From: a virus
Direction: 5' to 3' (one strand)
Length of the DNA stretch: 58,604 nucleotides
Virus record (IMG/VR): IMGVR_UViG_3300047557_000735
Location: 1 to 58,604 of that record
In this document: piece after piece, positions 1-58,604 of the stretch
Position numbering within the stretch: position 1 is the stretch's first letter
Layout of the letters: every line of letters starts with the position of its first letter
Position numbers and translations under genes: made by a program
Notes under the pieces: model-generated
Told to the model about the DNA's origin: nothing
The model's database searches: none
What the model saw: the letters and a program-made list of their open reading frames with translations, nothing else

Positions 1-240
1 GGCGGTGGTGGGGGCTATCCCGGTGGTGGCGGTAATAGTAGCTCGGGTGGAGGCGGTGGTGGTGGCCCCGGACCCGGTGGACCGGGCGGTGGTCGAGGTG
101 CTGCTGGAAGTAATGGTAGCCCCATCGGTGGTGCAAACCCACGCTCTGGTGGTCCCGGAGGCGGCGCTGGCTACTACATCATTGGTAATCCGTTTGTGAC
201 ATGGGCGGCAACAGGAACGAGACAAGGGCCAGCGGGGTGA
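1..240 (+). CDS. Glycine-rich tail protein, C-terminal fragment (5' cut by window edge)
   Basis: Frame 1 is open from the first base and stops with TGA at 238-240. The 79 visible residues are a poly-glycine/proline stretch followed by GYYIIGNPFVTWAATGTR. That glycine-rich run ending in an IxGNxxVTWxxxGTRxG box is a familiar C-terminal end of phage tail-tip and tail-fibre proteins, where the glycine-rich part probably forms a polyglycine helix bundle at the receptor-binding end. The bulk of the gene lies outside the window, so the family cannot be fixed. Its position just before the other late genes fits a tail component. Confidence 0.7.
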   Translation, partial: GGGGGYPGGGGNSSSGGGGGGGPGPGGPGGGRGAAGSNGSPIGGANPRSGGPGGGAGYYIIGNPFVTWAATGTRQGPAG

Positions 241-241
241 T

Positions 242-583
242 ATGGATAAAGTAAGAATGCGAATTGTTGGATATGACGACATCAGCCACTCGCTGGTAGT
301 TTGCTTTGCATCAGACACAACCAAAAGCCAAGACCCGATGGACTACCCCACTTACGCGTTTCAGCCGCTAACCATGTGGCCTGACGTGACAGATCCTAAT
401 GAGATCAAAAAGCGTATTGCTATGGCGGGGATGCACCACGCTCAGATGCAGGAAGCCAAGGAAAACTTTATTGCTGACCAACAGCGCGTCAACGCATTCA
501 AAGGAATGGTAGGGCAAGTGCATGAGTTCACAGTCAACGAATTAACTGTTGTGGCGCACGAGACGCCATTTCAGGTGGTGTGA
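242..583 (+). CDS. Hypothetical late protein, 113 aa
   Basis: Starts two bases after the tail gene and ends in a TGATG overlap with the next gene, so it is translationally coupled within the late operon. The protein is soluble-looking. Residues 1-50 look beta-rich (VRMRIVGYDDISHSLVVCFA) and a helical segment around 65-95 follows. I do not recognise the family. Placement between a tail gene and the oxygenase cluster suggests a virion-associated or accessory protein, but nothing in the sequence gives a function. Confidence 0.7.
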   Translation: MDKVRMRIVGYDDISHSLVVCFASDTTKSQDPMDYPTYAFQPLTMWPDVTDPNEIKKRIAMAGMHHAQMQEAKENFIADQQRVNAFKGMVGQVHEFTVNELTVVAHETPFQVV

Positions 584-1056
584 TGAGACGCAAACCCTAC
601 GCTGCATTTGGTCGCGTCCTGTACGCAAACTACTACGACAAGGGCGATGTGGTTGAGGTTCAGACTAACGCTTCTAGCCGGATCGTATTGTTCTTCAGTG
701 AGGGTAACTTCACGGCGCGAGATAAATACACAGGCGAAGTGCAGCTACAGTGCAACACGGGTTGGTTCTCTTACGGCGACCATCAAGACCGGCTTATGCT
801 GTGCACTGCCAATGAGCCTACAGTGTGCTGGTGTTATGACCCGGAGATCAACCAAGGGTATGTACCGCCCATTAGCGTGTTTGAAATGAAGCAGGGTCAG
901 GAGATGTTCTTGGATTCAAACACAACACTGTTCCTGTGCAAGGGCACCATGCTGGTTAACGAGCGCCAGTACATGGGTCCGTATCAGTTGGCGGTGCGTA
1001 CTAACGGCAACAAAGCTGTGGCAATAACCGATGTCAACGGACTACTGTTTAGATGA
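583..1056 (+). CDS. Hypothetical protein, 157 aa, cysteine- and aromatic-rich
   Basis: ATG at 583 overlaps the upstream stop (TGATG); an alternative GTG lies one codon earlier at 580. The product is beta-strand rich with several Cys and Trp residues (for example CTANEPTVCWCYDPE). Its C-terminal half alternates strands and turns, as jelly-roll proteins do. The stop overlaps the following oxygenase start (ATGA at 1053), so it belongs to the same tightly packed operon as four 2OG oxygenases. A cupin-like or virion role is possible, but no signature motif is visible. Confidence 0.65.
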   Translation: MRRKPYAAFGRVLYANYYDKGDVVEVQTNASSRIVLFFSEGNFTARDKYTGEVQLQCNTGWFSYGDHQDRLMLCTANEPTVCWCYDPEINQGYVPPISVFEMKQGQEMFLDSNTTLFLCKGTMLVNERQYMGPYQLAVRTNGNKAVAITDVNGLLFR

Positions 1057-1583
1057 AACATGCGACGAAGCTGCCGATCAAAATTGATCTGACCCCGTTC
1101 AGGGAAGAGCTTCTTGCGCCCCATCAAAAGTATTACCGTGTTCAGAAGTACGCCCGCAACTTAGACGGCACATCCATTCCTTACACTGAGACGCTAAGGG
1201 TTTTGAATGAAGCAGAATTTGTGGCGCAGCTACCAGAAGCGTTGGTTGCTATCGAGTGGCCCAGCGTGTTCTTGCTTGAACTCCCTGCCTTGGATGCGCA
1301 AGACCCCGTGCTACCTGCACACGTAGACATCAACAAGACCTGCGGCATCAACGTCTATCTGGATACGCATGGTGAAGTAACCAAGTTTTATCGTTGGGGG
1401 CGAGATAGCCGACAGTCTGAGTATGTGGAAGAGTTCTGCGCAGACACTGGGGATGTGTGGCTGATGGATACATCGGTGCCGCACTCAGTGGATATGAAGC
1501 CAAATAAGACGCGCAGGATGCTGACGTTTTCCTTTACCAAGGCCAAGTATGCGGAGGTGCTTTCGTGCTTCGCAACCAGATAA
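1053..1583 (+). CDS. 2-oxoglutarate/Fe(II)-dependent oxygenase 1
   Basis: 176 aa. The C-terminal half carries the iron-binding facial triad of the double-stranded beta-helix oxygenases: H90 and D92 in PAHVDINK, distal H144 in VPHSVD, and an Arg at 154/155 in position to bind the 2-oxoglutarate carboxylate. Enzymes of this superfamily couple 2OG decarboxylation to hydroxylation of a protein, nucleic acid or small molecule; the substrate here cannot be predicted. The start overlaps the upstream stop by ATGA. It is the first of four consecutive, mutually divergent oxygenase genes. Confidence 0.8.
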   Translation: MKHATKLPIKIDLTPFREELLAPHQKYYRVQKYARNLDGTSIPYTETLRVLNEAEFVAQLPEALVAIEWPSVFLLELPALDAQDPVLPAHVDINKTCGINVYLDTHGEVTKFYRWGRDSRQSEYVEEFCADTGDVWLMDTSVPHSVDMKPNKTRRMLTFSFTKAKYAEVLSCFATR

Positions 1584-2125
1584 TCCGGGACATAAAGGCG
1601 GACAACGGCAGAAGACTTACGGTGTACGACAACGTATTGGATTTTGAGTTTCGTAATCGAGTGTACAACTTTGCGCAGAGTTCACTGTTTCAGATAGGTT
1701 GGGCAGATGGATGCATCGTAGAGAATAAGCAGCACAGGTTTTTGCACTCGGTGTATTCGGACGAAGACTTGGCTCGGTTGGGAATATTGGAGAAGTTGGC
1801 AGAAACGCCGGTAGCGCAAGAAGTGGTAGGGTACACGCGGACTAAATGCATACTGAACCTGTCCACCCCAGCGGATGCCAACTTTGTGCATTCGCATCCA
1901 GAAGAAAAGATTTTGCTGTACTACGTCAATCTGGAATGGAAGGACGGATGGCATGGCGAGACGCTGTTCTTTGATGAGTCGTGCAAGGACGTTGTGTACA
2001 CAAGCCCGTATACACCGGGACGCATTATTGCGTTTGATGGGAGAACGCCACACACCATTAGGCCACAGTCGTTCTTGTCGCCGTTTTACAGATTTACCTT
2101 GACGTTGCTTTACACAAAATGTTGA
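1565..2125 (+). CDS. 2OG/Fe(II) oxygenase-like protein 2 (prolyl-4-hydroxylase-type fold, altered triad)
   Basis: 186 aa, GTG start at 1565 overlapping the end of oxygenase 1 by 19 bases. The core region LLYYVNLEWKDGWHGETLFF, followed by PGRIIAFDGRTPHTIRPQS, is typical of phage prolyl-4-hydroxylase-like oxygenases. Distal H163 and a candidate 2OG-binding R176 are present. The proximal motif reads H109-S-H111-P-E113 instead of the usual HxD. The metal site may therefore use a neighbouring acidic residue or be degenerate. Substrate unknown. Family assignment is firm; catalytic competence is uncertain. Confidence 0.75.
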   Translation: MLRNQIIRDIKADNGRRLTVYDNVLDFEFRNRVYNFAQSSLFQIGWADGCIVENKQHRFLHSVYSDEDLARLGILEKLAETPVAQEVVGYTRTKCILNLSTPADANFVHSHPEEKILLYYVNLEWKDGWHGETLFFDESCKDVVYTSPYTPGRIIAFDGRTPHTIRPQSFLSPFYRFTLTLLYTKC

Positions 2126-2604
2126 TCGTGCTGGATGACGTTTTAAGCGAGCCGCACCGACAGGCGGTAGTGGGTTTTTTCTCCCAAAGCGACGAGGCGC
2201 GGGCGATGAAGTGGGAGCCGGGTGGGGTAGACAAGTTACATGGTAATAACGCACCGATGGCGCTTTTGTTGAAACGGGCGGCTGATTATTTTGATTTGTC
2301 CTTGATGGTTGGCAGTGAATACTGGGCGCATTACGGAACCCGACCAGACTGGCATATCGATAAAGACGAGAAGCTGTACCAGATGTCTGGCAATACGGAG
2401 TGCCCGATTTGCAGCATCGTGTATTACGCCGACGTAGATGTGGTGGGCGGTAACTTTGTAACGGAGACAGTATCTGTGCAGCCAGTAACAAACAGGATGA
2501 TTGTGTTTTCCCCCGGCTTGATGCATGGGGTAGAGAAATACACAGGCACTCGGCTGTCGGTGGCTGTTAATCCTTGGGCACGTAAACCTTTGGGGTACGT
2601 ATGA
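2119..2604 (+). CDS. 2OG/Fe(II)-dependent oxygenase 3
   Basis: 161 aa, overlapping oxygenase 2 by 7 bases. The triad is visible: H79 and D81 in DWHIDKDE, H136 in LMHGVE, and R145 as probable 2-oxoglutarate ligand. SIVYYADVDVVGGNF matches the conserved strand pair before the distal histidine. It is short for the superfamily and has little beyond the catalytic barrel. Packed between two other oxygenases in the late operon. The target is unknown; protein side chains of virion or host are the usual suggestion for phage members. Confidence 0.78.
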   Translation: MLIVLDDVLSEPHRQAVVGFFSQSDEARAMKWEPGGVDKLHGNNAPMALLLKRAADYFDLSLMVGSEYWAHYGTRPDWHIDKDEKLYQMSGNTECPICSIVYYADVDVVGGNFVTETVSVQPVTNRMIVFSPGLMHGVEKYTGTRLSVAVNPWARKPLGYV

Positions 2605-3200
2605 TTATTGCAATACCACCACGCATAGCTTATGGACAGGATGAGATTGCCTTCTGGGATGGGTTCCTGACAGAAGAGGAGATTAACTTTCTTCTAGCCC
2701 AGCCTGAGTGGGTGCAGCGCGAGGCAGGTTGTGTTGGCGGTGTTGGCGGTGCAGTAGTTGACCCAAGCATACGGGAGACAAGTGTTGGTTGGATAGGCCC
2801 GAAACCTGAGATGGAAGCTCTATGGGGCAAGCTCTCCCGAGTAGTGGCAGAAGTCAACCGACGCTACTTCCATTTTGATCTGACCGGGTTCCATGAGCCT
2901 ATGCAACTGGGGGTTTACACCGGGGATACAGGTGGGCATTATGGCTGGCATACGGATGCGTCTTCGCAGGATTCTGGGGTGCCGCGCAAGCTATCGATGG
3001 CGCTTCTACTGTCAGATCCGTCCGAGTTTGAGGGTGGTGAGTTTCAAGTAAAGACAACGAGTGACGAGGCCAAGACATTGGAGTCAAAGCGTGGCAGAGC
3101 GTGGTTCTTTCCGTCCTACACACTGCATCGGGTGACCCCTGTGACCAAAGGCGTTCGTCGTTCATTAGTGTTATGGGTCGGCGGCCCACCGTTTAAATAG
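2601..3200 (+). CDS. PKHD-type 2OG/Fe(II) hydroxylase (oxygenase 4)
   Basis: 199 aa, ATGA overlap with oxygenase 3. GWHTDASS (H117, D119), the FEGGEF strand, LHRVTPVTKGVRRSLVLW with H176 and R186/R187 give a complete PKHD hydroxylase pattern, the group that includes bacterial PiuC/YbiX-like proteins and many phage hydroxylases. This is the best preserved of the four oxygenases. It ends eight bases before the gp10-like structural gene, so all four are co-transcribed with tail genes. Substrate unknown. Confidence 0.85.
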   Translation: MIIAIPPRIAYGQDEIAFWDGFLTEEEINFLLAQPEWVQREAGCVGGVGGAVVDPSIRETSVGWIGPKPEMEALWGKLSRVVAEVNRRYFHFDLTGFHEPMQLGVYTGDTGGHYGWHTDASSQDSGVPRKLSMALLLSDPSEFEGGEFQVKTTSDEAKTLESKRGRAWFFPSYTLHRVTPVTKGVRRSLVLWVGGPPFK

Positions 3201-3207
3201 GTTTGCT

Positions 3208-5115
3208 ATGCCACTACAGAAATTACAATTTCGCCCCGGCGTAAACCGCGAAGGCACAACGCTTGCCAACGAGGGCGGCTGGTATGACTGCGACAAGATT
3301 CGGTTCCGCTCTGGCTATCCTGAGAAGATCGGCGGCTGGGCTGCGCTGTCGTACAACACCTTCCTTGGTGTGTGCCGCTCCATGTGGAATTGGGTAACAC
3401 TTAAAAGCTATAACCTGCTGGGTGTTGGTACGAACCTGAAGTTCTATGTTGAAGACGGCGGTGACTATTACGACATCACCCCCCTGCGGGAGATAAACGG
3501 CAACACGCCCTCTGCTGGGCCGCCCGTAGTTAACGCTTCTACGATTAGCCTTACAGCCAGCGGTACAACAATGACGGTATCTGACAGTTCCGCAGATAGT
3601 TTGCAGGCTAATGATTTTGTGACCATCGCAGGTGCCGGTACGATTGGCGGCGTGAACGTTAATGGTGAGTATCAGATTGTTGAAGTTCTCACAGGCACCA
3701 CTTATACAGTGACGTTGGCTACGGCAACGACAGGATCTAACTCTGCGGCGACAATTACGATTGCCTACCAGATCAATACAGGTTTTCCTATTTACACCAT
3801 CGGTACAGGCTGGGGCACGGGACCTTGGTCTCGCGGTACTTGGGGGTCAGGCTTTACAACCGGCTTTGGTTTGCAGTTGCGCCTTTGGAGTCAGTCTAAC
3901 TTTGGTGAAGACTTGCTGTTCTCACCACGCGGTGGCGCACTATATCTGTGGCAACCGGGCAGCGGTGCTACTCCTGCGTTTGGAACACGAGGTACTTTGG
4001 TTTCTGGTCTGGATGTCCCGTCTCAGATTAACCAGATCATGGTGTCAGATACATCACGAATTGTGATTGCGTTTGGTTGTAATGACTACGGCGCTTACGG
4101 CACAACTACTCAAGACCCGCTGCTTATTCGTTGGTCTGAACAAGAGAGCTACACAAACTGGACCCCAGCGGCGACAAACCAAGCGGGCAGCTACCGCCTC
4201 TCACACGGCTCAGAAATTGTGGGCGCGATGCAGACTCGTCAAGAAATCGTTGTGTGGACGGACGCTGCTATTTACTCGATGCAGTATCTTGGACCGCCGT
4301 TTGTTTATGGCTTCACACTTCTCGCCGACAACATCTCCATCGTCTCCCCCAACGCTATGGCAACTGCTGCTGGTGTGGTGTACTGGATGGGTGTTGATAA
4401 GTTCTACATCTACTCTGGTCGCGTGGAGACGCTCCCATGCTCGGTGCGTCAGTTCATCTTCAACGACATTAACCGTGACCAAGAAGCGCAGTTTAACGCT
4501 GGCACCAACGAGGGCTACTCAGAAGTCTGGTGGAATTATTGTTCCAAGAACTCGACTGTCGTAGACCGCTACGTCATCTTTAATTATCTGGATCGGGTGT
4601 GGTACTACGGCACCCTAGACCGTACGGCTTGGCTGGACTCGCCGCTGCGTCAGTTTCCTATGGGGGCAACGGCTGGCAATATCATTGTGTACCACGAAGC
4701 GGCGGTGGACGATGGTAGTACGAACCCACCAAGCGCAATCAACGCGTACATACAGTCGTCAGACTTTGATATTGGTGACGGGCACAACTACGGATTTGTC
4801 TGGCGTATCTTGCCGGATATTACGTTTGATGGTTCTGACACCACAGGCGCGACAAGCGATAAACCATTTGTTGCTTTCACCGTACGTCCACGTCAAAACC
4901 CGGGTTCATCTTATGGTGTGGCGGCATCACCAAACGTTACCTCGGCGCAAAGCTATGCCGGGCAGACCACCTACAACGTGCAGCAGTTTACAGAGATTGT
5001 GTATAGCCGAGTGCGTGGCAGACAGATGGCGTTCAAAGTAGCGTCTAATAGTATTGGCACACAGTGGCAGTTGGGCGTACCCCGTATCGATGTTCGTCCG
5101 GACGGTAGGAACTAA
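3208..5115 (+). CDS. Packaged-DNA stabilisation / head-closure protein, P22 gp10-like
   Basis: 635 aa. The N-terminus (PLQKLQFRPGVNREGTT, then WYDCDKIRFRSGYPEKIGGW) is the hallmark of the large beta-propeller-like structural protein found in P22-type podoviruses and related environmental phages. In P22 its counterpart gp10 plugs the portal after DNA packaging and connects to the tail needle and spikes. Residues about 100-190 contain a Thr/Ser-rich Ig-like insertion. There is no transmembrane segment. Start ATG 3208 follows an AGGTTT ribosome site. The assignment rests on motif memory, not on alignment. Confidence 0.7.
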   Translation: MPLQKLQFRPGVNREGTTLANEGGWYDCDKIRFRSGYPEKIGGWAALSYNTFLGVCRSMWNWVTLKSYNLLGVGTNLKFYVEDGGDYYDITPLREINGNTPSAGPPVVNASTISLTASGTTMTVSDSSADSLQANDFVTIAGAGTIGGVNVNGEYQIVEVLTGTTYTVTLATATTGSNSAATITIAYQINTGFPIYTIGTGWGTGPWSRGTWGSGFTTGFGLQLRLWSQSNFGEDLLFSPRGGALYLWQPGSGATPAFGTRGTLVSGLDVPSQINQIMVSDTSRIVIAFGCNDYGAYGTTTQDPLLIRWSEQESYTNWTPAATNQAGSYRLSHGSEIVGAMQTRQEIVVWTDAAIYSMQYLGPPFVYGFTLLADNISIVSPNAMATAAGVVYWMGVDKFYIYSGRVETLPCSVRQFIFNDINRDQEAQFNAGTNEGYSEVWWNYCSKNSTVVDRYVIFNYLDRVWYYGTLDRTAWLDSPLRQFPMGATAGNIIVYHEAAVDDGSTNPPSAINAYIQSSDFDIGDGHNYGFVWRILPDITFDGSDTTGATSDKPFVAFTVRPRQNPGSSYGVAASPNVTSAQSYAGQTTYNVQQFTEIVYSRVRGRQMAFKVASNSIGTQWQLGVPRIDVRPDGRN

Positions 5116-5984
5116 TGACCGCATTTACTCAAGTTGTTACCACAGAGACGACCTCGCTTACGACGGTTAAGTCTCCCGCGCTGCCGTTTGCGCCAGTGCA
5201 GTACGACCGTGGGTACCACGATACGCTAAACAACATTCTGCGCCAGTACTTCAACACAATAGATGCGCTGATAAGTCAGTTGCGCGTGGGCAATCTAAAC
5301 ACGCTGGCGCTACCGCAGGGCGCGTTTTTCCAAGATGGTGTCACAACACTTTCTGCCGGTATAAACAACGCAGTCACCACTATCCCTGTCGTATCCACAA
5401 CGGGGTTTCAAAACGCGGGTGTAATACTTATTGGGTCTGAACTTATATCGTACACCGGCAAGACAGCTACTTCGTTTACCGGCTGCACTCGTGGGCAGTA
5501 TGGCTCAAGCAATGCCGCGCATTTGGCGGGTGTTTACGTAGGTGAGGCGCAAGCGGCATCAGGTTCAATTGCGCTTGTTATGACTGAGACATCCAGTAGC
5601 AATGGTGTAGCACTTGATCCAGCAGACAAGTCCAAAATTGTGTTTGATACGGCTGGGTATTACAACATTCAGTTTAGTGTCCAGCTACTGTCGTTTGATA
5701 ATGCAGTGGACAACGTGACGCTGTGGTTCAAAAAGAACGGTACCAACATCGACTACAGTGCAGGTATTGGCACCATTCCAGCAAGGATCAGTGCGACCAA
5801 ACCAGCTACGGCAATTATCTCGTGGAACATTATTATCCCAGTCAATGCCAACGACTACATCCAGCTTTATTTCGCATCGGATAGCGGCAACACTTTGGCG
5901 GTGACTTACCCGCCGGGAACTAGCCCAGCACACCCGACTTCACCGTCGGTTATCTTAACGGCAACCTTTACTTCGGCGCTGTAA
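5115..5984 (+). CDS. Virion protein with C1q/TNF-like jelly-roll domain
   Basis: 289 aa, start overlapping the upstream stop (TAATG). The N-terminal 60 residues look helical and could form a trimeric attachment stalk. Residues about 70-150 form a beta-rich module (TTGFQNAGVILIGSELISYTGK). Residues about 165-289 resemble the C1q/TNF fold common in phage fibres and head decorations: KIVFDTAGYYNIQFSVQ, LWFKKNGTNI, NDYIQLYF. Likely a trimeric fibre or tail-attached protein; ligand unknown. Confidence 0.6.
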   Translation: MTAFTQVVTTETTSLTTVKSPALPFAPVQYDRGYHDTLNNILRQYFNTIDALISQLRVGNLNTLALPQGAFFQDGVTTLSAGINNAVTTIPVVSTTGFQNAGVILIGSELISYTGKTATSFTGCTRGQYGSSNAAHLAGVYVGEAQAASGSIALVMTETSSSNGVALDPADKSKIVFDTAGYYNIQFSVQLLSFDNAVDNVTLWFKKNGTNIDYSAGIGTIPARISATKPATAIISWNIIIPVNANDYIQLYFASDSGNTLAVTYPPGTSPAHPTSPSVILTATFTSAL

Positions 5985-6044
5985 GCCTATGCTTTGCGTA
6001 CGTACGATGATAAACTTTGACAAATTTTTCAGGATGAGGTAGCG

Positions 6045-8627
6045 ATGAGCCTCCACACACTAGCCAACCACCTTCAGTCTGCTGGTCGCGGCGAGGACAA
6101 AGTACTTGTCCACATGACTCCCGGCGAAGTTAATGGGCTGCAATCCCTTGCAATGGCCCACGGCGGCTCCCTCACGATCAACCCAGAGACCGGTCTGCCT
6201 GAAGCTGGGATCTTAAAGAGTTTGCTGCCGATGATTGCTGGTTTTGCCCTTGGGCCAGCAGGGCTAGGTATGACCGCGATGCAAGCTGGTTTAACCACAG
6301 CCGCGATAGGCGCTGCTTCCACAGGCAGTCTAACAAAAGGTTTGATGGCGGGTCTCGGCGCGTACAGTGGAGCGGGATTGGGTGCTGGTTTGCAATCTAT
6401 GGCTGCTCCAGCTACCGCACCTGCCGTGCCCGGGCTGTCTCCAACAGTAGCAGCCAACCCAAGTGCGTTGGCGGGAACCAGCCCACTGGCAAAAGTGGGC
6501 GCGGAAGACATACTTACTTCGACGGATGATTTAATGGGGATTAAACCCGGATTTTACGATCCGCGTACGTCTTCTGTGTTTGTTAAAAACGCTCCAGTTG
6601 TAGCGGCTCCGCCCGCCGACGCTGCAAAATTCTTGACTACAGACGCAACAAACAAATCAGTTTTGGGCAAGCTGGGCTATACAGGTCCGGGGTCTTTGCC
6701 AACCGCAGGGACTACTCCCGTTGTAACCACAACTCCGCCTGCGGCAATAGAAACCGTGGTGCCAGAACCAGTGGCAATAAAGCCGCCAAGAGCAGATACA
6801 TATTTTGATGCAAGATATGACGCATATAGCCCTGTTAAAGACTCTGGTTTTGGGATCAGAGGTGGTGCCGCGCAAAAAGTTCCAAGCTCCATTACATCGG
6901 ATGTGTACGGCGGCGCTCCTAAATTAGAAACTTCTGCTGCACGAAACGGAGTTCGTACCATAGAAGTAGATGATTTTGTACCAAAAGAAGTTAACGTGAT
7001 GCCCAACGCTTCGGCATCTAAAGGCCCAATTGATTTGACATACGACGGTATCCCATACAAATATGGAGACGGCAGGCAGTCAATTTCTTTTGCTGAAAAC
7101 CACACATTACTGAAAGACCCGACGCGAGGTCCGGTTGATTTAACATACGATGGTATTCCCTACAAATATGGGGATGGTAGGCAGTCAATTGCTTTTGGCG
7201 AGAACCATACTCTGCTGAGAGATCCGCTTGTACCCATAGAATCGAGAACAAGCCCGGTACCAATAGAAACGCGTGTTGCTCCTAAAGAAGTATCACTTGC
7301 AAGGCCAAGACAGGAGTTGTTCCCCGGTGGGGAGTCAATAGCGTCCCCTCGGTCACTTTCCGGTCCGTTTAGAGGGCGCATGGCTGAACTAGGCCGTGGT
7401 GCAGAAGCATCATTCTCCAGCCTTGAAGGGTTAAAGGGATTGTACGCAGCATCTGAAGCTGCTGCTCCTTATGGCATGTACGCTGGTCTTGGTAGTACCG
7501 CATACACCATGTACGATGAGAAGCGGCAACAAATGGAAGATGAGGCTCGGGCAAGAGCAGAGGCCGACAGGGGGCTGATCCGTCCGTATACGTTTGATTA
7601 CGGCGGAGAAAGTGTGTCTGCCCAACCATATTACGGCAGTGCAGAGCGCACCTATTTCCGACCAACTTATACGGAGCGTCCTTCTTATAAAGCGCCGGGG
7701 CCTGAGTATGCTGCCAAGGGTGGTTTGATGGGCTTGGCTGTTGGTGGTCCTGTTGAACAGATGGCCGCGATGAATGCGGTGGGAGCAAACACAGGCTACC
7801 CGATGGCAAGTATTAACACGCCTGTTTACAGCAACCCCATGATGCAGCGTCCTGAAGCCACAAATGTAGTCGCCCCGTCAGCAGATGCAGGAGTTGGTAC
7901 TTATTCTGGCGAAATGCGTTTTGCAAGAGGTGGGGATACCGCAGAACCAGAAAGCTCTGGGTACACGTACTCTTATGATCCAAAAACAAGCCAGTTTACG
8001 CAGACGGGTGGTCCGGGAGCAATGCCATCGGACAAGGATTTAGCTAACGGTCTTGCAGCGCAAGACATGCATCGCCGTTTTGTTGAATCACAAGTTACTG
8101 GTAAGCCATACAACTCTACGCCAAGCTGGTTACAAAATACCGCAACACCCAACGGACCAGTAAGCGGTGGCGTAGCTACCCCCATGATGCAACCCGCAGC
8201 CCCGGCTCAATCGTTTATTCCAAACATCAATGTCCCTGCGTATCAGACACCAGAGCAGCAGCTTGGTCTGGGTGGGTTCTATGACTACATGAATCGTCAG
8301 ATGGGCGGTTACAAAGGATACGCAATGGGCGGTGGTGTTTCACATCTTGGTGACTATTCTGATGGTGGGCGACTATTGAAAGGACCCGGCGATGGAGTTT
8401 CGGATTCTATCCCTGCTTCTATTGGTAACAGGCAACCTGCTCGTCTTGCTGATGGTGAGTTTGTGGTACCCGCACGTATTGTGTCCGAAATCGGAAACGG
8501 TTCAACCGAAGCCGGTGCCCGCAAGCTATACGCGATGATGGACCGTGTGCAGAAAGCCAGACGCAAAACGGTAGGAAAAGATCAAGTAGCGCGTAACACG
8601 AAAGCAGAAAAACTTTTACCCGCATGA
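6045..8627 (+). CDS. Large virion-associated protein, 860 aa, conserved C-terminal domain
   Basis: The N-terminus is Ala/Gly-rich and hydrophobic (residues about 60-125, several possible membrane-active helices), as in internal ejected proteins. Residues about 327-396 hold two adjacent near-identical 35-residue repeats starting GPIDLTYDGIPYKYGDG and GPVDLTYDGIPYKYGDG. The last 90 residues (GPGDGVSDSIP, ARLADGEFVVPA, ARKLYAMMDRV) are a widely conserved C-terminal domain of phage structural proteins. GG-containing motifs (AKGGLMGLAVGG, AMGGGVSHLGDYSDGGR) match those in neighbouring late proteins. Probably an internal or tail-associated virion protein. Confidence 0.7.
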   Translation: MSLHTLANHLQSAGRGEDKVLVHMTPGEVNGLQSLAMAHGGSLTINPETGLPEAGILKSLLPMIAGFALGPAGLGMTAMQAGLTTAAIGAASTGSLTKGLMAGLGAYSGAGLGAGLQSMAAPATAPAVPGLSPTVAANPSALAGTSPLAKVGAEDILTSTDDLMGIKPGFYDPRTSSVFVKNAPVVAAPPADAAKFLTTDATNKSVLGKLGYTGPGSLPTAGTTPVVTTTPPAAIETVVPEPVAIKPPRADTYFDARYDAYSPVKDSGFGIRGGAAQKVPSSITSDVYGGAPKLETSAARNGVRTIEVDDFVPKEVNVMPNASASKGPIDLTYDGIPYKYGDGRQSISFAENHTLLKDPTRGPVDLTYDGIPYKYGDGRQSIAFGENHTLLRDPLVPIESRTSPVPIETRVAPKEVSLARPRQELFPGGESIASPRSLSGPFRGRMAELGRGAEASFSSLEGLKGLYAASEAAAPYGMYAGLGSTAYTMYDEKRQQMEDEARARAEADRGLIRPYTFDYGGESVSAQPYYGSAERTYFRPTYTERPSYKAPGPEYAAKGGLMGLAVGGPVEQMAAMNAVGANTGYPMASINTPVYSNPMMQRPEATNVVAPSADAGVGTYSGEMRFARGGDTAEPESSGYTYSYDPKTSQFTQTGGPGAMPSDKDLANGLAAQDMHRRFVESQVTGKPYNSTPSWLQNTATPNGPVSGGVATPMMQPAAPAQSFIPNINVPAYQTPEQQLGLGGFYDYMNRQMGGYKGYAMGGGVSHLGDYSDGGRLLKGPGDGVSDSIPASIGNRQPARLADGEFVVPARIVSEIGNGSTEAGARKLYAMMDRVQKARRKTVGKDQVARNTKAEKLLPA
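7023..7232 (+). repeat. Tandem duplication of a 105-bp in-frame unit
   Basis: Two consecutive 105-bp copies (7023-7127 and 7128-7232) encode 35-residue units beginning GP(I/V)DLTYDGIPYKYGDG and ending in an ENHTLL(K/R)DP stretch. The protein copies are nearly identical while the DNA differs at many third positions, so the duplication is old and held by selection on the protein. Confidence 0.9.
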
Positions 8628-9085
8628 GTTACACATTTCATCTTGGTAAACATCGGGAATCGTTTGAAGAGCTAGAACCGTTGTACCGCCAGCATTACGA
8701 TGAAATGGTTGAGAGGCTTGCTAAGGATGGCATACCTTACTCACCATATAACCCGAGGTGGAATGAGTACTGGCGTGCAAGTGATGGTGGTTGGTTGCTA
8801 ACGTTTATCTTGAGGCACGAAGGGAAAGCTGTCGGCTGCAGTAATGTTTATCTTACAAACGACATGCACAACGGTGACTTAATTGCACAAGAAGACACCA
8901 TTTATGTTTTGCCAGAACACCGTAATGGAATAGGTAAGAAGTTTGTGCGGGTGATACTGGATGAATTAAAAGAGCGCGGCGTGAAGAGAGTATCCGTTGC
9001 TGCGTTAACAGATTTGAGGGTTGCCAAGCTCTGGAAAAGGATGGGCTTTAAAGAGGCAGCGGTTCAAATGATATATACATTTTGA
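8624..9085 (+). CDS. GNAT-family N-acetyltransferase
   Basis: 153 aa, ATGA overlap with the upstream structural gene. Residues 91-120 contain the GNAT motif A, IYVLPEHRNGIGKKFVRVIL, with the acetyl-CoA pyrophosphate loop R100-N-G-I-G-K105. A downstream AALTDLRVAKLWKRMGFKE segment matches motif B. The enzyme would transfer an acetyl group from acetyl-CoA to an amine; the acceptor is unknown. Sitting between internal virion genes, it may modify a virion or host protein. GNATs in this position are common in environmental podoviruses. Confidence 0.85.
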   Translation: MSYTFHLGKHRESFEELEPLYRQHYDEMVERLAKDGIPYSPYNPRWNEYWRASDGGWLLTFILRHEGKAVGCSNVYLTNDMHNGDLIAQEDTIYVLPEHRNGIGKKFVRVILDELKERGVKRVSVAALTDLRVAKLWKRMGFKEAAVQMIYTF

Positions 9086-9094
9086 GGTAATACT

Positions 9095-10051
9095 ATGTGC
9101 TCATCATCACAACCTTCAGCACCTGAAAAACAAACAGTTACCCAAACTTCGATACCGGATTATGCCAAGCCGTATGTCGAAAAGATGTTGGGCAAAACAG
9201 AGGCGCTGGGCAACGCTCCTTACCAAGCATATCAAGGCGAACGGATTGCCGGGTTTACCCCCATGCAGCAACAGTCGCAGCAGGCAGCGGCAAACTTGGG
9301 GCCAGCCCAACAGTTGGGTGTTGGCACACAGATGGCAGGTCTTGCCGGTCTGGGCGCGATGGGTGCAGGTCAGCAGTACGCACAACAAGCCACCAACCCT
9401 TACTCCATGCAAGCGTACATGTCGCCTTACGTAGAAAACGCACTTGCTCCCCAGATGCGAGAAGCGACAAGACAGTCCGCTATGCTAGGTCAGCAGAACC
9501 AAGCACAGGCTGTACAACAGGGTGCGTTTGGTGGCTCACGTTCAGCCATTGTAGAAGCGGAGCGTCAGCGCAATCTGCAAAACCAGCTTGGCGATATCTA
9601 CGGCAGAGGTATGCAGTCAGCCTTTGAGCAGGCCCGTCAGGCACAGCAATTTGGATCTACGTTGGGGCTGCAAGGTTATCAAACCGCAGGTCAAATGGCG
9701 GGTACGTTGGGTCAGTTGGGGCAGACACAGTTTGGTCAGCAGCAGCAAGCGCTTCAAACGCAGGCTCAGATGGGTGCGCAGCAGCAGGCACTGGAGCAAC
9801 AACGTCTAGCCCAGCAGTATTCCGACTTTGCTTCTCAGCGCCAACATCCGTATCAACAGTTGGCATTTATGTCGGACATGCTGCGTGGTTTGCCACTTGC
9901 GCAATACTCACAGACAATGTATCAACAACCAATGTCACCGCTGGGAACAATAGCAGGCGCAGGGTTGACTTATATGGGTGGACAGAAGGCTGGCTATTTT
10001 GCAGATGGCGGCGTTACCGGGCTGGCTCTGTATAACATGAGCAAGGAATAA
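9095..10051 (+). CDS. Gln/Ala-rich internal virion protein
   Basis: 318 aa. Residues about 15-60 (DYAKPYVEKMLG, then YQGERIAGFTPMQQQ) and a Gln-rich helical middle with MREATRQSAMLGQQNQAQA and AFGGSRSAIVEAE are familiar from virion proteins of environmental podoviruses encoded next to giant internal proteins. It ends with the motif YFADGGVTGLALYN, one of the GG-V motifs that recur in late proteins here. Likely part of an ejected internal protein complex. Start ATG 9095 follows TGAGGT. Confidence 0.65.
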   Translation: MCSSSQPSAPEKQTVTQTSIPDYAKPYVEKMLGKTEALGNAPYQAYQGERIAGFTPMQQQSQQAAANLGPAQQLGVGTQMAGLAGLGAMGAGQQYAQQATNPYSMQAYMSPYVENALAPQMREATRQSAMLGQQNQAQAVQQGAFGGSRSAIVEAERQRNLQNQLGDIYGRGMQSAFEQARQAQQFGSTLGLQGYQTAGQMAGTLGQLGQTQFGQQQQALQTQAQMGAQQQALEQQRLAQQYSDFASQRQHPYQQLAFMSDMLRGLPLAQYSQTMYQQPMSPLGTIAGAGLTYMGGQKAGYFADGGVTGLALYNMSKE

Positions 10052-10053
10052 TC

Positions 10054-12315
10054 ATGATTCGTGATATCGGCGAAATTCAGGCGCTTGCCACAAAGTACAG
10101 CAAGCCACAGTTGGCGCGTATGGCTCAGATGGGTCTGATAGATCCTACAAAGGCCGTGATGGCTGGGATGATGATTGACCGCATCACTAAGTCAAACATG
10201 CAACCACCGCAAGCCACGGTTGCTGACGAAGCTTTGATGCCTGTGCAGATGATGAATCAGCCTAAGCCTGATATGCAAGCCATGCCAGCATCGCCGATGA
10301 TGCGCCCACAAATGCCGCCCACACAAACGCCGTCCACACAGATGTCGCCTACGCAAATGCCAGTTGCCCCGGCTGGCCTCGGCGGACTGCCTGCTACGCC
10401 CCAGCCCAACGCTGGTGTGGCAGCACTGCCTTCAGGTATTACTGAGATGGCTGGTGGTGGCATCGTTGCATTTGATGATGGTGGTGAAGTACCGGGGTAT
10501 GCTGGCGCTGAAGAAAGTGTAGTGCGTGCCAAGCCCGGCTATGGTCGAAGCTTTGAGTTCTTGCCGGTTTATGTTCCACCAAAAACTTCGCCGCCTCCTG
10601 CGCCGCCTCTTGCGTCAGATGCTGGTGAAGTGTTTTCTAATATAGGCACCGCGACATACAACCTTGGCAGGTCAGTGCTTGACCCAGTATCAGACTTTTT
10701 TGCACAGCCAACGTCGCGTGGTTCAGTTCTTCGCGTAGATCCTAATACTGGAAAACCTGTTTCGTTTGGTGAGTACATGCGCTTACAAGAGGCAGAGCGT
10801 AATGCTGCTGCTTTGCCGCAAGCCAATACAATACTTTCAAACGTAGCATCTAATCAGCCGCCGCTTGCCGATCAATCAACTCAATTTGTTGCAGCTACTG
10901 CGCCAGCAGCAGACAACCGTGCAGCAACAAGAGGTGGACGGTCTCGTAACACACGCACTAATACCAGACAGACTAATCGTGCGGTAGATACTACGCAGCA
11001 GGCATCACCAAACGCAAATCAAACGACGCCAACCACTTATTGGAACGACCCAACTACCGTTGCTAAGCAGGGGGATGTTAGTGCACAGGTAGAAAAAACT
11101 GTAACTGAGCCAACAGTAACAGAGCAGCCTTCTGGTATTGCAAGCATTGTGCCTAAGCGCCCTGATCCATTAACCATCGATCCAAATCTTGGTAAGTTTA
11201 CAGTTACTCCTCTGCCAGTTCCAAAGGAAAAAGGAATTAAAGACTTTTTGCTGGAGCAGAGAGAGGCGGCGAAAGAGGCTGGCGTAAACAATGATATTTA
11301 TAAAGATCTGATGAGAGATCTTGAGGGCAAGAAAGGCAAGCTTGGTGAGCGCAAGAAGGAAGCGTTTGGCAATGCAATCATGCAGACTGGTCTTGCGCTG
11401 CTTGGCGCTCGTCGCGGTCAAGAATTTGCGGTACTTGGTGAGGCAGGTCAGAAATCCTTGCAGAATCTGGTTCTTGCAAATGAGAAGATTCGTGAGACAG
11501 AAGACAAGATTGATGACGCTCGTCGTAGTCTGTTGCTGTCAGAAAACGATTACAAGCGCACTCTATCTGACAAAGCTCTTGAAAATGTGCAGAAGCACAG
11601 GGACAAGATTGAGAATCTGGAAAACAGAAATATTGAAAATCAAAATATTGCAAACCAAGAAATTGCAAAAATACAGGTTCAAAAATTTGGCAAGCAGGTT
11701 GATCTCCGTGGTCAAGATATACAGGGATACGGCTATGATCTTTCTGCTCAAACACAACTTGGCGTGGAAAAATCTCGTCGTACTGGCGCACTGGAAGTTG
11801 CAGAAAAACAAATGCAATCTCATCTAGAAGGAATTAGAGAGCAAAGCAGGTCTCATTTAGAGGGCATTAAACTACAGGGCAATAATCAGCTAGGTCTTGC
11901 TCATTTACAAGGTTATTACCAGCTTGCCGCAGAACGACTGCGAATTGCAGGTATGAACCGTCCCGGTGAGACTGAGCGAATGATGGCTGAGCATGACCGC
12001 ATTTTAAAAACGCAGGGGCCAGAAGCGGCTGAAAACTATATTAGACTTAAGGAACGTATTTCTGGTGCAGGAAAGCCACAAAACACATTCTCATACGAAG
12101 AGGCGATGAAGATCGTTGCTGCTAAACCGTCAAATATAAATGCTAGTCCGCAGGAACTAGCAAGACAGGCAAGAGAGTTGATGGCTACAGCACAGACAAC
12201 ACAACCCCCTCCGTCTAATGCTCCAGCAGTTGGTACTATTCAAGAGTGGGATGGTAAAAAGTGGCGATTTAAGGGTGGTGCAAATACCAAAGACAACTGG
12301 GAACAAGTTAGATAA
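10054..12315 (+). CDS. Internal virion protein, 753 aa, with long coiled-coil
   Basis: The N-terminus (IRDIGEIQALATKYSKPQL) is followed by low-complexity Pro/Met/Gln sequence at about 60-135, then EMAGGGIVAFDDGGEVPGYA, a GG-V motif shared with neighbouring proteins. Residues about 390-660 are charged and helical with heptad-like patterns (DKIDDARRSLLLSENDYKR, NLENRNIENQNIANQEIAK). It lies directly upstream of the giant polyvalent protein and downstream of the Gln-rich one, so the three probably form the ejected internal complex analogous in role to T7 gp14-16. No catalytic motif seen. Confidence 0.65.
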   Translation: MIRDIGEIQALATKYSKPQLARMAQMGLIDPTKAVMAGMMIDRITKSNMQPPQATVADEALMPVQMMNQPKPDMQAMPASPMMRPQMPPTQTPSTQMSPTQMPVAPAGLGGLPATPQPNAGVAALPSGITEMAGGGIVAFDDGGEVPGYAGAEESVVRAKPGYGRSFEFLPVYVPPKTSPPPAPPLASDAGEVFSNIGTATYNLGRSVLDPVSDFFAQPTSRGSVLRVDPNTGKPVSFGEYMRLQEAERNAAALPQANTILSNVASNQPPLADQSTQFVAATAPAADNRAATRGGRSRNTRTNTRQTNRAVDTTQQASPNANQTTPTTYWNDPTTVAKQGDVSAQVEKTVTEPTVTEQPSGIASIVPKRPDPLTIDPNLGKFTVTPLPVPKEKGIKDFLLEQREAAKEAGVNNDIYKDLMRDLEGKKGKLGERKKEAFGNAIMQTGLALLGARRGQEFAVLGEAGQKSLQNLVLANEKIRETEDKIDDARRSLLLSENDYKRTLSDKALENVQKHRDKIENLENRNIENQNIANQEIAKIQVQKFGKQVDLRGQDIQGYGYDLSAQTQLGVEKSRRTGALEVAEKQMQSHLEGIREQSRSHLEGIKLQGNNQLGLAHLQGYYQLAAERLRIAGMNRPGETERMMAEHDRILKTQGPEAAENYIRLKERISGAGKPQNTFSYEEAMKIVAAKPSNINASPQELARQARELMATAQTTQPPPSNAPAVGTIQEWDGKKWRFKGGANTKDNWEQVR

Positions 12316-12326
12316 CAGGAGTTAAT

Positions 12327-15300
12327 ATGGCTGCACCAGCACCATGGGAAATGGATTGGTCCAAGAAGAAGGATGAAGATCGTCCGCCTTGGGAGCGCAA
12401 TTATGGCGCACCACCAGTTCCAACAAAGGCTCCTACCGCCCCCACTACGCTGCGTGACATAGGTGTGTCGGGTGCATCCGGATTTGTTGGTGCCACGAAA
12501 GCACTGACAGATGTGTTTGGTGCGGACAATGCTGCCAGCCAAGCTTTGGGCCAAGCTTCTACCAGCCTGCAAGAGATGTACACGCCTGAGCGTCGGCGCG
12601 AGATAGAGTACTACCAAGCAAAACAGCAAGAAGCTGCCAAGCGTGGCGACATTACTGGTGAGGTTGGTGCTGCGTTTGAGGGGATCAAAGCTGCGCCATT
12701 GCAGGGCACTGTGCAGGCGATTGGCTCACTGGTTCCTAACTTGGCTACGCTGCTCATCCCCGGTGCTGGTGAGGCTCGTGCGCTTCAGCTATCACGCGGC
12801 GCTATCAATACGGCTATCGGTATCATGCAAGGTACTGGTGCTGTCAAAGGTGCTATATACGAAGGCGTCAAGCAGGAGTTGATACAGAACGGTATGGACG
12901 AAGCTTCTGCTGCTCGTAAAGCGGAAGAAGCCCAACGGTATCTGGGGAAGAATGCTGACCAGATCTTGGCTGGTGCTGTAATTGGTTACGGCGCTGGTAG
13001 GCTTGGTGCAGAACAATTCCTCACCCCCGGCTCTCGTGCTGCCACGCGCAAGTTGGCAACGATTGGCACAGAGATGGGCACAGAGGCCATACAGGGCGGG
13101 CAAGAGCAACTGGCACAGAACATAGCCCTACAACGTCAGGGATTCAACGTTCCTACATTCCAAGGTGTGGCTGGTGCTGCAACACAGGAAGGTATTCTGG
13201 GTGCGCTGGGTGCTGGTCCAGTATCGCTTATCAGTGGTCGTCCGTCGCAGAAGGATGTGCCGGGGGCTCAGCCAGTAACTGATGCACAGGTGCCTTTACT
13301 ACTTGAAGGTAAGGGTGCGTTCGTGCCGGTGGGTCTGCCGGATGGTTCTGTAGCTATGACTCGCCAAGATCTGGCTAAGTACGAAGAAGAAAAGTTTAAA
13401 CAGAAGTATGCGCCGCAAGATATCGAGGGAAGAACTACAGTAGCTGCGCCGCCAGCCACACGCGCTATGCCAACTGAGTCTGGCCTAAGCTACGGCACGG
13501 CTACACAAGAGATAGAGTTGCTCAAGCGTCAACCACGCACGCCTGAGACAGACGCTCGCATCAAAGAACTCCAGCAGTACAAGATGGAGACTTTGACGGA
13601 TCAAATTAACGCATCAAAGCTTCCAGTCAGTCCTGAGTTAAAAGCGCTTCGTGAACAAATGGAACGTGGTGATATGACCTATGAGGGTCAGCAGCGCGTT
13701 ATAGACCAGATGCTTGCGGAGTTCTACTCGAGTCGCAAGGGATTTAAGGGCATAGAAAAAGAAGGCGTACCAAAAACTGAGGAAGAGCAAGAGCTTGCCG
13801 ACCTTAATGGATATGCCAGAGATTTATCAAAGGAATACAAATCTGTTACTGCAAAGAAGCTCAACACCGAACTTAAGCGGGCGCTGGCTGGCAAGCTGTT
13901 CCCCGAAGAGGTAGTCAGCGAGATTGGCGTTGAAAGAGAATATAAGTACTTGGCTGCACCCAAGGGTGTAAGGGGCAAGTTAATTGCCGACTTGGTACAC
14001 GACGGTATTCTGGATGAGTTTCTGCCTCCCAACATGCGTGCAGAGTCAGCTGGATTTGATGGGCAAGAGTCAGAGGAGTACATCAAAGATCTGCTGAGGA
14101 CAGAGCAATTCCGTCCATATGACGCACAAGTCCAAGCTCGGATACTGGGCGACAAATTGGGTGAGATTGATGCTCGCATTAAAGAGCTAACAGAATTACC
14201 TAAGCGCATGGCTGGCTTGTCACCAGAAGAGGTGCAAGCAGAGACAGATCGCCTTGCCCGTGAAGCTGGCTATCTGGGGCAGCCACGCGGTGAAGAAGTA
14301 TTGCAGCCTATAGAAGAGCCTGCCGCACAGCCGGTGGAGGATGAGTACTACCCGGACATGGGTCAGGCAGGTCTTGAGGCTGAGACTACGCCTGCGGTGG
14401 AAGAGTTTAAGGCTGCGGATCAAGCGTTCCAGCTTTCGCTCCAGCAGTACGAGGCGTTGACCCAGCAACTCAACAGTGTCCCACAAGGTGTACCCGGGAG
14501 AGAGGCTCTGGAGCAGCAGGTGGTGGAGGCTGAGCAGGTTGCTGTAGATAACCAGCAGAACCGTCAGGCTGCGTTTAATGCACTTAATGCTCGCGAGATC
14601 CAGCAGCTTCAGATGCCTGCGATGGGTGCTGCAACTCAGGAACAGGCTGCCCCAACTTTTGGTGTCCCTGCTGCGCAACAGGCTGCTCCCGGTGCTCCTC
14701 AACAACTGGGTGTACCACAGCGTGGTACCGCACTATCTGCGGCAGAGACTGACATCATAGAAGGCCAAGCGCGGGAAGTACGTGAGCCCGGCGCACCTGC
14801 TGGTATTGATGGACGTAAGCCCGGCACTGCTGTGTCCGCCAGAGAGACCGACATCATCGAAGGTCAGGCACGCGTCATCGATGAGGAGACTATTGCTCCT
14901 GTTGTGGCGCAACTTTCAGCACCAGAACAGCAGACACTGGCAGAGCATTATGGTGAGGAGGTAAACAGTCCCGGGTTCCTAGCCAAGGTACGTGAAGATA
15001 TTGTTAACTTCACTACCAAGGGTGCCCAGTCTGTTGCCGCGGCTATCCGTAATATCATCCGCAAGTTGCAGGCAGCGATACTGTCTGCTGCTGTCATCCT
15101 AAATCCCAACTACATCGGCCCCGGCTATCAGGTAGCTATCCCGCAGAACGTCACCACGGTTGAGCAGGTGCTGGCAAAGGTGCCAGAATCTGTGCGGGCA
15201 AGGATGTCCCCCGGTGCGCAGCAAGCGTATGCCAACATCATGCCTGCAATTCAGGCGGAGCTTCAGAAGAGCAACAAGCTATTTGTCCTGACCGACAAGC

Positions 15301-18300
15301 CCAACGCTCGGGTGTTTGTATTTGACTCCAACGGACAGCCCATCCTTGATAAGAAGGTGCTGCTGGGCTTGCAGACTGGGGACTACTACAAGGGTGATAC
15401 AGAAATCAAAGCCAATCGGTTTACGCCTGCTGGCCTGTTCACCATGGGGTTGCGTGATGCAAAGCGTGGCATTACTGAGACGGGCGGGAACGAAACCAAA
15501 ACCGCTGGAGATTATGACTTCGGTAAGGTGTTTGTGCTGGAGAAGGCAGCGCCTGATGGATCGTATTCCATCACCCTGTTCCATTCTGTCTACACCAAAA
15601 TGTCGGACGCACAAGCCCGGCAGAGAGCGCTGGCTAAGGACAGCGCAGAGGACTCACGCTATTCGTTCGGCTGCATCAACGTAGACAAAGAAACGTACAA
15701 GTTCCTGCTGGATAACTATGAGCAGCAGATGGATGGCGCAAAGTTGTTTATCGTGCCTGACAATCCAGACGCAACCATGGACTTTGTCCGTGGTAAAGCT
15801 GTGACTGCCGGTGACCTTCGCCGCCAAGCTGCTCCAGAGGTAACAAAAGAAGTTACCAAGACTGTACCCGGCACACCGTCTACTACGACTCCACGTACGG
15901 AGATGGCTGCCCGCAAGGAAGAGGATCAGGAAACAAGGGAGCGCGGCAAGTACATGCAGGCTAAGCCCGGTGAGAAGGGCATGTCCAAGGCTGCTGTGGA
16001 CAAGGCTGTGGATGGCATCAAATCTACGTGGAAGAACGCGCCTGACATCGAGGTAGTCCAGTCTTTAAGCGGGCTACCGCAAGAGCTACAGGATCAGGCT
16101 AAAGAAGACAAGGTCAACCCACGCGGGGTCTACGATCCAAATACGAAGAAGGTGTGGCTGGTTGCGGACAATATTCCTAATGACGCACAGGCTGCTATCA
16201 CCCTAGCACACGAAGCACTGGGTCACTTCGGCCTGCGTGTGGTGCTGGGTGCCAACTTCAAGCCGATGATGAACCAGATCTATGAGGGCAACAAGAATGT
16301 GCGTGACCGCGCAGATGCCTACATGGAAGAAGGTGTTGACAGAGAGACGGCTGTCGAGGAAGTGCTGTCTGAGATGGCGCAGGAGGTGTATGACACCCGC
16401 GTACCAGAGAGCAAGCTGAAGCCTACTCGCACCGCTTTACAAAAGGTAATGAATGCAGTCCGTCAGTTCTTGGCTCGTCTTGGTGTGCCCATTAAGACCA
16501 TTGATGATGCTGCTGTGCTGGCCCTTATTGCCAACGCCCGTCGTTCTGTGGTTCGCGGCGAAGGTGTTGCTGGTGAGATGGCTGGTGGCAAACCTTTGTA
16601 CAGCGCCAAGGAACGTATCGAGCGTGTAGCTCAGCGTATGAGCAGCAAGCGCCCTGAGATGGAGCGTGATGCGTTTAGCGACGTTGATGAGGGATTAGTT
16701 AACCGCCTGAAGGATGTCTTCTTCCCTGAGAACAAGACCATTGTTGACCGTATCAATGGCATGCGGGATAACTTCTGGAAGAAGCTTGCTCAAGGTGTGG
16801 CTGACCAGTACCGCTCCATCAAGGACTATACGGAAGAAGGCTACATGCTAGCCCGTATGTCCAAGACTATTGACGGTGCTCTCGAAGGTCTGCTGTTTAA
16901 CGGACAGGTAGCACTGACTGACGGCGCACTAGACATCAAGCAGAACACCAAGGGACTTGTACAAGTCATGGAGCCTGTGGGTAAAGAGGTTGACCGCTTC
17001 CAGATTTGGATGGCGCTCAATCGTGATGCCCAGCTTGTACGTCAGGGAAAGATCCCGTCTGTCGATCCCAAGCTTGTAGAGCGTGCCGGTGAGTTGGCTA
17101 ACGGCAAGATTGGTGGCAAATCTCGACTGGAAGTTTATGAGCAGGTTCGTAAAGATCTGAACGCGCTCAATCGTTCGGTGCTGGATATCGCAAGAAAGCA
17201 GGGGCTGATTGATGAAGAAGCCTACCAAGTGTTTGCCAACGACATCAACTACATCCCGTTCTACAAGGCTATGGAGGATGGTGATATACAAGGTGCTGCC
17301 ACCGCTTCCGGTCTGGCGCGTCAGGAGTTTTCGAAACAACTGAAGGGTGGAGAGAAGCCATTCGCTGACCTGATGGAAAATACCCTGCGCAACTGGAGCC
17401 ACATCCTGTCTGCGTCCATGAAGAACAAAGCGGCGAACGTCACGCTTGATGCTGCTATGGATATGGGTGCTGCCTACCCGAACTTGAAGGTTGGCTTCGA
17501 GTGGCGTGATGGCAAGGTCTACTCCGCCAAGTCGGGCGAGATGGTAGGCGACGGCAAGCTGAAGGCTGAATACACCACGCAGAAGGCTGGCATGGTTAAG
17601 ACCATGATCAACGGTAAGCCTGCGTACTTCGAGGTGGTAGACCCGCTGCTGCTGGATTCTATTAGCTCTATCGGCTACATGGGTCCGAAGTCTAAGTTCC
17701 TTGATGTGGCTAAAGACTTCAAGAACCTGCTCCAGTTTGGTGTCACCCTGTCTCCAGCGTTCAAGGTACGCAACCTGTTCCGTGATTCCATCTCAGCTAT
17801 GGCGGTGTCTGACCTCAAGCTCAGCCCGGTATCCAACGTGATCCGTGGATGGAATGCATCACGGGGAGATAATCCTGCACACATCTCAGCACTGGCTGGT
17901 GGTGCGATCTTTAACTTTGGTTCCTACTATGAGGGTGACCAGAGCCGTTTGATCAAGCGTCTGCTGAAGCAGGGCGTGAACCCAGACTCGATTCTGGATA
18001 CAGATGAGAAGATCAAGAAGGGTCTTACTGCTGCGTGGCGCAAGTATCAGGAGTGGGGCAACAAGTCTGAATCTGCTAACCGTATGGCGCTGTATCAGCA
18101 GATGCGTGACCGCGGCATGTCCCACCTCGAGGCATCGTTCTACGCACGGGATCTACTGGACTTCTCCATGCAAGGATCGTGGCCTGCCTTCCGTCTGGTA
18201 GCACAGGTAGTGCCGTTCCTGAATGCCCGCGTGCAGGGTCTGTACAAGCTAGGCCGGGATGGCGTGATACCTACCAGCCGGGTGATCTACAACACGGTGA

Positions 18301-19313
18301 CAGGCAAGCCCGTAGAGTTGACTGACAAGCAAAAGGCTCAGCAGTTCGGTACGGTGACAAGCGCAGTAGTGCTGGCATCGATGGCCTTGTACTTGATGTT
18401 CAAAGATGACGATGAGTTCCAGAAGCGTGAGGCATGGGACCGGGATAATTTCTGGTGGTTCAAGCTGCCCGGCATGGATGAGGCTCTGCGTGTACCTAAG
18501 CCATTCGAGATTGGCGCATTTGGTACCATGTCGGAGCGGGTGCTCGAGCAGATCGTTGATCAGGGCGCAGAGGGCAAGCAGTTTGAAGAAAGCTTCCGTC
18601 GCATGCTGGGAGATACGTTTGCTTTGAACCCAGTGCCACAGGTATTCAAGCCGCTGCTGGATCTGTACTCCAACAAGGATAGCTTTACCGGTGCGCCTAT
18701 TGAGACGGCTGGCATGGAGCGTCTATCCAAGCAGGAGCGGGCATCTGATACCACCAGCCCGTTGGCAAAGGCACTGGGCGGCGTCTCCAATATCTTTGCA
18801 TCTGTTGCTGGGGAGAAGACGGAACTGTCGCCTGCTCAAATTGACTATGCCATCAAGGCTTACCTTGGCTGGCTGGGTGGCACCATCACAGCGTCATCGC
18901 ACTATGCGGTCATGCCGTTCTCTAAGAGCGCATACCCTGACCATAACTGGACAGAGACTATGTCGCTGGGCTTTGTGAAGTCACTGCCCGCCACGCAGAG
19001 CCGGTACGTCACGGAGTTCTACCAGAACAGTAAGCAGATCTCTCAGGCTTATGCAGACATGCGCCACTATGCAGAGCTTGGTCAAGCAGAGAAGGTGGAT
19101 GAGATTCTTGCTGAGAAGGGTAATGAGATTGCGCTTGCAAAGTCTTACGACAAGGCTGCCAAGGATATGGCTAAGGTTCGTCAGGCCATCTCGTTTATTC
19201 GTAACGATGAGAACATGTCCGGGTCTGAGAAGAAAGAAGAGATTGACCGCCTGAAACTGCTGATCGATGAGATCGCCAAGCAGATGGAGACCGTGCGCAA
19301 AGAGCTAAAGTGA
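12327..19313 (+). CDS. Giant polyvalent virion protein: L,D-transpeptidase-like, HExxH and LPD38-like regions
   Basis: 2328 aa, about 12 % of the window. Residues 40-320 are Ala/Gly-rich and partly hydrophobic. Residues about 984-1150 resemble a YkuD-type L,D-transpeptidase: H1086 and the S-F-G-C1116-I-N active-site block, a variant of the usual SHGCxN. Such enzymes cross-link or cut peptidoglycan stems through the cysteine. Residues 1290-1305 contain AHEALGH (H1295, E1296, H1299), a zinc-peptidase HExxH motif. Residues about 1800-2150 (PAFKVRNLFRD, VVPFLNARVQGLYKLGR, PKPFEIGAFG) look like the large-polyvalent-protein domain LPD38. The C-terminal 130 residues are helical. Probably packaged and ejected with the DNA to breach the cell wall. 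It converges on the Ref-like gene with a 9-base overlap. Confidence 0.75.
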   Translation: MAAPAPWEMDWSKKKDEDRPPWERNYGAPPVPTKAPTAPTTLRDIGVSGASGFVGATKALTDVFGADNAASQALGQASTSLQEMYTPERRREIEYYQAKQQEAAKRGDITGEVGAAFEGIKAAPLQGTVQAIGSLVPNLATLLIPGAGEARALQLSRGAINTAIGIMQGTGAVKGAIYEGVKQELIQNGMDEASAARKAEEAQRYLGKNADQILAGAVIGYGAGRLGAEQFLTPGSRAATRKLATIGTEMGTEAIQGGQEQLAQNIALQRQGFNVPTFQGVAGAATQEGILGALGAGPVSLISGRPSQKDVPGAQPVTDAQVPLLLEGKGAFVPVGLPDGSVAMTRQDLAKYEEEKFKQKYAPQDIEGRTTVAAPPATRAMPTESGLSYGTATQEIELLKRQPRTPETDARIKELQQYKMETLTDQINASKLPVSPELKALREQMERGDMTYEGQQRVIDQMLAEFYSSRKGFKGIEKEGVPKTEEEQELADLNGYARDLSKEYKSVTAKKLNTELKRALAGKLFPEEVVSEIGVEREYKYLAAPKGVRGKLIADLVHDGILDEFLPPNMRAESAGFDGQESEEYIKDLLRTEQFRPYDAQVQARILGDKLGEIDARIKELTELPKRMAGLSPEEVQAETDRLAREAGYLGQPRGEEVLQPIEEPAAQPVEDEYYPDMGQAGLEAETTPAVEEFKAADQAFQLSLQQYEALTQQLNSVPQGVPGREALEQQVVEAEQVAVDNQQNRQAAFNALNAREIQQLQMPAMGAATQEQAAPTFGVPAAQQAAPGAPQQLGVPQRGTALSAAETDIIEGQAREVREPGAPAGIDGRKPGTAVSARETDIIEGQARVIDEETIAPVVAQLSAPEQQTLAEHYGEEVNSPGFLAKVREDIVNFTTKGAQSVAAAIRNIIRKLQAAILSAAVILNPNYIGPGYQVAIPQNVTTVEQVLAKVPESVRARMSPGAQQAYANIMPAIQAELQKSNKLFVLTDKPNARVFVFDSNGQPILDKKVLLGLQTGDYYKGDTEIKANRFTPAGLFTMGLRDAKRGITETGGNETKTAGDYDFGKVFVLEKAAPDGSYSITLFHSVYTKMSDAQARQRALAKDSAEDSRYSFGCINVDKETYKFLLDNYEQQMDGAKLFIVPDNPDATMDFVRGKAVTAGDLRRQAAPEVTKEVTKTVPGTPSTTTPRTEMAARKEEDQETRERGKYMQAKPGEKGMSKAAVDKAVDGIKSTWKNAPDIEVVQSLSGLPQELQDQAKEDKVNPRGVYDPNTKKVWLVADNIPNDAQAAITLAHEALGHFGLRVVLGANFKPMMNQIYEGNKNVRDRADAYMEEGVDRETAVEEVLSEMAQEVYDTRVPESKLKPTRTALQKVMNAVRQFLARLGVPIKTIDDAAVLALIANARRSVVRGEGVAGEMAGGKPLYSAKERIERVAQRMSSKRPEMERDAFSDVDEGLVNRLKDVFFPENKTIVDRINGMRDNFWKKLAQGVADQYRSIKDYTEEGYMLARMSKTIDGALEGLLFNGQVALTDGALDIKQNTKGLVQVMEPVGKEVDRFQIWMALNRDAQLVRQGKIPSVDPKLVERAGELANGKIGGKSRLEVYEQVRKDLNALNRSVLDIARKQGLIDEEAYQVFANDINYIPFYKAMEDGDIQGAATASGLARQEFSKQLKGGEKPFADLMENTLRNWSHILSASMKNKAANVTLDAAMDMGAAYPNLKVGFEWRDGKVYSAKSGEMVGDGKLKAEYTTQKAGMVKTMINGKPAYFEVVDPLLLDSISSIGYMGPKSKFLDVAKDFKNLLQFGVTLSPAFKVRNLFRDSISAMAVSDLKLSPVSNVIRGWNASRGDNPAHISALAGGAIFNFGSYYEGDQSRLIKRLLKQGVNPDSILDTDEKIKKGLTAAWRKYQEWGNKSESANRMALYQQMRDRGMSHLEASFYARDLLDFSMQGSWPAFRLVAQVVPFLNARVQGLYKLGRDGVIPTSRVIYNTVTGKPVELTDKQKAQQFGTVTSAVVLASMALYLMFKDDDEFQKREAWDRDNFWWFKLPGMDEALRVPKPFEIGAFGTMSERVLEQIVDQGAEGKQFEESFRRMLGDTFALNPVPQVFKPLLDLYSNKDSFTGAPIETAGMERLSKQERASDTTSPLAKALGGVSNIFASVAGEKTELSPAQIDYAIKAYLGWLGGTITASSHYAVMPFSKSAYPDHNWTETMSLGFVKSLPATQSRYVTEFYQNSKQISQAYADMRHYAELGQAEKVDEILAEKGNEIALAKSYDKAAKDMAKVRQAISFIRNDENMSGSEKKEEIDRLKLLIDEIAKQMETVRKELK

Positions 19314-19592
19314 CTTGTGGTGTAGCTCTATGGTCATCGCCATCAGATCCCACTCGGTGAGTTTGTATCGTGTATAAAACCCCCTGCTACCTAACCCATG
19401 GTATCCGGAAGGACCGACATGGTGCTCAGGGCACAGGGGGATTACCAGCCAGTCTGACGCCTTCTGCGCCCCGCCTGCTGCGTCCCGTGGGTGATGCAGA
19501 ACGGCAGGGGTATATCCCTGATCAAGGTGGTGGCACATCACGCAACCTATACCAGCCACCTCATTCATATACTGCTTGATAGATTTACTCAA
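19305..19592 (-). CDS. Ref-like RecA-dependent nuclease (HNH-type)
   Basis: 95 aa. Zinc and active-site pattern C17-x2-C20, H33-H34 in VLHHPRD, then C54-x2-H57-H58 and the GYHGLGSRGFYTRY block, matching the P1 Ref family of HNH-like nucleases. P1 Ref cuts DNA within RecA-made displacement loops and promotes recombination. It is the last gene of the leftward operon, beginning in a 4-base overlap with the upstream zinc-ribbon gene. Presence with ERF and a Cas4-like nuclease fits a phage recombination set. Confidence 0.7.
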   Translation of the reverse strand: MSKSIKQYMNEVAGIGCVMCHHLDQGYTPAVLHHPRDAAGGAQKASDWLVIPLCPEHHVGPSGYHGLGSRGFYTRYKLTEWDLMAMTIELHHKSL

Positions 19593-19780
19593 TCAACCTC
19601 CTGCTCTTCTTTGTTGTGATAGTTATCCCAAATCTCTTGGGACACTTCGATAGTTATAAACTTATGTGAGCATACGCGGCATATACGGTTGCGGCGTACA
19701 AAGTCGAATGCTCCGCTCACATCCTGATACTTCCTGCTGTCTATTGTTTTTGTTCCGCCGTCACACTCAGGGCACCACAT
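19589..19780 (-). CDS. Small NrdR-type zinc-ribbon protein
   Basis: 63 aa. C3-x2-C6 and C34-x2-C37 with the surrounding WCPECDGG...RRNRICRVCSHKF pattern match the N-terminal zinc ribbon of the NrdR repressor; the ATP-cone domain is absent. It could bind nucleic acid and act as a small transcriptional modulator. ATG 19780; the stop overlaps the Ref-like gene. Function is inferred from the zinc ribbon alone. Confidence 0.65.
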   Translation of the reverse strand: MWCPECDGGTKTIDSRKYQDVSGAFDFVRRNRICRVCSHKFITIEVSQEIWDNYHNKEEQEVD

Positions 19781-19797
19781 ATCTATCCTCTCGGCGT

Positions 19798-20037
19798 TTA
19801 TAGTTTATAAACCTTCTCAATCCACAGTCGTGATGAATTAGATCTCCCGGTTTTGGGGTTGTAGAGTGTACCGGTAATTGTGTCCGCGTACATGGCCTGA
19901 TCATTAACCATGATCTTTGCCATCTTCCTAGTAACTGTGGTGCCGAATGCGTGTATGTCTACATCAAACTTTGGCAAGTCTTTCATCTTGATGATGTCGT
20001 GTTCGTTGACACAGCCTGATTCAGTTCTAATCCTCAT
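19798..20037 (-). CDS. Hypothetical protein, 79 aa
   Basis: Starts in an ATGA overlap with the upstream gene. The sequence is mixed alpha/beta with a basic centre (TTVTRKMAKIMVNDQAM) and a C-terminal stretch SSRLWIEKVYKL. No family recognised and no membrane segment. It is part of the leftward early operon. Confidence 0.6.
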   Translation of the reverse strand: MRIRTESGCVNEHDIIKMKDLPKFDVDIHAFGTTVTRKMAKIMVNDQAMYADTITGTLYNPKTGRSNSSRLWIEKVYKL

Positions 20038-20246
20038 AGCTTCCCTTTCATCAGTGCTCCAAAACGGGTGGGGCTACCGACAGTCATCAGCATATCTGCT
20101 GCTTCGGCTGCCTCCTCGTCAGTCATATTGTTTAGGTTGATGGTTCTACCGTCCTGTGTTTGCACGGCCTCAATCCCACCCATTAGTTCTTTGTTCTTCT
20201 CAAAGAAGTCTACGATGAACTGTCTTGATGTACGTATCTCACTCAT
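20034..20246 (-). CDS. Hypothetical protein, 70 aa
   Basis: Good ribosome site (AAAGGAAAACAT before ATG 20246). Residues 1-20 form a likely helix (TSRQFIVDFFEKNKELMGG), and MTDEEAAEAADMLM is acidic and helical. Unrecognised. The ATGA overlap with the next gene implies coupled translation. Confidence 0.6.
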   Translation of the reverse strand: MSEIRTSRQFIVDFFEKNKELMGGIEAVQTQDGRTINLNNMTDEEAAEAADMLMTVGSPTRFGALMKGKL

Positions 20247-20256
20247 ATGTTTTCCT

Positions 20257-20784
20257 TTATTTAAGTAACTCGCTCAACGGTAATGGTGCCATTTTATTTC
20301 CATTGTGCAGATTGCCATTCAATGGCGGCGATAAAAAATGAATGTAAAGAGACTCCAACTTATCCAACATTTCTTTGTCGCACGGGATATAAACGTAGGA
20401 ATCAAAAGTTTTGGTTTGTGCGTGGGTAAAAATACGACTAAAGACATTGGTTGATTGACCAACATACACAATCTTTTGTTCTAAAATAAGAAAGTAAACC
20501 CCACAAGCGGTGTGCATAGGTACAGCATGCTCAACAATCTCGTGCTCTCTCAGCAATACGCCAGAGGTTAGTTGTCTAACTGCCGCCCCAAACTTGACTT
20601 CTCTTTGCACCTCTTCCCTAAGACGCTTAAGCTCTTCCTCAAGATCTATAATTCCATGCCTTAACTTTTGAGCATGCTGTTCGTATAAAGCATCTTCAGC
20701 TTTGCGTTTGGCTATGTTTGCTTGGCGGGTGGCAACAGCTTTTGCGGCGATTGCTTTGCGCTCTTCTGGAGTTTTGTCTATCAT
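20257..20784 (-). CDS. GIY-YIG endonuclease with N-terminal coiled coil
   Basis: 175 aa. Residues 95-160 form a GIY-YIG nuclease module: G95-V-Y-F-L, Y107-V-G109-Q-S, catalytic arginine R117 in VFSRIFTHAQ and metal-binding glutamate E144 in LESLYIHFLSP. Residues 1-65 are highly charged and helical (KAVATRQANIAKRKAED, EEELKRLREEVQ). This layout occurs in phage homing-type or repair nucleases; the helical part may position it on DNA. ATGA overlap with the upstream gene. Whether it is a mobile gene or a core early nuclease cannot be told here. Confidence 0.75.
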   Translation of the reverse strand: MIDKTPEERKAIAAKAVATRQANIAKRKAEDALYEQHAQKLRHGIIDLEEELKRLREEVQREVKFGAAVRQLTSGVLLREHEIVEHAVPMHTACGVYFLILEQKIVYVGQSTNVFSRIFTHAQTKTFDSYVYIPCDKEMLDKLESLYIHFLSPPLNGNLHNGNKMAPLPLSELLK

Positions 20785-21014
20785 TTCTCATCTACTTGTA
20801 TCAAGTCCACATACTTCCCATCCGCGTGAACAAACCTAACGCCAATCAACTTGTTTTCCTTGTCGTAAGAACAGCAAAACATATTGCCAGCACTCCACGG
20901 TGCTTTGGGTTGTAGGCCAACGCTAGTCATATGCTCTGGTACAAAGTAGTGCATCACCGTTTTAACTCGTGGGTGCAGAATCTTCTGGTAATCGTATAGC
21001 TTGATGTCAGGCAT
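20781..21014 (-). CDS. Hypothetical protein, 77 aa
   Basis: ATG 21014; the stop overlaps the GIY-YIG gene start. Sequence features are a conserved-looking APWSAGNMFCCSYDKENKL centre and a C-terminal beta hairpin (IGVRFVHADGKYVDLIQV). No known family recognised. Soluble. Confidence 0.6.
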   Translation of the reverse strand: MPDIKLYDYQKILHPRVKTVMHYFVPEHMTSVGLQPKAPWSAGNMFCCSYDKENKLIGVRFVHADGKYVDLIQVDEK

Positions 21015-21019
21015 GATTC

Positions 21020-21205
21020 TTAACTCCCTACTCGTTGGTCTTCTGGTAACGTTAGTTGATAATCATCCCATGCTTCTTCCAAAAGCATAGCTGCCTTCAT
21101 TAGAATATGTACCAACGCTTCGTTTCGGCCTTCGTCCAATCCTTCTGCGTAGCCACGTAGCCTGTGCGCCATTGTGTAATACTGTAATTTCCTTGCATCT
21201 ATCAT
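21020..21205 (-). CDS. Hypothetical helical protein, 61 aa
   Basis: The start chosen is ATG 21205, which overlaps the upstream stop (ATGA) and has AAGGAGAAG nine bases upstream; a longer frame from 21238 lacks this. The product is almost entirely helical (KLQYYTMAHRLRGYAEGL, ALVHILMKAAMLLEEAW). Unknown function. Confidence 0.6.
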   Translation of the reverse strand: MIDARKLQYYTMAHRLRGYAEGLDEGRNEALVHILMKAAMLLEEAWDDYQLTLPEDQRVGS

Positions 21206-21441
21206 GTGTTCTTCTCCTTCAACTTGGCTTCTGTCCACGCAATGAGCAGCTTCGGATCACACCACCCCTTGCGTTCTTCTTCCTCGTCTTCCATGACTTC
21301 AAGCTGCCTTACTTCCTCGTCCGTCAGCCCTACCCACGTATCGCCACGATCCCACGGCAGCGGGTGACCGGATAACTCATAAGCTTTGTGCCGCCAATTC
21401 TTGGCGCTCTCTTTGTATCGTTCGCAGTTTGGACAAGTCAT
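21202..21441 (-). CDS. Small zinc-knuckle protein with GLTDEE module, 79 aa
   Basis: Begins with TCPNCERYKESA (C3-x2-C6) and continues into GDTWVGLTDEEVRQLE, an acidic linker, then a C-terminal LLIAWTEAKLKEKN. The GLTDEE plus EAKLKEKN pair recurs in two other genes of this operon (23663-23935 and 28111-28566). It is a common module of small phage proteins of unknown function. Overlaps both neighbours by four bases. Confidence 0.6.
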   Translation of the reverse strand: MTCPNCERYKESAKNWRHKAYELSGHPLPWDRGDTWVGLTDEEVRQLEVMEDEEEERKGWCDPKLLIAWTEAKLKEKNT

Positions 21442-21701
21442 GGTGCACGCCCCTCAATAAATTCCTTCACATGCCCTAGCGCATAGTCGTAGCCATCAGA
21501 AAACATAGCGTTACGTCCCTGCTCCGCGCCCATTAGTTCATTCACTGTTTCAAGTATTGCGTTGCGCTCTGCTGCTGCGACGATGGCGGCGAAGCGTTCA
21601 AGATTTTCAGGTTGCATCAAAAAAACATCCCAACAATCAGGGTTATGGTGACCCTGCGCTCCAGCCTCCCGCGCCATGCGGACAATGTCTTCGTCGTTCA
21701 T
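21438..21701 (-). CDS. Small phage protein, MAREAG/ERFAAIVAAAER family
   Basis: 87 aa. Contains DEDIVRMAREAG near the start and NLERFAAIVAAAERNA in the middle, a pairing I know from many phage early genes. A paralogue on the opposite strand lies at 34087-34308. Function unknown. The region around the ATG (GGGGCATAAGTT before ATGAACGA) is repeated almost exactly at the next gene upstream. Confidence 0.6.
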   Translation of the reverse strand: MNDEDIVRMAREAGAQGHHNPDCWDVFLMQPENLERFAAIVAAAERNAILETVNELMGAEQGRNAMFSDGYDYALGHVKEFIEGRAP

Positions 21702-21704
21702 AAC

Positions 21705-21938
21705 TTATGCCCCTTCTATCTTCGGCACATCAAATGCTTTGCCAAACGTAATCTCTGTGGCATCCAGCATCGTGTAAGAACCAAGAATGTAATCCTCTGT
21801 CTTGCCGTGGCAGTGCGCCCGAAACAGCTTGCCATCATAGTCTGGCAGGTACATGGACTCCATCTTCTCCACTGGCTTGTTGCATACCGCACAGGTAGGC
21901 AGGGCAAACGTCAAGTTATACAAAGCAATCTCGTTCAT
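21705..21938 (-). CDS. Small zinc-binding protein, 77 aa
   Basis: C16-x2-C19 (TCAVCNKPV) and H42-C43-H44 (RAHCHGK) could ligate one zinc ion. Remaining sequence is beta-rich. It shares its 20-base start region with the following gene. Unknown function; a nucleic-acid or protein adaptor would be typical for such small zinc proteins. Confidence 0.55.
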   Translation of the reverse strand: MNEIALYNLTFALPTCAVCNKPVEKMESMYLPDYDGKLFRAHCHGKTEDYILGSYTMLDATEITFGKAFDVPKIEGA

Positions 21939-22117
21939 AACTTATGCCCCCGTATCTGTCTGCATCTTTGTCTGTCCGCTTCGCTAAAATCAGGGCTAAT
22001 CTCAGCCACGCCGCACATTAACTGTGGTCCCTGCGAGATAACCTTGGTTCCGTAGTACAAGGTAAACAGGGCGATGGCTATGTAGAACGCGACGGCTACG
22101 ATCTCAGGTGGTTTCAT
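21935..22117 (-). CDS. Small single-pass membrane protein, 60 aa
   Basis: One clear transmembrane helix at residues 6-24 (IVAVAFYIAIALFTLYYGT), then a polar C-terminal part with two Cys. The start overlaps the upstream gene by 14 bases with only a weak ribosome site, so expression is probably coupled. Early phage membrane proteins of this size often modify host envelope functions, but no family is recognised. Confidence 0.5.
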   Translation of the reverse strand: MKPPEIVAVAFYIAIALFTLYYGTKVISQGPQLMCGVAEISPDFSEADRQRCRQIRGHKL

Positions 22118-22316
22118 CTCTAACTTTCATCATTGCATCTGCTACTTTGTATGACACTATTGCTATGGCTTCTAAACTGTCTTCGTGGCCTTGATCGTCA
22201 GGGTCTGTTGTCAGAATCCCCTGCATCGCCTTTGCCGCAAAGTAATCACGCAAATCCATGCCGGTGTCTTGTTGTCTACCTGCATCACTAAATGGTGCGT
22301 TTGGAAATGCTTTCAT
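22104..22316 (-). CDS. Conserved small phage protein with LRDYFAAKAMQG motif, 70 aa
   Basis: The start chosen is ATG 22316, which forms TGATG with the upstream stop behind GGAGGATT; a TTG one codon earlier is less likely. The segment MDLRDYFAAKAMQGIL followed by a helical SLEAIAIVSYKVADAMMKV is a widespread motif in small phage and prophage proteins. I know of no biochemical function. Soluble. Confidence 0.65.
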   Translation of the reverse strand: MKAFPNAPFSDAGRQQDTGMDLRDYFAAKAMQGILTTDPDDQGHEDSLEAIAIVSYKVADAMMKVRDETT

Positions 22317-22519
22317 CAAATCCTCCGTTGACAGGTAAATGCCTGAATGCCCACACGGAACGCGCCTGCAAACTTGCAGTCAGACACGATCCTATCCTCT
22401 GCATTTATGCCGCCTATGTACAGGCCGATCAGCAGCATGATCACCGCAGCAAGTGACTTCGCCCAAACAGCATTCAACCAGTCCAGAATTTTGCGCGGGC
22501 TGACAGTTTCAATAAACAT
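22316..22519 (-). CDS. Small membrane protein, 67 aa
   Basis: Residues 22-40 (SLAAVIMLLIGLYIGGIN) form one transmembrane helix preceded by an amphipathic stretch. Two Cys in the C-terminal tail. Unknown function; lies among three other small membrane-protein genes in this operon. Confidence 0.5.
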   Translation of the reverse strand: MFIETVSPRKILDWLNAVWAKSLAAVIMLLIGLYIGGINAEDRIVSDCKFAGAFRVGIQAFTCQRRI

Positions 22520-22536
22520 TTAATCTCCTATGTGTT

Positions 22537-22737
22537 TTACCATTTGCTATCTCGTAGTAGCTTTGCCATGTCCGGGTACCCTGCTTCCTCCAGCTTGTGG
22601 GCGCACGCCTCCCGCTCCCTGATGGCTACCAACTTGGCAAACTTATTCATCCAGTTGAGCGCCGCTACATCCGGGGCATAGACAAGATCCTCCTCATCCG
22701 CTACCTGCTGTGCCAGTTTTACAAGACTCTTACTCAA
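22537..22737 (-). CDS. Hypothetical helical protein, 66 aa
   Basis: Entirely helical and charged. The segment KLVAIREREACAHKLEEAG resembles the VAAAEREACA-type helix found in the MAREAG family genes, so it may be a divergent relative of that module. ATG 22737 overlaps the upstream membrane-protein gene by eight bases. Confidence 0.55.
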   Translation of the reverse strand: MSKSLVKLAQQVADEEDLVYAPDVAALNWMNKFAKLVAIREREACAHKLEEAGYPDMAKLLRDSKW

Positions 22738-22972
22738 ACAATGTACCTACTATAAGATTGGCTATTAAGACAATGACGCAGAAAAGCAGGTATGCCATCA
22801 CCAAGAAGCCGCCAACGCCAAGGTTCACAGGTTTACGCTTTCTCCACCGTTCACGCAGAAGTACTTGCTGCATTTCCTTTTCCTCTTCGGTAAGGGTTTT
22901 TTTTGAGGGTGGCACATAATGCACACCAATTTTTATGGGCGGCTCTTTAATAAATTTTCCGTCCTTTAACAT
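22730..22972 (-). CDS. C-terminally anchored small membrane protein, 80 aa
   Basis: The start chosen is ATG 22972 because GGAGGAAGG lies just upstream; a TTG at 22984 would put that ribosome site inside the gene. A basic amphipathic region (QQVLLRERWRKRKPVN) precedes a single transmembrane helix near the C-terminus (FLVMAYLLFCVIVLIANLIV). The topology predicts a cytoplasmic N-terminus. Unknown function. Confidence 0.55.
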   Translation of the reverse strand: MLKDGKFIKEPPIKIGVHYVPPSKKTLTEEEKEMQQVLLRERWRKRKPVNLGVGGFLVMAYLLFCVIVLIANLIVGTLFE

Positions 22973-22987
22973 TCCTTCCTCCAAGAG

Positions 22988-23275
22988 TTATGGCGCTGTC
23001 ACCATTTGCTCAAGCTGGTCAATCAAAGTATCGGCAATCTTGCGCTCACCCACGCTGATGCTGGACGCATACGGGTCGCGGTGAATCACATCCATAGCAT
23101 CACGAAGTCCCTTGCGGTACCCACTCTGGAACGCATCATCACCCTCGAGGATCATGGTGATAGCGTCACGCACAATCGAGGATGCCTTACGTCCCTTGGC
23201 ATGCTCCTTCAACGCGTTGTATACCGACTCCGAAAGATGCACGGAGTAAGGTATCAATCGTTTACTTGTTTCCAT
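22988..23275 (-). CDS. Ribbon-helix-helix (CopG/MetJ-type) protein
   Basis: 95 aa. Residues 6-45 fit a ribbon-helix-helix DNA-binding domain: strand LIPYSVHLSE, helix SVYNALKEHAKG, then KASSIVRDAITMIL. Such proteins dimerise and bind palindromic operators. The C-terminal half is helical and may add oligomerisation. A candidate regulator of the early genes. Ribosome site AGGAG eight bases before ATG 23275. Confidence 0.65.
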   Translation of the reverse strand: METSKRLIPYSVHLSESVYNALKEHAKGRKASSIVRDAITMILEGDDAFQSGYRKGLRDAMDVIHRDPYASSISVGERKIADTLIDQLEQMVTAP

Positions 23276-23676
23276 AAATTAAACTCCTGTCGTATTGAGA
23301 TAAGTCGGTTTACTGCAATCTGGCTCTTAGGTATATCTGCCCGGCTGGGTACGCCTAGCTCATGCTTCAACCAGTCGGTGGCTTCTTCCTCTGAAGCCTC
23401 AAAGATCTGGCCTGCTTCTTTCAGGAACCGCCAGAAGGTTTTGTCCCGGCACAGCATTGCCGCAGTTCTGACTGAGTCTTTGCCGAACTCCTGCTCACGG
23501 TTCATAGGCATCTCGTCCTCGGTCAGGCGCACCATCACCACCTGATAGCGGGCACCCACGAAGTCACGCAGAAGCTCATCTGGTATCTCGTTGGGGTGGA
23601 TACACATAGTTAAGATATAGCCAGTCTTGTCTTGCTTAAGCGCAACCTTGACGGCTTCAAAGTTACTTGTCTGCAT
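23254..23676 (-). CDS. Conserved phage hypothetical protein, 140 aa
   Basis: Contains CIHPNEIPDELLRDFVG followed by RYQVVMVRLTEDEMP, a motif I recognise from phage early proteins encoded beside recombination genes. The rest is helical, ending LISIRQEFNLWKQV. No enzymatic motif is visible. Its 5' end overlaps the upstream gene by 14 bases. Confidence 0.6.
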   Translation of the reverse strand: MQTSNFEAVKVALKQDKTGYILTMCIHPNEIPDELLRDFVGARYQVVMVRLTEDEMPMNREQEFGKDSVRTAAMLCRDKTFWRFLKEAGQIFEASEEEATDWLKHELGVPSRADIPKSQIAVNRLISIRQEFNLWKQVND

Positions 23677-23935
23677 TTTTTTCCCTCAACATAGCTTCGA
23701 TGGCTTTGCCATAATCATGTTCTGGCATTCCACCCATATCGATTGACCACCACAATTCACTGCGTTCTTTGCGTGTCAGCCCTTTCCATTTGCGTTTAGG
23801 TTGCGCAAGTCGAGCGCGGAGTTCTTTTGCAATATCAATAGCGTGTTTTGCCCAGCCTTCACCAAACACCATGGCGAATTCAACAAAGCCATTCTCACCA
23901 TGTTCAATGAAGTCTTGCAGTTCTTGGTCGGTCAC
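23663..23935 (-). CDS. Small phage protein with WKGLTRKE / AIEAMLREKN modules, 90 aa
   Basis: The start chosen is GTG 23935: it forms GTGA with the upstream stop and has GGAGG ten bases before it; a longer frame from 23986 would overlap the nuclease gene deeply. The protein reads TDQELQDFIEHGENG..., then ELRARLAQP, WKGLTRKE and a C-terminal KAIEAMLREKN, the same modules as 21202-21441 and 28111-28566. Function unknown. Confidence 0.6.
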   Translation of the reverse strand: MTDQELQDFIEHGENGFVEFAMVFGEGWAKHAIDIAKELRARLAQPKRKWKGLTRKERSELWWSIDMGGMPEHDYGKAIEAMLREKNADK

Positions 23936-24285
23936 GATATGTCCTCCACTCTTATCACCCACTCGCCGCTGCTTTTCTGCCGCCATCCATGGACTTCAAT
24001 CCTGATGCCAGCATCCCGGACGAACTGAACTGTCGGGCTATCCTGAATCTTTTTGATGCGTGTTGCCACTGCAGTGCTGGTTACCTGTACAGCCAGTACC
24101 TCTCCTTTGCGGATGGCAAGGATGTCTGCCCACCCCCAAAGATCAGCTCTTCGTTTTGTCCAAGAATTCCACCGTTCAACTATTTCGCAGTGGTACCCTT
24201 GTGCTCGCAAATACTTGAGTGACCGTTGAGTCGGCGAGGTACTAGTGCTTTTTCTGGCGGTAGGTTTCTTTTCAGTCTTCTCCAT
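23932..24285 (-). CDS. PD-(D/E)xK-like nuclease-fold protein, 117 aa
   Basis: The layout TQRSLKYLRAQGY, then RRADLWGWADILAIRKGE and VLAVQVTS resembles the compact restriction-endonuclease fold of Holliday-junction resolvase or VRR-like proteins. The first acidic residue is present (D in ADILAI), but the ExK position reads Q-x-T, so it may be inactive or use altered metal ligands. The first 106 bases overlap, in another frame, the end of the HNH endonuclease gene upstream, which suggests that gene inserted here. Confidence 0.5.
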   Translation of the reverse strand: MEKTEKKPTARKSTSTSPTQRSLKYLRAQGYHCEIVERWNSWTKRRADLWGWADILAIRKGEVLAVQVTSTAVATRIKKIQDSPTVQFVRDAGIRIEVHGWRQKSSGEWVIRVEDIS

Positions 24286-24827
24286 AATGTTGAGTACCCG
24301 ATGTTAAGTTTTTCGGCCCACCCAGAAATCGTCAGCGTGATTCCTTGGTAGGTAATTTGGACATTGGTTCTCTTATTGTTTTGCTGAGTTTTTATTAATA
24401 CCCATCGGCAGTTTTCCTTTGAGTAACCTTCAGCGTTATTTATACGATCAAGAGTTTTTTTGTCCGGAGCCTCTCCCATGTCTTCATAGAAGTTTTCAAA
24501 AAACTTCCATCTATCACACACTTGAATACCCCTGCCGCCATAGTTTGGATAGTCTTTGTCATTTGCTTCGTCGCACCTTTTAATCATCTTTGCCCAGATT
24601 TGGTAAGACCTAGTTGTGGAAAGACCGCCTCTTCTTTTTCGCCAACAACCGCAAGAAACAACTTCGCCAAGCGTAACGAGGGAAGAGCGATAGTTGACTT
24701 TGTTGCCACAGTCACAGTCAAACTCCCAAACTATTTTTCCTCCTTCCCTCTTTTCGGTTGGCGTTGTGGCGACCAGTCTTCCAAACCTTTGACCAGAAAT
24801 GTCTTTTGCGTTTCTATGAAATTTCAT
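24180..24827 (-). CDS. HNH-type homing endonuclease with zinc-finger N-terminus
   Basis: 215 aa. Residues 10-62 (SGQRFGRLVA, C38, C40, SCGC at 58-61) form the zinc-binding start typical of phage HNH homing endonucleases. Residues 75-145 carry the diagnostic YQIWAKMIKRC, YGGRGIQVCDRW, DMGEAP, LDRINN and GYSKENCRW blocks. Residues 160-190 look like a NUMOD/IENR-type helix-turn-helix (GWAEKLNIGYSTLWRRLK). Such genes cut target DNA and spread by recombination. It ends 106 bases inside the downstream gene in a different frame. Signs of recent insertion: separate leader, different AT content, overlap. Confidence 0.8.
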   Translation of the reverse strand: MKFHRNAKDISGQRFGRLVATTPTEKREGGKIVWEFDCDCGNKVNYRSSLVTLGEVVSCGCWRKRRGGLSTTRSYQIWAKMIKRCDEANDKDYPNYGGRGIQVCDRWKFFENFYEDMGEAPDKKTLDRINNAEGYSKENCRWVLIKTQQNNKRTNVQITYQGITLTISGWAEKLNIGYSTLWRRLKRNLPPEKALVPRRLNGHSSICEHKGTTAK

Positions 24828-24890
24828 ATGTCTCCCTATTAAAAGTCCAATAGTAAAACATAAGTCATGACTAATGCAAATGACAAATTA

Positions 24891-25181
24891 TCAAAAAGGT
24901 ATGTCGTCATCATCAACTGGCGGCAACTCCTGTTGCTTTGGTGGTGGAGCGCTTTCCTCCGGCTTCTTGTAGGTGTTCACCTTCAGGCTAAAGAAAGGAC
25001 CGCGGCTACCTTGCTTCTCCCATCCGGACAAACGAATCTTGATGGAGTCTTCGTCTGTCTCATCCAACATCTGGCGGAGCAGACTGCGCTCAACCGAGAT
25101 GTCGCCAGTCATATCCGGTGAGTTAGGGTGTATGCGGTTCTGTGCGTAAAACAGAGCGCCACTATTCGGATACTTGTTCAT
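24891..25181 (-). CDS. SSB-like protein with acidic C-terminal tip
   Basis: 96 aa. Residues 1-70 are beta-rich (SGALFYAQNRIHPNSPDMTGD, SIKIRLSGWEKQGSRGPFFSLKV) and could be an OB fold. A flexible Pro-rich linker then ends in DDDDIPF, the classic tip through which bacterial SSB recruits partner proteins. It is encoded directly after the ERF annealing protein. The probable role is ssDNA binding in recombination or replication. AAGGAG ribosome site before ATG 25181. Family inferred mainly from the tail and context. Confidence 0.6.
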   Translation of the reverse strand: MNKYPNSGALFYAQNRIHPNSPDMTGDISVERSLLRQMLDETDEDSIKIRLSGWEKQGSRGPFFSLKVNTYKKPEESAPPPKQQELPPVDDDDIPF

Positions 25182-25878
25182 TAAACTGCTCCTTGAAATG
25201 CTTGAATGTTGCGGTCAGTTCTGTGTACGCATCTACGTCCTGTGCCTGAATGCGGTCATAGATAATCCGGTTGGTGCGGAAGATGGTCATTACATCTGCC
25301 TTAGTCTGCGCGGCCTCGAGGGCAAACACAGTCAGGTCTACTACAGTTTTGAGCCAGTCTCCCCATTCCGTATCGGGCTCCGCTGAAACTTTAAGCTGCC
25401 ACTGTGCATCCTTCCCTTCCATCTTAGGAGGTACAACAGGTGGCGCTTCAAGCTTCGGAGTAGTCGCAGGCTTTGGCGCAGGTGCCACCGCAGGTCTAGC
25501 AACAGGAGCTTTAGCGGAGTTGGCATCATCATCCTCTGGAGCAATGCCGCAAGCAGCCATCAGGCTATACCTGCGAGCGTAGGTCAAAGCACTACCGTAG
25601 CCTTGCGGATCTTGCTTGGCTGCCGGGACGAATAAAGAACCAGCGGTAAGCTGTTCTCCAGACTCGTGGATGAACACGGTCTGGATACACACACCACCGG
25701 CACGCTCTTCATTCAACTGCATCAAGTAGATGCCGTTGTTGTTTAGCCCATCAATCACCGCCTCGATGCACGCAGACAGGTCTGCATACTTGGTGCGGAA
25801 GTGTGGGTTGTTGCTGGTCTTGAGCGCAGGACCAAACTCTCGCTGCGCTTTAACCAGTGCTGCTGCTATGTTTTTCAT
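25162..25878 (-). CDS. erf: ERF-family single-strand annealing recombinase
   Basis: 238 aa. The N-terminal domain shows the ERF pattern: FGPALKTSNNPHFRTKYADLSACIEAVIDGL split over residues 15-47, and QGYGSALTYARRYSLMAACGIA with the following acidic EDDDAN at about 90-120. A Pro/Ala-rich linker (120-150) leads to a helical C-terminal domain. ERF proteins anneal complementary ssDNA and help circularise phage genomes by recombination of redundant ends. Neighbouring genes (SSB-like, Cas4/RecB-like nuclease, Ref-like nuclease) complete a recombination module. Confidence 0.88.
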   Translation of the reverse strand: MKNIAAALVKAQREFGPALKTSNNPHFRTKYADLSACIEAVIDGLNNNGIYLMQLNEERAGGVCIQTVFIHESGEQLTAGSLFVPAAKQDPQGYGSALTYARRYSLMAACGIAPEDDDANSAKAPVARPAVAPAPKPATTPKLEAPPVVPPKMEGKDAQWQLKVSAEPDTEWGDWLKTVVDLTVFALEAAQTKADVMTIFRTNRIIYDRIQAQDVDAYTELTATFKHFKEQFNEQVSE

Positions 25879-26108
25879 GTAGTCACCTTTTTAGGTACGC
25901 CGGGCTTGGCGCGGGGGGTTCCATCTTTCTTGAGTCCGTACGGTGCTTCTGGAGTACGAAGTCTTAGGTTCATCTTCGCCTTGCGAGACCAACGATGACC
26001 ACGCTTAGGCGGCACGTCAGCAGCCCGCACCGCCTTGGGTGCAGACAGGCTGGCTAGTGCTTGGATAACGGCTGGTGTAGCGTTCTCGATGATGATTCGG
26101 ATTTCCAT
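25875..26108 (-). CDS. Hypothetical basic protein, 77 aa
   Basis: The start chosen is ATG 26108 because AAGGAGGGGACA precedes it; a frame from 26180 has no such site. The N-terminal half begins MEIRIIIENATPAVIQALA; the C-terminal half is Lys/Arg/Pro-rich (RGHRWSRKAKMNLRLR, KKDGTPRAKPG), suggesting nucleic-acid contact. ATGA overlap with erf. No family recognised. Confidence 0.6.
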   Translation of the reverse strand: MEIRIIIENATPAVIQALASLSAPKAVRAADVPPKRGHRWSRKAKMNLRLRTPEAPYGLKKDGTPRAKPGVPKKVTT

Positions 26109-26118
26109 TGTCCCCTCC

Positions 26119-26271
26119 TTAGTTGCAATAAGTTTGGCAGTTGTTACCGGTGCTGTCGCAGCATGTGGTGCAGTAAACAAAACGCCCGTTGTATTGATAG
26201 CTGTGTGATGTGCAGCCTGCGTATGCCATGCCAGCGGCGGCGATTGCCCAGATAGCGATGAGGTATTTCAT
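26119..26271 (-). CDS. Small secreted cysteine-rich peptide, 50 aa
   Basis: ATG 26271 follows AAGGAGAG. Residues 1-18 are a signal peptide (KYLIAIWAIAAAGMAYA) ending at A-Y-A-G-C20, cleavable by signal peptidase I or, less likely, as a lipoprotein. The mature 30-32 residues carry six cysteines (20, 34, 37, 38, 45, 49), enough for three disulfides in the periplasm. Unknown function; a periplasmic or outer-membrane-acting exclusion or lysis-timing peptide is a guess. It lies beside the band-7 membrane-protein gene. Confidence 0.6.
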   Translation of the reverse strand: MKYLIAIWAIAAAGMAYAGCTSHSYQYNGRFVYCTTCCDSTGNNCQTYCN

Positions 26272-26281
26272 GTGACTCTCC

Positions 26282-27226
26282 TTATTTAAGATTAACAAAT
26301 GGCACAGATCCATTTGCCATGGTTGCGGGAAGTTTTCCATCCCAACGTTCAATAGCTTTTAGCTGTACATATGCTGCACCGCCTTGGCTATTAATTGCTT
26401 GCGTTTCAATTTGAATTGCCTTTGCTCGTCCTTCGGCGCGGGCAACAGCCTGCTTTGCTTCTACTTCGATACGTGCTAGGTCTTGCTCTGCTTTTAGCTT
26501 GCTTTGGGTTGCAATCACTTTTGCTTCAATAGCCTTCTGGTAGTCGGCGCTAAAGGCAAAGTTAACCAGACTAATGTCATTCACACCCACGTTGTACTTG
26601 GCAAGTTTGGTAGCCAGTTCTTCGCGGATTTGCTGGGACACTACGTCACGCTTAACGATCAGGTCTTCGCTGGTATAGCGAGCAACGACCGCTTTGAATG
26701 ACTCGTTAATGCCCGGCAGGATTACCTTGTCCTCAAGGTTCAGACCGAACTCTTTGTAGATGTGTCCTACCTTAGCTCCGTCCAGACGGTAGTTAACTAC
26801 GATATCGGTATGTACCTGCTGAAGATCTTTGGTGCCTGCGCTGGCGTTGCCCAACTTGGTAGTTACCAGACGGACATCTACTTCTCGGATGTATGAAAGT
26901 GGGTTAACAAAGTGTGCGCCCTCTGTCAGCGTCTGCTGATTTACCGTACCAAACGTCACCTGAATGCCTATATGTCCCGCTGGAACTACGGTAAACGATT
27001 CAGACAATGTGTAAATTACAAAAACTACTGGTGCCGCAATAAAAAGAATGTTGTTGAACTGAGGCTTCTCAGGCAACGGATCTGGCTGCAAAGATTTGTA
27101 GGTCGCATTACGGCGCTCCACTTCGTTGCAACGTCTTTGCCAAGTTGACAGCGAGTCGTGCCGCGCATACAACAATCCCAAGGTTGGGATGGTTAAAATT
27201 AAGAACGATAAAATTATGTAGAACAT
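26282..27226 (-). CDS. SPFH/band-7 (prohibitin-like) membrane protein
   Basis: 314 aa. Two hydrophobic segments (residues 2-20 and about 59-76) anchor it. Residues about 78-250 form an SPFH domain: VVPAGHIGIQVTFGTVN, GAHFVNPLSYIREVDVRLVTT, then the long helical region AKVIATQSKLKAEQDLARIEVEAKQAVARAEGRA (two stretches) and a C-terminal LKAIERWDGKLPATM typical of prohibitin/HflC-like proteins. Host homologues (HflK/HflC) form membrane cages and regulate FtsH protease. A phage copy may modulate host proteolysis or superinfection. Early operon member between the Cas4-like and secreted-peptide genes. Confidence 0.88.
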   Translation of the reverse strand: MFYIILSFLILTIPTLGLLYARHDSLSTWQRRCNEVERRNATYKSLQPDPLPEKPQFNNILFIAAPVVFVIYTLSESFTVVPAGHIGIQVTFGTVNQQTLTEGAHFVNPLSYIREVDVRLVTTKLGNASAGTKDLQQVHTDIVVNYRLDGAKVGHIYKEFGLNLEDKVILPGINESFKAVVARYTSEDLIVKRDVVSQQIREELATKLAKYNVGVNDISLVNFAFSADYQKAIEAKVIATQSKLKAEQDLARIEVEAKQAVARAEGRAKAIQIETQAINSQGGAAYVQLKAIERWDGKLPATMANGSVPFVNLK

Positions 27227-28114
27227 TTACTGCCCCCTCATTGAAATGTATCTTTGATGTTGATCGCAAAACTGGGAGACCTGACAGAACTTCTCACACC
27301 GGGTGCGCTCCCCCTCACGCACTTCGATTTCATACTCCTTCTTCTTGGCATTCAGCGTTGCCAGTTCTTCCTCTGCTCGATCCTTCTCACCAAACAAAGT
27401 CTTGGCACGTACACCGCCGATCTTCTTGACGGCGTAGACGGTAGGCTTCTCCCACATTTCCTCGGGCGTGCATGCGGGTAGCTCATCATCTACCTGCCGG
27501 TTAAACAGCGCCTCGTTGTGCAGGACTAAGCGGCTACGGATGTAATCCTCACGCTGCTCGAATGTCCAGAGAGGGATGTCTATGGTGACGATGGGTGCCT
27601 GTGGGTATGTCTCCTTGGCTTCCGCATCTCGGCGGCTCCAGTCCCGAACGATGCCCACGATCTGGATAGAGCGGACGCGCTGTCCCTTTACCTTCTCTAC
27701 CAGCCATGCGTAGCAGTTCAACTGGTTGACCCAGTCTGTCTTCTCCTGCTGTACTGACCACGCGCCGGTGACCTTATAGTCCTTGATGTCGATGCCATCG
27801 GAGTGGACTTCTTGCAGGTCGATAGCACCAGAGATCTTCCATCCCTCGAACTGGGTGAACAGGCGCTCTTCTACGATGTGGTTCTCATCCTTGCCATGCT
27901 CGAGGATGTTGTGAACGGCGGTGCCAAATAGAGACCAGACCATCTCAGATACGTCCGTCTCAAGCTCGTCGATATGCTTGTTGCGTAGCTGCACGATACG
28001 CGGTGAGTTCAGTAGTTCGGTCACGCTCAGGTTGACATCACCCTTGCTGTATTGAGGCCGCTTCACTACGTTGACAAAGGTCTGCGGGATGTTGAACTTA
28101 TTTGTAATCTTCAT
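27227..28114 (-). CDS. Cas4/RecB-like PD-(D/E)xK exonuclease
   Basis: 295 aa. Motifs of the RecB-family nuclease fold: FGTAVHNILEHG (H68), GAIDL (D99), IDIKDYKV (D112, K114) and a downstream WVNQLNCYAWLV matching the QxxxY motif. The C-terminus has closely spaced cysteines (RCEKFCQVSQFC), reminiscent of but probably less complete than the Cas4/AddB iron-sulfur cluster. Likely a 5'-3' or 3'-5' resecting exonuclease supplying ssDNA to ERF. ATG 28114 follows AAGGAAAA and overlaps the upstream stop. Confidence 0.82.
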   Translation of the reverse strand: MKITNKFNIPQTFVNVVKRPQYSKGDVNLSVTELLNSPRIVQLRNKHIDELETDVSEMVWSLFGTAVHNILEHGKDENHIVEERLFTQFEGWKISGAIDLQEVHSDGIDIKDYKVTGAWSVQQEKTDWVNQLNCYAWLVEKVKGQRVRSIQIVGIVRDWSRRDAEAKETYPQAPIVTIDIPLWTFEQREDYIRSRLVLHNEALFNRQVDDELPACTPEEMWEKPTVYAVKKIGGVRAKTLFGEKDRAEEELATLNAKKKEYEIEVREGERTRCEKFCQVSQFCDQHQRYISMRGQ

Positions 28115-28566
28115 ATGTTTTTTTCCTTCAGCTTGGCTTCGATGGCTTCAGCAAACCATTTAAAACCTAACGGCAATCGTTTTGCTTCGCCGTCAGTTTG
28201 TGCTAAACAGTCAAACATTTCCTCATCCGTCAGCCCCTGCCATTCGCGCTGTGGTGGGGCGTTATAAATTGGCGGCTTAATGTAAACCGTAGCATCGTTG
28301 ACCTTATATGCAATCGGCTCCGGTTCATTGCGCTGTGGTGGGACGTTGACGGTCAAGATGCCATCCTGCTTTGCGCCGCATTTTGTGCATTCAACTTCCA
28401 TCAGGTACTTGTCTGCCACCGGCTCCGGTTCAGGCTGCGCGAGTCGGGCGCAGAGAGTTTCGATTGCTCTCATAGTCTTGCCTGTGTTTAATGATTCTAG
28501 CCATCTGTGTTCTGCCTCCAACGCATCCAGCACCTGCTGCGCTTCCTCTCTGGTCAAAGCAATCAC
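28111..28566 (-). CDS. Mosaic small phage protein with LTREEAQQVLDAL and GLTDEE modules, 151 aa
   Basis: The start chosen is GTG 28566 (GTGA overlap with the upstream stop, GGAGG before it). Domain order: LTREEAQQVLDALEAE, ETLCARLAQPEPEP, a C-x2-C element (VECTKCGAKQDG), then WQGLTDEEMFDCLAQ and a terminal AIEAKLKEKN. Each piece occurs separately in neighbouring genes, so it reads as a mosaic of phage early-protein modules. No biochemical role is known to me. Confidence 0.6.
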   Translation of the reverse strand: MIALTREEAQQVLDALEAEHRWLESLNTGKTMRAIETLCARLAQPEPEPVADKYLMEVECTKCGAKQDGILTVNVPPQRNEPEPIAYKVNDATVYIKPPIYNAPPQREWQGLTDEEMFDCLAQTDGEAKRLPLGFKWFAEAIEAKLKEKNI

Positions 28567-28802
28567 AGTTCCTCCCCATTCTGTTCTGCTGCTTTGTTCA
28601 TGTCGTGTAGTGCAAGTCGGGCGCGAAGGGTTTCGATTGTTTCCTGAGACTTTGCTACCGCTTGCTTTAAATATATAGAACGCCTGTACCACTCGCCGTG
28701 TTGATCTATGTTTTGTTGCATCTCCCAGTTTTGCGAATCTGCCGCATCAATCAACGCATCCAACACCTGTTGCGCTTCCTCGCGTGTTAATGTGATGGTC
28801 AT
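28563..28802 (-). CDS. Small phage protein with LTREEAQQVLDAL module, 79 aa
   Basis: ATG 28802 overlaps the upstream stop (ATGA) and has GGAGG at good distance. The start region TITLTREEAQQVLDALIDAAD is almost the same as that of the gene downstream, and both contain an ETLRARLA-type helix. Probably arose by duplication of that module. Function unknown. Confidence 0.6.
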   Translation of the reverse strand: MTITLTREEAQQVLDALIDAADSQNWEMQQNIDQHGEWYRRSIYLKQAVAKSQETIETLRARLALHDMNKAAEQNGEEL

Positions 28803-29002
28803 TCTGCCTCCAGAGGTATGTCGCGCCATTCGCCTCCTACAAGCTCAACAGTTTGATACCCATAACCGTCAGAAAATGTCCTGTGCGGTGCCCACCATTG
28901 CTGAAGAATTTTTATTGCATGGCCTGTTGAAATACCTGTCTTTTGGTCTGTGTTCATATTTACAAAACGCTCAACAAAGCGCAGTTTATTTGTTGGTGTC
29001 AT
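28799..29002 (-). CDS. Hypothetical protein, 67 aa
   Basis: Second gene of the leftward operon. Contains TGISTGHAIKILQQWWAPHRTF and a short beta C-terminus (VELVGGEWRDIPLE). Overlaps both neighbours by four bases, indicating coupled translation. No family recognised. Confidence 0.55.
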   Translation of the reverse strand: MTPTNKLRFVERFVNMNTDQKTGISTGHAIKILQQWWAPHRTFSDGYGYQTVELVGGEWRDIPLEAE

Positions 29003-29196
29003 TGTTGTTCTCCTTGTTCTATCTCATCTAGGACATCATTAGCCCACTGAGGATCGCCGCCCATTCTTATTTTTACTAACGCAGCAATCAGCTTTGCGTT
29101 GATCTCTTGAAGCGCTTCGACTTCCATCTTCTTTTCGCAGTACGCCAGCCATAGCTGCTGTACCGAATCGTCAGTAAACTCTTTCCACTTACCCAT
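28999..29196 (-). CDS. Hypothetical helical protein, first gene of leftward operon, 65 aa
   Basis: The start chosen is ATG 29196 behind GGGAGG; an in-frame ATG at 29211 has no ribosome site. The product is helical: VQQLWLAYCEKKMEVEALQ and NAKLIAALVKIRMGG. It is the promoter-proximal gene of the minus-strand early operon, so probably made first and in quantity. Function unknown. Confidence 0.55.
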   Translation of the reverse strand: MGKWKEFTDDSVQQLWLAYCEKKMEVEALQEINAKLIAALVKIRMGGDPQWANDVLDEIEQGEQQ

Positions 29197-29220
29197 AGCG
29201 TCCTCCCTCACAATATCTGC

Positions 29221-29249
29221 ATGCTATTACAACAGGTAGGTAGTGTCAA
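29221..29249 (-). promoter_or_regulatory. Leftward early promoter (sigma70-like)
   Basis: On the minus strand TTGACA (29249-29244) is followed after exactly 17 bases by TAGCAT (29226-29221). The -35 is a perfect consensus match, the -10 a four-of-six match. It lies 25 bases upstream of the first leftward gene start and would transcribe the 29196-19305 operon. Confidence 0.65.
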
Positions 29250-29287
29250 TAGGTATATTCAAGGGGGAACAATCTGTTGCATTAAGG

Positions 29288-29311
29288 CTATCTGGTAATT
29301 CTTCCAGATAG
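29288..29311. promoter_or_regulatory. Palindromic operator O1, shared with 39236-39259
   Basis: Half-sites CTATCTGG and CCAGATAG flank an 8-base centre (TAATTCTT). The left twelve bases CTATCTGGTAAT are identical to the left half of the perfect 24-bp palindrome upstream of the LexA-like gene. It lies 40 bases upstream of the leftward -35 and directly before a possible rightward -10 (TATGCT at 29313-29318) that could start the structured RNA. A repressor or activator site for one or both directions is likely. Confidence 0.7.
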
Positions 29312-29596
29312 GTATGCTATTCTTGGGGCGAGGAAAGCGGATGCTGGAGACTGCACCTCCAAAGCGGTCATTGCTTGCCAGATGTAGCGAGTACTCGGTG
29401 ATTGCAACGTTGTTGTGTTCATACCCCAGCCGCAGGTGGGCAAACGGCGGCGACAGGAGTCTGGTAATCCTTTAAGCTGTAGCGTAACTGGATGATCCTG
29501 TGGACACCCCGGAGAGACGGGGAGAGTCTTCTTGCCGGTGGTGAATGCCGGGAGCCCCTCCGCTCTCCCCCTCCTTCGAGACGGGGGGCTTTTTTT
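29312..29596 (+). ncRNA. Structured non-coding transcript region upstream of tRNA, with T-run terminator
   Basis: No plausible gene on either strand. The plus strand is dense in pairing: GGAG/CTCC near 29345, GGGG (29324) with CCCC (29424), CGAGTACTCG at 29388-29397, CCGG/CCGG around 29535-29551, and GGGGAGAG (29519) with CTCTCCCC (29572). It ends in GGGGGGC followed by seven T at 29590-29596. This fits a discrete small RNA or the 5' domain of a longer one. The exact 5' end is unknown. Confidence 0.5.
29552..29596 (+). terminator. G/C-rich hairpin with T7 tail
   Basis: AGCCCC near 29552 can pair with GGGGCT ending at 29590, followed by TTTTTTT. Alternative pairings exist with upstream CCCCGGAGAG. 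Placed between the first structured block and the tRNA, it could be an intrinsic terminator or attenuator. Confidence 0.5.
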
Positions 29597-29633
29597 ACAC
29601 GCAATATGTCGTTCCTGTTATAGTCTCATCAGA

Positions 29634-29708
29634 TGCGGGATGGCGCAGCGGTAGCGCGGTGGGCTCATATTCCATAGGTCGTCGGTTCGATTCCGGCTCC
29701 CGCTACCA
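29634..29708 (+). tRNA. tRNA with CAU anticodon (Met/fMet/Ile2-type), CCA encoded
   Basis: A canonical 75-nt cloverleaf can be drawn by eye. Acceptor TGCGGGA/TCCCGCT has a T-T mismatch at position 1-72. D stem GCGC/GCGC has the loop AGCGGTA. Anticodon stem GTGGG/TCCAT closes loop CTCATAT (anticodon CAT). Variable loop AGGTC, T stem GTCGG/CCGGC, loop TTCGATT and an encoded ACCA end complete it. A 1-72 mismatch is an initiator hallmark, but the C11-G24 pair and the G31-T39 wobble are not. CAU could also be a lysidine-modified Ile2 tRNA. Confidence 0.85.
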
Positions 29709-29830
29709 AGACGCATGACCATTGCTGGACGTGAAAACGTAAAGCGGACTAACCCAGAAGCGGGAAGCCCCGAGTTCTAGACACCTCGGTGGTAGCAAGA
29801 CGGGGAAATAGCAGTGGTCAGTCGTGTTGG
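29706..29830 (+). ncRNA. Structured RNA unit A, abutting the tRNA
   Basis: Closing helix: CCAAGACGCATGACCATTG (29706-29724) pairs discontinuously with CAGTGGTCAGTCGTGTTGG (29812-29830). Inside are an ACGT-GAAA-ACGT tetraloop hairpin (29729-29740) and CCCCG (29768) pairing with CGGGG (29801), enclosing CCGAG/CTCGG. The same frame recurs as unit B with compensatory changes. The first three bases coincide with the tRNA CCA. No protein-coding potential. Function unknown. Confidence 0.65.
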
Positions 29831-29894
29831 TGTCAGTGAATAGCTGGCAGTGGCATATCGCACACGGGCAATAGGGAATAGCTGTCACCAACAA

Positions 29895-30011
29895 CCAAGA
29901 CGCATGAGGATTGGCTTATTACTGGAAAGTCCGGACTAAAGGTAATGAGATCAGCGGAGTGTCCTTAGTGACTAGGCGGGCTCGTAAGGCCGCAGTCCTC
30001 AGTCGTGTTGG
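29895..30011 (+). ncRNA. Structured RNA unit B, paralogue of unit A
   Basis: CCAAGACGCATGAGGATTGG (29895-29914) pairs with GCAGTCCTCAGTCGTGTTGG (29992-30011). Compared with unit A, the flanks are the same but the middle ACCA/TGGT has become AGGA/TCCT, which keeps pairing. The interior has ATTAC/GTAAT, a palindromic AGTCCGGACT and GCGG/CCGC. Units A and B lie 64 bases apart, linked by a TTGGTG...CACCAA stem. Strong evidence that the RNA, not a peptide, is selected. Confidence 0.65.
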
Positions 30012-30213
30012 TGAATGCGTAGGCTGATACGCGGCGAGCCGGAGCTAATGCAGGAAACGACGGACACCAAGGCTGACCTGAATATGCCGGAGATCAGCGC
30101 CGGTCACCAACCTCCACTAAAGTCCAGTAACGTCCAGTTGCACGGAATCTCATACTGTCTTATCATTCGTCCTGTCAGAGCTGGCACTCTGTCATATACG
30201 CTAATGAGTACTA
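30012..30213 (+). ncRNA. Structured linker between unit B and the long terminator
   Basis: No gene is seen. Local hairpins include GCGTA/TACGC at about 30018-30032 and GCTGA/TCAGC at about 30072-30099, while GGTCACCAACC (30102-30112) can compete for TTGGTG elements upstream. It appears to be the 3' part of the same structured transcript that holds units A and B. Confidence 0.4.
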
Positions 30214-30350
30214 ACCCCAGTCAGTTTAGGTGGGGCATGTGTAGTTCAGTTATATCTTCCTTCTCACGAGGGGAAAATCCATTAGCGTGGATATGACTGA
30301 GTTGCCCATGCCAACGGGCCATGCCCCACCTAAGTTGTACTGGGGTTTTT
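30214..30350 (+). terminator. Very long branched terminator hairpin
   Basis: ACCCCAGT then TTAGGTGGGGCATG (30214-30240 region) pairs with CATGCCCCACCTAA then ACTGGGGT (30320-30347 region), followed by TTTTTCTTT. The loop holds a second stem, CAGTTATATC with GATATGACTG. This 130-base structure is far longer than an ordinary intrinsic terminator and probably both ends and protects the structured RNA. Confidence 0.75.
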
Positions 30351-30674
30351 CTTTGGGCGCTCTGACCGCACCTACCGCGATAGCAGAGAGCCTGCATGGG
30401 CTGCCGTAGAGAGTACACTGGCCGAGGATTCACCCCCCTGCGAGCCACGTAGCCTGTCAGCGAGGGACTACACAAGACGGTGGGGACAAGTGGTGAGACA
30501 ACCCTGCCATCGAGATAATCGCTGCCTCACGGGTTTGCTGGGCGCCAGTAGCAGGGCGTTGGGCAGGGAGATACCACCGCCTCTGTGCCTACGGCATGGG
30601 TAAAGGCTGGGCTATCACCCTTGGGGAACCTAGACACGGGTATGCAATAGGTAGGATGAGACCAGAACTACCTG
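30351..30674. other. Gene-free stretch upstream of rightward promoter
   Basis: No convincing reading frame on either strand. Short pairings such as AGCC/GGCT near 30390 and GTGAG/CTCAC at about 30493-30529 suggest continued RNA structure or a leader, but I could not build a coherent fold. No repeats or tRNA seen here. Confidence 0.4.
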
Positions 30675-30703
30675 TTGACACATCTATATGTAGGGATTAT
30701 GAT
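30675..30703 (+). promoter_or_regulatory. Rightward early promoter (consensus sigma70)
   Basis: TTGACA (30675-30680), a 17-base spacer, then TATGAT (30698-30703). It lies 45 bases before the first rightward gene. An operator-like CTATATGTAG sits in the spacer and a CTACATGTAG just downstream of the -10, so it is probably repressible. Confidence 0.85.
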
Positions 30704-30737
30704 TACTACATGTAGAGGAATCATCCACTATATGTAG
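30684..30737. promoter_or_regulatory. Three operator-like sites with 22-bp spacing
   Basis: CTATATGTAG (30684-30693), CTACATGTAG (30706-30715, perfect palindrome) and CTATATGTAG (30728-30737) begin exactly 22 bp apart, about two helical turns, placing them on the same DNA face. The first is inside the promoter spacer, the second at the likely transcription start, the third at the ribosome site of the first gene. Confidence 0.8.
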
Positions 30738-30747
30738 AGGAGGTGGT

Positions 30748-31008
30748 ATGGAAAAGGAAGTGATGAGCTTGGTCAGGGAGGCCATGGAATTGTCAGACCG
30801 GCTGGAGTCAGTCTTGGATGGGGAGGATATGTTCGTTATCCTGATGGCGCTGACCAAGGTGGCAGGTGTGATGCTCGCTGAGTCGGAGGGGCTATCCCCC
30901 AATCTGGCGGATGAGCGGACTTCTGTTGCGTGGTTCAGCGTGGGTGCTGTGGCTGCGTATCGTGGGCACAAGGAGGCCATGAAGGAAGCAGCCGGGACGA
31001 TGCACTGA
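30748..31008 (+). CDS. Hypothetical helical protein, first rightward gene, 86 aa
   Basis: Ribosome site AGGAGGT before ATG 30748. The sequence is acidic and helical (EVMSLVREAMELSDRLESVL, MFVILMALTKVAGVML), followed by SVAWFSVGAVAAYRGHKEAM. Promoter-proximal position under three operator-like sites makes it a candidate for a regulator or host-takeover protein. No DNA-binding motif is obvious. Confidence 0.6.
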   Translation: MEKEVMSLVREAMELSDRLESVLDGEDMFVILMALTKVAGVMLAESEGLSPNLADERTSVAWFSVGAVAAYRGHKEAMKEAAGTMH

Positions 31009-31430
31009 TGGACAGGCAACGGATCTATGATGCCATGCTGATCAAGGGGTTCCGGTCAGACATCACCATCGGCTACCTGTACTACTGGCTCAAGCCCTAC
31101 AACATCGCGCCTCCAGATAAGGACTTGATGCGGCAGCCGCCCATGGCTAACAAGATGTCAGTCAGGGTATTCGTCGGCACTTTCTTGAAGCCACTGGCAG
31201 ACAGGTTGTGGGACACCGATCCATCGCAGGACATGAAGACACTGGACTGGATGAAGAACATCGAGTGTCAGCAAGACAGGAAGATCGACAACGAGCGCAG
31301 GAGACTAAGGCGGCAAGTAACCCATGATCATGGGCGTATGGATATCCTTGGTCATAACCTTGAACGGCAACACACCAACAACCAGTGGCACGTTACTAAA
31401 TCAAAAATAAAACTAAGGAGAGTGAAATGA
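31008..31430 (+). CDS. Hypothetical basic protein, 140 aa
   Basis: The start chosen is ATG 31008 (TGATG overlap with the upstream stop). Residues 1-60 read DRQRIYDAMLIKGFRSDITIGYLYYWLKPYNIAPPDKDLM, and the C-terminal half is rich in Arg/Lys/His (DNERRRLRRQVTHDHGR), suggesting nucleic-acid binding. I do not recognise the family. ATGA overlap with the next gene. Confidence 0.6.
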   Translation: MDRQRIYDAMLIKGFRSDITIGYLYYWLKPYNIAPPDKDLMRQPPMANKMSVRVFVGTFLKPLADRLWDTDPSQDMKTLDWMKNIECQQDRKIDNERRRLRRQVTHDHGRMDILGHNLERQHTNNQWHVTKSKIKLRRVK

Positions 31431-31630
31431 GATCGGTGGCAGAAGACTTGGCAGAGTGGTTGGAATCTCAGCCTCGGAACAAGCTTGATCTGGAAGCGGC
31501 AATCTTCATCAGGAAGATGGAGCGTGTCTACGCAGCAGCTTATGACATGGTCTATGCCCGCAACGACGTAGCCAGCAAGGCTGCATACGCGGACATGGTT
31601 GACGTTATCAAGGGAAGGAAACCAGAGTGA
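31427..31630 (+). CDS. Hypothetical helical protein, 67 aa
   Basis: AAGGAGAG precedes ATG 31427. Entirely helical (VAEDLAEWLESQ, AAIFIRKMERVYAAAYDMVY). Its stop overlaps the GTG start of a tiny membrane protein. No recognisable family. Confidence 0.55.
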   Translation: MRSVAEDLAEWLESQPRNKLDLEAAIFIRKMERVYAAAYDMVYARNDVASKAAYADMVDVIKGRKPE

Positions 31631-31743
31631 TTGATCTCGCTACCTACTTGTTGTTGGCGGCGGGTGCGCTCATTGGAGCCGGGCTATGTTTGCTTGGCAT
31701 TGCGGGTGTGTTGTGGTTAATGATTAAACTTTCGGAGGGGTAA
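31627..31743 (+). CDS. Tiny membrane protein, 38 aa
   Basis: GTG start at 31627 overlaps the upstream stop (GTGA), with AAGGAAACC before it; TAA at 31741-31743 abuts the next ATG. Residues 6-34 are one continuous hydrophobic helix (YLLLAAGALIGAGLCLLGIA then VLWLMIKL). It could be an early inner-membrane protein or a small holin-like toxin. Function unknown. Confidence 0.55.
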   Translation: MIDLATYLLLAAGALIGAGLCLLGIAGVLWLMIKLSEG

Positions 31744-32565
31744 ATGAATCTCAGCTTAGACAAAATTAGAATCGATTGTGGTACGCAATCACGTACCAAG
31801 ATTGACGATCAAGTGGTTGGACAATACTGCGAGGCGATTAAAAACTCCGTTGTATTCCCAAAGGTCATCGTATTCCATGACGGCCTCCAGTACTACCTTG
31901 CCGATGGATTCCACCGCTACCTCGCAACCAAAGCGGCGGGCTCTCCCAACATCGACTGCCACATTATCAACGGCACTCTCCGTGATGCGGTGCTCTACTC
32001 CAACGGCGCGAACGGTGATCATGGTTTGCAGCGTACCAATGCAGACAAGCGCAACGTAGTTATTCGCATGCTCCAAGATATCGAATGGTCTGAGTGGTCT
32101 GACCGTGAGATAGCCAAGCACTGTCACGTTAGTCATGTGCTGGTCGCCAACATCCGCCGGGAACTGGGCATAGGCAATGACTCCATCAAGTTTGAGCGTG
32201 GCGGCAAGACCCATGTCATGAAGACCAAAGACAAGAAGCAGGACGAGCCGAAGCAAGAGGAGCCCGTTGAAGACTGGCCTTTTGAGGAAACGCCGGAACA
32301 GCAGATGGCTGAGGCTATTACCCTGCTCAAGGCTGAGAATGAGGCGCTGTCCGACAGGCTTGCCGTTGCCACGATGGACGCTGATGAGATTGAAAAGCAG
32401 ATGGCAGAGTCCACCATCAAGGATTTGCGTGCACAGATTCGTCTGCTCGAGATTGAACTTGCTGCGGTCAAGCATTCACGCGACACCTTCCAATCTGAAA
32501 ACGCCCAGCTTATGAAACAGGTGGCTATGCTTCAGAAGAAGCTCAAGAAGCTAGAAGAAAAGTGA
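31744..32565 (+). CDS. ParB/Srx-fold protein with HTH and C-terminal coiled coil
   Basis: 273 aa. Residues 1-75 match the ParB N-terminal domain: IRIDCGTQSRTKID and YYLADGFHRYLATK with D54-G-F-H-R58 in the nucleotide-binding position. Residues 118-140 (WSDREIAKHCHVSHVLVANI) form a helix-turn-helix. Residues about 188-273 are a long acidic-basic coiled coil. Phage proteins of this type act as transcription factors or CTP/DNA-binding accessory proteins; no ParA partner is present, so partition is unlikely. First large gene of the rightward operon. Confidence 0.75.
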   Translation: MNLSLDKIRIDCGTQSRTKIDDQVVGQYCEAIKNSVVFPKVIVFHDGLQYYLADGFHRYLATKAAGSPNIDCHIINGTLRDAVLYSNGANGDHGLQRTNADKRNVVIRMLQDIEWSEWSDREIAKHCHVSHVLVANIRRELGIGNDSIKFERGGKTHVMKTKDKKQDEPKQEEPVEDWPFEETPEQQMAEAITLLKAENEALSDRLAVATMDADEIEKQMAESTIKDLRAQIRLLEIELAAVKHSRDTFQSENAQLMKQVAMLQKKLKKLEEK

Positions 32566-32614
32566 GTTATGCCCACGCTGGCGGGCATGTGTGCCAGTAG
32601 AGTAAGGAGCGACA

Positions 32615-34090
32615 GTGTTAAGTCTTCGTGATTATCAGGAGAAGGCGCTCGCCGATCTTCGTGCAGGGTTCGCACAAGGTAAGCGGGCGCAGGTGCTAGT
32701 CAGTCCGACTGGCAGCGGTAAAACAGAGATGGCAATCGCCTTGATGGCTGCCACCAAAACCAAAGGCAACAAGGCTGCAATGCTGCTGGATCGTATCGTT
32801 CTGTGCGATCAAACCAGCAAGCGGCTGGAGCGGTACAACATCGAGCACGGCGTGATGCAGTCAGGGCACTGGCGCTATCGTCCGTACGAAAACATTCAGG
32901 TCTGCTCTGCTCAAACCCTCGAGCGCCGCGGTGCCTTCCCCGGGTTGAACCTTCTGATCGTGGATGAATGCCACGCTACGCGGGAGCAGACGGTTGAGTT
33001 CATCAAGAACAATCCCGATGTGAAGGTCGTTGGCTTGACTGCCACCCCGTTTACCAAAGGGCTCGGCAAGATCTACGACAACGTGGTCAGTCCTGTCACC
33101 ACCAAAGAACTAGTGCAGCGCCAGATGCTGGTGCCGCTGCGTGTCTTCATCGCGAAAGAGATCGACATGACCGGTGCCAAGAAGGTAGCGGGCGAGTGGT
33201 CACAACAGGAAGCCACGACTCGAGGCATGAAGATCACCGGTGACGTTGTATCCGAGTGGGTTGCCAAGACTCATGAGATATTCGGTGAACCACGCAAGAC
33301 GATTGTCTTCTCTGCTGGCGTAGACCACGGTGCTGATCTCGCCCGTAAGTTTCAGGAGCATGGCTACAACTTCATCAGCCTGAGTTACAAGGATGACGAA
33401 GAGTGGAAGAAGAAAATCATCGAAGACTTTTCCAAGCCTGACACGGAGATACAAGGTCTGATCGCCACCGATATCCTGACGAAGGGCTTCGACGTTCCCG
33501 ATGTAATGATCGGCGTATCAGCTAGGCCATTCAGCAAATCCCTGTCCTCTCACATTCAGCAGATGGGGCGCGTCATGCGTGGCTGCGAAAACAAAGAGTT
33601 TGCGCTGTGGCTGGACCACTCCGGCAACTACCTGCGGTTCCGGGAAGACTGGGATGAGGTCTATGAGGATGGCGTAAGCAAGCTTGACGAAGGCAAAGAG
33701 AAGGCAAAGAAGGAACCAACAGAGCGGGAGAAGAAAGAATCAAAGTGTCCTGCATGCCATGCGCTGTGGGTCGGTGGGTCTGATACCTGCTACAACTGCG
33801 GGCACGTTCGTGAGCGGCAGAACAAAGTAAGTGCGGTGGCTGGCAAGATGGAAGAGTTAGCAACGGCAACCATGACTCGCGAGAGCAAGCAGGAATTCTG
33901 GTCGATGATGCAGTACTACGTCCGGCATGAGGGCTGGTCCAGTGGTCGCGCTGCGAATACTTACCGGGATAAGTTTGGCGTGTGGCCTCGAGGGTTGAAC
34001 GACAATCAGGTCATGCTGCCATCGCCAGAGGTGAAGAAGTTTATCCGCAAAAAGCTGCACGCATTCTTGAAAAGGATTGGGAAGAGATGA
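32615..34090 (+). CDS. SF2 DEAD/DEAH-type helicase with zinc ribbon
   Basis: 491 aa, GTG start at 32615 behind AAGGAG. Helicase motifs in order: Walker A P31-TGSGKTE, DECH at 117-120, TATPF at 142-146, and motif VI HIQQMGRVMRG at about 313-322. A zinc ribbon (C378-x2-C381, C392-x2-C395) follows, then a helical C-terminal domain. It resembles the RAD25/type-III-restriction-like helicases that many phages use in replication or origin opening. It precedes the primase gene in the same operon. Confidence 0.88.
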   Translation: MLSLRDYQEKALADLRAGFAQGKRAQVLVSPTGSGKTEMAIALMAATKTKGNKAAMLLDRIVLCDQTSKRLERYNIEHGVMQSGHWRYRPYENIQVCSAQTLERRGAFPGLNLLIVDECHATREQTVEFIKNNPDVKVVGLTATPFTKGLGKIYDNVVSPVTTKELVQRQMLVPLRVFIAKEIDMTGAKKVAGEWSQQEATTRGMKITGDVVSEWVAKTHEIFGEPRKTIVFSAGVDHGADLARKFQEHGYNFISLSYKDDEEWKKKIIEDFSKPDTEIQGLIATDILTKGFDVPDVMIGVSARPFSKSLSSHIQQMGRVMRGCENKEFALWLDHSGNYLRFREDWDEVYEDGVSKLDEGKEKAKKEPTEREKKESKCPACHALWVGGSDTCYNCGHVRERQNKVSAVAGKMEELATATMTRESKQEFWSMMQYYVRHEGWSSGRAANTYRDKFGVWPRGLNDNQVMLPSPEVKKFIRKKLHAFLKRIGKR

Positions 34091-34308
34091 CTACAGATGA
34101 CATTATCAATATGGCGCGGGAGGCTGGCTGGCCTGAATGGGACATCGTAGGTTGTGAAATAGAACTTGAACGCTTCGCCGCCCTAGTCGCAGCAGCCGAG
34201 CGTGAGGAGTGCGCGAAGGTATGTGAAGTATTGGAATACAACGGTTACGAGCGTTTGCCTAGGGATCCAGTGTCGGCTCGCCGTATCCGCGCAAGGGGGC
34301 AAGCATGA
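34087..34308 (+). CDS. Small phage protein, MAREAG/ERFAALVAAAER family, 73 aa
   Basis: ATG 34087 overlaps the helicase stop. DDIINMAREAGWPEWD then ELERFAALVAAAEREECAKV repeats the pattern of the minus-strand gene 21438-21701, making the two divergent paralogues in different operons. The C-terminus is Arg-rich. Unknown function. Confidence 0.6.
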   Translation: MTTDDIINMAREAGWPEWDIVGCEIELERFAALVAAAEREECAKVCEVLEYNGYERLPRDPVSARRIRARGQA

Positions 34309-34466
34309 AACTAAAACCAGTTGAAGGTCGCAAGTACTTTGTCCATCGGTACAAGTGGTCACACGAAGCCAAGCGTAAACAGTTTCTTCGCGCATTTAAA
34401 GAGGGCAAAGTGTTGTTGCTGCAAAGCACGAGGGATGGGTGGTTGTATCAATGGGGGCAGGTGTGA
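34305..34466 (+). CDS. Small basic protein, 53 aa
   Basis: ATG 34305 overlaps the upstream stop (ATGA) and the TGA overlaps the primase ATG at 34466. The product MKLKPVEGRKYFVHRY continues Lys/Arg-rich (EAKRKQFLRAFKEGK) and ends LLQSTRDGWLYQWGQV, a short beta hairpin. A nucleic-acid-binding accessory of the helicase/primase pair is plausible. Family unknown. Confidence 0.6.
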   Translation: MKLKPVEGRKYFVHRYKWSHEAKRKQFLRAFKEGKVLLLQSTRDGWLYQWGQV

Positions 34467-35296
34467 TGGACTTCTTAGATTTTGCCCGCTCTCATGGCAT
34501 CATCATCCATGACTACCCGCCTGTCGGTACATGGAAGCGGTACCCAACAGAGGATCACCCGCGCAAGCGCAACGGCGCAGTCAAGTACATGGGCACGCAT
34601 GGATTCGTACAGAACCACGCCACCGACACCATCGTTTCGATATGGAAGCATGACTCTCCCAACCAGCTAGACCAGCGGCAAATCCGTTCGTCTGTTCTCA
34701 ACGCAGAGCAGGAGATGCGTAAGCGTCAGCGCGAGGCCACGCAGAAGGCAGTCCGCATGCTGAACGATAGCGGCCTGATGACTCACCCATATCTGGCAGC
34801 AAAGGGGTTCCCGGATGAGCAGGGCAACGTCTTGCACATTGAAGGCAAGCCTGTCCTTCTCGTGCCGATGAGGGTAGCGGGCTCGCTGGTCGGTGTGCAG
34901 ATGATTGATGCAGAGGGCGGGAAAAAATTCCTGTTCGGGCAGCGTACATCAGGCGCTACCTTCACGTTCGACAACAAGGGGATGCACATACTCTGCGAAG
35001 GGTATGCGACTGCGCTCTCCGTTCGTCTGGCCTTGAAGACCATGAAGCGGCGCTACACTCTGCATGTATGTTTTTCGGCGGGCAATATGCTGAAGGTAGC
35101 GGAAAGTCTTAAGCCGGGGCTGGTCATCGCTGACAATGATGCCAGCGAGACCGGGCAAAAGACGGCGGCGCAGATAGGCTGGCCTGTATGGATCAGCGAT
35201 ACAGTGGGCGAGGATGCCAACGACTACCACCGGCGTGTGGGTCTGTTCAGGTTTACTCAAAGCCTGACTCAATCCATGCGCGGGTTGTCCGTCTGA
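34466..35296 (+). CDS. Toprim-domain DNA primase
   Basis: 276 aa from ATG 34466 (TGATG overlap); an in-frame ATG at 34439 is inside the previous gene. The N-terminal half (DFLDFARSHGI, RRNGAVKYMG-like region) matches small plasmid/phage primases. The Toprim domain shows E178 in ILCEGYATAL and D223-N-D225 in LVIADNDAS, the metal-binding acidic triad, plus a DANDYH element near the end. It would make RNA primers for replication with a host polymerase. Confidence 0.82.
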   Translation: MDFLDFARSHGIIIHDYPPVGTWKRYPTEDHPRKRNGAVKYMGTHGFVQNHATDTIVSIWKHDSPNQLDQRQIRSSVLNAEQEMRKRQREATQKAVRMLNDSGLMTHPYLAAKGFPDEQGNVLHIEGKPVLLVPMRVAGSLVGVQMIDAEGGKKFLFGQRTSGATFTFDNKGMHILCEGYATALSVRLALKTMKRRYTLHVCFSAGNMLKVAESLKPGLVIADNDASETGQKTAAQIGWPVWISDTVGEDANDYHRRVGLFRFTQSLTQSMRGLSV

Positions 35297-35436
35297 TCTC
35301 CTTGTAATCGCTTGTATTCCTGAAAGCAGGGGCGGCAGATGGTGGCGAATCCACCGTCCGCCGTTTTCACTACGGTGTATTGGCACCGATGGCACCCGGG
35401 CGTATATAAACAGCGTTGCAGGTGTGCGTGACTCAT
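35269..35436 (-). CDS. Small zinc-finger protein, 55 aa
   Basis: ATG 35436 follows AGGAGATCAGACGA, the same start cassette used by the next two genes upstream. Zinc ligands C15-x2-C18 and C34-x2-C37, with an extra C9. The gene overlaps the primase end by 28 bases in convergent orientation. Likely nucleic-acid-binding; function unknown. It is the last gene of the leftward 38212-35269 block. Confidence 0.6.
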   Translation of the reverse strand: MSHAHLQRCLYTPGCHRCQYTVVKTADGGFATICRPCFQEYKRLQGDQTDNPRMD

Positions 35437-35451
35437 TCGTCTGATCTCCTC

Positions 35452-35640
35452 TTAATTGACAAGGGCGGTAAGTGTCCGGGCGTGCGCGACCAAATACCCG
35501 AATTGAAAATCCGTAAGGTCTTCGCGCAGGGATAACTCATAAGCTTGCAAGAATGGTAAGTTCTGTTCTTTGCAGAATTTAAAAAGCTCGGCGCTCATAA
35601 TGATGGCGATATATTCGTTCATTTCTTGGTCGGGTTTCAT
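35452..35640 (-). CDS. Hypothetical protein, 62 aa
   Basis: The start chosen is ATG 35640, directly after the AGGAGATCAGACGA cassette; a longer frame from 35679 would swallow that site. Helical (EYIAIIMSAELFKFCKEQ, FGYLVAHARTLTALV). Unrecognised. Confidence 0.6.
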   Translation of the reverse strand: MKPDQEMNEYIAIIMSAELFKFCKEQNLPFLQAYELSLREDLTDFQFGYLVAHARTLTALVN

Positions 35641-35653
35641 TCGTCTGATCTCC

Positions 35654-35836
35654 TCATGATTGCGCCCAAAGCATGGCATTAAAAATTGAATCGGCTAGGT
35701 TCTGGCATTCGGTTTCGATTTCGTCCGGGTCGTGGTACTCGAATGGCTCCCATGGGATTTCGCATTCATCGTCGCAGTAAAAATGCGATTCGGCGATGCC
35801 TCGAGCGCGTGCCTTTAATTCTTCGGTCGTTTTCAT
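35654..35836 (-). CDS. Hypothetical acidic protein, 60 aa
   Basis: ATG 35836 after the AGGAGATCAGACGA cassette. Helical N-terminus (TTEELKARARGIAESHF), an acidic centre with CDDECEIPWEPF, and an acidic C-terminus. Charge and size resemble DNA-mimic or host-inhibitor proteins, but that is a guess. Confidence 0.55.
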   Translation of the reverse strand: MKTTEELKARARGIAESHFYCDDECEIPWEPFEYHDPDEIETECQNLADSIFNAMLWAQS

Positions 35837-35855
35837 TCGTCTGATCTCCTTGTGA

Positions 35856-36536
35856 TTATGCGGTGCGTGCGATGGGGATTACCCGGCGGGCTCGTTGGTC
35901 GGTTTGCTTCGCTCGGGTACCATGCGCCCGAAAACCGACGATTACTGCTCGGTCGGCGTGCTGGCAAAGTCCGCAAGTTTCGCAAGTCTTATCCTCCCGG
36001 GTCTGCGCCGGGCATACCACTATCGGGCGGCCTTCGGGCGTAGTGGTGCGCTCGGGCGTGTCCATTGGCACAATGCAAGTCAATGGCAATCCGTGGGCGG
36101 CGAGCGTGTCCGCCTCTCCGGCATCGTCCGCGGATAGGTTGACGGTAAAACCCCATGCAGTAGCATGGCGAGCCCAAAAGATGGCGCTCGCGCTCTTCTT
36201 GTGCGTGTAGGTGAATCCTTTGCGGCCTATGTTCGCCCGGACTATCTCTCCCAGTGCGTACGCGTCCACGTCTTCACCTTCGCCCGGTAAATCTCCGGCT
36301 ACATTCATGCGCCAAAGCTGTCCGACTGGTAGCGCTGCAATACTCGCGCAAGTTTCGGGCAAGTCCGAGCCCCGGTCGGGTACCTTGTTCCATGCCATGC
36401 GGGTTAAAAAATCCTCGCCGTAACAGTCGGCCTCGTAGTGCGGGCAGGTTGGCGGGCAGGTTTTGCGCTCGCTGTAGGTTACCGGGATCGCTCCGGTCTT
36501 GCGGTTGTTTGATTTGCGGATGAAGTGGATTTTCAT
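35856..36536 (-). CDS. Conserved Cys-rich phage/plasmid protein, 226 aa
   Basis: KIHFIRKSNNRKTGAIPVTYS then CPPTCPHYEADCYGE near the start, and CPAQTREDKTCETCGLCQHADR near the end, give two cysteine clusters that could hold zinc or iron-sulfur centres. I recognise the start as a widely distributed phage/plasmid family without known function. The middle has an alternating beta/alpha pattern. ATGA overlap with the upstream gene (ATG 36536). Confidence 0.65.
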   Translation of the reverse strand: MKIHFIRKSNNRKTGAIPVTYSERKTCPPTCPHYEADCYGEDFLTRMAWNKVPDRGSDLPETCASIAALPVGQLWRMNVAGDLPGEGEDVDAYALGEIVRANIGRKGFTYTHKKSASAIFWARHATAWGFTVNLSADDAGEADTLAAHGLPLTCIVPMDTPERTTTPEGRPIVVCPAQTREDKTCETCGLCQHADRAVIVGFRAHGTRAKQTDQRARRVIPIARTA

Positions 36537-36808
36537 GCGGTCACCTGCGGGCGGTAGGTTGCGTAATTGCGGACGCGGCTATAGTTGTGTGCGCTGTTGC
36601 GCTCCCGGATTTTCGGGTCGTGTCCATGGCGTGCCCGGTACGCATTAAAAAATGTCGCTGCGTCCATGTCTTCCTCAAGGTAGGCATAATCGCCCCGGCT
36701 GTATGAGTAGTGGCTGATCTTGTCTGCGATCTGGAATTCGGCGAGCATGCGATGCGGTACCTTGATCCATCCGTGCCCGGGATCGGAAATAAAGTCGAAA
36801 GTTTTCAT
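36533..36808 (-). CDS. Conserved phage/plasmid protein with DPGHGWIKVP motif, 91 aa
   Basis: TFDFISDPGHGWIKVPHRML, then ISHYSYSRGDYAYLEEDMDAA, is a conserved signature of small proteins encoded in phages and conjugative plasmids. No biochemical function is known to me. Soluble, with a basic C-terminus. The stop overlaps the next gene. Confidence 0.65.
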   Translation of the reverse strand: MKTFDFISDPGHGWIKVPHRMLAEFQIADKISHYSYSRGDYAYLEEDMDAATFFNAYRARHGHDPKIRERNSAHNYSRVRNYATYRPQVTA

Positions 36809-36821
36809 GGTGTCTTATCCT

Positions 36822-37022
36822 TTAAGCGGTTTTCAGGTGGTTAAAAATCTTCGGTGCCTCGGTTTGTAGTTCGATTTCATAACCCAGTGCCTGCACATCT
36901 CGCAGGGTGTTGCGGGTTAGCGTCTTCGTGCCTGCTATCCGGGCGAATAGTTCGGCGGCGGGGCACGCAGGGTAAAAAGTGTCGATGCCATAATTCGAGC
37001 GATGTTTAACGGTGATTTTCAT
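36822..37022 (-). CDS. Conserved small phage/plasmid protein, 66 aa
   Basis: RSNYGIDTFYPACPAAELFARIAGTKTLT resembles a known uncharacterised phage/plasmid family. Residues 30-50 look helical, ending in GYEIELQ. No catalytic motif seen. ATG 37022. Confidence 0.6.
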   Translation of the reverse strand: MKITVKHRSNYGIDTFYPACPAAELFARIAGTKTLTRNTLRDVQALGYEIELQTEAPKIFNHLKTA

Positions 37023-37026
37023 TTTA

Positions 37027-37197
37027 TTAATCTCTCAGGTTGTGGTCTTCAACGGCGGCGATTACCGATATAAACAAGCTTGCGAGTGTCATGATTACCA
37101 TATCGACGGTGTCAATCTCTCCGGTCACTCCAAGGTAAAGACAAGCGGTTGCGAGCAAAATGCCTGCGATCACGATAATTTCAGGGATGCGGTTCAT
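37027..37197 (-). CDS. Small two-helix membrane protein, 56 aa
   Basis: ATG 37197 to TAA 37029-37027. Residues 6-24 (EIIVIAGILLATACLYLGV) and about 33-49 (MVIMTLASLFISVIAAV) are hydrophobic, with a short acidic loop between (TGEIDT). The helical hairpin would place both ends on the same side. Unknown function. Fits between two genes with no overlap. Confidence 0.55.
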   Translation of the reverse strand: MNRIPEIIVIAGILLATACLYLGVTGEIDTVDMVIMTLASLFISVIAAVEDHNLRD

Positions 37198-37210
37198 GGT
37201 GTCGGGTTCC

Positions 37211-37423
37211 TTAAGGGTTTAAGCGGTTGGTGTCTTCGATATACAAAAGCCAGTTCATAACGTCGCCGGTGCTGATCCAGTCTCCCCGGCTTCCGTCTTG
37301 CTGGATCGGGTGAAACTTCGCCGATAGTAAGTGCGCCCGGAATTCCCGGGTGCGGTCGGCGCGTGTAGCCGCGTCGGCGTGTAGCGTCTCGATCTCGGTC
37401 TGTAGTTGGTGAATGTAGTTCAT
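37211..37423 (-). CDS. Conserved small phage/plasmid protein, 70 aa
   Basis: The start chosen is ATG 37423 (MNYIHQLQTEIETLHADAA, a coiled coil); a longer frame from 37459 overlaps the upstream gene. The C-terminal half FRAHLLSAKFHPIQ followed by DWISTGDVMNWLLYI is a pattern seen in plasmid and phage small proteins. No strong ribosome site, so probably coupled. Function unknown. Confidence 0.6.
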   Translation of the reverse strand: MNYIHQLQTEIETLHADAATRADRTREFRAHLLSAKFHPIQQDGSRGDWISTGDVMNWLLYIEDTNRLNP

Positions 37424-37436
37424 GGCGGCGGCTTCG

Positions 37437-37703
37437 TTACATTCCGACCATGGCGGCACGGATTGATGATGCGCTGTAGGGTGCGCCGTCCGGGGTTGCG
37501 GTTGGCAAGCTTTGCATCATCAGGCAAGCGGCAAGGTCGCGCCCGGATTTGTGAATGCCGTATACGCGCAAGGCACCGGCGGCTGTGTATCCCTTGGCGG
37601 TGTTGATGCATTCCAGCGCATGGCGATACAGTTTTTCGTCGTTGTTTATCCATAGGCTGACATTCCAGTGATTCCAGTTTTTGTGTCCGTTGTATTTGCT
37701 CAT
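37437..37703 (-). CDS. Conserved phage/plasmid protein with NHWNVSLWINND motif, 88 aa
   Basis: KYNGHKNWNHWNVSLWINND, then a helical part ending ASSIRAAMVGM. The Trp/Asn-rich start is a conserved signature of a small phage/plasmid family of unknown function, typically encoded beside the DPGHGW-type gene, as here. ATG 37703. Confidence 0.65.
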   Translation of the reverse strand: MSKYNGHKNWNHWNVSLWINNDEKLYRHALECINTAKGYTAAGALRVYGIHKSGRDLAACLMMQSLPTATPDGAPYSASSIRAAMVGM

Positions 37704-37727
37704 GGTGTGGTTTCCTTTGGGTTAGGT

Positions 37728-37745
37728 GCCCGGGATATCCCGGGC
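37728..37745. repeat. Perfect 18-bp palindrome
   Basis: GCCCGGGAT followed by its exact complement ATCCCGGGC, in the gap between two minus-strand genes. It could fold as an RNA stem separating the cistrons or be a protein site. There is no T-run, so it is not a classical terminator. Confidence 0.7.
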
Positions 37746-37753
37746 GGGTTGGG

Positions 37754-38212
37754 TTAAACAGTTTCGGCGGCGGTGGCTTTGGCGAATATCTCAGGGAAGG
37801 CATTCACTAAAATTTGCAGGTTGTGACTGTCGGCGCGTAGTGCTGCGTCTCCAATACCAGCGGCAAAGCTTCCATGTATCCCGGTGGAAAGCTCCCGGGC
37901 GGCACGCATTAGGGCATCACGCTCGGCGTGCGGATTCTCAAAAGCTTTTTCCCATCCGAGCATGAATTCATTGCATCCGAAGTCGATAACGGTTTCATCG
38001 TCTGCCAGTCCGTAAGCGGATACAAGTGCCCATCCGATAGGTTCGCCGTTAGCGTCTCGAATGTTTAACTGGGCTTCCTCTACCGATTCAATGCAATCGA
38101 TGATGGTCTTGTATTTGGTAGAGCGTTTCACTTCCCATATTTCGCCGTCGAATACCGAAACGGTGTGCCCGGCGTTCAGGGCGTAGCGGACTAGGTGCTT
38201 ATATGCTTTCAT
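37754..38212 (-). CDS. Conserved phage/plasmid protein, 152 aa
   Basis: The start chosen is ATG 38212 (KAYKHLVRYALNAGHTVSVF); the frame extends further upstream to 38506 but that part is non-conserved leader. Signature segments are VFDGEIWEVKRS, SVEEAQLNIRDANGEPIGWAL and GLADDETVIDFG. This is the first gene of the 38212-35269 leftward block. Members occur in conjugative plasmids and phages; function unknown. Confidence 0.65.
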   Translation of the reverse strand: MKAYKHLVRYALNAGHTVSVFDGEIWEVKRSTKYKTIIDCIESVEEAQLNIRDANGEPIGWALVSAYGLADDETVIDFGCNEFMLGWEKAFENPHAERDALMRAARELSTGIHGSFAAGIGDAALRADSHNLQILVNAFPEIFAKATAAETV

Positions 38213-38478
38213 GGTGGTGGTCTCCGGGTTGGTTAGTGCCTGCAAATTGTAAGCGGTTTCCATGTATCGATGCAATAGGTGTCGTGCATGGAACATATTG
38301 CATAGATCATGCCAAGGGCAAAGGTCGCATAAATACTGGGTTTGCCCGTTTCCCCGGTGTGTCAATATGTGACAATCCTGTTCCGTTGTGTGACAGTTGT
38401 TCCATATTGGTACACTTTCCGCGTTTGTTCCGGTATGATCGGGGCGGTTAGATATAGCGAAGCGGAACAGTCCAAGAC
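38213..38478. promoter_or_regulatory. Divergent intergenic control region
   Basis: It separates the leftward small-gene block from the rightward terminase genes. It contains two direct repeats of TGTGACA-N(5-8)-GTTCC (38368-38384 and 38389-38403) and a possible rightward -10 TATGAT at 38434-38439 with a weak -35. Probably controls late gene expression in one or both directions; no strong leftward promoter could be placed. Confidence 0.4.
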
Positions 38479-39198
38479 ATGAAACGCAAAGAGATAAAGC
38501 AAGCATTAAAAGAGATGCCCATTGAAACTATCTTGATGGTGGGTAAGAGCGAACTCACACCTAAGCAGAGAGAGTTTGCCCGGCAGGTTGCGCTCGGTAA
38601 TAGCGGGGCGGAGAGCTATCGCAAGGCATATGACAGTAAGGGTAAACCTAAGACACAAGGGGATCAGGCTAGCAAGCTCAAGGCCGATTCCCGAATAGCC
38701 GCGGAAATAGAAGCTTATGAGTTGGCATTAGAGGCTCAGAAATATCGCTCCTCTGAATCCTTGCGGGCTCTAGTAATTCAGTCGCTCGTCTCCGTCCTGA
38801 TCGATCCAGCGGCAAAACAGAGCACAAAGGTAACCGCGGCAAAAGTTCTGGGGACGGTAACCGAAGTTGCGGCATTCACCGAGCGCAAAGAGATCACCAC
38901 GATCAGCGGCTCAGATGCCATCAAGTCGCAAATCATGGATCAGCTTAAGACGTTGATGATCGGTTCCGGCTCGCAGGATGTGACGGACGTTGATGCGGTA
39001 GACTTGCTTGCTGAATTGACAACCGACCGGGTACCCGTTGACGATGCCGCCCCTGCCGACCCCACCGCCGGGGCACCCCCCGCTGCTGGCGAGCCGGAGT
39101 CCCACGCGCTAGAACATACTATTCCACACGAACAATCCCCTCAAAATATCGAACCCACCCCCTTGTCTTCCGAAACGCAGACCCCCGGGGGGGTATAA
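38479..39198 (+). CDS. Terminase small subunit-like protein
   Basis: 239 aa. Residues 24-75 (SELTPKQREFARQVALGNSG, ESYRKAYDSKGKPKTQGDQA, SKLKADSRIAAEI) match the helix-turn-helix/multihelical start of phage small terminases that recognise packaging DNA. A helical oligomerisation region follows (90-160). The Pro/Ala/Glu-rich disordered tail (185-239) could contact the large subunit. Placement shortly before the large terminase supports the call. Confidence 0.78.
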   Translation: MKRKEIKQALKEMPIETILMVGKSELTPKQREFARQVALGNSGAESYRKAYDSKGKPKTQGDQASKLKADSRIAAEIEAYELALEAQKYRSSESLRALVIQSLVSVLIDPAAKQSTKVTAAKVLGTVTEVAAFTERKEITTISGSDAIKSQIMDQLKTLMIGSGSQDVTDVDAVDLLAELTTDRVPVDDAAPADPTAGAPPAAGEPESHALEHTIPHEQSPQNIEPTPLSSETQTPGGV

Positions 39199-39235
39199 AA
39201 AAATGAAAACCGTGACGTTAATAAACAGACAACTT

Positions 39236-39259
39236 CTATCTGGTAATATTACCAGATAG
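39236..39259. promoter_or_regulatory. Perfect 24-bp palindrome operator O2
   Basis: CTATCTGGTAAT followed directly by its exact reverse complement ATTACCAGATAG. The centre contains TAATAT, a possible -10. It lies just upstream of the LexA-like gene and shares its half-site with O1 at 29288-29311. An autoregulatory operator is the simplest reading. Confidence 0.8.
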
Positions 39260-39270
39260 GTTTTTGGGAC

Positions 39271-39570
39271 ATGGATAAGTTATTGATTAATAGGGAGATG
39301 GCACGCAAGCCTCGGGTGACGGAGGCCGAGTGTATGGAGATAAAGATGACCCCGGCGCAGAAGGAAGTGTTTTTGGTGGTGGATGAATGGTGGAAGCGGT
39401 ATGGGTTTGGGCCGTCTATACGGGATATATGTAAGTTGAGGGGTAAGGGCGGGATGGGGAATACGAGTGAGATTATTGACAGGTTGGTGAAGTTGGGTGT
39501 GTTGAAGAAGTTGAGGGGAGCGGGGCGGAGTGTGCGGCCTGTGTATATCAACTTTAGGAAGATAGATTGA
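39271..39570 (+). CDS. LexA-type winged-helix regulator without protease domain
   Basis: 100 aa from ATG 39271; a later start at 39346 (GGAG before it) would give exactly the DNA-binding domain. Residues 26-90 follow LexA's N-terminal domain: MTPAQKEVFLVVDEWWKRYG, PSIRDICKLRGKG as recognition part, NTSEIIDRLVKLGVLKKL and a wing RSVRPVYI. The autocleavage domain is absent, so it would not respond to RecA directly. A perfect palindrome lies upstream and a hairpin terminator just after, so it is its own transcription unit. Confidence 0.72.
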   Translation: MDKLLINREMARKPRVTEAECMEIKMTPAQKEVFLVVDEWWKRYGFGPSIRDICKLRGKGGMGNTSEIIDRLVKLGVLKKLRGAGRSVRPVYINFRKID

Positions 39571-39592
39571 AAAACGACGCGGCGTCGTTTTT
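39571..39592 (+). terminator. Rho-independent terminator after LexA-like gene
   Basis: AAAACGAC, loop GCGGC, GTCGTTTT and a further T, directly after the stop codon. The stem is eight base pairs with a U-tail, enough to isolate the regulator from the terminase operon. Confidence 0.7.
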
Positions 39593-39601
39593 GGGGGTGA
39601 T

Positions 39602-39856
39602 ATGACATACGTAATGAGTCCAAGTGATCATTGGGGATATCCGGCAATGGTTCAGCAGGGGTGGCAGTGTCCTTGTTGTCGTAGGGTGTACAGCCCGTCT
39701 ACGCCTATGTGTTTTACGTGCGGCAATCATGGGGTGAAGACAGGTACGGGATATGTGGCGACTGGTAAAGCGCCAGAACAAAAATTTGAGGCAGATAGTC
39801 TTTCACCGGCGGGTATGCGCCACCGGAAGAATAGTCCTTGGGAGCCGGGGTATTAA
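39602..39856 (+). CDS. Small zinc-ribbon protein, 84 aa
   Basis: C23-x2-C26 and C37-x2-C40 (WQCPCCRRVYSPSTPMCFTCG) form a clear zinc ribbon. The N- and C-termini look disordered. TAATG overlap with the large terminase start. Comparable small zinc proteins beside terminases occur in many phages; some are packaging or HNH-like partners, but no nuclease motif is present here. Confidence 0.65.
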   Translation: MTYVMSPSDHWGYPAMVQQGWQCPCCRRVYSPSTPMCFTCGNHGVKTGTGYVATGKAPEQKFEADSLSPAGMRHRKNSPWEPGY

Positions 39857-41331
39857 TGGATCTGAGTGAACTGATATCGCAGTTACCTATGGCTGAGCAG
39901 GAGAAGCTGCTGGAGCAGGTATCGCAATATCGGGATGCGGTGAAGCGGGAGAAGGCGCAGAAGTCTTTTATGGCTTTTGTCCATGAGATGTGGCCGGGCT
40001 TTATACATGGGCGGCACCATGCCCTGATGGCTAAGAAGTTCGAGGAGATCGCTGAGGGGAAGTTAAAGCGGTTGATTATTAATATGCCGCCGCGTCATAC
40101 GAAATCGGAGTTTGCGTCCAACATGTTACCGGCGTGGTTCTTGGGGAAGTACCCGGACAAGAAGGTTATCCAGACATCTAACACGGCGGATCTGGCGGTG
40201 GGTTTTGGTCGTAAGGTCAGGAATCTGGTGGATTCGGAGCAGTATGCAAAAATTTTTCCAAATGTGGCGTTGCGGGCTGACTCCAAAGCTGCCGGTCGTT
40301 GGGCTACTAATCACAACGGTGATTACTTTGCTATCGGTGTTGGCGGTACTGTTACTGGTAAGGGTGCGGATCTACTGATCATTGATGACCCACATTCCGA
40401 ACAGGAAGCGCGGCTGGCGCAGGGTGATCCTACTGTCTTTGATAATGTGTATGAGTGGTACACCTCGGGTCCACGGCAGCGACTTCAGCCGGGCGGGGCG
40501 ATCATTATTGTGATGACGCGGTGGTCGGACAAGGATCTGACAGGCCGGGTACTGAAGTCTGACAATACAGATTGGGAGTTGATAGAGCTACCGGCGATCA
40601 TGCCGTCCGGGAATCCGCTCTGGCCTGAGTTCTGGAGCTTGACGGAACTAGAGGCGTTGAAGGAAGAACTGCCACCTTATAAGTGGAACGCCCAGTATCA
40701 GCAGAAACCGACGGGTGAAGAGGGGGCGATAGTAAAACGGGACTGGTGGAAACGGTGGGAGGGCAGCAGACCGCCCCGGTGTGAGTACGTCATCCAGTCT
40801 TGGGATACGGCCTTTACCAAAAGCCAGCGGGCTGACTATTCTGCCTGTACGACTTGGGGAGTTTTCTACAAGGATGAGGACGAGAATGATGTGAATATCA
40901 TCCTGCTGGACGCCTTTAAGGAGAAGATGGAGTTCCCGGAGTTAAAGCAAAAGGCCAAAGAGATGTATGACGAGTGGGAGCCGGACTCCTGCATTATTGA
41001 AGCGAAGGCCGCGGGTGCGCCGTTGATCCACGAATTACGGCGGATGGGGGTGTACGTTCAGGACTACACGCCAAGCCGGGGGAATGACAAGTTTGTGCGT
41101 CTGAATTCGGTTACAGATTTGTTTAGTTCGGGTAAAGTGTGGGCACCTGAGACGCGCTGGGCGGACGAAGTTATCGAGGAAATGGCTAGGTTTCCCAATG
41201 CTGAGCACGATGACTTGGTTGACTCCAGCGTACAAGCCTTGATGAGGTTTAGGCAAGGCGGGTTTTTGCGTTTGGATTCGGACGAAGAAGATGAGCCTAT
41301 GGGCTTTCGCCGCAAACGCTCTTATTACTAA
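39856..41331 (+). CDS. terL: Terminase large subunit
   Basis: 491 aa from ATG 39856 (TAATG overlap). The ATPase domain has a Walker A-like PPRHTKSE (residues 78-85), adenine-binding QTSN near 113, and Walker B LLIIDDPHSE with D177-D178. The nuclease domain has SWDTAFT (metal-binding D), CIIEAKAAG (E) and HDDLVDSSV (D), the RNase H-like triad. It packages DNA through the portal, powered by ATP, and cuts concatemers. Followed nine bases later by the portal gene. Confidence 0.95.
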   Translation: MDLSELISQLPMAEQEKLLEQVSQYRDAVKREKAQKSFMAFVHEMWPGFIHGRHHALMAKKFEEIAEGKLKRLIINMPPRHTKSEFASNMLPAWFLGKYPDKKVIQTSNTADLAVGFGRKVRNLVDSEQYAKIFPNVALRADSKAAGRWATNHNGDYFAIGVGGTVTGKGADLLIIDDPHSEQEARLAQGDPTVFDNVYEWYTSGPRQRLQPGGAIIIVMTRWSDKDLTGRVLKSDNTDWELIELPAIMPSGNPLWPEFWSLTELEALKEELPPYKWNAQYQQKPTGEEGAIVKRDWWKRWEGSRPPRCEYVIQSWDTAFTKSQRADYSACTTWGVFYKDEDENDVNIILLDAFKEKMEFPELKQKAKEMYDEWEPDSCIIEAKAAGAPLIHELRRMGVYVQDYTPSRGNDKFVRLNSVTDLFSSGKVWAPETRWADEVIEEMARFPNAEHDDLVDSSVQALMRFRQGGFLRLDSDEEDEPMGFRRKRSYY

Positions 41332-41339
41332 GGACAATC

Positions 41340-43802
41340 ATGGCGACAAATATTGATAAAGCACTCTATCAGGCACCTATCGGTCTGGACGCAATGACGG
41401 AAGAGCCAGAATTTGAGATTGAGATCGAAGATCCGGAGTCGGTGAGAATAGGAATGCCCGGCCTTGAGATTGAAATCGAGCCGGACGAAGAATCTGAAGA
41501 CGATTTTGCGGCAAATCTGGCTGAGTATATTAGTGAAGACACGCTAGAAGAGTTGGCAAATGAGTTGGTTGACGCGTATGAGGACGACAACAACTCAAGA
41601 AAAGACTGGATGCAGACTTATGTCGATGGCCTAGAGCTTCTCGGCATGAAGATAGAGGAGAGATCAGAGCCATGGGAAGGCGCATGCGGCGTTTACCACC
41701 CCATCATGGCAGAAACTCTGGTGAAGTTTCAGTCAGAAACGATCATGGAAACGTTTCCTGCATCGGGCCCAGTGAAAACACAGATCATTGGCAAGGAAAC
41801 TCCCAAAATTCGTGACGCTGCACTGCGAGTTAAGGACGATATGAACTATCGCCTTACTGTAAAGAACACAGAATACCGCCCAGAACACGAAAGAATGCTG
41901 TGGGGCTTGGGTCTTGCTGGCAATGCGTTCAAGAAAGTCTACTTTGACCCATCATTAGGTCGCGAAACTGCGATTTTTGTCCCAGCCGAGGACGTAGTTG
42001 TCCCTTACGGCGCAAGCAATCTCAAAACTTCCCCGCGTGTTACGCACATCATGCGTAAAACAGAGAACGAATACAGGAAACTGGTCGTTGCTGGGTTCTA
42101 TCGTGACGTAGATTTACCAGAACCACAAAATACGCTGGACGATGTAGAGAAAAAGATTGCGGAAAAGATGGGATTCCGCGCTACATCTGATGATCGATAC
42201 AAATTCCTCGAGATACAGGTGGATCTGGACCTCGAAGGCTACGAAGATAAGGACGATGACGGTGAAAAAACTGGAATCGCCATTCCTTATATTGTGACTA
42301 TCGACAAAGAGTCACGCAAAGTGCTGGCAATCCGTCGTAACTGGAGGCCAGATGACAAAGCCAAATTGAAGCGCCAACACTTCGTACACTATGGATACAT
42401 TCCGGGATTTGGTTTCTACTATTTTGGCCTCATTCATCTTCTTGGGGCGTTTGCTAAGTCTGGTACTTCTATTATTCGCCAGCTTGTTGATGCTGGCACC
42501 CTTAGCAATCTGCCGGGTGGTCTTAAGTCTAAGGGCATGCGCACCAAAGGAGACGACACACCGATTGCACCGGGTGAATGGAGAGACGTTGACGTTGCGT
42601 CGGGCACGATACGCGACAACATCCTGCCACTCCCGTACAAAGAACCAAGTCAGGTCCTGTTCCAACTGATGAATCAGATTGTGGAAGAAGGCAGACGCTT
42701 TGCTTCCGCAGCAGATTTAAAAGTTAGTGACATGTCTTCACAGTCCCCGGTTGGGACTACATTGGCAATTCTTGAGAGGCAGTTAAAAGTGATGAGCGCA
42801 GTACAGGCTCGCATTCACTTTGCCATGAAAGAAGAATTCCGCTTGCTCAAAGAGATCATCAAAGACTATGCACCTAGTGATTATGACTATGTGCCAGTTG
42901 ATGGTACGCCGCAAGCAAAGAGTTCGGATTACGACATGGTGGACATCATCCCTGTGTCTGATCCCAACGCGGCAACGATGTCGCAGAAGGTAGTTCAGTA
43001 TCAAGCTGTCATGCAGATGGCGTCACAAAACCCGCAAATCTATGATCAGGTAGAACTGAATCGCCAGATGTTAGAAGTACTCGGCATTAAGAATATTGGA
43101 AAACTTATTCCTACTGCCGAAGACCAAAAGCCCAAAGATCCTGTGTCCGAAAACATGGCGATCTTGAACAACAAGCCTGTTAAAGCATTCGTGTATCAAG
43201 ACCACGAAGCGCACATTCAGGTCCACATTTCTGCCGCACAAGATCCGAAGATTCAAAAAATCATCGGTCAAAATCCGCAAGCAGGTGTGATGATGGCAGC
43301 GCTGCAAGCACACATTGCAGAGCACGTTGCGTTTGAATATCGCAAACAGATTGAAGAGCAGCTTGGTATTCCTCTGCCTAAGATGGATGAGGATATGTCT
43401 GAGGATGTTGAGATTGAGATCTCACGCATGATGGCTGCTGCTGCTGGAAAACTGTTGCAAAAGGATCAAGCTGAAGCTGCGCAACAACAAGCACAGCAAG
43501 CGGCACAAGATCCTATCGTTCAAATGCAACAGCAAGAGCTTGCTATCAAAGCTGGTGAGCTTGAGGTCAAGAAGCAAAAACTTCAGATTGACGCTGCGAC
43601 AAAAGCAGATCAACTGGAGATTGAGAAGGAACGCATCGCTGCACAGAAGGAAATTGCAGGCATGCAAGTTGGAGCAAAAGCTGCCAAAGATCGACAAGAG
43701 TTCGAAGGCAAAATGGAGTTGGAGGGCATCAAGGTTGGCTCACAAATAGCCAAAGAACGTGCCATCACAGCTAGAGAGAAACCACCGACAAGAGGTGAAT
43801 GA
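41340..43802 (+). CDS. Portal protein, P22-type
   Basis: 820 aa. The acidic N-terminus (EFEIEIEDPE) is followed by YVDGLELLGMKIEERSEPWEGACGVYHPIMAE over about 95-125, LWGLGLAGNAFKKVYFDP, VVPYGASNL and YYFGLIHLLG: the conserved core of long podovirus portals. Residues about 500-640 include the crown region. Residues 690-810 form a Gln/Lys/Glu-rich coiled coil, which may form the helical barrel seen in P22 gp1. It forms the dodecameric DNA channel and nucleates capsid assembly. Confidence 0.88.
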   Translation: MATNIDKALYQAPIGLDAMTEEPEFEIEIEDPESVRIGMPGLEIEIEPDEESEDDFAANLAEYISEDTLEELANELVDAYEDDNNSRKDWMQTYVDGLELLGMKIEERSEPWEGACGVYHPIMAETLVKFQSETIMETFPASGPVKTQIIGKETPKIRDAALRVKDDMNYRLTVKNTEYRPEHERMLWGLGLAGNAFKKVYFDPSLGRETAIFVPAEDVVVPYGASNLKTSPRVTHIMRKTENEYRKLVVAGFYRDVDLPEPQNTLDDVEKKIAEKMGFRATSDDRYKFLEIQVDLDLEGYEDKDDDGEKTGIAIPYIVTIDKESRKVLAIRRNWRPDDKAKLKRQHFVHYGYIPGFGFYYFGLIHLLGAFAKSGTSIIRQLVDAGTLSNLPGGLKSKGMRTKGDDTPIAPGEWRDVDVASGTIRDNILPLPYKEPSQVLFQLMNQIVEEGRRFASAADLKVSDMSSQSPVGTTLAILERQLKVMSAVQARIHFAMKEEFRLLKEIIKDYAPSDYDYVPVDGTPQAKSSDYDMVDIIPVSDPNAATMSQKVVQYQAVMQMASQNPQIYDQVELNRQMLEVLGIKNIGKLIPTAEDQKPKDPVSENMAILNNKPVKAFVYQDHEAHIQVHISAAQDPKIQKIIGQNPQAGVMMAALQAHIAEHVAFEYRKQIEEQLGIPLPKMDEDMSEDVEIEISRMMAAAAGKLLQKDQAEAAQQQAQQAAQDPIVQMQQQELAIKAGELEVKKQKLQIDAATKADQLEIEKERIAAQKEIAGMQVGAKAAKDRQEFEGKMELEGIKVGSQIAKERAITAREKPPTRGE

Positions 43803-43993
43803 TGGACAAAACGCTTGAGGTTGTTCTTGAGCAATTGCGTGAAAAACGTCAGCAGTTAGTCGAGGCGGTAGCCACCAACTCCTGTCGAGACTTTGCTGAG
43901 TATCAAAAACTTTGCGGGGAGATTAGGGGTCTATCCCTTGCAGAGGGTTTTATTTTAGACCTCAAAAAACTTATGGAGCAATCTGATGACTGA
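43802..43993 (+). CDS. Hypothetical helical virion-region protein, 63 aa
   Basis: TGATG overlap with the portal gene (a second ATG one codon earlier at 43799 is possible). Two helices: LEVVLEQLREKRQQLVEAV and FAEYQKLCGEIRGLSLAEGF. This pattern (small helical-hairpin protein after the portal) is common in podoviruses of this kind. Function unknown. Confidence 0.65.
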   Translation: MDKTLEVVLEQLREKRQQLVEAVATNSCRDFAEYQKLCGEIRGLSLAEGFILDLKKLMEQSDD

Positions 43994-44387
43994 TATCGCC
44001 ATCGCCACAGAAAGCGGTGAAGTATCTACTCTGCCTCAATCAGCAGAGGAGAAAGCGAAGCAACTTCCAGAACCTGTTGGATACCACATCCTTGTGGCTC
44101 TACCAGAGGCGGAAGACAAATACGAAAGCGGCATTTTCAAAGCGGACGAAACGCGGAGATTTGAAGAAGTGCTGGCTACAGTATTTTTTGTAGTGAAGAT
44201 GGGACCTGATTGCTACAAGGATGAGAAAAGGTTCCCAACAGGGCCGTGGTGCAAAGAGGGTGATTTTATTCTCGCTCGCCCAAATTCTGGCACACGGTTG
44301 AAGATCCACGGACGCGAATTCCGTTTGATCAATGACGACACGGTTGAAGCGGTGGTCCAAGACCCACGCGGAATTAGCCGTGCATAA
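43986..44387 (+). CDS. GroES-like co-chaperonin
   Basis: 133 aa. After a 25-residue leader, residues 28-125 follow the Cpn10 fold: PVGYHILVALPEAEDKYESG (mobile-loop side), ATVFFVVKMGPDCYKD, GDFILARPNSGTRLKIHG and FRLINDDTVEAVV. Phage GroES-like proteins (such as T4 gp31) replace host GroES on GroEL to fold the capsid protein. Placement between portal and scaffold genes fits that role. Confidence 0.78.
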   Translation: MTDIAIATESGEVSTLPQSAEEKAKQLPEPVGYHILVALPEAEDKYESGIFKADETRRFEEVLATVFFVVKMGPDCYKDEKRFPTGPWCKEGDFILARPNSGTRLKIHGREFRLINDDTVEAVVQDPRGISRA

Positions 44388-44398
44388 AGGAGAAACAA

Positions 44399-45367
44399 AT
44401 GGTTAAAAAGATGGATGAAGTTGAATTTCAATTTCCTGATGAGCAGAAGGAAACGGAGTCCAAGGCTAAGCCTGTGGATGATGATATTGAGTTTGAGATT
44501 GAGGACGATACCCCGCCGGAAGATAGAGGCCGCACCCCTCTGCCAAAGGACTTGGTTGAAGATCTAGAAAAAGACGACTTGGAAGAATATTCCGAGAACG
44601 TAAAGGTCAAGCTCAAGCAGATGAAGAAGGTCTGGCACGATGAGCGCCGGGAGAAAGATCAAGCCTTGCGTGAGCGCCAAGCGGCAGAAGAGTTGGCGCA
44701 GCGAATTTACGCTGAGAACCAGAAGCTTAGATCTAGGATCACAGAGGGAGAAATATCCTTCTTGCATACCTACAAGAATGCAGCAGAGTTAGAACTTAAG
44801 TCGGCAGAGAAGGCATACAAAGACGCCTATGACATGGGCGATTCTGATGCCATTATTACTGCGCAGAAACAACTAAACGCAGCACAGTTTAAGTTGCAAA
44901 AAGCGCAAGAATATGTTCCTGCTTTACAACAGCAAGAAGATGATGTAAAAGTCGCATCAGAAAATCAAGTGCCTCGTCCTGACCAACGGGCTGTTGCGTG
45001 GCAAGAGCGCAATACATGGTTCGGTAAGGATGAGGAAATGACCAGCCTTGCACTTGGTTTGCATCAAAAGCTGGTTAATCAGTATGGGTCTAGCTACCCC
45101 AGTACTGATGAGTATTGGGCGAAAGTCGATGAGACTATGCGCCGCCGGTTCCCCGATTATTTCGAGGACCGAAGGCAGGACGAAACGCAGCCGACAAGAC
45201 AGCAGCGTACAGAAAAACCTTCTACGGTCGTGGCACCAGCGACCCGAAGCACAGCCTCCAAAAAGATTGTGCTGAAGCAGTCGGAACTGAACATTGCCAA
45301 GCGCCTCGGGTTAACACCTGAGCAATATGTCCGTGAGAAGATGAAAATGGAGGCCCAAAATGGCTGA
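44399..45367 (+). CDS. Capsid scaffolding protein (putative)
   Basis: 322 aa. Strongly acidic N-terminus (DDDIEFEIEDDTPPED), a central long coiled coil (residues about 75-195: HDERREKDQALRERQAAEEL, KSAEKAYKDAYD), and a basic C-terminal end (ASKKIVLKQSELNIAKRLG) suited to binding coat protein. Position between portal and major capsid genes is the classic scaffold slot. AGGAGAAAC ribosome site. Identity inferred from composition and place. Confidence 0.68.
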   Translation: MVKKMDEVEFQFPDEQKETESKAKPVDDDIEFEIEDDTPPEDRGRTPLPKDLVEDLEKDDLEEYSENVKVKLKQMKKVWHDERREKDQALRERQAAEELAQRIYAENQKLRSRITEGEISFLHTYKNAAELELKSAEKAYKDAYDMGDSDAIITAQKQLNAAQFKLQKAQEYVPALQQQEDDVKVASENQVPRPDQRAVAWQERNTWFGKDEEMTSLALGLHQKLVNQYGSSYPSTDEYWAKVDETMRRRFPDYFEDRRQDETQPTRQQRTEKPSTVVAPATRSTASKKIVLKQSELNIAKRLGLTPEQYVREKMKMEAQNG

Positions 45368-45806
45368 AAACAGAGCACCCCGTAATACAGAAACGCGTGA
45401 CGAGTCGGCGCGTCCTAAGCAGTGGACACCGCCAGAGCTTCTCCCTGAACCAGATAAGCAACCCGGCTTCGCGTACAGATGGATTCGCATTTCAACCTTG
45501 AACAATTCTGATCCGCGTAATCTTTCCGCAAAGCTGCGTGAGGGATGGGAGCCAGTCAAGATTGAGGAGCAGCCAAAATTCCAACTGCTAGTCGATCCGA
45601 CAAGTCGATTCAAAGACAATGTCGAGGTTGGCGGACTGTTACTTTGTAAGACCCCGAAGGAACTTGTTGATCAGCGTAATTCTTATTACCAGAATCAAGC
45701 AGAGGGCCAGATGGAGTCTGTCGATAACAGTTTGATGCGCCAAAACGATCCGCGTATGCCGCTGTTCAATGAACGAAAGTCTACAACGTCGTTTGGGAAA
45801 GGTTAA
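45360..45806 (+). CDS. Conserved virion-region hypothetical protein, 148 aa
   Basis: Overlaps the scaffold gene by 8 bases, with GGAGG upstream. Sequence YRWIRISTLNNSDPRNLSAK, then REGWEPVKIEEQPKF and VGGLLLCKTPKELVDQRNSY, is a conserved small protein always next to capsid genes in related phages, as far as I recall. Mixed alpha/beta, disordered termini. Possibly a capsid assembly or cementing factor. Confidence 0.6.
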   Translation: MAENRAPRNTETRDESARPKQWTPPELLPEPDKQPGFAYRWIRISTLNNSDPRNLSAKLREGWEPVKIEEQPKFQLLVDPTSRFKDNVEVGGLLLCKTPKELVDQRNSYYQNQAEGQMESVDNSLMRQNDPRMPLFNERKSTTSFGKG

Positions 45807-45828
45807 TTTTTAATTACTGGAGCTTAAT

Positions 45829-46527
45829 ATGGCTTATCCGACTGTATCAGCCCCCTACGGGCTAAAACCGATCAATCTGATCGGCGGTCAGGTGTTTGCG
45901 GGTCAAACCCGTGAACTCCCGATTGCAAGCGCCTACGCTACCGTTATTAATAACGGCGACGTAGTTAAGTTCAACACTACTGACGGCACCATCGAGAAAG
46001 AGACTGGCACCGCTACCATTAGTGCTAATGGTATTGTTGGCGTGTTTCTTGGTTGCAGCTATACCAACCCCTCGACAGGTCAGAAGCTGTTTGCCAACTC
46101 GTATCCGGGTGGCGTTACTGCTGACGACATTCTGGCTTATGTAGCAGATGATCCAGATCAACTGTTCAAGGTTGCTGTGACTGGCGGTTCAACTTCGACC
46201 ACCATCACCCCTATTGCTGGCACTATTCTTGGCAGCAACTTGGGTATTTCTCAGCCCGCCGCGAATACCACAATCTCTGGCAATTCCAACATCGGCGCAT
46301 ACAATGCGGCAGATAGCACTGTTGCTACGCTCCCGTTGCGTGTCGTTGGTTTGGTAGAAGAGACTACCAATTCGAGCGGCAATTACAGCGAAGTGATTGT
46401 TAAGTGGAATGCGGCTCATATCGTATCTTCCACGACTGCATCCGGAAGTCCGCTGGTCTATGTAACTACTAGTACCGTGACAGGTGGTCATTGCTACCTG
46501 AATCCGAACGGTCAGTTCAACGTATAA
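45829..46527 (+). CDS. Head decoration/cement protein (putative)
   Basis: 232 aa, all-beta, Thr/Ser/Gly-rich. The start YPTVSAPYGLKPINLIGGQVF is typical of phage head proteins encoded directly upstream of the major capsid gene. It has no charged coiled coil or membrane segment. Likely binds the capsid surface as trimers. It precedes the capsid gene by twelve bases and should be made in large amounts. Confidence 0.65.
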   Translation: MAYPTVSAPYGLKPINLIGGQVFAGQTRELPIASAYATVINNGDVVKFNTTDGTIEKETGTATISANGIVGVFLGCSYTNPSTGQKLFANSYPGGVTADDILAYVADDPDQLFKVAVTGGSTSTTITPIAGTILGSNLGISQPAANTTISGNSNIGAYNAADSTVATLPLRVVGLVEETTNSSGNYSEVIVKWNAAHIVSSTTASGSPLVYVTTSTVTGGHCYLNPNGQFNV

Positions 46528-46539
46528 GGGAGTTAAACC

Positions 46540-47454
46540 ATGGCTATTTCACGCGCACAACTACTGAAAGAGCTGCTCCCCGGCCTGAACGCCCTGTTCG
46601 GTATGGAGTATGCTCGTTACGGCGAAGAACACAAGGAAATCTACGAAACCGAGACTTCCGAGCGTTCCTTTGAAGAAGAAACCAAACTCTCTGGCTTTAG
46701 TGCCGCACCGGTTAAGAACGAAGGTTCTGCAATCGCGTACGACAACGGTCAGGAAGCTTGGACTGCCCGCTATAACCACGAAACCATCGCTTTGGGTTTC
46801 TCGCTGACCGAAGAGGCCATCGAAGACAACCTGTACGACAGCCTGTCTGCTCGTTACACCAAGGCTCTGGCTCGTGCTATGGCTTACACCAAGCAAGTCA
46901 AAGCAGCAAACGTCCTGAACAACGGCTTCACCAACTCCGCTCAGTATTACGGCGGCGACAACGTGCCTCTGTTCTCGGCTTCGCACCCACTCGTTTCTGG
47001 CGGCACTAACTCGAATATCCCTTCGACACCTGCTGACCTGAACGAAACCTCGCTGGAAAACGCTGTGATTCAGATCGCTGCGTGGACTGACGAACGTGGC
47101 CTGCTGATCGCTGCTCGTCCTAAGAAGCTGATCGTTCCTCCTGCTCTCCAGTTCGTTGCGACTCGTCTGCTGGAAACCGAACTCCGTGTCGGTACCAATG
47201 ACAACGATGTCAACGCGATCAAGAACAACGGTTCGATCCCAGAGGGCTATACGATCAACCACTTCCTGACCGACACGAACGCATGGTTCCTAACCACTGA
47301 CGTTCCTAACGGCATGAAGCACTTTGTTCGTACTCCTTTGCAGAACTCGATGGACGGCGACTTCGATACTGGTAACGTTCGTTACAAGGCTCGTGAGCGT
47401 TATTCCTTCGGCTGGTCAGACCCATTGGGTATGTACGGTTCGCAAGGCGCGTAA
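46540..47454 (+). CDS. Major capsid protein, Mu gpT-like (HK97 fold)
   Basis: 304 aa. SRAQLLKELLPGLNALFGMEY starts it; residues about 40-60 (ETETSERSFEEETKLSGFSA) fit the E-loop/N-arm area. IALGFSLTEEAIEDNLYD and VPLFSASHPLVSGG are signatures of the gpT-like major head family. Codon use is biased to C-ending codons compared with neighbours, consistent with very high expression. A strong terminator follows at once. Confidence 0.88.
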   Translation: MAISRAQLLKELLPGLNALFGMEYARYGEEHKEIYETETSERSFEEETKLSGFSAAPVKNEGSAIAYDNGQEAWTARYNHETIALGFSLTEEAIEDNLYDSLSARYTKALARAMAYTKQVKAANVLNNGFTNSAQYYGGDNVPLFSASHPLVSGGTNSNIPSTPADLNETSLENAVIQIAAWTDERGLLIAARPKKLIVPPALQFVATRLLETELRVGTNDNDVNAIKNNGSIPEGYTINHFLTDTNAWFLTTDVPNGMKHFVRTPLQNSMDGDFDTGNVRYKARERYSFGWSDPLGMYGSQGA

Positions 47455-47456
47455 TA

Positions 47457-47486
47457 GAAAAGGGGGCTTTACTGGCCCCCTTTTTT
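47457..47486 (+). terminator. Strong terminator after the major capsid gene
   Basis: AAAAGGGGGC, loop TTTACT, GGCCCCC, then TTTTTT. The stem is perfect and extended by A-T pairs. It would reduce transcription of downstream genes relative to capsid. Confidence 0.9.
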
Positions 47487-47596
47487 CGTATATAAAGTAC
47501 TGAATTTCCGGGGGATTTCCCGGCGCTTACGAACAGGCCCCCCGCCTGACGACATGCAGATCGTTTGCGCTTAACTCGCATGTGAGGACAACTCAA

Positions 47597-48079
47597 ATGG
47601 CACTTTCTACCACCCAAAGTATTTGGCGTTCGGGCGGCGGCGATCAGACTCGCACCGCTTACTGTGGCTCCGGCCTGATGGCTGCTACGTTTTATATTGC
47701 TGACGTAGCTGCTGCAAGCTCTACAAACGTCGTAGTTTCTTCCGCCTCTGGCGCACCCGCGCTGATTCTCCCTGCTGGCGCTCGAATCATGTCGATCACT
47801 TTTACTGGTGACGCTGCGACTGGTCAGACTGATATGGGCTTTACCCTTTACACCACTGGCACCAATACTGGCGCAGGTTTGCTGGATAATGCAAGCAACG
47901 TGGTTGGCACAATTACCCCCGGCGCGTCTGGCTCTGGCACAAGCTTGGGTCTTGTTATGTCGGCAACCGAGTTGGTGTACATCACGGCTCGCGTAGGCGG
48001 CAGCGCAGGTACTGGCAACATGTCTGGTGTGATCCAATACTTCGTAGCCGATCCGCTAGAAGGTCAACAGAACGTCTAA
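47597..48079 (+). CDS. Virion-region beta-rich protein, 160 aa
   Basis: ATG 47597 with GAGGA upstream; an in-frame GTG at 47582 is less likely. The product is Thr/Ser/Gly-rich and all-beta (ASSTNVVVSSASGAPALILP, VVGTITPGASGSG), like a head fibre or decoration protein. First gene after the capsid terminator. No specific family recognised. Confidence 0.6.
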   Translation: MALSTTQSIWRSGGGDQTRTAYCGSGLMAATFYIADVAAASSTNVVVSSASGAPALILPAGARIMSITFTGDAATGQTDMGFTLYTTGTNTGAGLLDNASNVVGTITPGASGSGTSLGLVMSATELVYITARVGGSAGTGNMSGVIQYFVADPLEGQQNV

Positions 48080-48094
48080 TAAGGAGGCATCACC

Positions 48095-48379
48095 ATGATG
48101 CAAACAGACGTTAAATCGGCGGCATGTCCGGCAGGTGCAAACACCACTGCATTTGACGGACGGACACGCGTACGAGGTATTGCTATTAGCCACGGCGCAA
48201 CCCCCGGTTCTATTACGATCAAAGACGGTGGTTCTGGCGGCGCTACGATGTTTTCGTACACAACACCAGCAGTTGCGGAAGGCATCTACATGCTATTCCC
48301 CGGCGAAGGCATATTGTGCGCTACGGACGTGTACGTTACGACTCCATCAGGAGCGACTGCGACGGTGTTCTATGGCTAA
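48095..48379 (+). CDS. Virion-region small beta-rich protein, 94 aa
   Basis: AAGGAGG precedes ATG 48095. Beta-rich with GRTRVRGIAISHGATPGSITI and GIYMLFPGEGILCATDVYVT; related small proteins are found in tailed phages and may cap or decorate the particle. Its stop overlaps the next gene. Confidence 0.6.
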   Translation: MMQTDVKSAACPAGANTTAFDGRTRVRGIAISHGATPGSITIKDGGSGGATMFSYTTPAVAEGIYMLFPGEGILCATDVYVTTPSGATATVFYG

Positions 48380-48626
48380 GACTCCGGCATGGCAGCGTAA
48401 GGAAGGCAAGAATCCCAAGGGAGGATTGAATGCTAAAGGGCGTGCTTCGTATAACGCTGCCAATCCGGGGAAGCCGGGGCTTAAAGCTCCTCAACCTGAA
48501 GGTGGGTCGCGTAGAGATTCTTTTTGTGCTCGTATGAAAGGCATGAAGAAGAAGCTTACGTCTGCCAAAACCGCGAACGATCCAAACAGTCGCATTAATA
48601 AATCTTTGAGAGCTTGGAAGTGTTAA
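48372..48626 (+). CDS. Conserved basic phage protein (DUF6321-like), 84 aa
   Basis: ATG 48372 lies inside the end of the previous gene in another frame. AKTPAWQRKEGKNPKGGLN then ARMKGMKKKLTSAKTANDPN and INKSLRAWKC is a highly conserved basic protein of environmental phages; I believe it is the DUF6321 family. Probably a virion-associated DNA-binding or assembly factor. Function not known. Confidence 0.7.
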   Translation: MAKTPAWQRKEGKNPKGGLNAKGRASYNAANPGKPGLKAPQPEGGSRRDSFCARMKGMKKKLTSAKTANDPNSRINKSLRAWKC

Positions 48627-48628
48627 GC

Positions 48629-48868
48629 ATGGAAATGACTTATGTGTGGACCGGCGGATTAACGCTGTTTACCGGTCTTTTTGCTTACATAGCGCATGAG
48701 AAGTTCTCTGAACTGGCGCGGATTACGATCTTGTTGAACAAGACTCGTGAGGAGATAGCTCGTGATAACGTCACTAAAGCTGAAGTTGAGCGTATTACTG
48801 ACCACATCGATCAACGCTTTAACAGACTTGAGGCGAAGATTGATCAACTCATTGGGCAAAAAGGATAA
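48629..48868 (+). CDS. Membrane protein with coiled coil, holin candidate, 79 aa
   Basis: The start chosen is ATG 48629. Residues 5-22 (VWTGGLTLFTGLFAYIAH) form one transmembrane helix. Residues 25-75 form a charged coiled coil (ARITILLNKTREEIARDN, EVERITDHIDQRFNRLEAKI). This shape resembles some small phage holin/antiholin or virion membrane proteins. There is no adjacent endolysin, so the holin idea is weak. Confidence 0.55.
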   Translation: MEMTYVWTGGLTLFTGLFAYIAHEKFSELARITILLNKTREEIARDNVTKAEVERITDHIDQRFNRLEAKIDQLIGQKG

Positions 48869-48871
48869 GTA

Positions 48872-49267
48872 ATGCCGACCGTGTCCAAAAAGCAGGAAAA
48901 GTTTATGCAGGCGGTTGCCCACAACCCTGCGTTCGCTAAAAAGGCCGGAGTGCCGCAATCTGTGGGAAAAGAGTTTACTAAATCAGGAGGCGGTATGGCA
49001 GAGTCAAAGAAAATGATGGGTAAGGAAATTGCGTTCATGAAGAAAAAGGGCGCACCCAAGTCCATGGTCAAACACGAGATGGCTGAAGCAGGTATGAAAA
49101 AAGGTGGCATGGCTAAATACGCCAAAGGCGGCATGACTGCATCAAAGATGGGCGCTGTTAAGACTGCCGCTCCTAGCCGTGATGGCGTTGCTGTTAAAGG
49201 CAAAACCAAAGGCAAGATGATTACCATGGCTGGCGGCAAAGGCATGAAAAAAGGCGGGTACTGCTGA
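48872..49267 (+). CDS. Small basic KGG-motif protein, 131 aa
   Basis: The start PTVSKKQEKFMQAVAHNP, then AFAKKAGVPQSVGKEF, is a conserved phage segment. The rest is Lys/Met/Gly-rich with repeated motifs (MKKGGMAKYAKGGMTASK, SRDGVAVKGKTKGKM, MKKGGYC). Such basic low-complexity tails suggest nucleic-acid or particle-interior binding. It belongs to a family of neighbouring late proteins with KGG motifs. Confidence 0.65.
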   Translation: MPTVSKKQEKFMQAVAHNPAFAKKAGVPQSVGKEFTKSGGGMAESKKMMGKEIAFMKKKGAPKSMVKHEMAEAGMKKGGMAKYAKGGMTASKMGAVKTAAPSRDGVAVKGKTKGKMITMAGGKGMKKGGYC

Positions 49268-49542
49268 TGATGCCCTCGCGTGGTATGGGTGCCATTAGCC
49301 CATCCAAGATGCCCGGCGGGAAGAAGAAAGCCCGTCGGGATGACACCGACTTCACGCAGTACAAAGAAGGTGGGAAGGTCAATGCTGCTGGTAACTACAC
49401 CAAGCCCGGACTACGTAAGAAGATCGTGAGCCAAGTGAAAGCCGCAGCAACTCATGGCACGGGCGCAGGACAGTGGTCAGCCCGTAAAGCGCAGTTGGTG
49501 GCGAAGAAGTACAAAGCTGCTGGCGGTGGGTACAGGGATTAA
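49267..49542 (+). CDS. Basic phage protein (DUF5872-like), 91 aa
   Basis: YKEGGKVNAAGNYTKPGLRK then GQWSARKAQLVAKKYKAAGG is the pattern I associate with DUF5872 phage proteins. Basic, small, and carrying an EGGKV motif akin to those of neighbours. Possibly packaged with DNA. The start overlaps the upstream stop. Confidence 0.65.
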   Translation: MMPSRGMGAISPSKMPGGKKKARRDDTDFTQYKEGGKVNAAGNYTKPGLRKKIVSQVKAAATHGTGAGQWSARKAQLVAKKYKAAGGGYRD

Positions 49543-49543
49543 A

Positions 49544-50146
49544 GTGAAGAAGCGCAAAAAATTTGACGGTGGTGGGTCAGTGATGGATATGTCAACGCAA
49601 GATATGCGTGACCCAGAGTACCGTCGTCGGTTGGAGCGCAAACAGGCATTGGAAGCATCCCCAGTAGGGCCGGAAGATTTGATTGGGTTGGGGCTGGGGA
49701 AAAGGGCATTAAGTACCGCAGAAATGGCAACGCGCCCTTATGTTAGAAACCAAGTTGTTACATCAGAGGGGTTGCGGTTAAAAAGTTCGCCAGTTCGTAT
49801 GCCAACCAGCGATAAAGATATTACGCACGCGTACAGAAATATGTCGCAAGCGGAATATGAAGCAGCAAAAAAATCTGGGTATTTTGAGAGAAACCCAAAC
49901 CCAAAGTACGGTGCGGGCGATGAGAAGTGGTGGAGTGGCGGCGATGAAGTTGGTAAGTTTGGCAGGGAATGGAAAGGTGGCGAGGGTGTTGTTACCATGC
50001 GCGTACCCAGAAGCAAAGTGCCAGAAAGTAAAGCTGTTAGATTTAAAGACGCAGAAAAAATGAACAAGGGGGGTGCTGTAAAGTCAGCATCATCTCGCGC
50101 AGACGGCATAGCCCAGCGGGGTAAGACGCGAGGTAAGATGCGATGA
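49544..50146 (+). CDS. KGG-motif late protein, 200 aa
   Basis: GTG start at 49544, one base after the previous stop. The N-terminus is KKRKKFDGGGSVMDMS. A central globular part (ITHAYRNMSQAEYEAAKKSG, VVTMRVPRSKVPESKAVRF) faintly resembles ADP-ribosyltransferase-like folds, not convincingly. The C-terminal tail MNKGGAVKSASSRADGIAQR plus GKTRGKMR repeats that of 50376-50657. Unknown function. Confidence 0.6.
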   Translation: MKKRKKFDGGGSVMDMSTQDMRDPEYRRRLERKQALEASPVGPEDLIGLGLGKRALSTAEMATRPYVRNQVVTSEGLRLKSSPVRMPTSDKDITHAYRNMSQAEYEAAKKSGYFERNPNPKYGAGDEKWWSGGDEVGKFGREWKGGEGVVTMRVPRSKVPESKAVRFKDAEKMNKGGAVKSASSRADGIAQRGKTRGKMR

Positions 50147-50376
50147 AAGCGCCACAGCAATCGCTGAAAGACTGGGGAGACCAGAAATGGCGAACCAAAA
50201 GCGGAAAGCCGTCGTCAAAGACCGGGGAGCGTTACCTCCCGGAAAAGGCAATCAAGGCTCTAAGCCCAGCCGAGTATGCCGCCACGACGAGGGCAAAGCG
50301 GGCAGGGAAAGCAAAAGGTAAGCAGTTCGTAGCGCAACCTAAGAGCATCGCAAAGAAAACAGCGGGGTATCGATAA
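50143..50376 (+). CDS. Conserved basic phage protein, 77 aa
   Basis: LKDWGDQKWRTKSGKPSSKT then GERYLPEKAIKALSPAEYAA and KKTAGYR is a very conserved small basic protein of environmental phages. ATGA overlap with its neighbour. Probably a virion-associated DNA-binding protein; function undetermined. Confidence 0.65.
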   Translation: MKAPQQSLKDWGDQKWRTKSGKPSSKTGERYLPEKAIKALSPAEYAATTRAKRAGKAKGKQFVAQPKSIAKKTAGYR

Positions 50377-50657
50377 TGGGATTTAAAAGTTTTATGGGGA
50401 CGATTAGCCCCGTGTATGGCGCAGCTACTGGAGAGGGTACGATGGGCAGAATGCTCAATCCCGAGAAAGCGGCGGAGATTGCGCGTGAAGAACGGATGCG
50501 TCAACAAGCCGCTGCGGAACAAGCAAACGCTGATCGCCAAGCTCAGATTGCCGCGCATTATAGCGAGGGCATGAAGAAAGGCGGTAAAGTACGCACAGCC
50601 TCATCCCGTGCAGACGGTATTGCCCAACGGGGCAAGACCAAGGGAAGGATTGTGTGA
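50376..50657 (+). CDS. KGG-motif late protein, 93 aa
   Basis: The N-terminal half is unremarkable, with a helical middle (AAEIAREERMRQQAAAEQAN). The last 30 residues (MKKGGKVRTASSRADGIAQR, GKTKGRIV) repeat the tail of 49544-50146 almost exactly. The tail is a recurrent phage motif of unknown role. Overlaps both neighbours. Confidence 0.65.
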   Translation: MGFKSFMGTISPVYGAATGEGTMGRMLNPEKAAEIAREERMRQQAAAEQANADRQAQIAAHYSEGMKKGGKVRTASSRADGIAQRGKTKGRIV

Positions 50658-50833
50658 TGGCTGAGAAATGGATTCAAAAGGCAATAAAGAAACCGGGGGC
50701 GTTACGCGCTCAGCTTGGCGTAAAAGAGGGCAAACCCATCCCGGCAAAGAAACTTGCTGCCGCTGCGAAAAAACCGGGAAAGATGGGTCAACGTGCAAGG
50801 CTTGCAGAAACCCTCAAAGGTTTGAAAAAGTAA
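50657..50833 (+). CDS. Conserved basic phage protein, 58 aa
   Basis: TGATG overlap at 50657, TAA at 50831-50833. AEKWIQKAIKKPGALRAQLG then KEGKPIPAKKLAAAAKKPGK and RARLAETLKGLKK: a small, strongly basic, conserved phage protein. Likely nucleic-acid-binding within the particle. Confidence 0.7.
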   Translation: MAEKWIQKAIKKPGALRAQLGVKEGKPIPAKKLAAAAKKPGKMGQRARLAETLKGLKK

Positions 50834-50841
50834 GGTAAATC

Positions 50842-51585
50842 ATGCCAGTAACTACGTCCACAACCAGCTTTAATCCCAACCTCAACGAAATTATCGAAGA
50901 GGCGTTTGAGCGTTGCGGCAAAGAGTTGCGCACTGGTTATGACTTTCGCACAGCCCGCCGCAGCCTTAACCTGCTTATTACTGAGTGGGCTAATCGGGGC
51001 ATCAACCTGTGGACAGTTGAGCAAGGTCAGATCCCACTAGTTCAAGGACAGGTAACTTATGATCTACCTAATGATACCGTTGATCTTCTTGAGCATGTTA
51101 TTCGTACTAATCCCGGACAGATTGGTAATCAAACGGATATAAACATTAACCGGATCAGCGTATCTACATACGCCACAATCCCCAACAAGATTACGCAAGG
51201 AAGACCAATTCAGGTGTGGGTAAACCGCCGCTCTGGTCAAACTACAGATTTGCTTGGAGCTACTCCGGCATATCCGCAGATTAACGTGTGGCCTTCGCCT
51301 GACCAAGGCACCTCACAAAACCCATATTACTACTTTGTTTACTGGCGTTTGCGTCGCATTGTGGACGCCGGGACGGGTGTGAATGTTGAAGATATTCCAT
51401 TCCGTTTTCAAAATGCGATGGTTGCGGGGCTTGCTTGTAAACTGGCGTTGAAGTTGCCAGATGTGTCGATTGATCGAATGAGTATTTTGAAAGCTGAGTA
51501 CGCTGAAGCTTGGGAGATGGCTGCTGGCGAAGACCGCGAAAAGGCACCAGATCGATTTGTGCCGCGCATGCTTACGTACAGGTGA
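50842..51585 (+). CDS. Head-tail connector, P22 gp4-like (putative)
   Basis: 247 aa. NPNLNEIIEEAFERCGKELR, then RTARRSLNLLITEWANRGIN and a beta-rich centre with QVTYDLPNDTVDLLEHV, is the pattern of the conserved tail-accessory/connector protein of podoviruses with long portals. It would bind below the portal after packaging. AAGGTAAATC ribosome region. Identity by motif and gene order. Confidence 0.68.
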   Translation: MPVTTSTTSFNPNLNEIIEEAFERCGKELRTGYDFRTARRSLNLLITEWANRGINLWTVEQGQIPLVQGQVTYDLPNDTVDLLEHVIRTNPGQIGNQTDININRISVSTYATIPNKITQGRPIQVWVNRRSGQTTDLLGATPAYPQINVWPSPDQGTSQNPYYYFVYWRLRRIVDAGTGVNVEDIPFRFQNAMVAGLACKLALKLPDVSIDRMSILKAEYAEAWEMAAGEDREKAPDRFVPRMLTYR

Positions 51586-51588
51586 TGT

Positions 51589-52011
51589 ATGCCAAGCAAA
51601 TATGCAAGTGGCAAACATTCGATTGCGGAGTGTGACCGCTGTGGTTTTAGGTACAAGCTAAAAGAGTTAAAGACACTTACGATCAAGACAAAAAACGTCA
51701 AGATCAAAGTGTGCCCAACCTGTTGGGAGCCAGATCAGCCGCAGTTGTCGCTGGGCCTATACCCGGTGAACGATCCGCAGGCAGTTAGGGAGCCGCGTCC
51801 TGATGTGAGTTATCGGCAGTCTGGCTACAGTGGTTTGCAGTTGGTGTTTCAGCAAAACACCTCTATAGAATCGAATGGATTTCCGGAGGGCGGTAGCCGG
51901 GTAATCCAGTGGGGTTGGGCACCGGTAGGTGGGGCAAGCGCAAATGATGCTGCGTTAACGCCAAACTACCTAACATCGGCTGGTATAGTAGGTAGTGTGA
52001 CAATTACTTAG
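51589..52011 (+). CDS. Zinc-ribbon virion-region protein, 140 aa
   Basis: C15-x2-C18 (IAECDRCGFRY) and C42-x2-C45 (VCPTCWEPD) form a zinc ribbon, followed by QLSLGLYPVNDPQAVREPRP, a conserved phage segment, and a beta-rich C-terminal half. Related proteins sit between connector genes in environmental podoviruses. Likely structural. Confidence 0.6.
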   Translation: MPSKYASGKHSIAECDRCGFRYKLKELKTLTIKTKNVKIKVCPTCWEPDQPQLSLGLYPVNDPQAVREPRPDVSYRQSGYSGLQLVFQQNTSIESNGFPEGGSRVIQWGWAPVGGASANDAALTPNYLTSAGIVGSVTIT

Positions 52012-52019
52012 GAGTAATT

Positions 52020-52181
52020 ATGGACAAGATGAAACAAGTGGCTAAGGCCGAAGTTAAGGCACATGAGAAACGCATGCACAAAGGCATGGCTAAAGGCGGC
52101 GTAACTGGTGAGGCTATGAAGCGCATGGGCCGCAATATGGCTCGTGCTATGAATCAGCGCGGTGGCGGAAGGGGTCGATAA
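52020..52181 (+). CDS. Small basic KGG-motif protein, 53 aa
   Basis: GGAG upstream of ATG 52020; TAA 52179-52181 overlaps the next ATG. DKMKQVAKAEVKAHEKRMHK, then GMAKGGVTGEAMKRMGRN and an Arg/Gly tail. A further member of the short, basic, KGG-type late proteins. Unknown function, possibly packaged. Confidence 0.65.
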   Translation: MDKMKQVAKAEVKAHEKRMHKGMAKGGVTGEAMKRMGRNMARAMNQRGGGRGR

Positions 52182-52438
52182 TGGCTAAATTTTCTCAAAA
52201 AGTTAAAGGCAAAGAAGTGGGACAAGCCACTGTCTATGCTGAGCCACACACTATGAGTGGTAAAAAAGTAAAGGCGCAAGTGCCGGAGCAGTCTGGCAAG
52301 GCGTACATGGATGAGATGAATATCTCGGCTGGCGGTGTTAGCAAAGGTAACTACAAGCCAACTAAAACTGATGGCATCAAAATCCGTGGTACTGGCGCAG
52401 CAACTAAGGGCACTATGGCTCGTGGTCCGATGGGTTAA
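52181..52438 (+). CDS. Small basic late protein, 85 aa
   Basis: AKFSQKVKGKEVGQATVYAE, then ISAGGVSKGNYKPTKTDGIK and IRGTGAATKGTMARGPMG. The terminal TDGIKIRGTGAATKG is a variant of the RADGIAQRGKTKG tail of neighbouring genes. It is a conserved phage family without known role. Confidence 0.65.
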   Translation: MAKFSQKVKGKEVGQATVYAEPHTMSGKKVKAQVPEQSGKAYMDEMNISAGGVSKGNYKPTKTDGIKIRGTGAATKGTMARGPMG

Positions 52439-52440
52439 TC

Positions 52441-53172
52441 ATGACGTACACCGAACTGTTCATTGCGGTTAAGAACTACCTGCAAAACGATTTCCCCACA
52501 AATACGTGGACGGACGTAGCAGGCACAGGCACCACTACGTCTAACGGCACCGAACAGATCAATACCTTTATCAAGCAGGCTGAGGAGCGCATCTATAACA
52601 CGGTGCAAATTCCGCCCTTGCGTAAGAACGTCACAGGCTTAACGACTACTGGTAACAAATATCTCTCATGTCCGTCTGACTTTATGTCGGTGTTTTCTAT
52701 GGCGGTAATTGAAAACCCCGGTACTGCCAATGAGAATTATGAGTACCTGTTAAACAAAGATGTAAACTTTATCCGCGCATCGTATCCAAATTCAACATCT
52801 ACAGGTTTGCCGGAGTACTACGCTTTGTTCGGCCCCACCGTGGTAACCAGCGTTATAACAGACGAGTTAAGTTTTATTCTTGGTCCCACTCCTGATGCGG
52901 CCTACACCGTAGAGTTGCACTACTACGCTTACCCAGAGTCGATTACGGTCGCTGCTGATGGGCGTACATGGCTTGGTGACAATTACTCACCTGTTCTGCT
53001 GTATGGCACGATGCTTGAAGCCTATGTGTTCTTGAAGGGCGAGACCGACATGATGAACACTTACAAAGGTAAGTACGACGATGCTCTGTCTCAATTGAAT
53101 CGTCTGGGTACAGGTCTTGAGCGTGGTGATGCATACCGCGATGGTCAGGCGAAGATTAAGGTTAATCCATGA
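52441..53172 (+). CDS. Head-tail adaptor / tail structural protein (putative)
   Basis: 243 aa. TYTELFIAVKNYLQNDFPTN, FIKQAEERIYNTVQIPPLRK and LPEYYALFGPT with LHYYAYPESIT form a pattern shared by connector or tail-completion proteins of environmental podoviruses and some siphoviruses. C-terminal helices (YVFLKGETDMMNTYKGKYDD) are typical. Probably a ring below the portal. Confidence 0.62.
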   Translation: MTYTELFIAVKNYLQNDFPTNTWTDVAGTGTTTSNGTEQINTFIKQAEERIYNTVQIPPLRKNVTGLTTTGNKYLSCPSDFMSVFSMAVIENPGTANENYEYLLNKDVNFIRASYPNSTSTGLPEYYALFGPTVVTSVITDELSFILGPTPDAAYTVELHYYAYPESITVAADGRTWLGDNYSPVLLYGTMLEAYVFLKGETDMMNTYKGKYDDALSQLNRLGTGLERGDAYRDGQAKIKVNP

Positions 53173-53591
53173 TCCAGCAAGGACTGACAAACAGCTTCAA
53201 ACAAGAGATGCTCCAAGCAGGGCAGAACTTGGCAACCGACACACTGAAGATGGCGCTTTACACAGCGTTCTCTGATATTGGTCCGCTGACTACGGTTTAC
53301 ACAGCGACTAATGAAGTAACAGGCACTGGATATGTTGCAGGCGGAGTTGCGGTCACAGGCGCTACGATCAGCACTGACGTAAACACAGGCACAGTGTATG
53401 TGGACTTTAATAATGTTTCATGGCCCGGAGCCAACTTTATTGCCCGTGGTGCATTGATTTACAACGTTACTCGCAGTAATAAATCAGTAGCTGTGCTGGA
53501 CTTTGGTTCAGATAAAACTTTTAGTAGCACAAGCAACACCGTCACCATGCCAGCTAACACGGCAACGACGGCGCTAATCCGTTTTCCTTGA
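53169..53591 (+). CDS. Tail-region beta-rich protein, 140 aa
   Basis: NSFKQEMLQAGQNLATDTLK, then MALYTAFSDIGPLTTVYTAT and a beta-rich remainder ending FSSTSNTVTMPANTATTALI. This layout is common in small tail-associated proteins of phages that carry collagen-like or fibre genes downstream. ATGA overlap upstream. Confidence 0.6.
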   Translation: MIQQGLTNSFKQEMLQAGQNLATDTLKMALYTAFSDIGPLTTVYTATNEVTGTGYVAGGVAVTGATISTDVNTGTVYVDFNNVSWPGANFIARGALIYNVTRSNKSVAVLDFGSDKTFSSTSNTVTMPANTATTALIRFP

Positions 53592-53600
53592 GAGGTAGTC

Positions 53601-54179
53601 ATGAGCACAAAAGAAAAATCCAACGTAGCTGATAGCGTGGATGCTACGGTCATCACGAACAAAGGACTGCGCGAAGGTCTGGGCGCATCTGGCGTATATA
53701 CCGTGGTATGTATCGGCGCTGACGGTGTTGAGAAGTGGCGTGATGAGTTCCCCAATCTGGTGGTCAACTCTGGCTTGAAGCTGATGAATGACACCTTCTT
53801 CGCTGGCACTAGCTACACGGCAGCTTGGTTTCTGGGCTTGATTACCGGCCCCGGATCAGGCACAACATTTAATGCGGCAGACACTATGTCTTCGCACCTT
53901 GGCTGGACGGAAGATACGACTTACTCCAACGCCAACCGCCCACAAGTAACCTTTGGTTCTGCCACACTGGCGGACCCTTCGGTGATTGCAACGACCGCGA
54001 CTTCGTTCTCGATCAATGGTGCGACAACTGTGGCAGGTGCGTTTCTGACGACTGACAACACCAAGGGCGGCACAACCGGTACGCTGTTCTCAGCAAGTGA
54101 CTTTACAGGCGGCGACCGTATCTTGGCCTCTGGCGATACACTGAATGTGACGTACACCTTCACTCTGGAAGCACCGTAA
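53601..54179 (+). CDS. Conserved tail-region protein, 192 aa
   Basis: EKWRDEFPNLVVNSGLKLMN, then SYTAAWFLGLITG and a beta-rich C-terminus is a conserved segment in phage virion proteins near fibres. No catalytic motif seen; probably structural. GAGAGGTAG ribosome region before ATG 53601. Confidence 0.6.
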   Translation: MSTKEKSNVADSVDATVITNKGLREGLGASGVYTVVCIGADGVEKWRDEFPNLVVNSGLKLMNDTFFAGTSYTAAWFLGLITGPGSGTTFNAADTMSSHLGWTEDTTYSNANRPQVTFGSATLADPSVIATTATSFSINGATTVAGAFLTTDNTKGGTTGTLFSASDFTGGDRILASGDTLNVTYTFTLEAP

Positions 54180-54191
54180 TGGGAGTAGGGC

Positions 54192-54575
54192 ATGGCGCTT
54201 GTTCTTGCAGATCGCGTTAGAGAGACAACGACCACAACCGGTAACGGCACAATCACGCTGGCTGGGGCTGTCGTTGGCTTTCAGTCTTTTGCCGCTGTTG
54301 GCAACGGCAACGTCACCTATTACACCATCGCAGGTCAGGGCACTTCCGAGTGGGAAGTGGGCATCGGCACATACACATCATCGGGTACAACACTAAGCCG
54401 GGACACGGTTCTCTCCTCCAGTGCGGGGGGTACGACCAAGGTGACTTTCTCTGCGGGAACCAAGGATGTGTTTGTGGTGTATCCGTCCGAACGTGCTGTG
54501 TACTACGACGCTGCTAACGTGGCTCCGTTTGACCCTGCTGGTACAGCGGTTGCGATGGCGATTGCGCTAGGATAA
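54192..54575 (+). CDS. Conserved tail-region protein, 127 aa
   Basis: ADRVRETTTTTGNGTITLAG, then VTYYTIAGQGTSEWEVGIGT and LSRDTVLSSSAGGTTKVTFS: a family often found with, or fused to, phage tail fibres. All-beta and small. Likely a fibre-network connector. Confidence 0.68.
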   Translation: MALVLADRVRETTTTTGNGTITLAGAVVGFQSFAAVGNGNVTYYTIAGQGTSEWEVGIGTYTSSGTTLSRDTVLSSSAGGTTKVTFSAGTKDVFVVYPSERAVYYDAANVAPFDPAGTAVAMAIALG

Positions 54576-54578
54576 ATA

Positions 54579-54905
54579 ATGGCTAATACATTTAAAAACT
54601 CCTTTGTAAAAAACGTAGGCACATCAGCGTCAACGGTTTACACCTGTCCGGCTGCAACACAAACCACACTGATTGGCTTGTCGATTGCCAATACTTCAGC
54701 TTCGCCTATTACAACGGATGCGTACATTACTTCGGGCGGCACGGATTACTACCTAATCAAGTCTGGTGTTGTGCCGGTTGGCGGCTCCTTGGTAATTGTG
54801 GGTGGTGAGCAAAAAGTGGTGTTGGAGGCGGCGGATGCGTTGAAAGTATTGACTAGTGCCGCTTCGTCGGCAGACTGCGTGGCGAGTTATCTGGAGATCA
54901 CCTGA
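54579..54905 (+). CDS. Small beta-rich tail-region protein, 108 aa
   Basis: TFKNSFVKNVGTSASTVYTC, TTLIGLSIANTSASPITTDA and SGVVPVGGSLVIVGGEQKVV are features of a common phage virion protein family (small beta-sandwich). The stop overlaps the next fibre gene. Probably structural. Confidence 0.65.
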   Translation: MANTFKNSFVKNVGTSASTVYTCPAATQTTLIGLSIANTSASPITTDAYITSGGTDYYLIKSGVVPVGGSLVIVGGEQKVVLEAADALKVLTSAASSADCVASYLEIT

Positions 54906-55942
54906 TGAGCTACATCGGCTCCACCCCAACGACACAGAGCTTTATTGCTGGGACGGACTCGTTCAATGGCACGGGTTCGCAGACGAACTTCACGCTCTCG
55001 CGTATCGTCAACTCGGTCAACGACATTCAAGTCGTGGTCAACAACGTGGTGCAGTATCCACCGAACTATTCAGTATCAGGCACAACGCTGACCATCTCCC
55101 CCGCGCCATCCAGCGGGACGAATAATGTGTATGTGCGGTATTTAAGTACGACACTGCAAAGCATTACAGTCCCCGCCGGTTCTACTGTTAATGGTGGGTT
55201 TGGCGTTTCTGGGGATTTTACTGTGGGCGGCAGTAGCAGTATTAACTCTACTGTTACTACTGGGTATAGGCTTGTAATTGATAACGCAGCCGCTGCTACT
55301 GGCGATTACTCGCCGTTGCTTCTTAAAGGCGGAAGTGTTTCTGAAAATGGTGGGCAGCTTGCGTTACATAATACTTACGCAGGTGTTCCAACCCCTAAAA
55401 AATGGCTTCGAATAGATAATTCGGGCAGGTTTCAGGTCATTAATAACGCGTACACCTCTGCTGTCTTTACTCTTACTGACGGGGGTGATTTATCTGTAGC
55501 TGGAACGATGTCAAACTCGTCCGGGCAAGTAATAAAAAATGTCGTTAATTCGATCCGCAGTACAGCTCCCACGCTTGTCACGTTTGGCACGTCTTTTGCC
55601 AATATAAACACTACATACTACAAGTGGGATTTGCCTTCCTCTGGCGATTATATTGTTTGGTGTACGGTACGTTCTTACCTGTGGAGCACAAATGCTTTTG
55701 GAAAAGTTCGACTGTATAACAACACCGCAGGAGCCGTTGTAACTAACTCAGACACTATGCTTATTGAGTCACAGACAGGTAATTTGCTTTTAAATTTGGG
55801 TACTACGCTACAGTGGAAATTTACGGCATCAGGTGCTACTACGCTCTATCTTCAAGGAGGAGCGACAGTTGCTGGTACGGTTGGTATTCAGTCTGACTCA
55901 AACGGCTATGATGAATTTGGTTATATAAAGGTGTCAGTATGA
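54905..55942 (+). CDS. Tail fibre protein 1 (SYIG-type N-terminus)
   Basis: 345 aa. The N-terminal module SYIGSTPTTQSFIAG, FNGTGSQTNFTLSRIV and TLTISPAPSSGTNNVYVRYL is a known fibre attachment domain. The middle is a beta-helical or collagen-like-free shaft (VNGGFGVSGDFTVGG). The C-terminal half (TYYKWDLPSSGDYIVWCTVR, WKFTASGATTLYLQGG) looks like a jelly-roll tip. Receptor binding is the likely role. Paralogous start to 56766-58379. Confidence 0.75.
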   Translation: MSYIGSTPTTQSFIAGTDSFNGTGSQTNFTLSRIVNSVNDIQVVVNNVVQYPPNYSVSGTTLTISPAPSSGTNNVYVRYLSTTLQSITVPAGSTVNGGFGVSGDFTVGGSSSINSTVTTGYRLVIDNAAAATGDYSPLLLKGGSVSENGGQLALHNTYAGVPTPKKWLRIDNSGRFQVINNAYTSAVFTLTDGGDLSVAGTMSNSSGQVIKNVVNSIRSTAPTLVTFGTSFANINTTYYKWDLPSSGDYIVWCTVRSYLWSTNAFGKVRLYNNTAGAVVTNSDTMLIESQTGNLLLNLGTTLQWKFTASGATTLYLQGGATVAGTVGIQSDSNGYDEFGYIKVSV

Positions 55943-56232
55943 ACCATAACGAACTATTAAGAAGAGCGATGCGGGTGCTTGCGCCCACGGCAGATTATGT
56001 TCAACGGGACGATCAAATTGAATGGAATGACCAGATTCAGGAAATGCCATCTGCTGAAGAGATAGAAGCGGAAGTGCAAAGACAAGCTGGGCTTCTGTAT
56101 CAAGACAGCCGTGCAGCAGAATACCCACCAATTGGCGACCAGCTTGATGCGTTGTGGAAGGGCGGCGCTGCCGCTGAAGAAATGTTGGCGACCGTAATGG
56201 CTGTGAAAGCCAAGTATCCGAAACCGGAGTAA
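55939..56232 (+). CDS. Small fibre-associated protein, 97 aa
   Basis: ATGA overlap with fibre 1. The second half, EYPPIGDQLDALWKGG then MLATVMAVKAKYPKPE, matches a short conserved phage protein family encoded after tail fibres; some are fibre-assembly chaperones. Function inferred from position only. Confidence 0.62.
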   Translation: MNHNELLRRAMRVLAPTADYVQRDDQIEWNDQIQEMPSAEEIEAEVQRQAGLLYQDSRAAEYPPIGDQLDALWKGGAAAEEMLATVMAVKAKYPKPE

Positions 56233-56235
56233 GTA

Positions 56236-56769
56236 ATGGCAATCGACAAGATACCAAGTGTGGCACTAGATAGCGGCGTTCCGACGAGGGCGCAGTTGCC
56301 CGCTGGGTCTGTGTTGCAGGTTGTGAGTACGACTAAGACAGATACGTTTACGCACAACAACGGTCTTACGTTTACAGATGTTACTGGAGCTTCGGTAATA
56401 ATTACACCAACATCTGCAACGAGTAAAATTTTGGTGTCTTATAGTTGTTCGCTGTCTCAAAGCGCATCTTCCGGAATATATAGTTTATTAGCCCGCCTAA
56501 CAAGAAATGGCACGGTTGTTGTGCAAGGTGACGCACGGGGTTCCAGTGCACGAGCGGCTACAGCGATGCCAATAGGTAATTATAATTATTCTGCACAACA
56601 TTTTTTCCAATATCTGGACAGCCCCGCTTCTACGTCAGCATTGACATATCAGTTGCAAGTGGCGGTTGAAACAGGCTCACAAATAATTGTTGGCGGTTCT
56701 TGGCAGAGTGGACTCGGATATAACGCGTCTGTGCCAACAATAATCACAGTCATGGAGATCGCCGCATGA
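56236..56769 (+). CDS. Short fibre/tip protein, 177 aa
   Basis: AIDKIPSVALDSGVPTRAQL is a trimerisation-type leader, then LPAGSVLQVVSTTKTDTFTH introduces a beta-rich domain with VIITPTSATSKILVSYSCSL and a C-terminal TIITVMEIA. This module is a common phage fibre tip. The gene cut by the right window edge starts with a related VIQVVSATK segment. Confidence 0.68.
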   Translation: MAIDKIPSVALDSGVPTRAQLPAGSVLQVVSTTKTDTFTHNNGLTFTDVTGASVIITPTSATSKILVSYSCSLSQSASSGIYSLLARLTRNGTVVVQGDARGSSARAATAMPIGNYNYSAQHFFQYLDSPASTSALTYQLQVAVETGSQIIVGGSWQSGLGYNASVPTIITVMEIAA

Positions 56770-58379
56770 GTTACATCGGCGCACAACCAACCACCGGCTC
56801 ATTCCCGTTCGATCAGTTCAGCGGTAACGGATCAACTACGGCTTTCACGCTGACCTATGCGCCAGCCAGCACAAGTTCGATTATCGTTGCGGTATCAGGC
56901 GTAGTTCAGAACCCAAACACTTATAGCTGCATCGGCACAACCCTGACATTCTCAGGCGCACCGCCATCGGGTACGAACAATATTTCCGTCCTGTACTTAG
57001 GGCTTCCAGTGATTGGCGTATCGTCACCGGGCAACACGGCGTACTTCTCTTCGACTTCGTTCACAGCAACTGCAAGCCAGACTACGTTCACCCCGTCTGG
57101 ATCGTACACACCCGGCTTCATCAATGTTATCCGTAACGGCTCACAGCTTGCCCCTGCTGACTACACAGCAACGAACGGAACGACGGTGGTACTGAACAAC
57201 GCTTGCACGGCTGGCGACATCGTAGTCATCGAGGTCTATACCCTAACGTCCATATCAAACGCTTTGCCGTTGACCGGCGGCACAGTGACGGGGGCTACCA
57301 CTTTTAACAGCAACGTGACTGTGAACGGGGGCTTGGCGTCTGGTTATACAGGCATGAAGAACCGGATCATCAACGGTGGGATGGTGATAGATCAGAGGAA
57401 CGCTGGGGCGAGTATTACTGCAAATGACGATGTTTTCCCGCTAGATAGGTGGAAGTTTGCAATGACTCAAAACAGTAAAGGAACGAGTCAGCAAAGCACT
57501 ACGGCACCGTCGGGGTTTATTAATTCCTTGCTGTTTACATCATCGTCTGCGTATTCTGTTCTTGCTTCGGACACTTTTGTTATACGACAATTAATTGAGG
57601 GGCTAAATGTATTAGACCTTGCGTGGGGTACTGCATCTGCCGCAACGGTTACATTGTCGTTCTGGGTTCGTTCAAGCCTGACTGGTTCGTTTGGTGTGGT
57701 CGTATCAAATAACGCGCAGAACCGTTGCTATCCAATTTTATATACGATCAGCGCAGCAAATACATGGGAACAAAAAACCATAACAATTCCCGGTGATACC
57801 ACAGGCACTTGGTTGACTACTAACGGTCTTGGGGTGCGGGTTAATTTTGGCCTTGGTGTTGGCTCAACTTTTAGCGGAACATCAGGCGCTTGGTCATCAA
57901 GCACGTTTACTGGAGTTACAGGCGCAACCTCTGTAGTCGGAACCAACGGCGCAACCTTTTACATCACCGGAGTCCAGCTAGAGCGCGGCAGCAACGCAAC
58001 GTCGTTTGAGTTCAGAAGTTATGGGCAAGAGTTGGCGTTGTGTCAGAGGTACTACTGGGGGATTAACGGATCACAGTTGGGTGGCGCAGGTGAGACTCAA
58101 GTGGGACTGTTTACCTTCCAAGGCACAAATACAGCGTATGTTATTTTGCAAAACCCAGTTCAAATGCGGACAGGCGCAAACATTACTGTGTCGGGGAACT
58201 TACAGTGGACTCAAAGCGGAGCGCAGACGACGGTGACAAATGTGACCGGGGTTTTGTCTAACCCGTACAACAATATGCTGGGTATCAATACCATTAGCGG
58301 ATTAACGGTGGGAACCACTGGGCGTTTGTCTATCGCGGGTTCTGCAAGTGGCATAGTTCAGTTTAGTTCGGAGCTATAA
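56766..58379 (+). CDS. Tail fibre protein 2 with carbohydrate-binding-like domain
   Basis: 537 aa. The N-terminal SYIGAQPTTGSFPFDQFSGN through LTFSGAPPSGTNNISVLYLG is paralogous to fibre 1. A second attachment-like repeat follows at about 90-175. Residues about 195-420 begin with NRIINGGMVIDQRNAGASIT and contain FPLDRWKFAM and FYITGVQLERGS, a sugar-binding-type beta-sandwich often seen in phage fibres. The C-terminal 100 residues form another beta domain. Likely a receptor-binding fibre. Confidence 0.78.
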   Translation: MSYIGAQPTTGSFPFDQFSGNGSTTAFTLTYAPASTSSIIVAVSGVVQNPNTYSCIGTTLTFSGAPPSGTNNISVLYLGLPVIGVSSPGNTAYFSSTSFTATASQTTFTPSGSYTPGFINVIRNGSQLAPADYTATNGTTVVLNNACTAGDIVVIEVYTLTSISNALPLTGGTVTGATTFNSNVTVNGGLASGYTGMKNRIINGGMVIDQRNAGASITANDDVFPLDRWKFAMTQNSKGTSQQSTTAPSGFINSLLFTSSSAYSVLASDTFVIRQLIEGLNVLDLAWGTASAATVTLSFWVRSSLTGSFGVVVSNNAQNRCYPILYTISAANTWEQKTITIPGDTTGTWLTTNGLGVRVNFGLGVGSTFSGTSGAWSSSTFTGVTGATSVVGTNGATFYITGVQLERGSNATSFEFRSYGQELALCQRYYWGINGSQLGGAGETQVGLFTFQGTNTAYVILQNPVQMRTGANITVSGNLQWTQSGAQTTVTNVTGVLSNPYNNMLGINTISGLTVGTTGRLSIAGSASGIVQFSSEL

Positions 58380-58538
58380 ATGTACAGAATAGTTCAGTTA
58401 GACGGAAAACAAACTGGGGTATTGCGGCTTGAGGACAATACGTTTATCCCCGCGCATGAAGACAACCCACTGTACCAAGCCTATCTCGCATGGCTTGCCG
58501 AGGGCAACGTACCTGAACCAGCAGAGGTGACAGAATGA
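58380..58538 (+). CDS. Small fibre-associated protein, 52 aa
   Basis: ATG 58380, TGA 58536-58538 overlapping the next ATG. YRIVQLDGKQTGVLRLEDNT, then FIPAHEDNPLYQAYLAWLAE and GNVPEPAE: a very common small phage protein encoded after tail fibres. Role unknown; perhaps a fibre-assembly partner. Confidence 0.68.
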   Translation: MYRIVQLDGKQTGVLRLEDNTFIPAHEDNPLYQAYLAWLAEGNVPEPAEVTE

Positions 58539-58604
58539 CACGCGCAGTTAATACAGCAGCCGTTGGTATTGGTGGAGTGATTCAGGTTGTAAGCGCAACT
58601 AAGA
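58535..58604 (+). CDS. Fibre/tip protein, N-terminal fragment (cut by window edge)
   Basis: ATG 58535 overlaps the upstream stop (ATGA). The 23 visible residues, TRAVNTAAVGIGGVIQVVSAT followed by K, resemble the leader plus QVVS segment of 56236-56769. The rest is outside the window. Probably the third gene of a second copy of the fibre cassette. Confidence 0.65.
   Translation, partial: MTRAVNTAAVGIGGVIQVVSATK

What the first reader, a model, noticed from the sequence alone, without database searches (positions are those of the whole stretch)
12327..19313. Virion polyprotein combining L,D-transpeptidase-like and HExxH motifs
Internal virion proteins often carry lysozyme or amidase domains; a YkuD-like L,D-transpeptidase block (H1086 ... 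SFGC1116IN) followed by AHEALGH is uncommon. The spacing between the catalytic His and Cys is longer than in bacterial enzymes, and Phe replaces the usual His of SHGC. It may seal or remodel peptidoglycan at the ejection channel rather than cut it.
Basis: partly seen in the sequence, partly recalled or inferred. Interest (0 to 1): 0.6.

Follow-up and report, generated by a model that had tools for sequence, protein, structure and literature searches.

The report
Phage injection protein with cell-wall transpeptidase
A giant protein that this uncultured phage probably packs in its particle and injects at infection carries a cell-wall-editing enzyme domain (L,D-transpeptidase) where related phages carry a wall-cutting enzyme, followed by a protease-like domain, and the same pair recurs in dozens of related uncultured phages.

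Summary
The 2328-aa ORF at 12327-19313 is real. It is a phage "polyvalent" protein: C-terminal LPD38, last gene of a conserved ejection-protein block, in the slot of a giant protein that in Burkholderia phage JC1 was found in virions by mass spectrometry.

The isolated domain passes Pfam's YkuD cut-off, 19 of 21 relatives match, and every PDB fold hit with E <= 0.001 is an L,D-transpeptidase. His1086, Ser1113, Gly1115, Cys1116 and Asn1118 are invariant in 53 phage sequences.

Two corrections. HEALGH is HExxxH, not HExxH; this zincin-like form was already described in polyvalent proteins. The long His-Cys spacing and SFGC are not phage oddities: a widespread proteobacterial Ldt subfamily has spacing 29-30 and S[FY]GC[IV]N.

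New: YkuD followed by a zincin motif recurs in 59 of 61 3'-complete relatives (1 expected by shuffling), behind a conserved signal-peptide-like segment. YkuD is not named in the main text of the 2017 polyvalent-protein survey.

Most likely it edits peptidoglycan stems at the entry site. Whether it cross-links, trims, exchanges or cuts is unresolved. Activity, virion location, topology and autocleavage are inferred.

The parts
12327..19313 (+). Gene of the 2328-aa polyvalent / ejection protein
   Evidence: Single open frame; phrog_18222 8.8e-168 and LPD38
12317..12321 (+). Ribosome-binding-site-like AGGAG, 5 nt before the ATG
   Evidence: Sequence
15045..15107 (+). Signal-peptide-like hydrophobic segment, residues 907-927 (IRNIIRKLQAAILSAAVILNP)
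   Evidence: Present before YkuD in all 70 relatives tested; its hydropathy maximum is reached by a median of 2.5% of windows elsewhere in the same proteins; membrane role inferred
15285..15716 (+). YkuD L,D-transpeptidase domain, residues 987-1130
   Evidence: PF03734; Foldseek against PDB
15582..15584 (+). Catalytic-position His1086
   Evidence: Invariant in 53 phage sequences and in the bacterial relatives aligned
15663..15680 (+). SFGCIN motif, residues 1113-1118, with catalytic-position Cys1116
   Evidence: S, G, C and N invariant in 53 phage sequences
15975..16556 (+). Zincin-like MPTase domain, about residues 1217-1410
   Evidence: Conserved in cultured phages; modelled as a mainly helical domain, pLDDT mostly about 90
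16209..16226 (+). HEALGH (HExxxH), residues 1295-1300
   Evidence: H, E, H invariant in 12 aligned sequences
16356..16373 (+). EEVLSE, residues 1344-1349; E1345 is the candidate third zinc ligand
   Evidence: E1345 invariant in 12 aligned sequences
18408..18920 (+). LPD38 domain, about residues 2028-2196
   Evidence: PF18857 9.7e-36 and 128.8 bits
10054..12315 (+). 753-aa protein between the ejection homologue and the giant gene (position of T7 gp15)
   Evidence: Position; homologues upstream of the giant gene in the close relatives printed; no family match
9095..10051 (+). DNA-ejection-protein homologue
   Evidence: phrog_4287 1.9e-20
8624..9085 (+). GNAT acetyltransferase, same relative position as in phages HTVC034P and JC1
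   Evidence: PF00583

Best explanation
A virion-carried polyvalent ejection protein, in the gene position of T7 gp16, whose recognised enzymatic part is YkuD followed by a zincin. During entry the protein is ejected into the host envelope; the hydrophobic segment before YkuD engages the inner membrane and YkuD faces the periplasm. Cys1116, activated by His1086, is acylated by a peptidoglycan stem at mDAP3, releasing D-Ala4, and passes the stem to an amino acceptor (3-3 cross-link or exchange) or to water (trimming), so that the wall at the channel is edited at its peptides rather than cut in its glycan strands. The neighbouring HExxxH zincin most likely processes the polypeptide itself. Shown: domains, conserved residues, tandem, gene context. 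Inferred: virion presence, topology, activity, substrate, autocleavage.
For: YkuD by Pfam and by fold. Motif residues invariant over 53 sequences and dN about 0.08 against dS 2-3 in the closest pairs. Same subfamily as bacterial Ldts with signal-peptide-like starts. Signal-like segment before YkuD in 70 of 70. Ejection-gene synteny and virion detection of the syntenic LPD38 protein of JC1, which carries an LT-like domain. YkuD-zincin tandem in 59 of 61. Separate lysozyme-type genes in relatives.
Against: No biochemical or virion data for this protein or any YkuD-bearing relative. Fold TM-scores are low (0.2-0.5), so the substrate may differ. The zincin fold is not confirmed by fold search. Only 34 of 61 relatives have a recognised LPD38.
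Confidence: 0.6

Rival explanations
1. The YkuD domain cuts: as an L,D-endopeptidase or carboxypeptidase it loosens stems or cross-links so that the channel can pass, doing the job of the transglycosylase of T7 gp16 or JC1 gp69.
For: The syntenic JC1 gp69 has an LT-like domain and T7 gp16 a transglycosylase used at entry; no glycosidase was found in the window protein. The Ldt fold can give LD-carboxypeptidase activity in a delivered effector (Tlde1a).
Against: E. coli phage-plasmid pSTEC648_2 has the YkuD protein next to a separate GH104 gene, so YkuD need not be the cutter. Motif residues are those of annotated transpeptidases.
Confidence: 0.25
2. YkuD does not act on peptidoglycan: it is an acyl-transfer or self-processing Cys domain of the polyprotein, for example joining the protein to something, with the zincin as partner.
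For: A peptidase-like domain follows on the same chain in nearly all relatives; Ldts can join proteins to mDAP.
Against: All motif residues are shared with secreted bacterial Ldts of the same subfamily, and the upstream hydrophobic segment fits periplasmic exposure.
Confidence: 0.08
3. The protein is not in the virion but is made late and acts in the producing cell, for example in lysis or wall modification against superinfection.
For: No virion proteome exists for these phages; no endolysin of five families was found in the window.
Against: Ejection-gene synteny and the virion-detected JC1 gp69; three relatives have their own lysozyme-type genes.
Confidence: 0.07

Closest known systems
Phage polyvalent proteins with LPD38 and zincin MPTase (Iyer et al. 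2017, PMC5512222)
   Same: LPD38, HEXXXH MPTase, giant multidomain chain among late genes
   Different: YkuD or transpeptidase is not mentioned in the main text; wall-active domains listed there are lysozyme, SpoIID-like transglycosylase and DD-peptidase
Burkholderia phage JC1 gp69 / Bcep22-like DarB-like giant protein (PMC9144972)
   Same: LPD38 at the C-terminus, downstream of an acetyltransferase and virion-associated proteins
   Different: Carries an LT-like transglycosylase, helicase-like and other domains, no YkuD listed; detected in virions
T7 gp16 ejection protein (PMC8954989)
   Same: Last and largest of three ejection genes; carries a peptidoglycan-active domain
   Different: Transglycosylase, 1318 aa; homology to the window protein not shown here
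Proteobacterial L,D-transpeptidases with long His-Cys spacing (Comamonas, Variovorax, Sphingomonas and others)
   Same: DxR[IY]S[FYL]GC[IV]N with His 29-30 before Cys; 26-31% identity
   Different: Mostly stand-alone proteins of 220-450 aa (open-frame lengths), some with signal-peptide-like starts; no characterised member found
E. coli phage-plasmid pSTEC648_2 2318-aa protein (CP061838.1)
   Same: YkuD and LPD38 on one chain, both over the Pfam cut-offs
   Different: No HExxH or HExxxH found; GH104 gene alongside
Tlde1a, a T6SS effector with an Ldt fold (PMC9638812)
   Same: Ldt fold delivered into another cell's periplasm by an injection machine
   Different: Stand-alone toxin; no sequence comparison made here

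Membership tests
YkuD / L,D-transpeptidase (PF03734) | Sequence match over the curated cut-off | tested here: met
   24.6 and 25.3 bits against 23.4 for the domain and in the genome search; below the cut-off (19.4) in the full-length scan
YkuD / L,D-transpeptidase (PF03734) | His and S-x-G-C-x-[RN] motif | tested here: met
   Invariant in 53 phage sequences
YkuD / L,D-transpeptidase (PF03734) | YkuD fold | tested here: met
   All PDB hits with E <= 0.001 are Ldts for two models, though with low TM-scores
YkuD / L,D-transpeptidase (PF03734) | Catalytic Cys and His adjacent in space | not testable with these tools
   No coordinates returned
YkuD / L,D-transpeptidase (PF03734) | Transfer of peptidoglycan stems | not testable with these tools
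   Needs assay
LD1,3-transpeptidase (LdtGo) family | LdtGo-type active-site spacing, His245-Cys264 (19 apart) | tested here: not met
   Spacing is 30 here; no direct sequence comparison made
Polyvalent-protein zincin MPTase, HEXXXH form | HEXXXH plus a Glu on a following helix | tested here: met
   H1295, E1296, H1300 and E1345 invariant in 12 sequences; E1345 lies in predicted helix 405-421 of the model
Polyvalent-protein zincin MPTase, HEXXXH form | Zincin fold | tested here: inconclusive
   Best non-Ldt zincin match, lethal factor, only E 0.45; PDB profile search gave nothing
Phage polyvalent protein (LPD38) | LPD38 and two or more unlike domains on one chain | tested here: met
Phage polyvalent protein (LPD38) | Encoded among virion genes | tested here: met
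T7 gp16-type ejection protein | Last of the ejection genes by synteny | tested here: met
T7 gp16-type ejection protein | Packaged and ejected | not testable with these tools
   Only by analogy with JC1 gp69

The most novel reading that the evidence does not exclude
A virion-delivered transpeptidase that makes bonds at entry: it re-cross-links peptidoglycan around the ejection channel, or covalently anchors the channel to mDAP as Ldts do with Braun lipoprotein, and is released from the injected polyprotein by the adjacent zincin. The phage would seal or rivet the wall instead of only cutting it.
Probability: 0.22. Interest if true: 0.8.

Novelty: new variant of a known kind. Interest (0 to 1): 0.52.

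Why it matters
The entry-phase wall enzymes of phages that I know of are hydrolases or lyases. A conserved, intact Ldt domain in this slot, on one polypeptide in front of a peptidase-like domain, makes it testable whether phages also edit or mend the wall they cross. If active, it might be a carbapenem-sensitive step of entry, since Ldts are known carbapenem targets, and a new source of wall-editing enzymes. The family is easily missed: in whole-record scans with the Pfam YkuD model only 2 of 11 relatives' records rang, and 1 passed the cut-off.

Tried and rejected
HMMER profile of A1 against the PDB gave only spurious NHL-repeat hits to one short strand. hhalign against LdtD, LdtB and DpaA aligned only 19 columns around SxGC, so the fold search was used. 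NCBIfam found nothing informative. A genome-contig scan with the phage domain alone found no relative; the bacterial-type alignment A6 found 410. The LdtGo LD1,3 family was considered and set aside for its spacing of 19. Independent capture of YkuD in the E. coli plasmid protein and in two further viral loci: FastTree put them outside the phage clade, but the better model put all three on the phage side at support 84 with long-branch warnings, so this is unresolved. Chance origin of the tandem was rejected by shuffling. YkuD as the phage's endolysin is unlikely: three relatives and pSTEC648_2 have separate lysozyme-type genes. E. coli chromosomes and plasmids of the RefSeq collection hold no close copy of the plasmid stretch tested. 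A resemblance of HEALGH...EEVLSE to the DPP III (M49) motifs was thought of from memory and not tested.

Full report
WHAT IS THERE. The ORF at 12327-19313 (+) is a single open frame of 2328 codons starting at an ATG with AGGAG 5 nt upstream. The window is a virus record of 58,604 bases. The protein has LPD38 at residues 2028-2196 (E 9.7e-36) and matches phrog_18222 at 8.8e-168 over its C-terminal part. [quoted passage not shown]

THE YkuD DOMAIN. PF03734 matches residues 987-1130: E 0.0017 in the full-length scan (19.4 bits, below the cut-off of 23.4), 24.6 bits for the domain alone, 25.3 bits in a genome search. Nineteen of 21 relatives match on their own, best 1.2e-7. AlphaFold2 with 21 relatives gave pLDDT 73.9 and pTM 0.79; all 48 PDB matches with E <= 0.001 are L,D-transpeptidases or their family, LdtMt2 first. 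A second model of residues 935-1420 with 57 sequences reached mean pLDDT 86.4, with most blocks of the YkuD part above 90; all 36 PDB matches with E <= 0.001 are again Ldts. TM-scores are low (0.2-0.5 by target length), so the fold is YkuD with sizeable changes. The tools give no coordinates, so the His-Cys distance was not measured.

CATALYTIC RESIDUES. In 53 phage sequences, about 45-88% identical to the window's, H1086, S1087, R1098, R1111, S1113, G1115, C1116 and N1118 never vary; position 1114 is F in 51 and Y in 2. The closest pairs show dN about 0.08 against dS 2-3. This is an enzyme-like domain under selection, not a relic.

THE SPACING IS NOT A PHAGE ODDITY. His-Cys is 30 in the window and in all 30 domain sequences examined. 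E. coli LdtB, LdtD and DpaA have 16, 19 and 18. But tblastn against plasmids found Comamonas, Variovorax and Sphingomonas proteins, two of them annotated L,D-transpeptidase, and a scan of genome contigs with an alignment of these found 410 relatives, the best 80 from Alpha-, Beta-, Gamma- and Deltaproteobacteria. Among 66 fetched relatives with a readable motif (64 bacterial, 2 viral) spacing is 29 in 64 and 30 in 2, and the motif is S[YF]GC[IV]N. The Comamonas and Sphingomonas members begin with signal-peptide-like sequences. In the shared alignment the invariant residues include H1086, R1098, D1109, R1111, S1113, G1115, C1116 and N1118. I found no characterised member; this was not an exhaustive literature check.

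THE SECOND MOTIF. AHEALGH is HExxxH. Aligned with relatives including Vibrio phage D274, Achromobacter phage CF418P1, Aeromonas phage phiARM81mr and Dolichospermum phage Dfl-JY45, the two His, the Glu and E1345 are invariant. PMC5512222 describes this variant ('HEXXXH') among polyvalent MPTases and proposes self-processing. No PDB fold match of this part is significant; the first non-Ldt zincin is a lethal-factor entry at E 0.45. The zincin assignment therefore rests on motif, conservation and the paper.

THE TANDEM. In 61 YkuD-bearing phage ORFs with a complete 3' end, 59 have HExxH or HExxxH 100-750 aa after the Cys; 200 shuffles gave 1.0 on average and 5 at most. Related sequences are counted singly, so this shows that the motif is real, not how often the pair arose. 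Among 58 distinct proteins 38 have HExxH and 18 HExxxH first, in many flavours. The modules also travel apart: L113-L116 share the window's MPTase (56-62% identical) without YkuD, and L208 combines YkuD with LPD39. LPD38 was found in 34 of the 61 with a small home-made profile, so the C-terminal part varies or was missed.

SIGNAL-LIKE SEGMENT. Upstream of the YkuD core every one of 70 relatives has a basic-then-hydrophobic stretch (window residues 907-927, IRNIIRKLQAAILSAAVILNP); its hydropathy maximum is reached by a median of 2.5% of windows elsewhere in the same proteins. The E. coli plasmid homologue has a similar stretch. Membrane insertion is inferred.

GENE CONTEXT. Upstream lie a virion structural protein (phrog_3287), an 860-aa protein, a GNAT acetyltransferase, a DNA-ejection-protein homologue (phrog_4287) and a 753-aa protein, then this gene. 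Pelagibacter phage HTVC034P has tail tubular A and B, acetyltransferase, internal virion protein B-like, a 580-aa protein, then its LPD38 gene. In Burkholderia podovirus JC1 the order is acetyltransferase, a virion-associated 332-aa protein, further genes, a 510-aa virion-associated protein, then gp69 (4515 aa, LPD38 and an LT-like domain), detected in CsCl-purified virions with 51 unique peptides. T7 gp16 carries its transglycosylase for entry. In relatives of the window the ejection homologue was found in 42 of 66 loci, upstream of the giant gene in those printed. Cultured LPD38 proteins scanned here carry helicase, methyltransferase, pyrophosphatase or no recognised middle domain, none with YkuD.

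NOT AN ENDOLYSIN. Three relatives' records have stand-alone phage-lysozyme or GH108 genes. None of five wall-hydrolase families was found in the window, which may be incomplete. E. coli phage-plasmid pSTEC648_2 carries a 2318-aa LPD38 + YkuD protein (both above cut-off) next to a GH104 gene and near a lysozyme and a holin.

KNOWN OR NEW. The main text of PMC5512222 does not contain 'YkuD' or 'transpeptidase'. My library searches found no paper on an Ldt domain in ejection or polyvalent proteins; the library lacks most subscription journals. The closest structures among viral proteins are largely unannotated or 'large polyvalent protein' entries. Stand-alone YkuD-like genes exist in some cultured phages, for example Xanthomonas phage XacN1 (annotated L,D-transpeptidase) and, as hypothetical proteins, Stenotrophomonas phages DLP_5, DLP_3 and Summit. 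So: known class of protein, known MPTase variant, known enzyme family; the combination and its recurrence appear unreported.

MECHANISM. I commit to peptidoglycan-stem editing at the entry site by Cys-His acyl transfer, with the zincin acting on the polyprotein. Shown: domains, residues, tandem, context. Inferred: virion presence, topology, activity, cleavage. Seal, trim, exchange or cut cannot be told from sequence.

Noticed in passing
window 1565-3200 (+): Three consecutive genes match 2OG-Fe(II) oxygenases (PF13640), one weakly, just before the structural genes.
   Followed up: partly
window 8624-9085 (+): GNAT acetyltransferase at the head of the ejection block; an acetyltransferase sits in the same place in Pelagibacter phage HTVC034P and Burkholderia phage JC1. 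Its role there is unexplained.
   Followed up: partly
L119 761-7717 (CP061838.1 40327-47283): E. coli phage-plasmid pSTEC648_2 encodes a 2318-aa LPD38 + YkuD protein annotated as hypothetical, next to a GH104 gene.
   Followed up: partly
L113-L116: The window's HExxxH MPTase (56-62% identical) occurs in other giant phage proteins without YkuD.
   Followed up: partly
window 1-58604: None of SLT, phage lysozyme, amidase_2, M15_4 or GH108 was found, although relatives have a lysozyme or GH108 gene; the endolysin may be divergent or outside the record.
   Followed up: partly
window 29634-29708 (+): tRNA-Met (cat) gene.
   Followed up: no
window 26282-27226 (-): Reads by eye like a prohibitin/SPFH-type membrane protein; not tested.
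   Followed up: no
L121 1564-1911, L122 2333-2677: Large Xanthomonas phages carry stand-alone YkuD-like proteins of about 115 aa with a similarly long His-Cys spacing.
   Followed up: partly
L127-L206: A large proteobacterial Ldt subfamily with His-Cys spacing of 29-30, often missed by the Pfam YkuD model; no characterised member found.
   Followed up: partly
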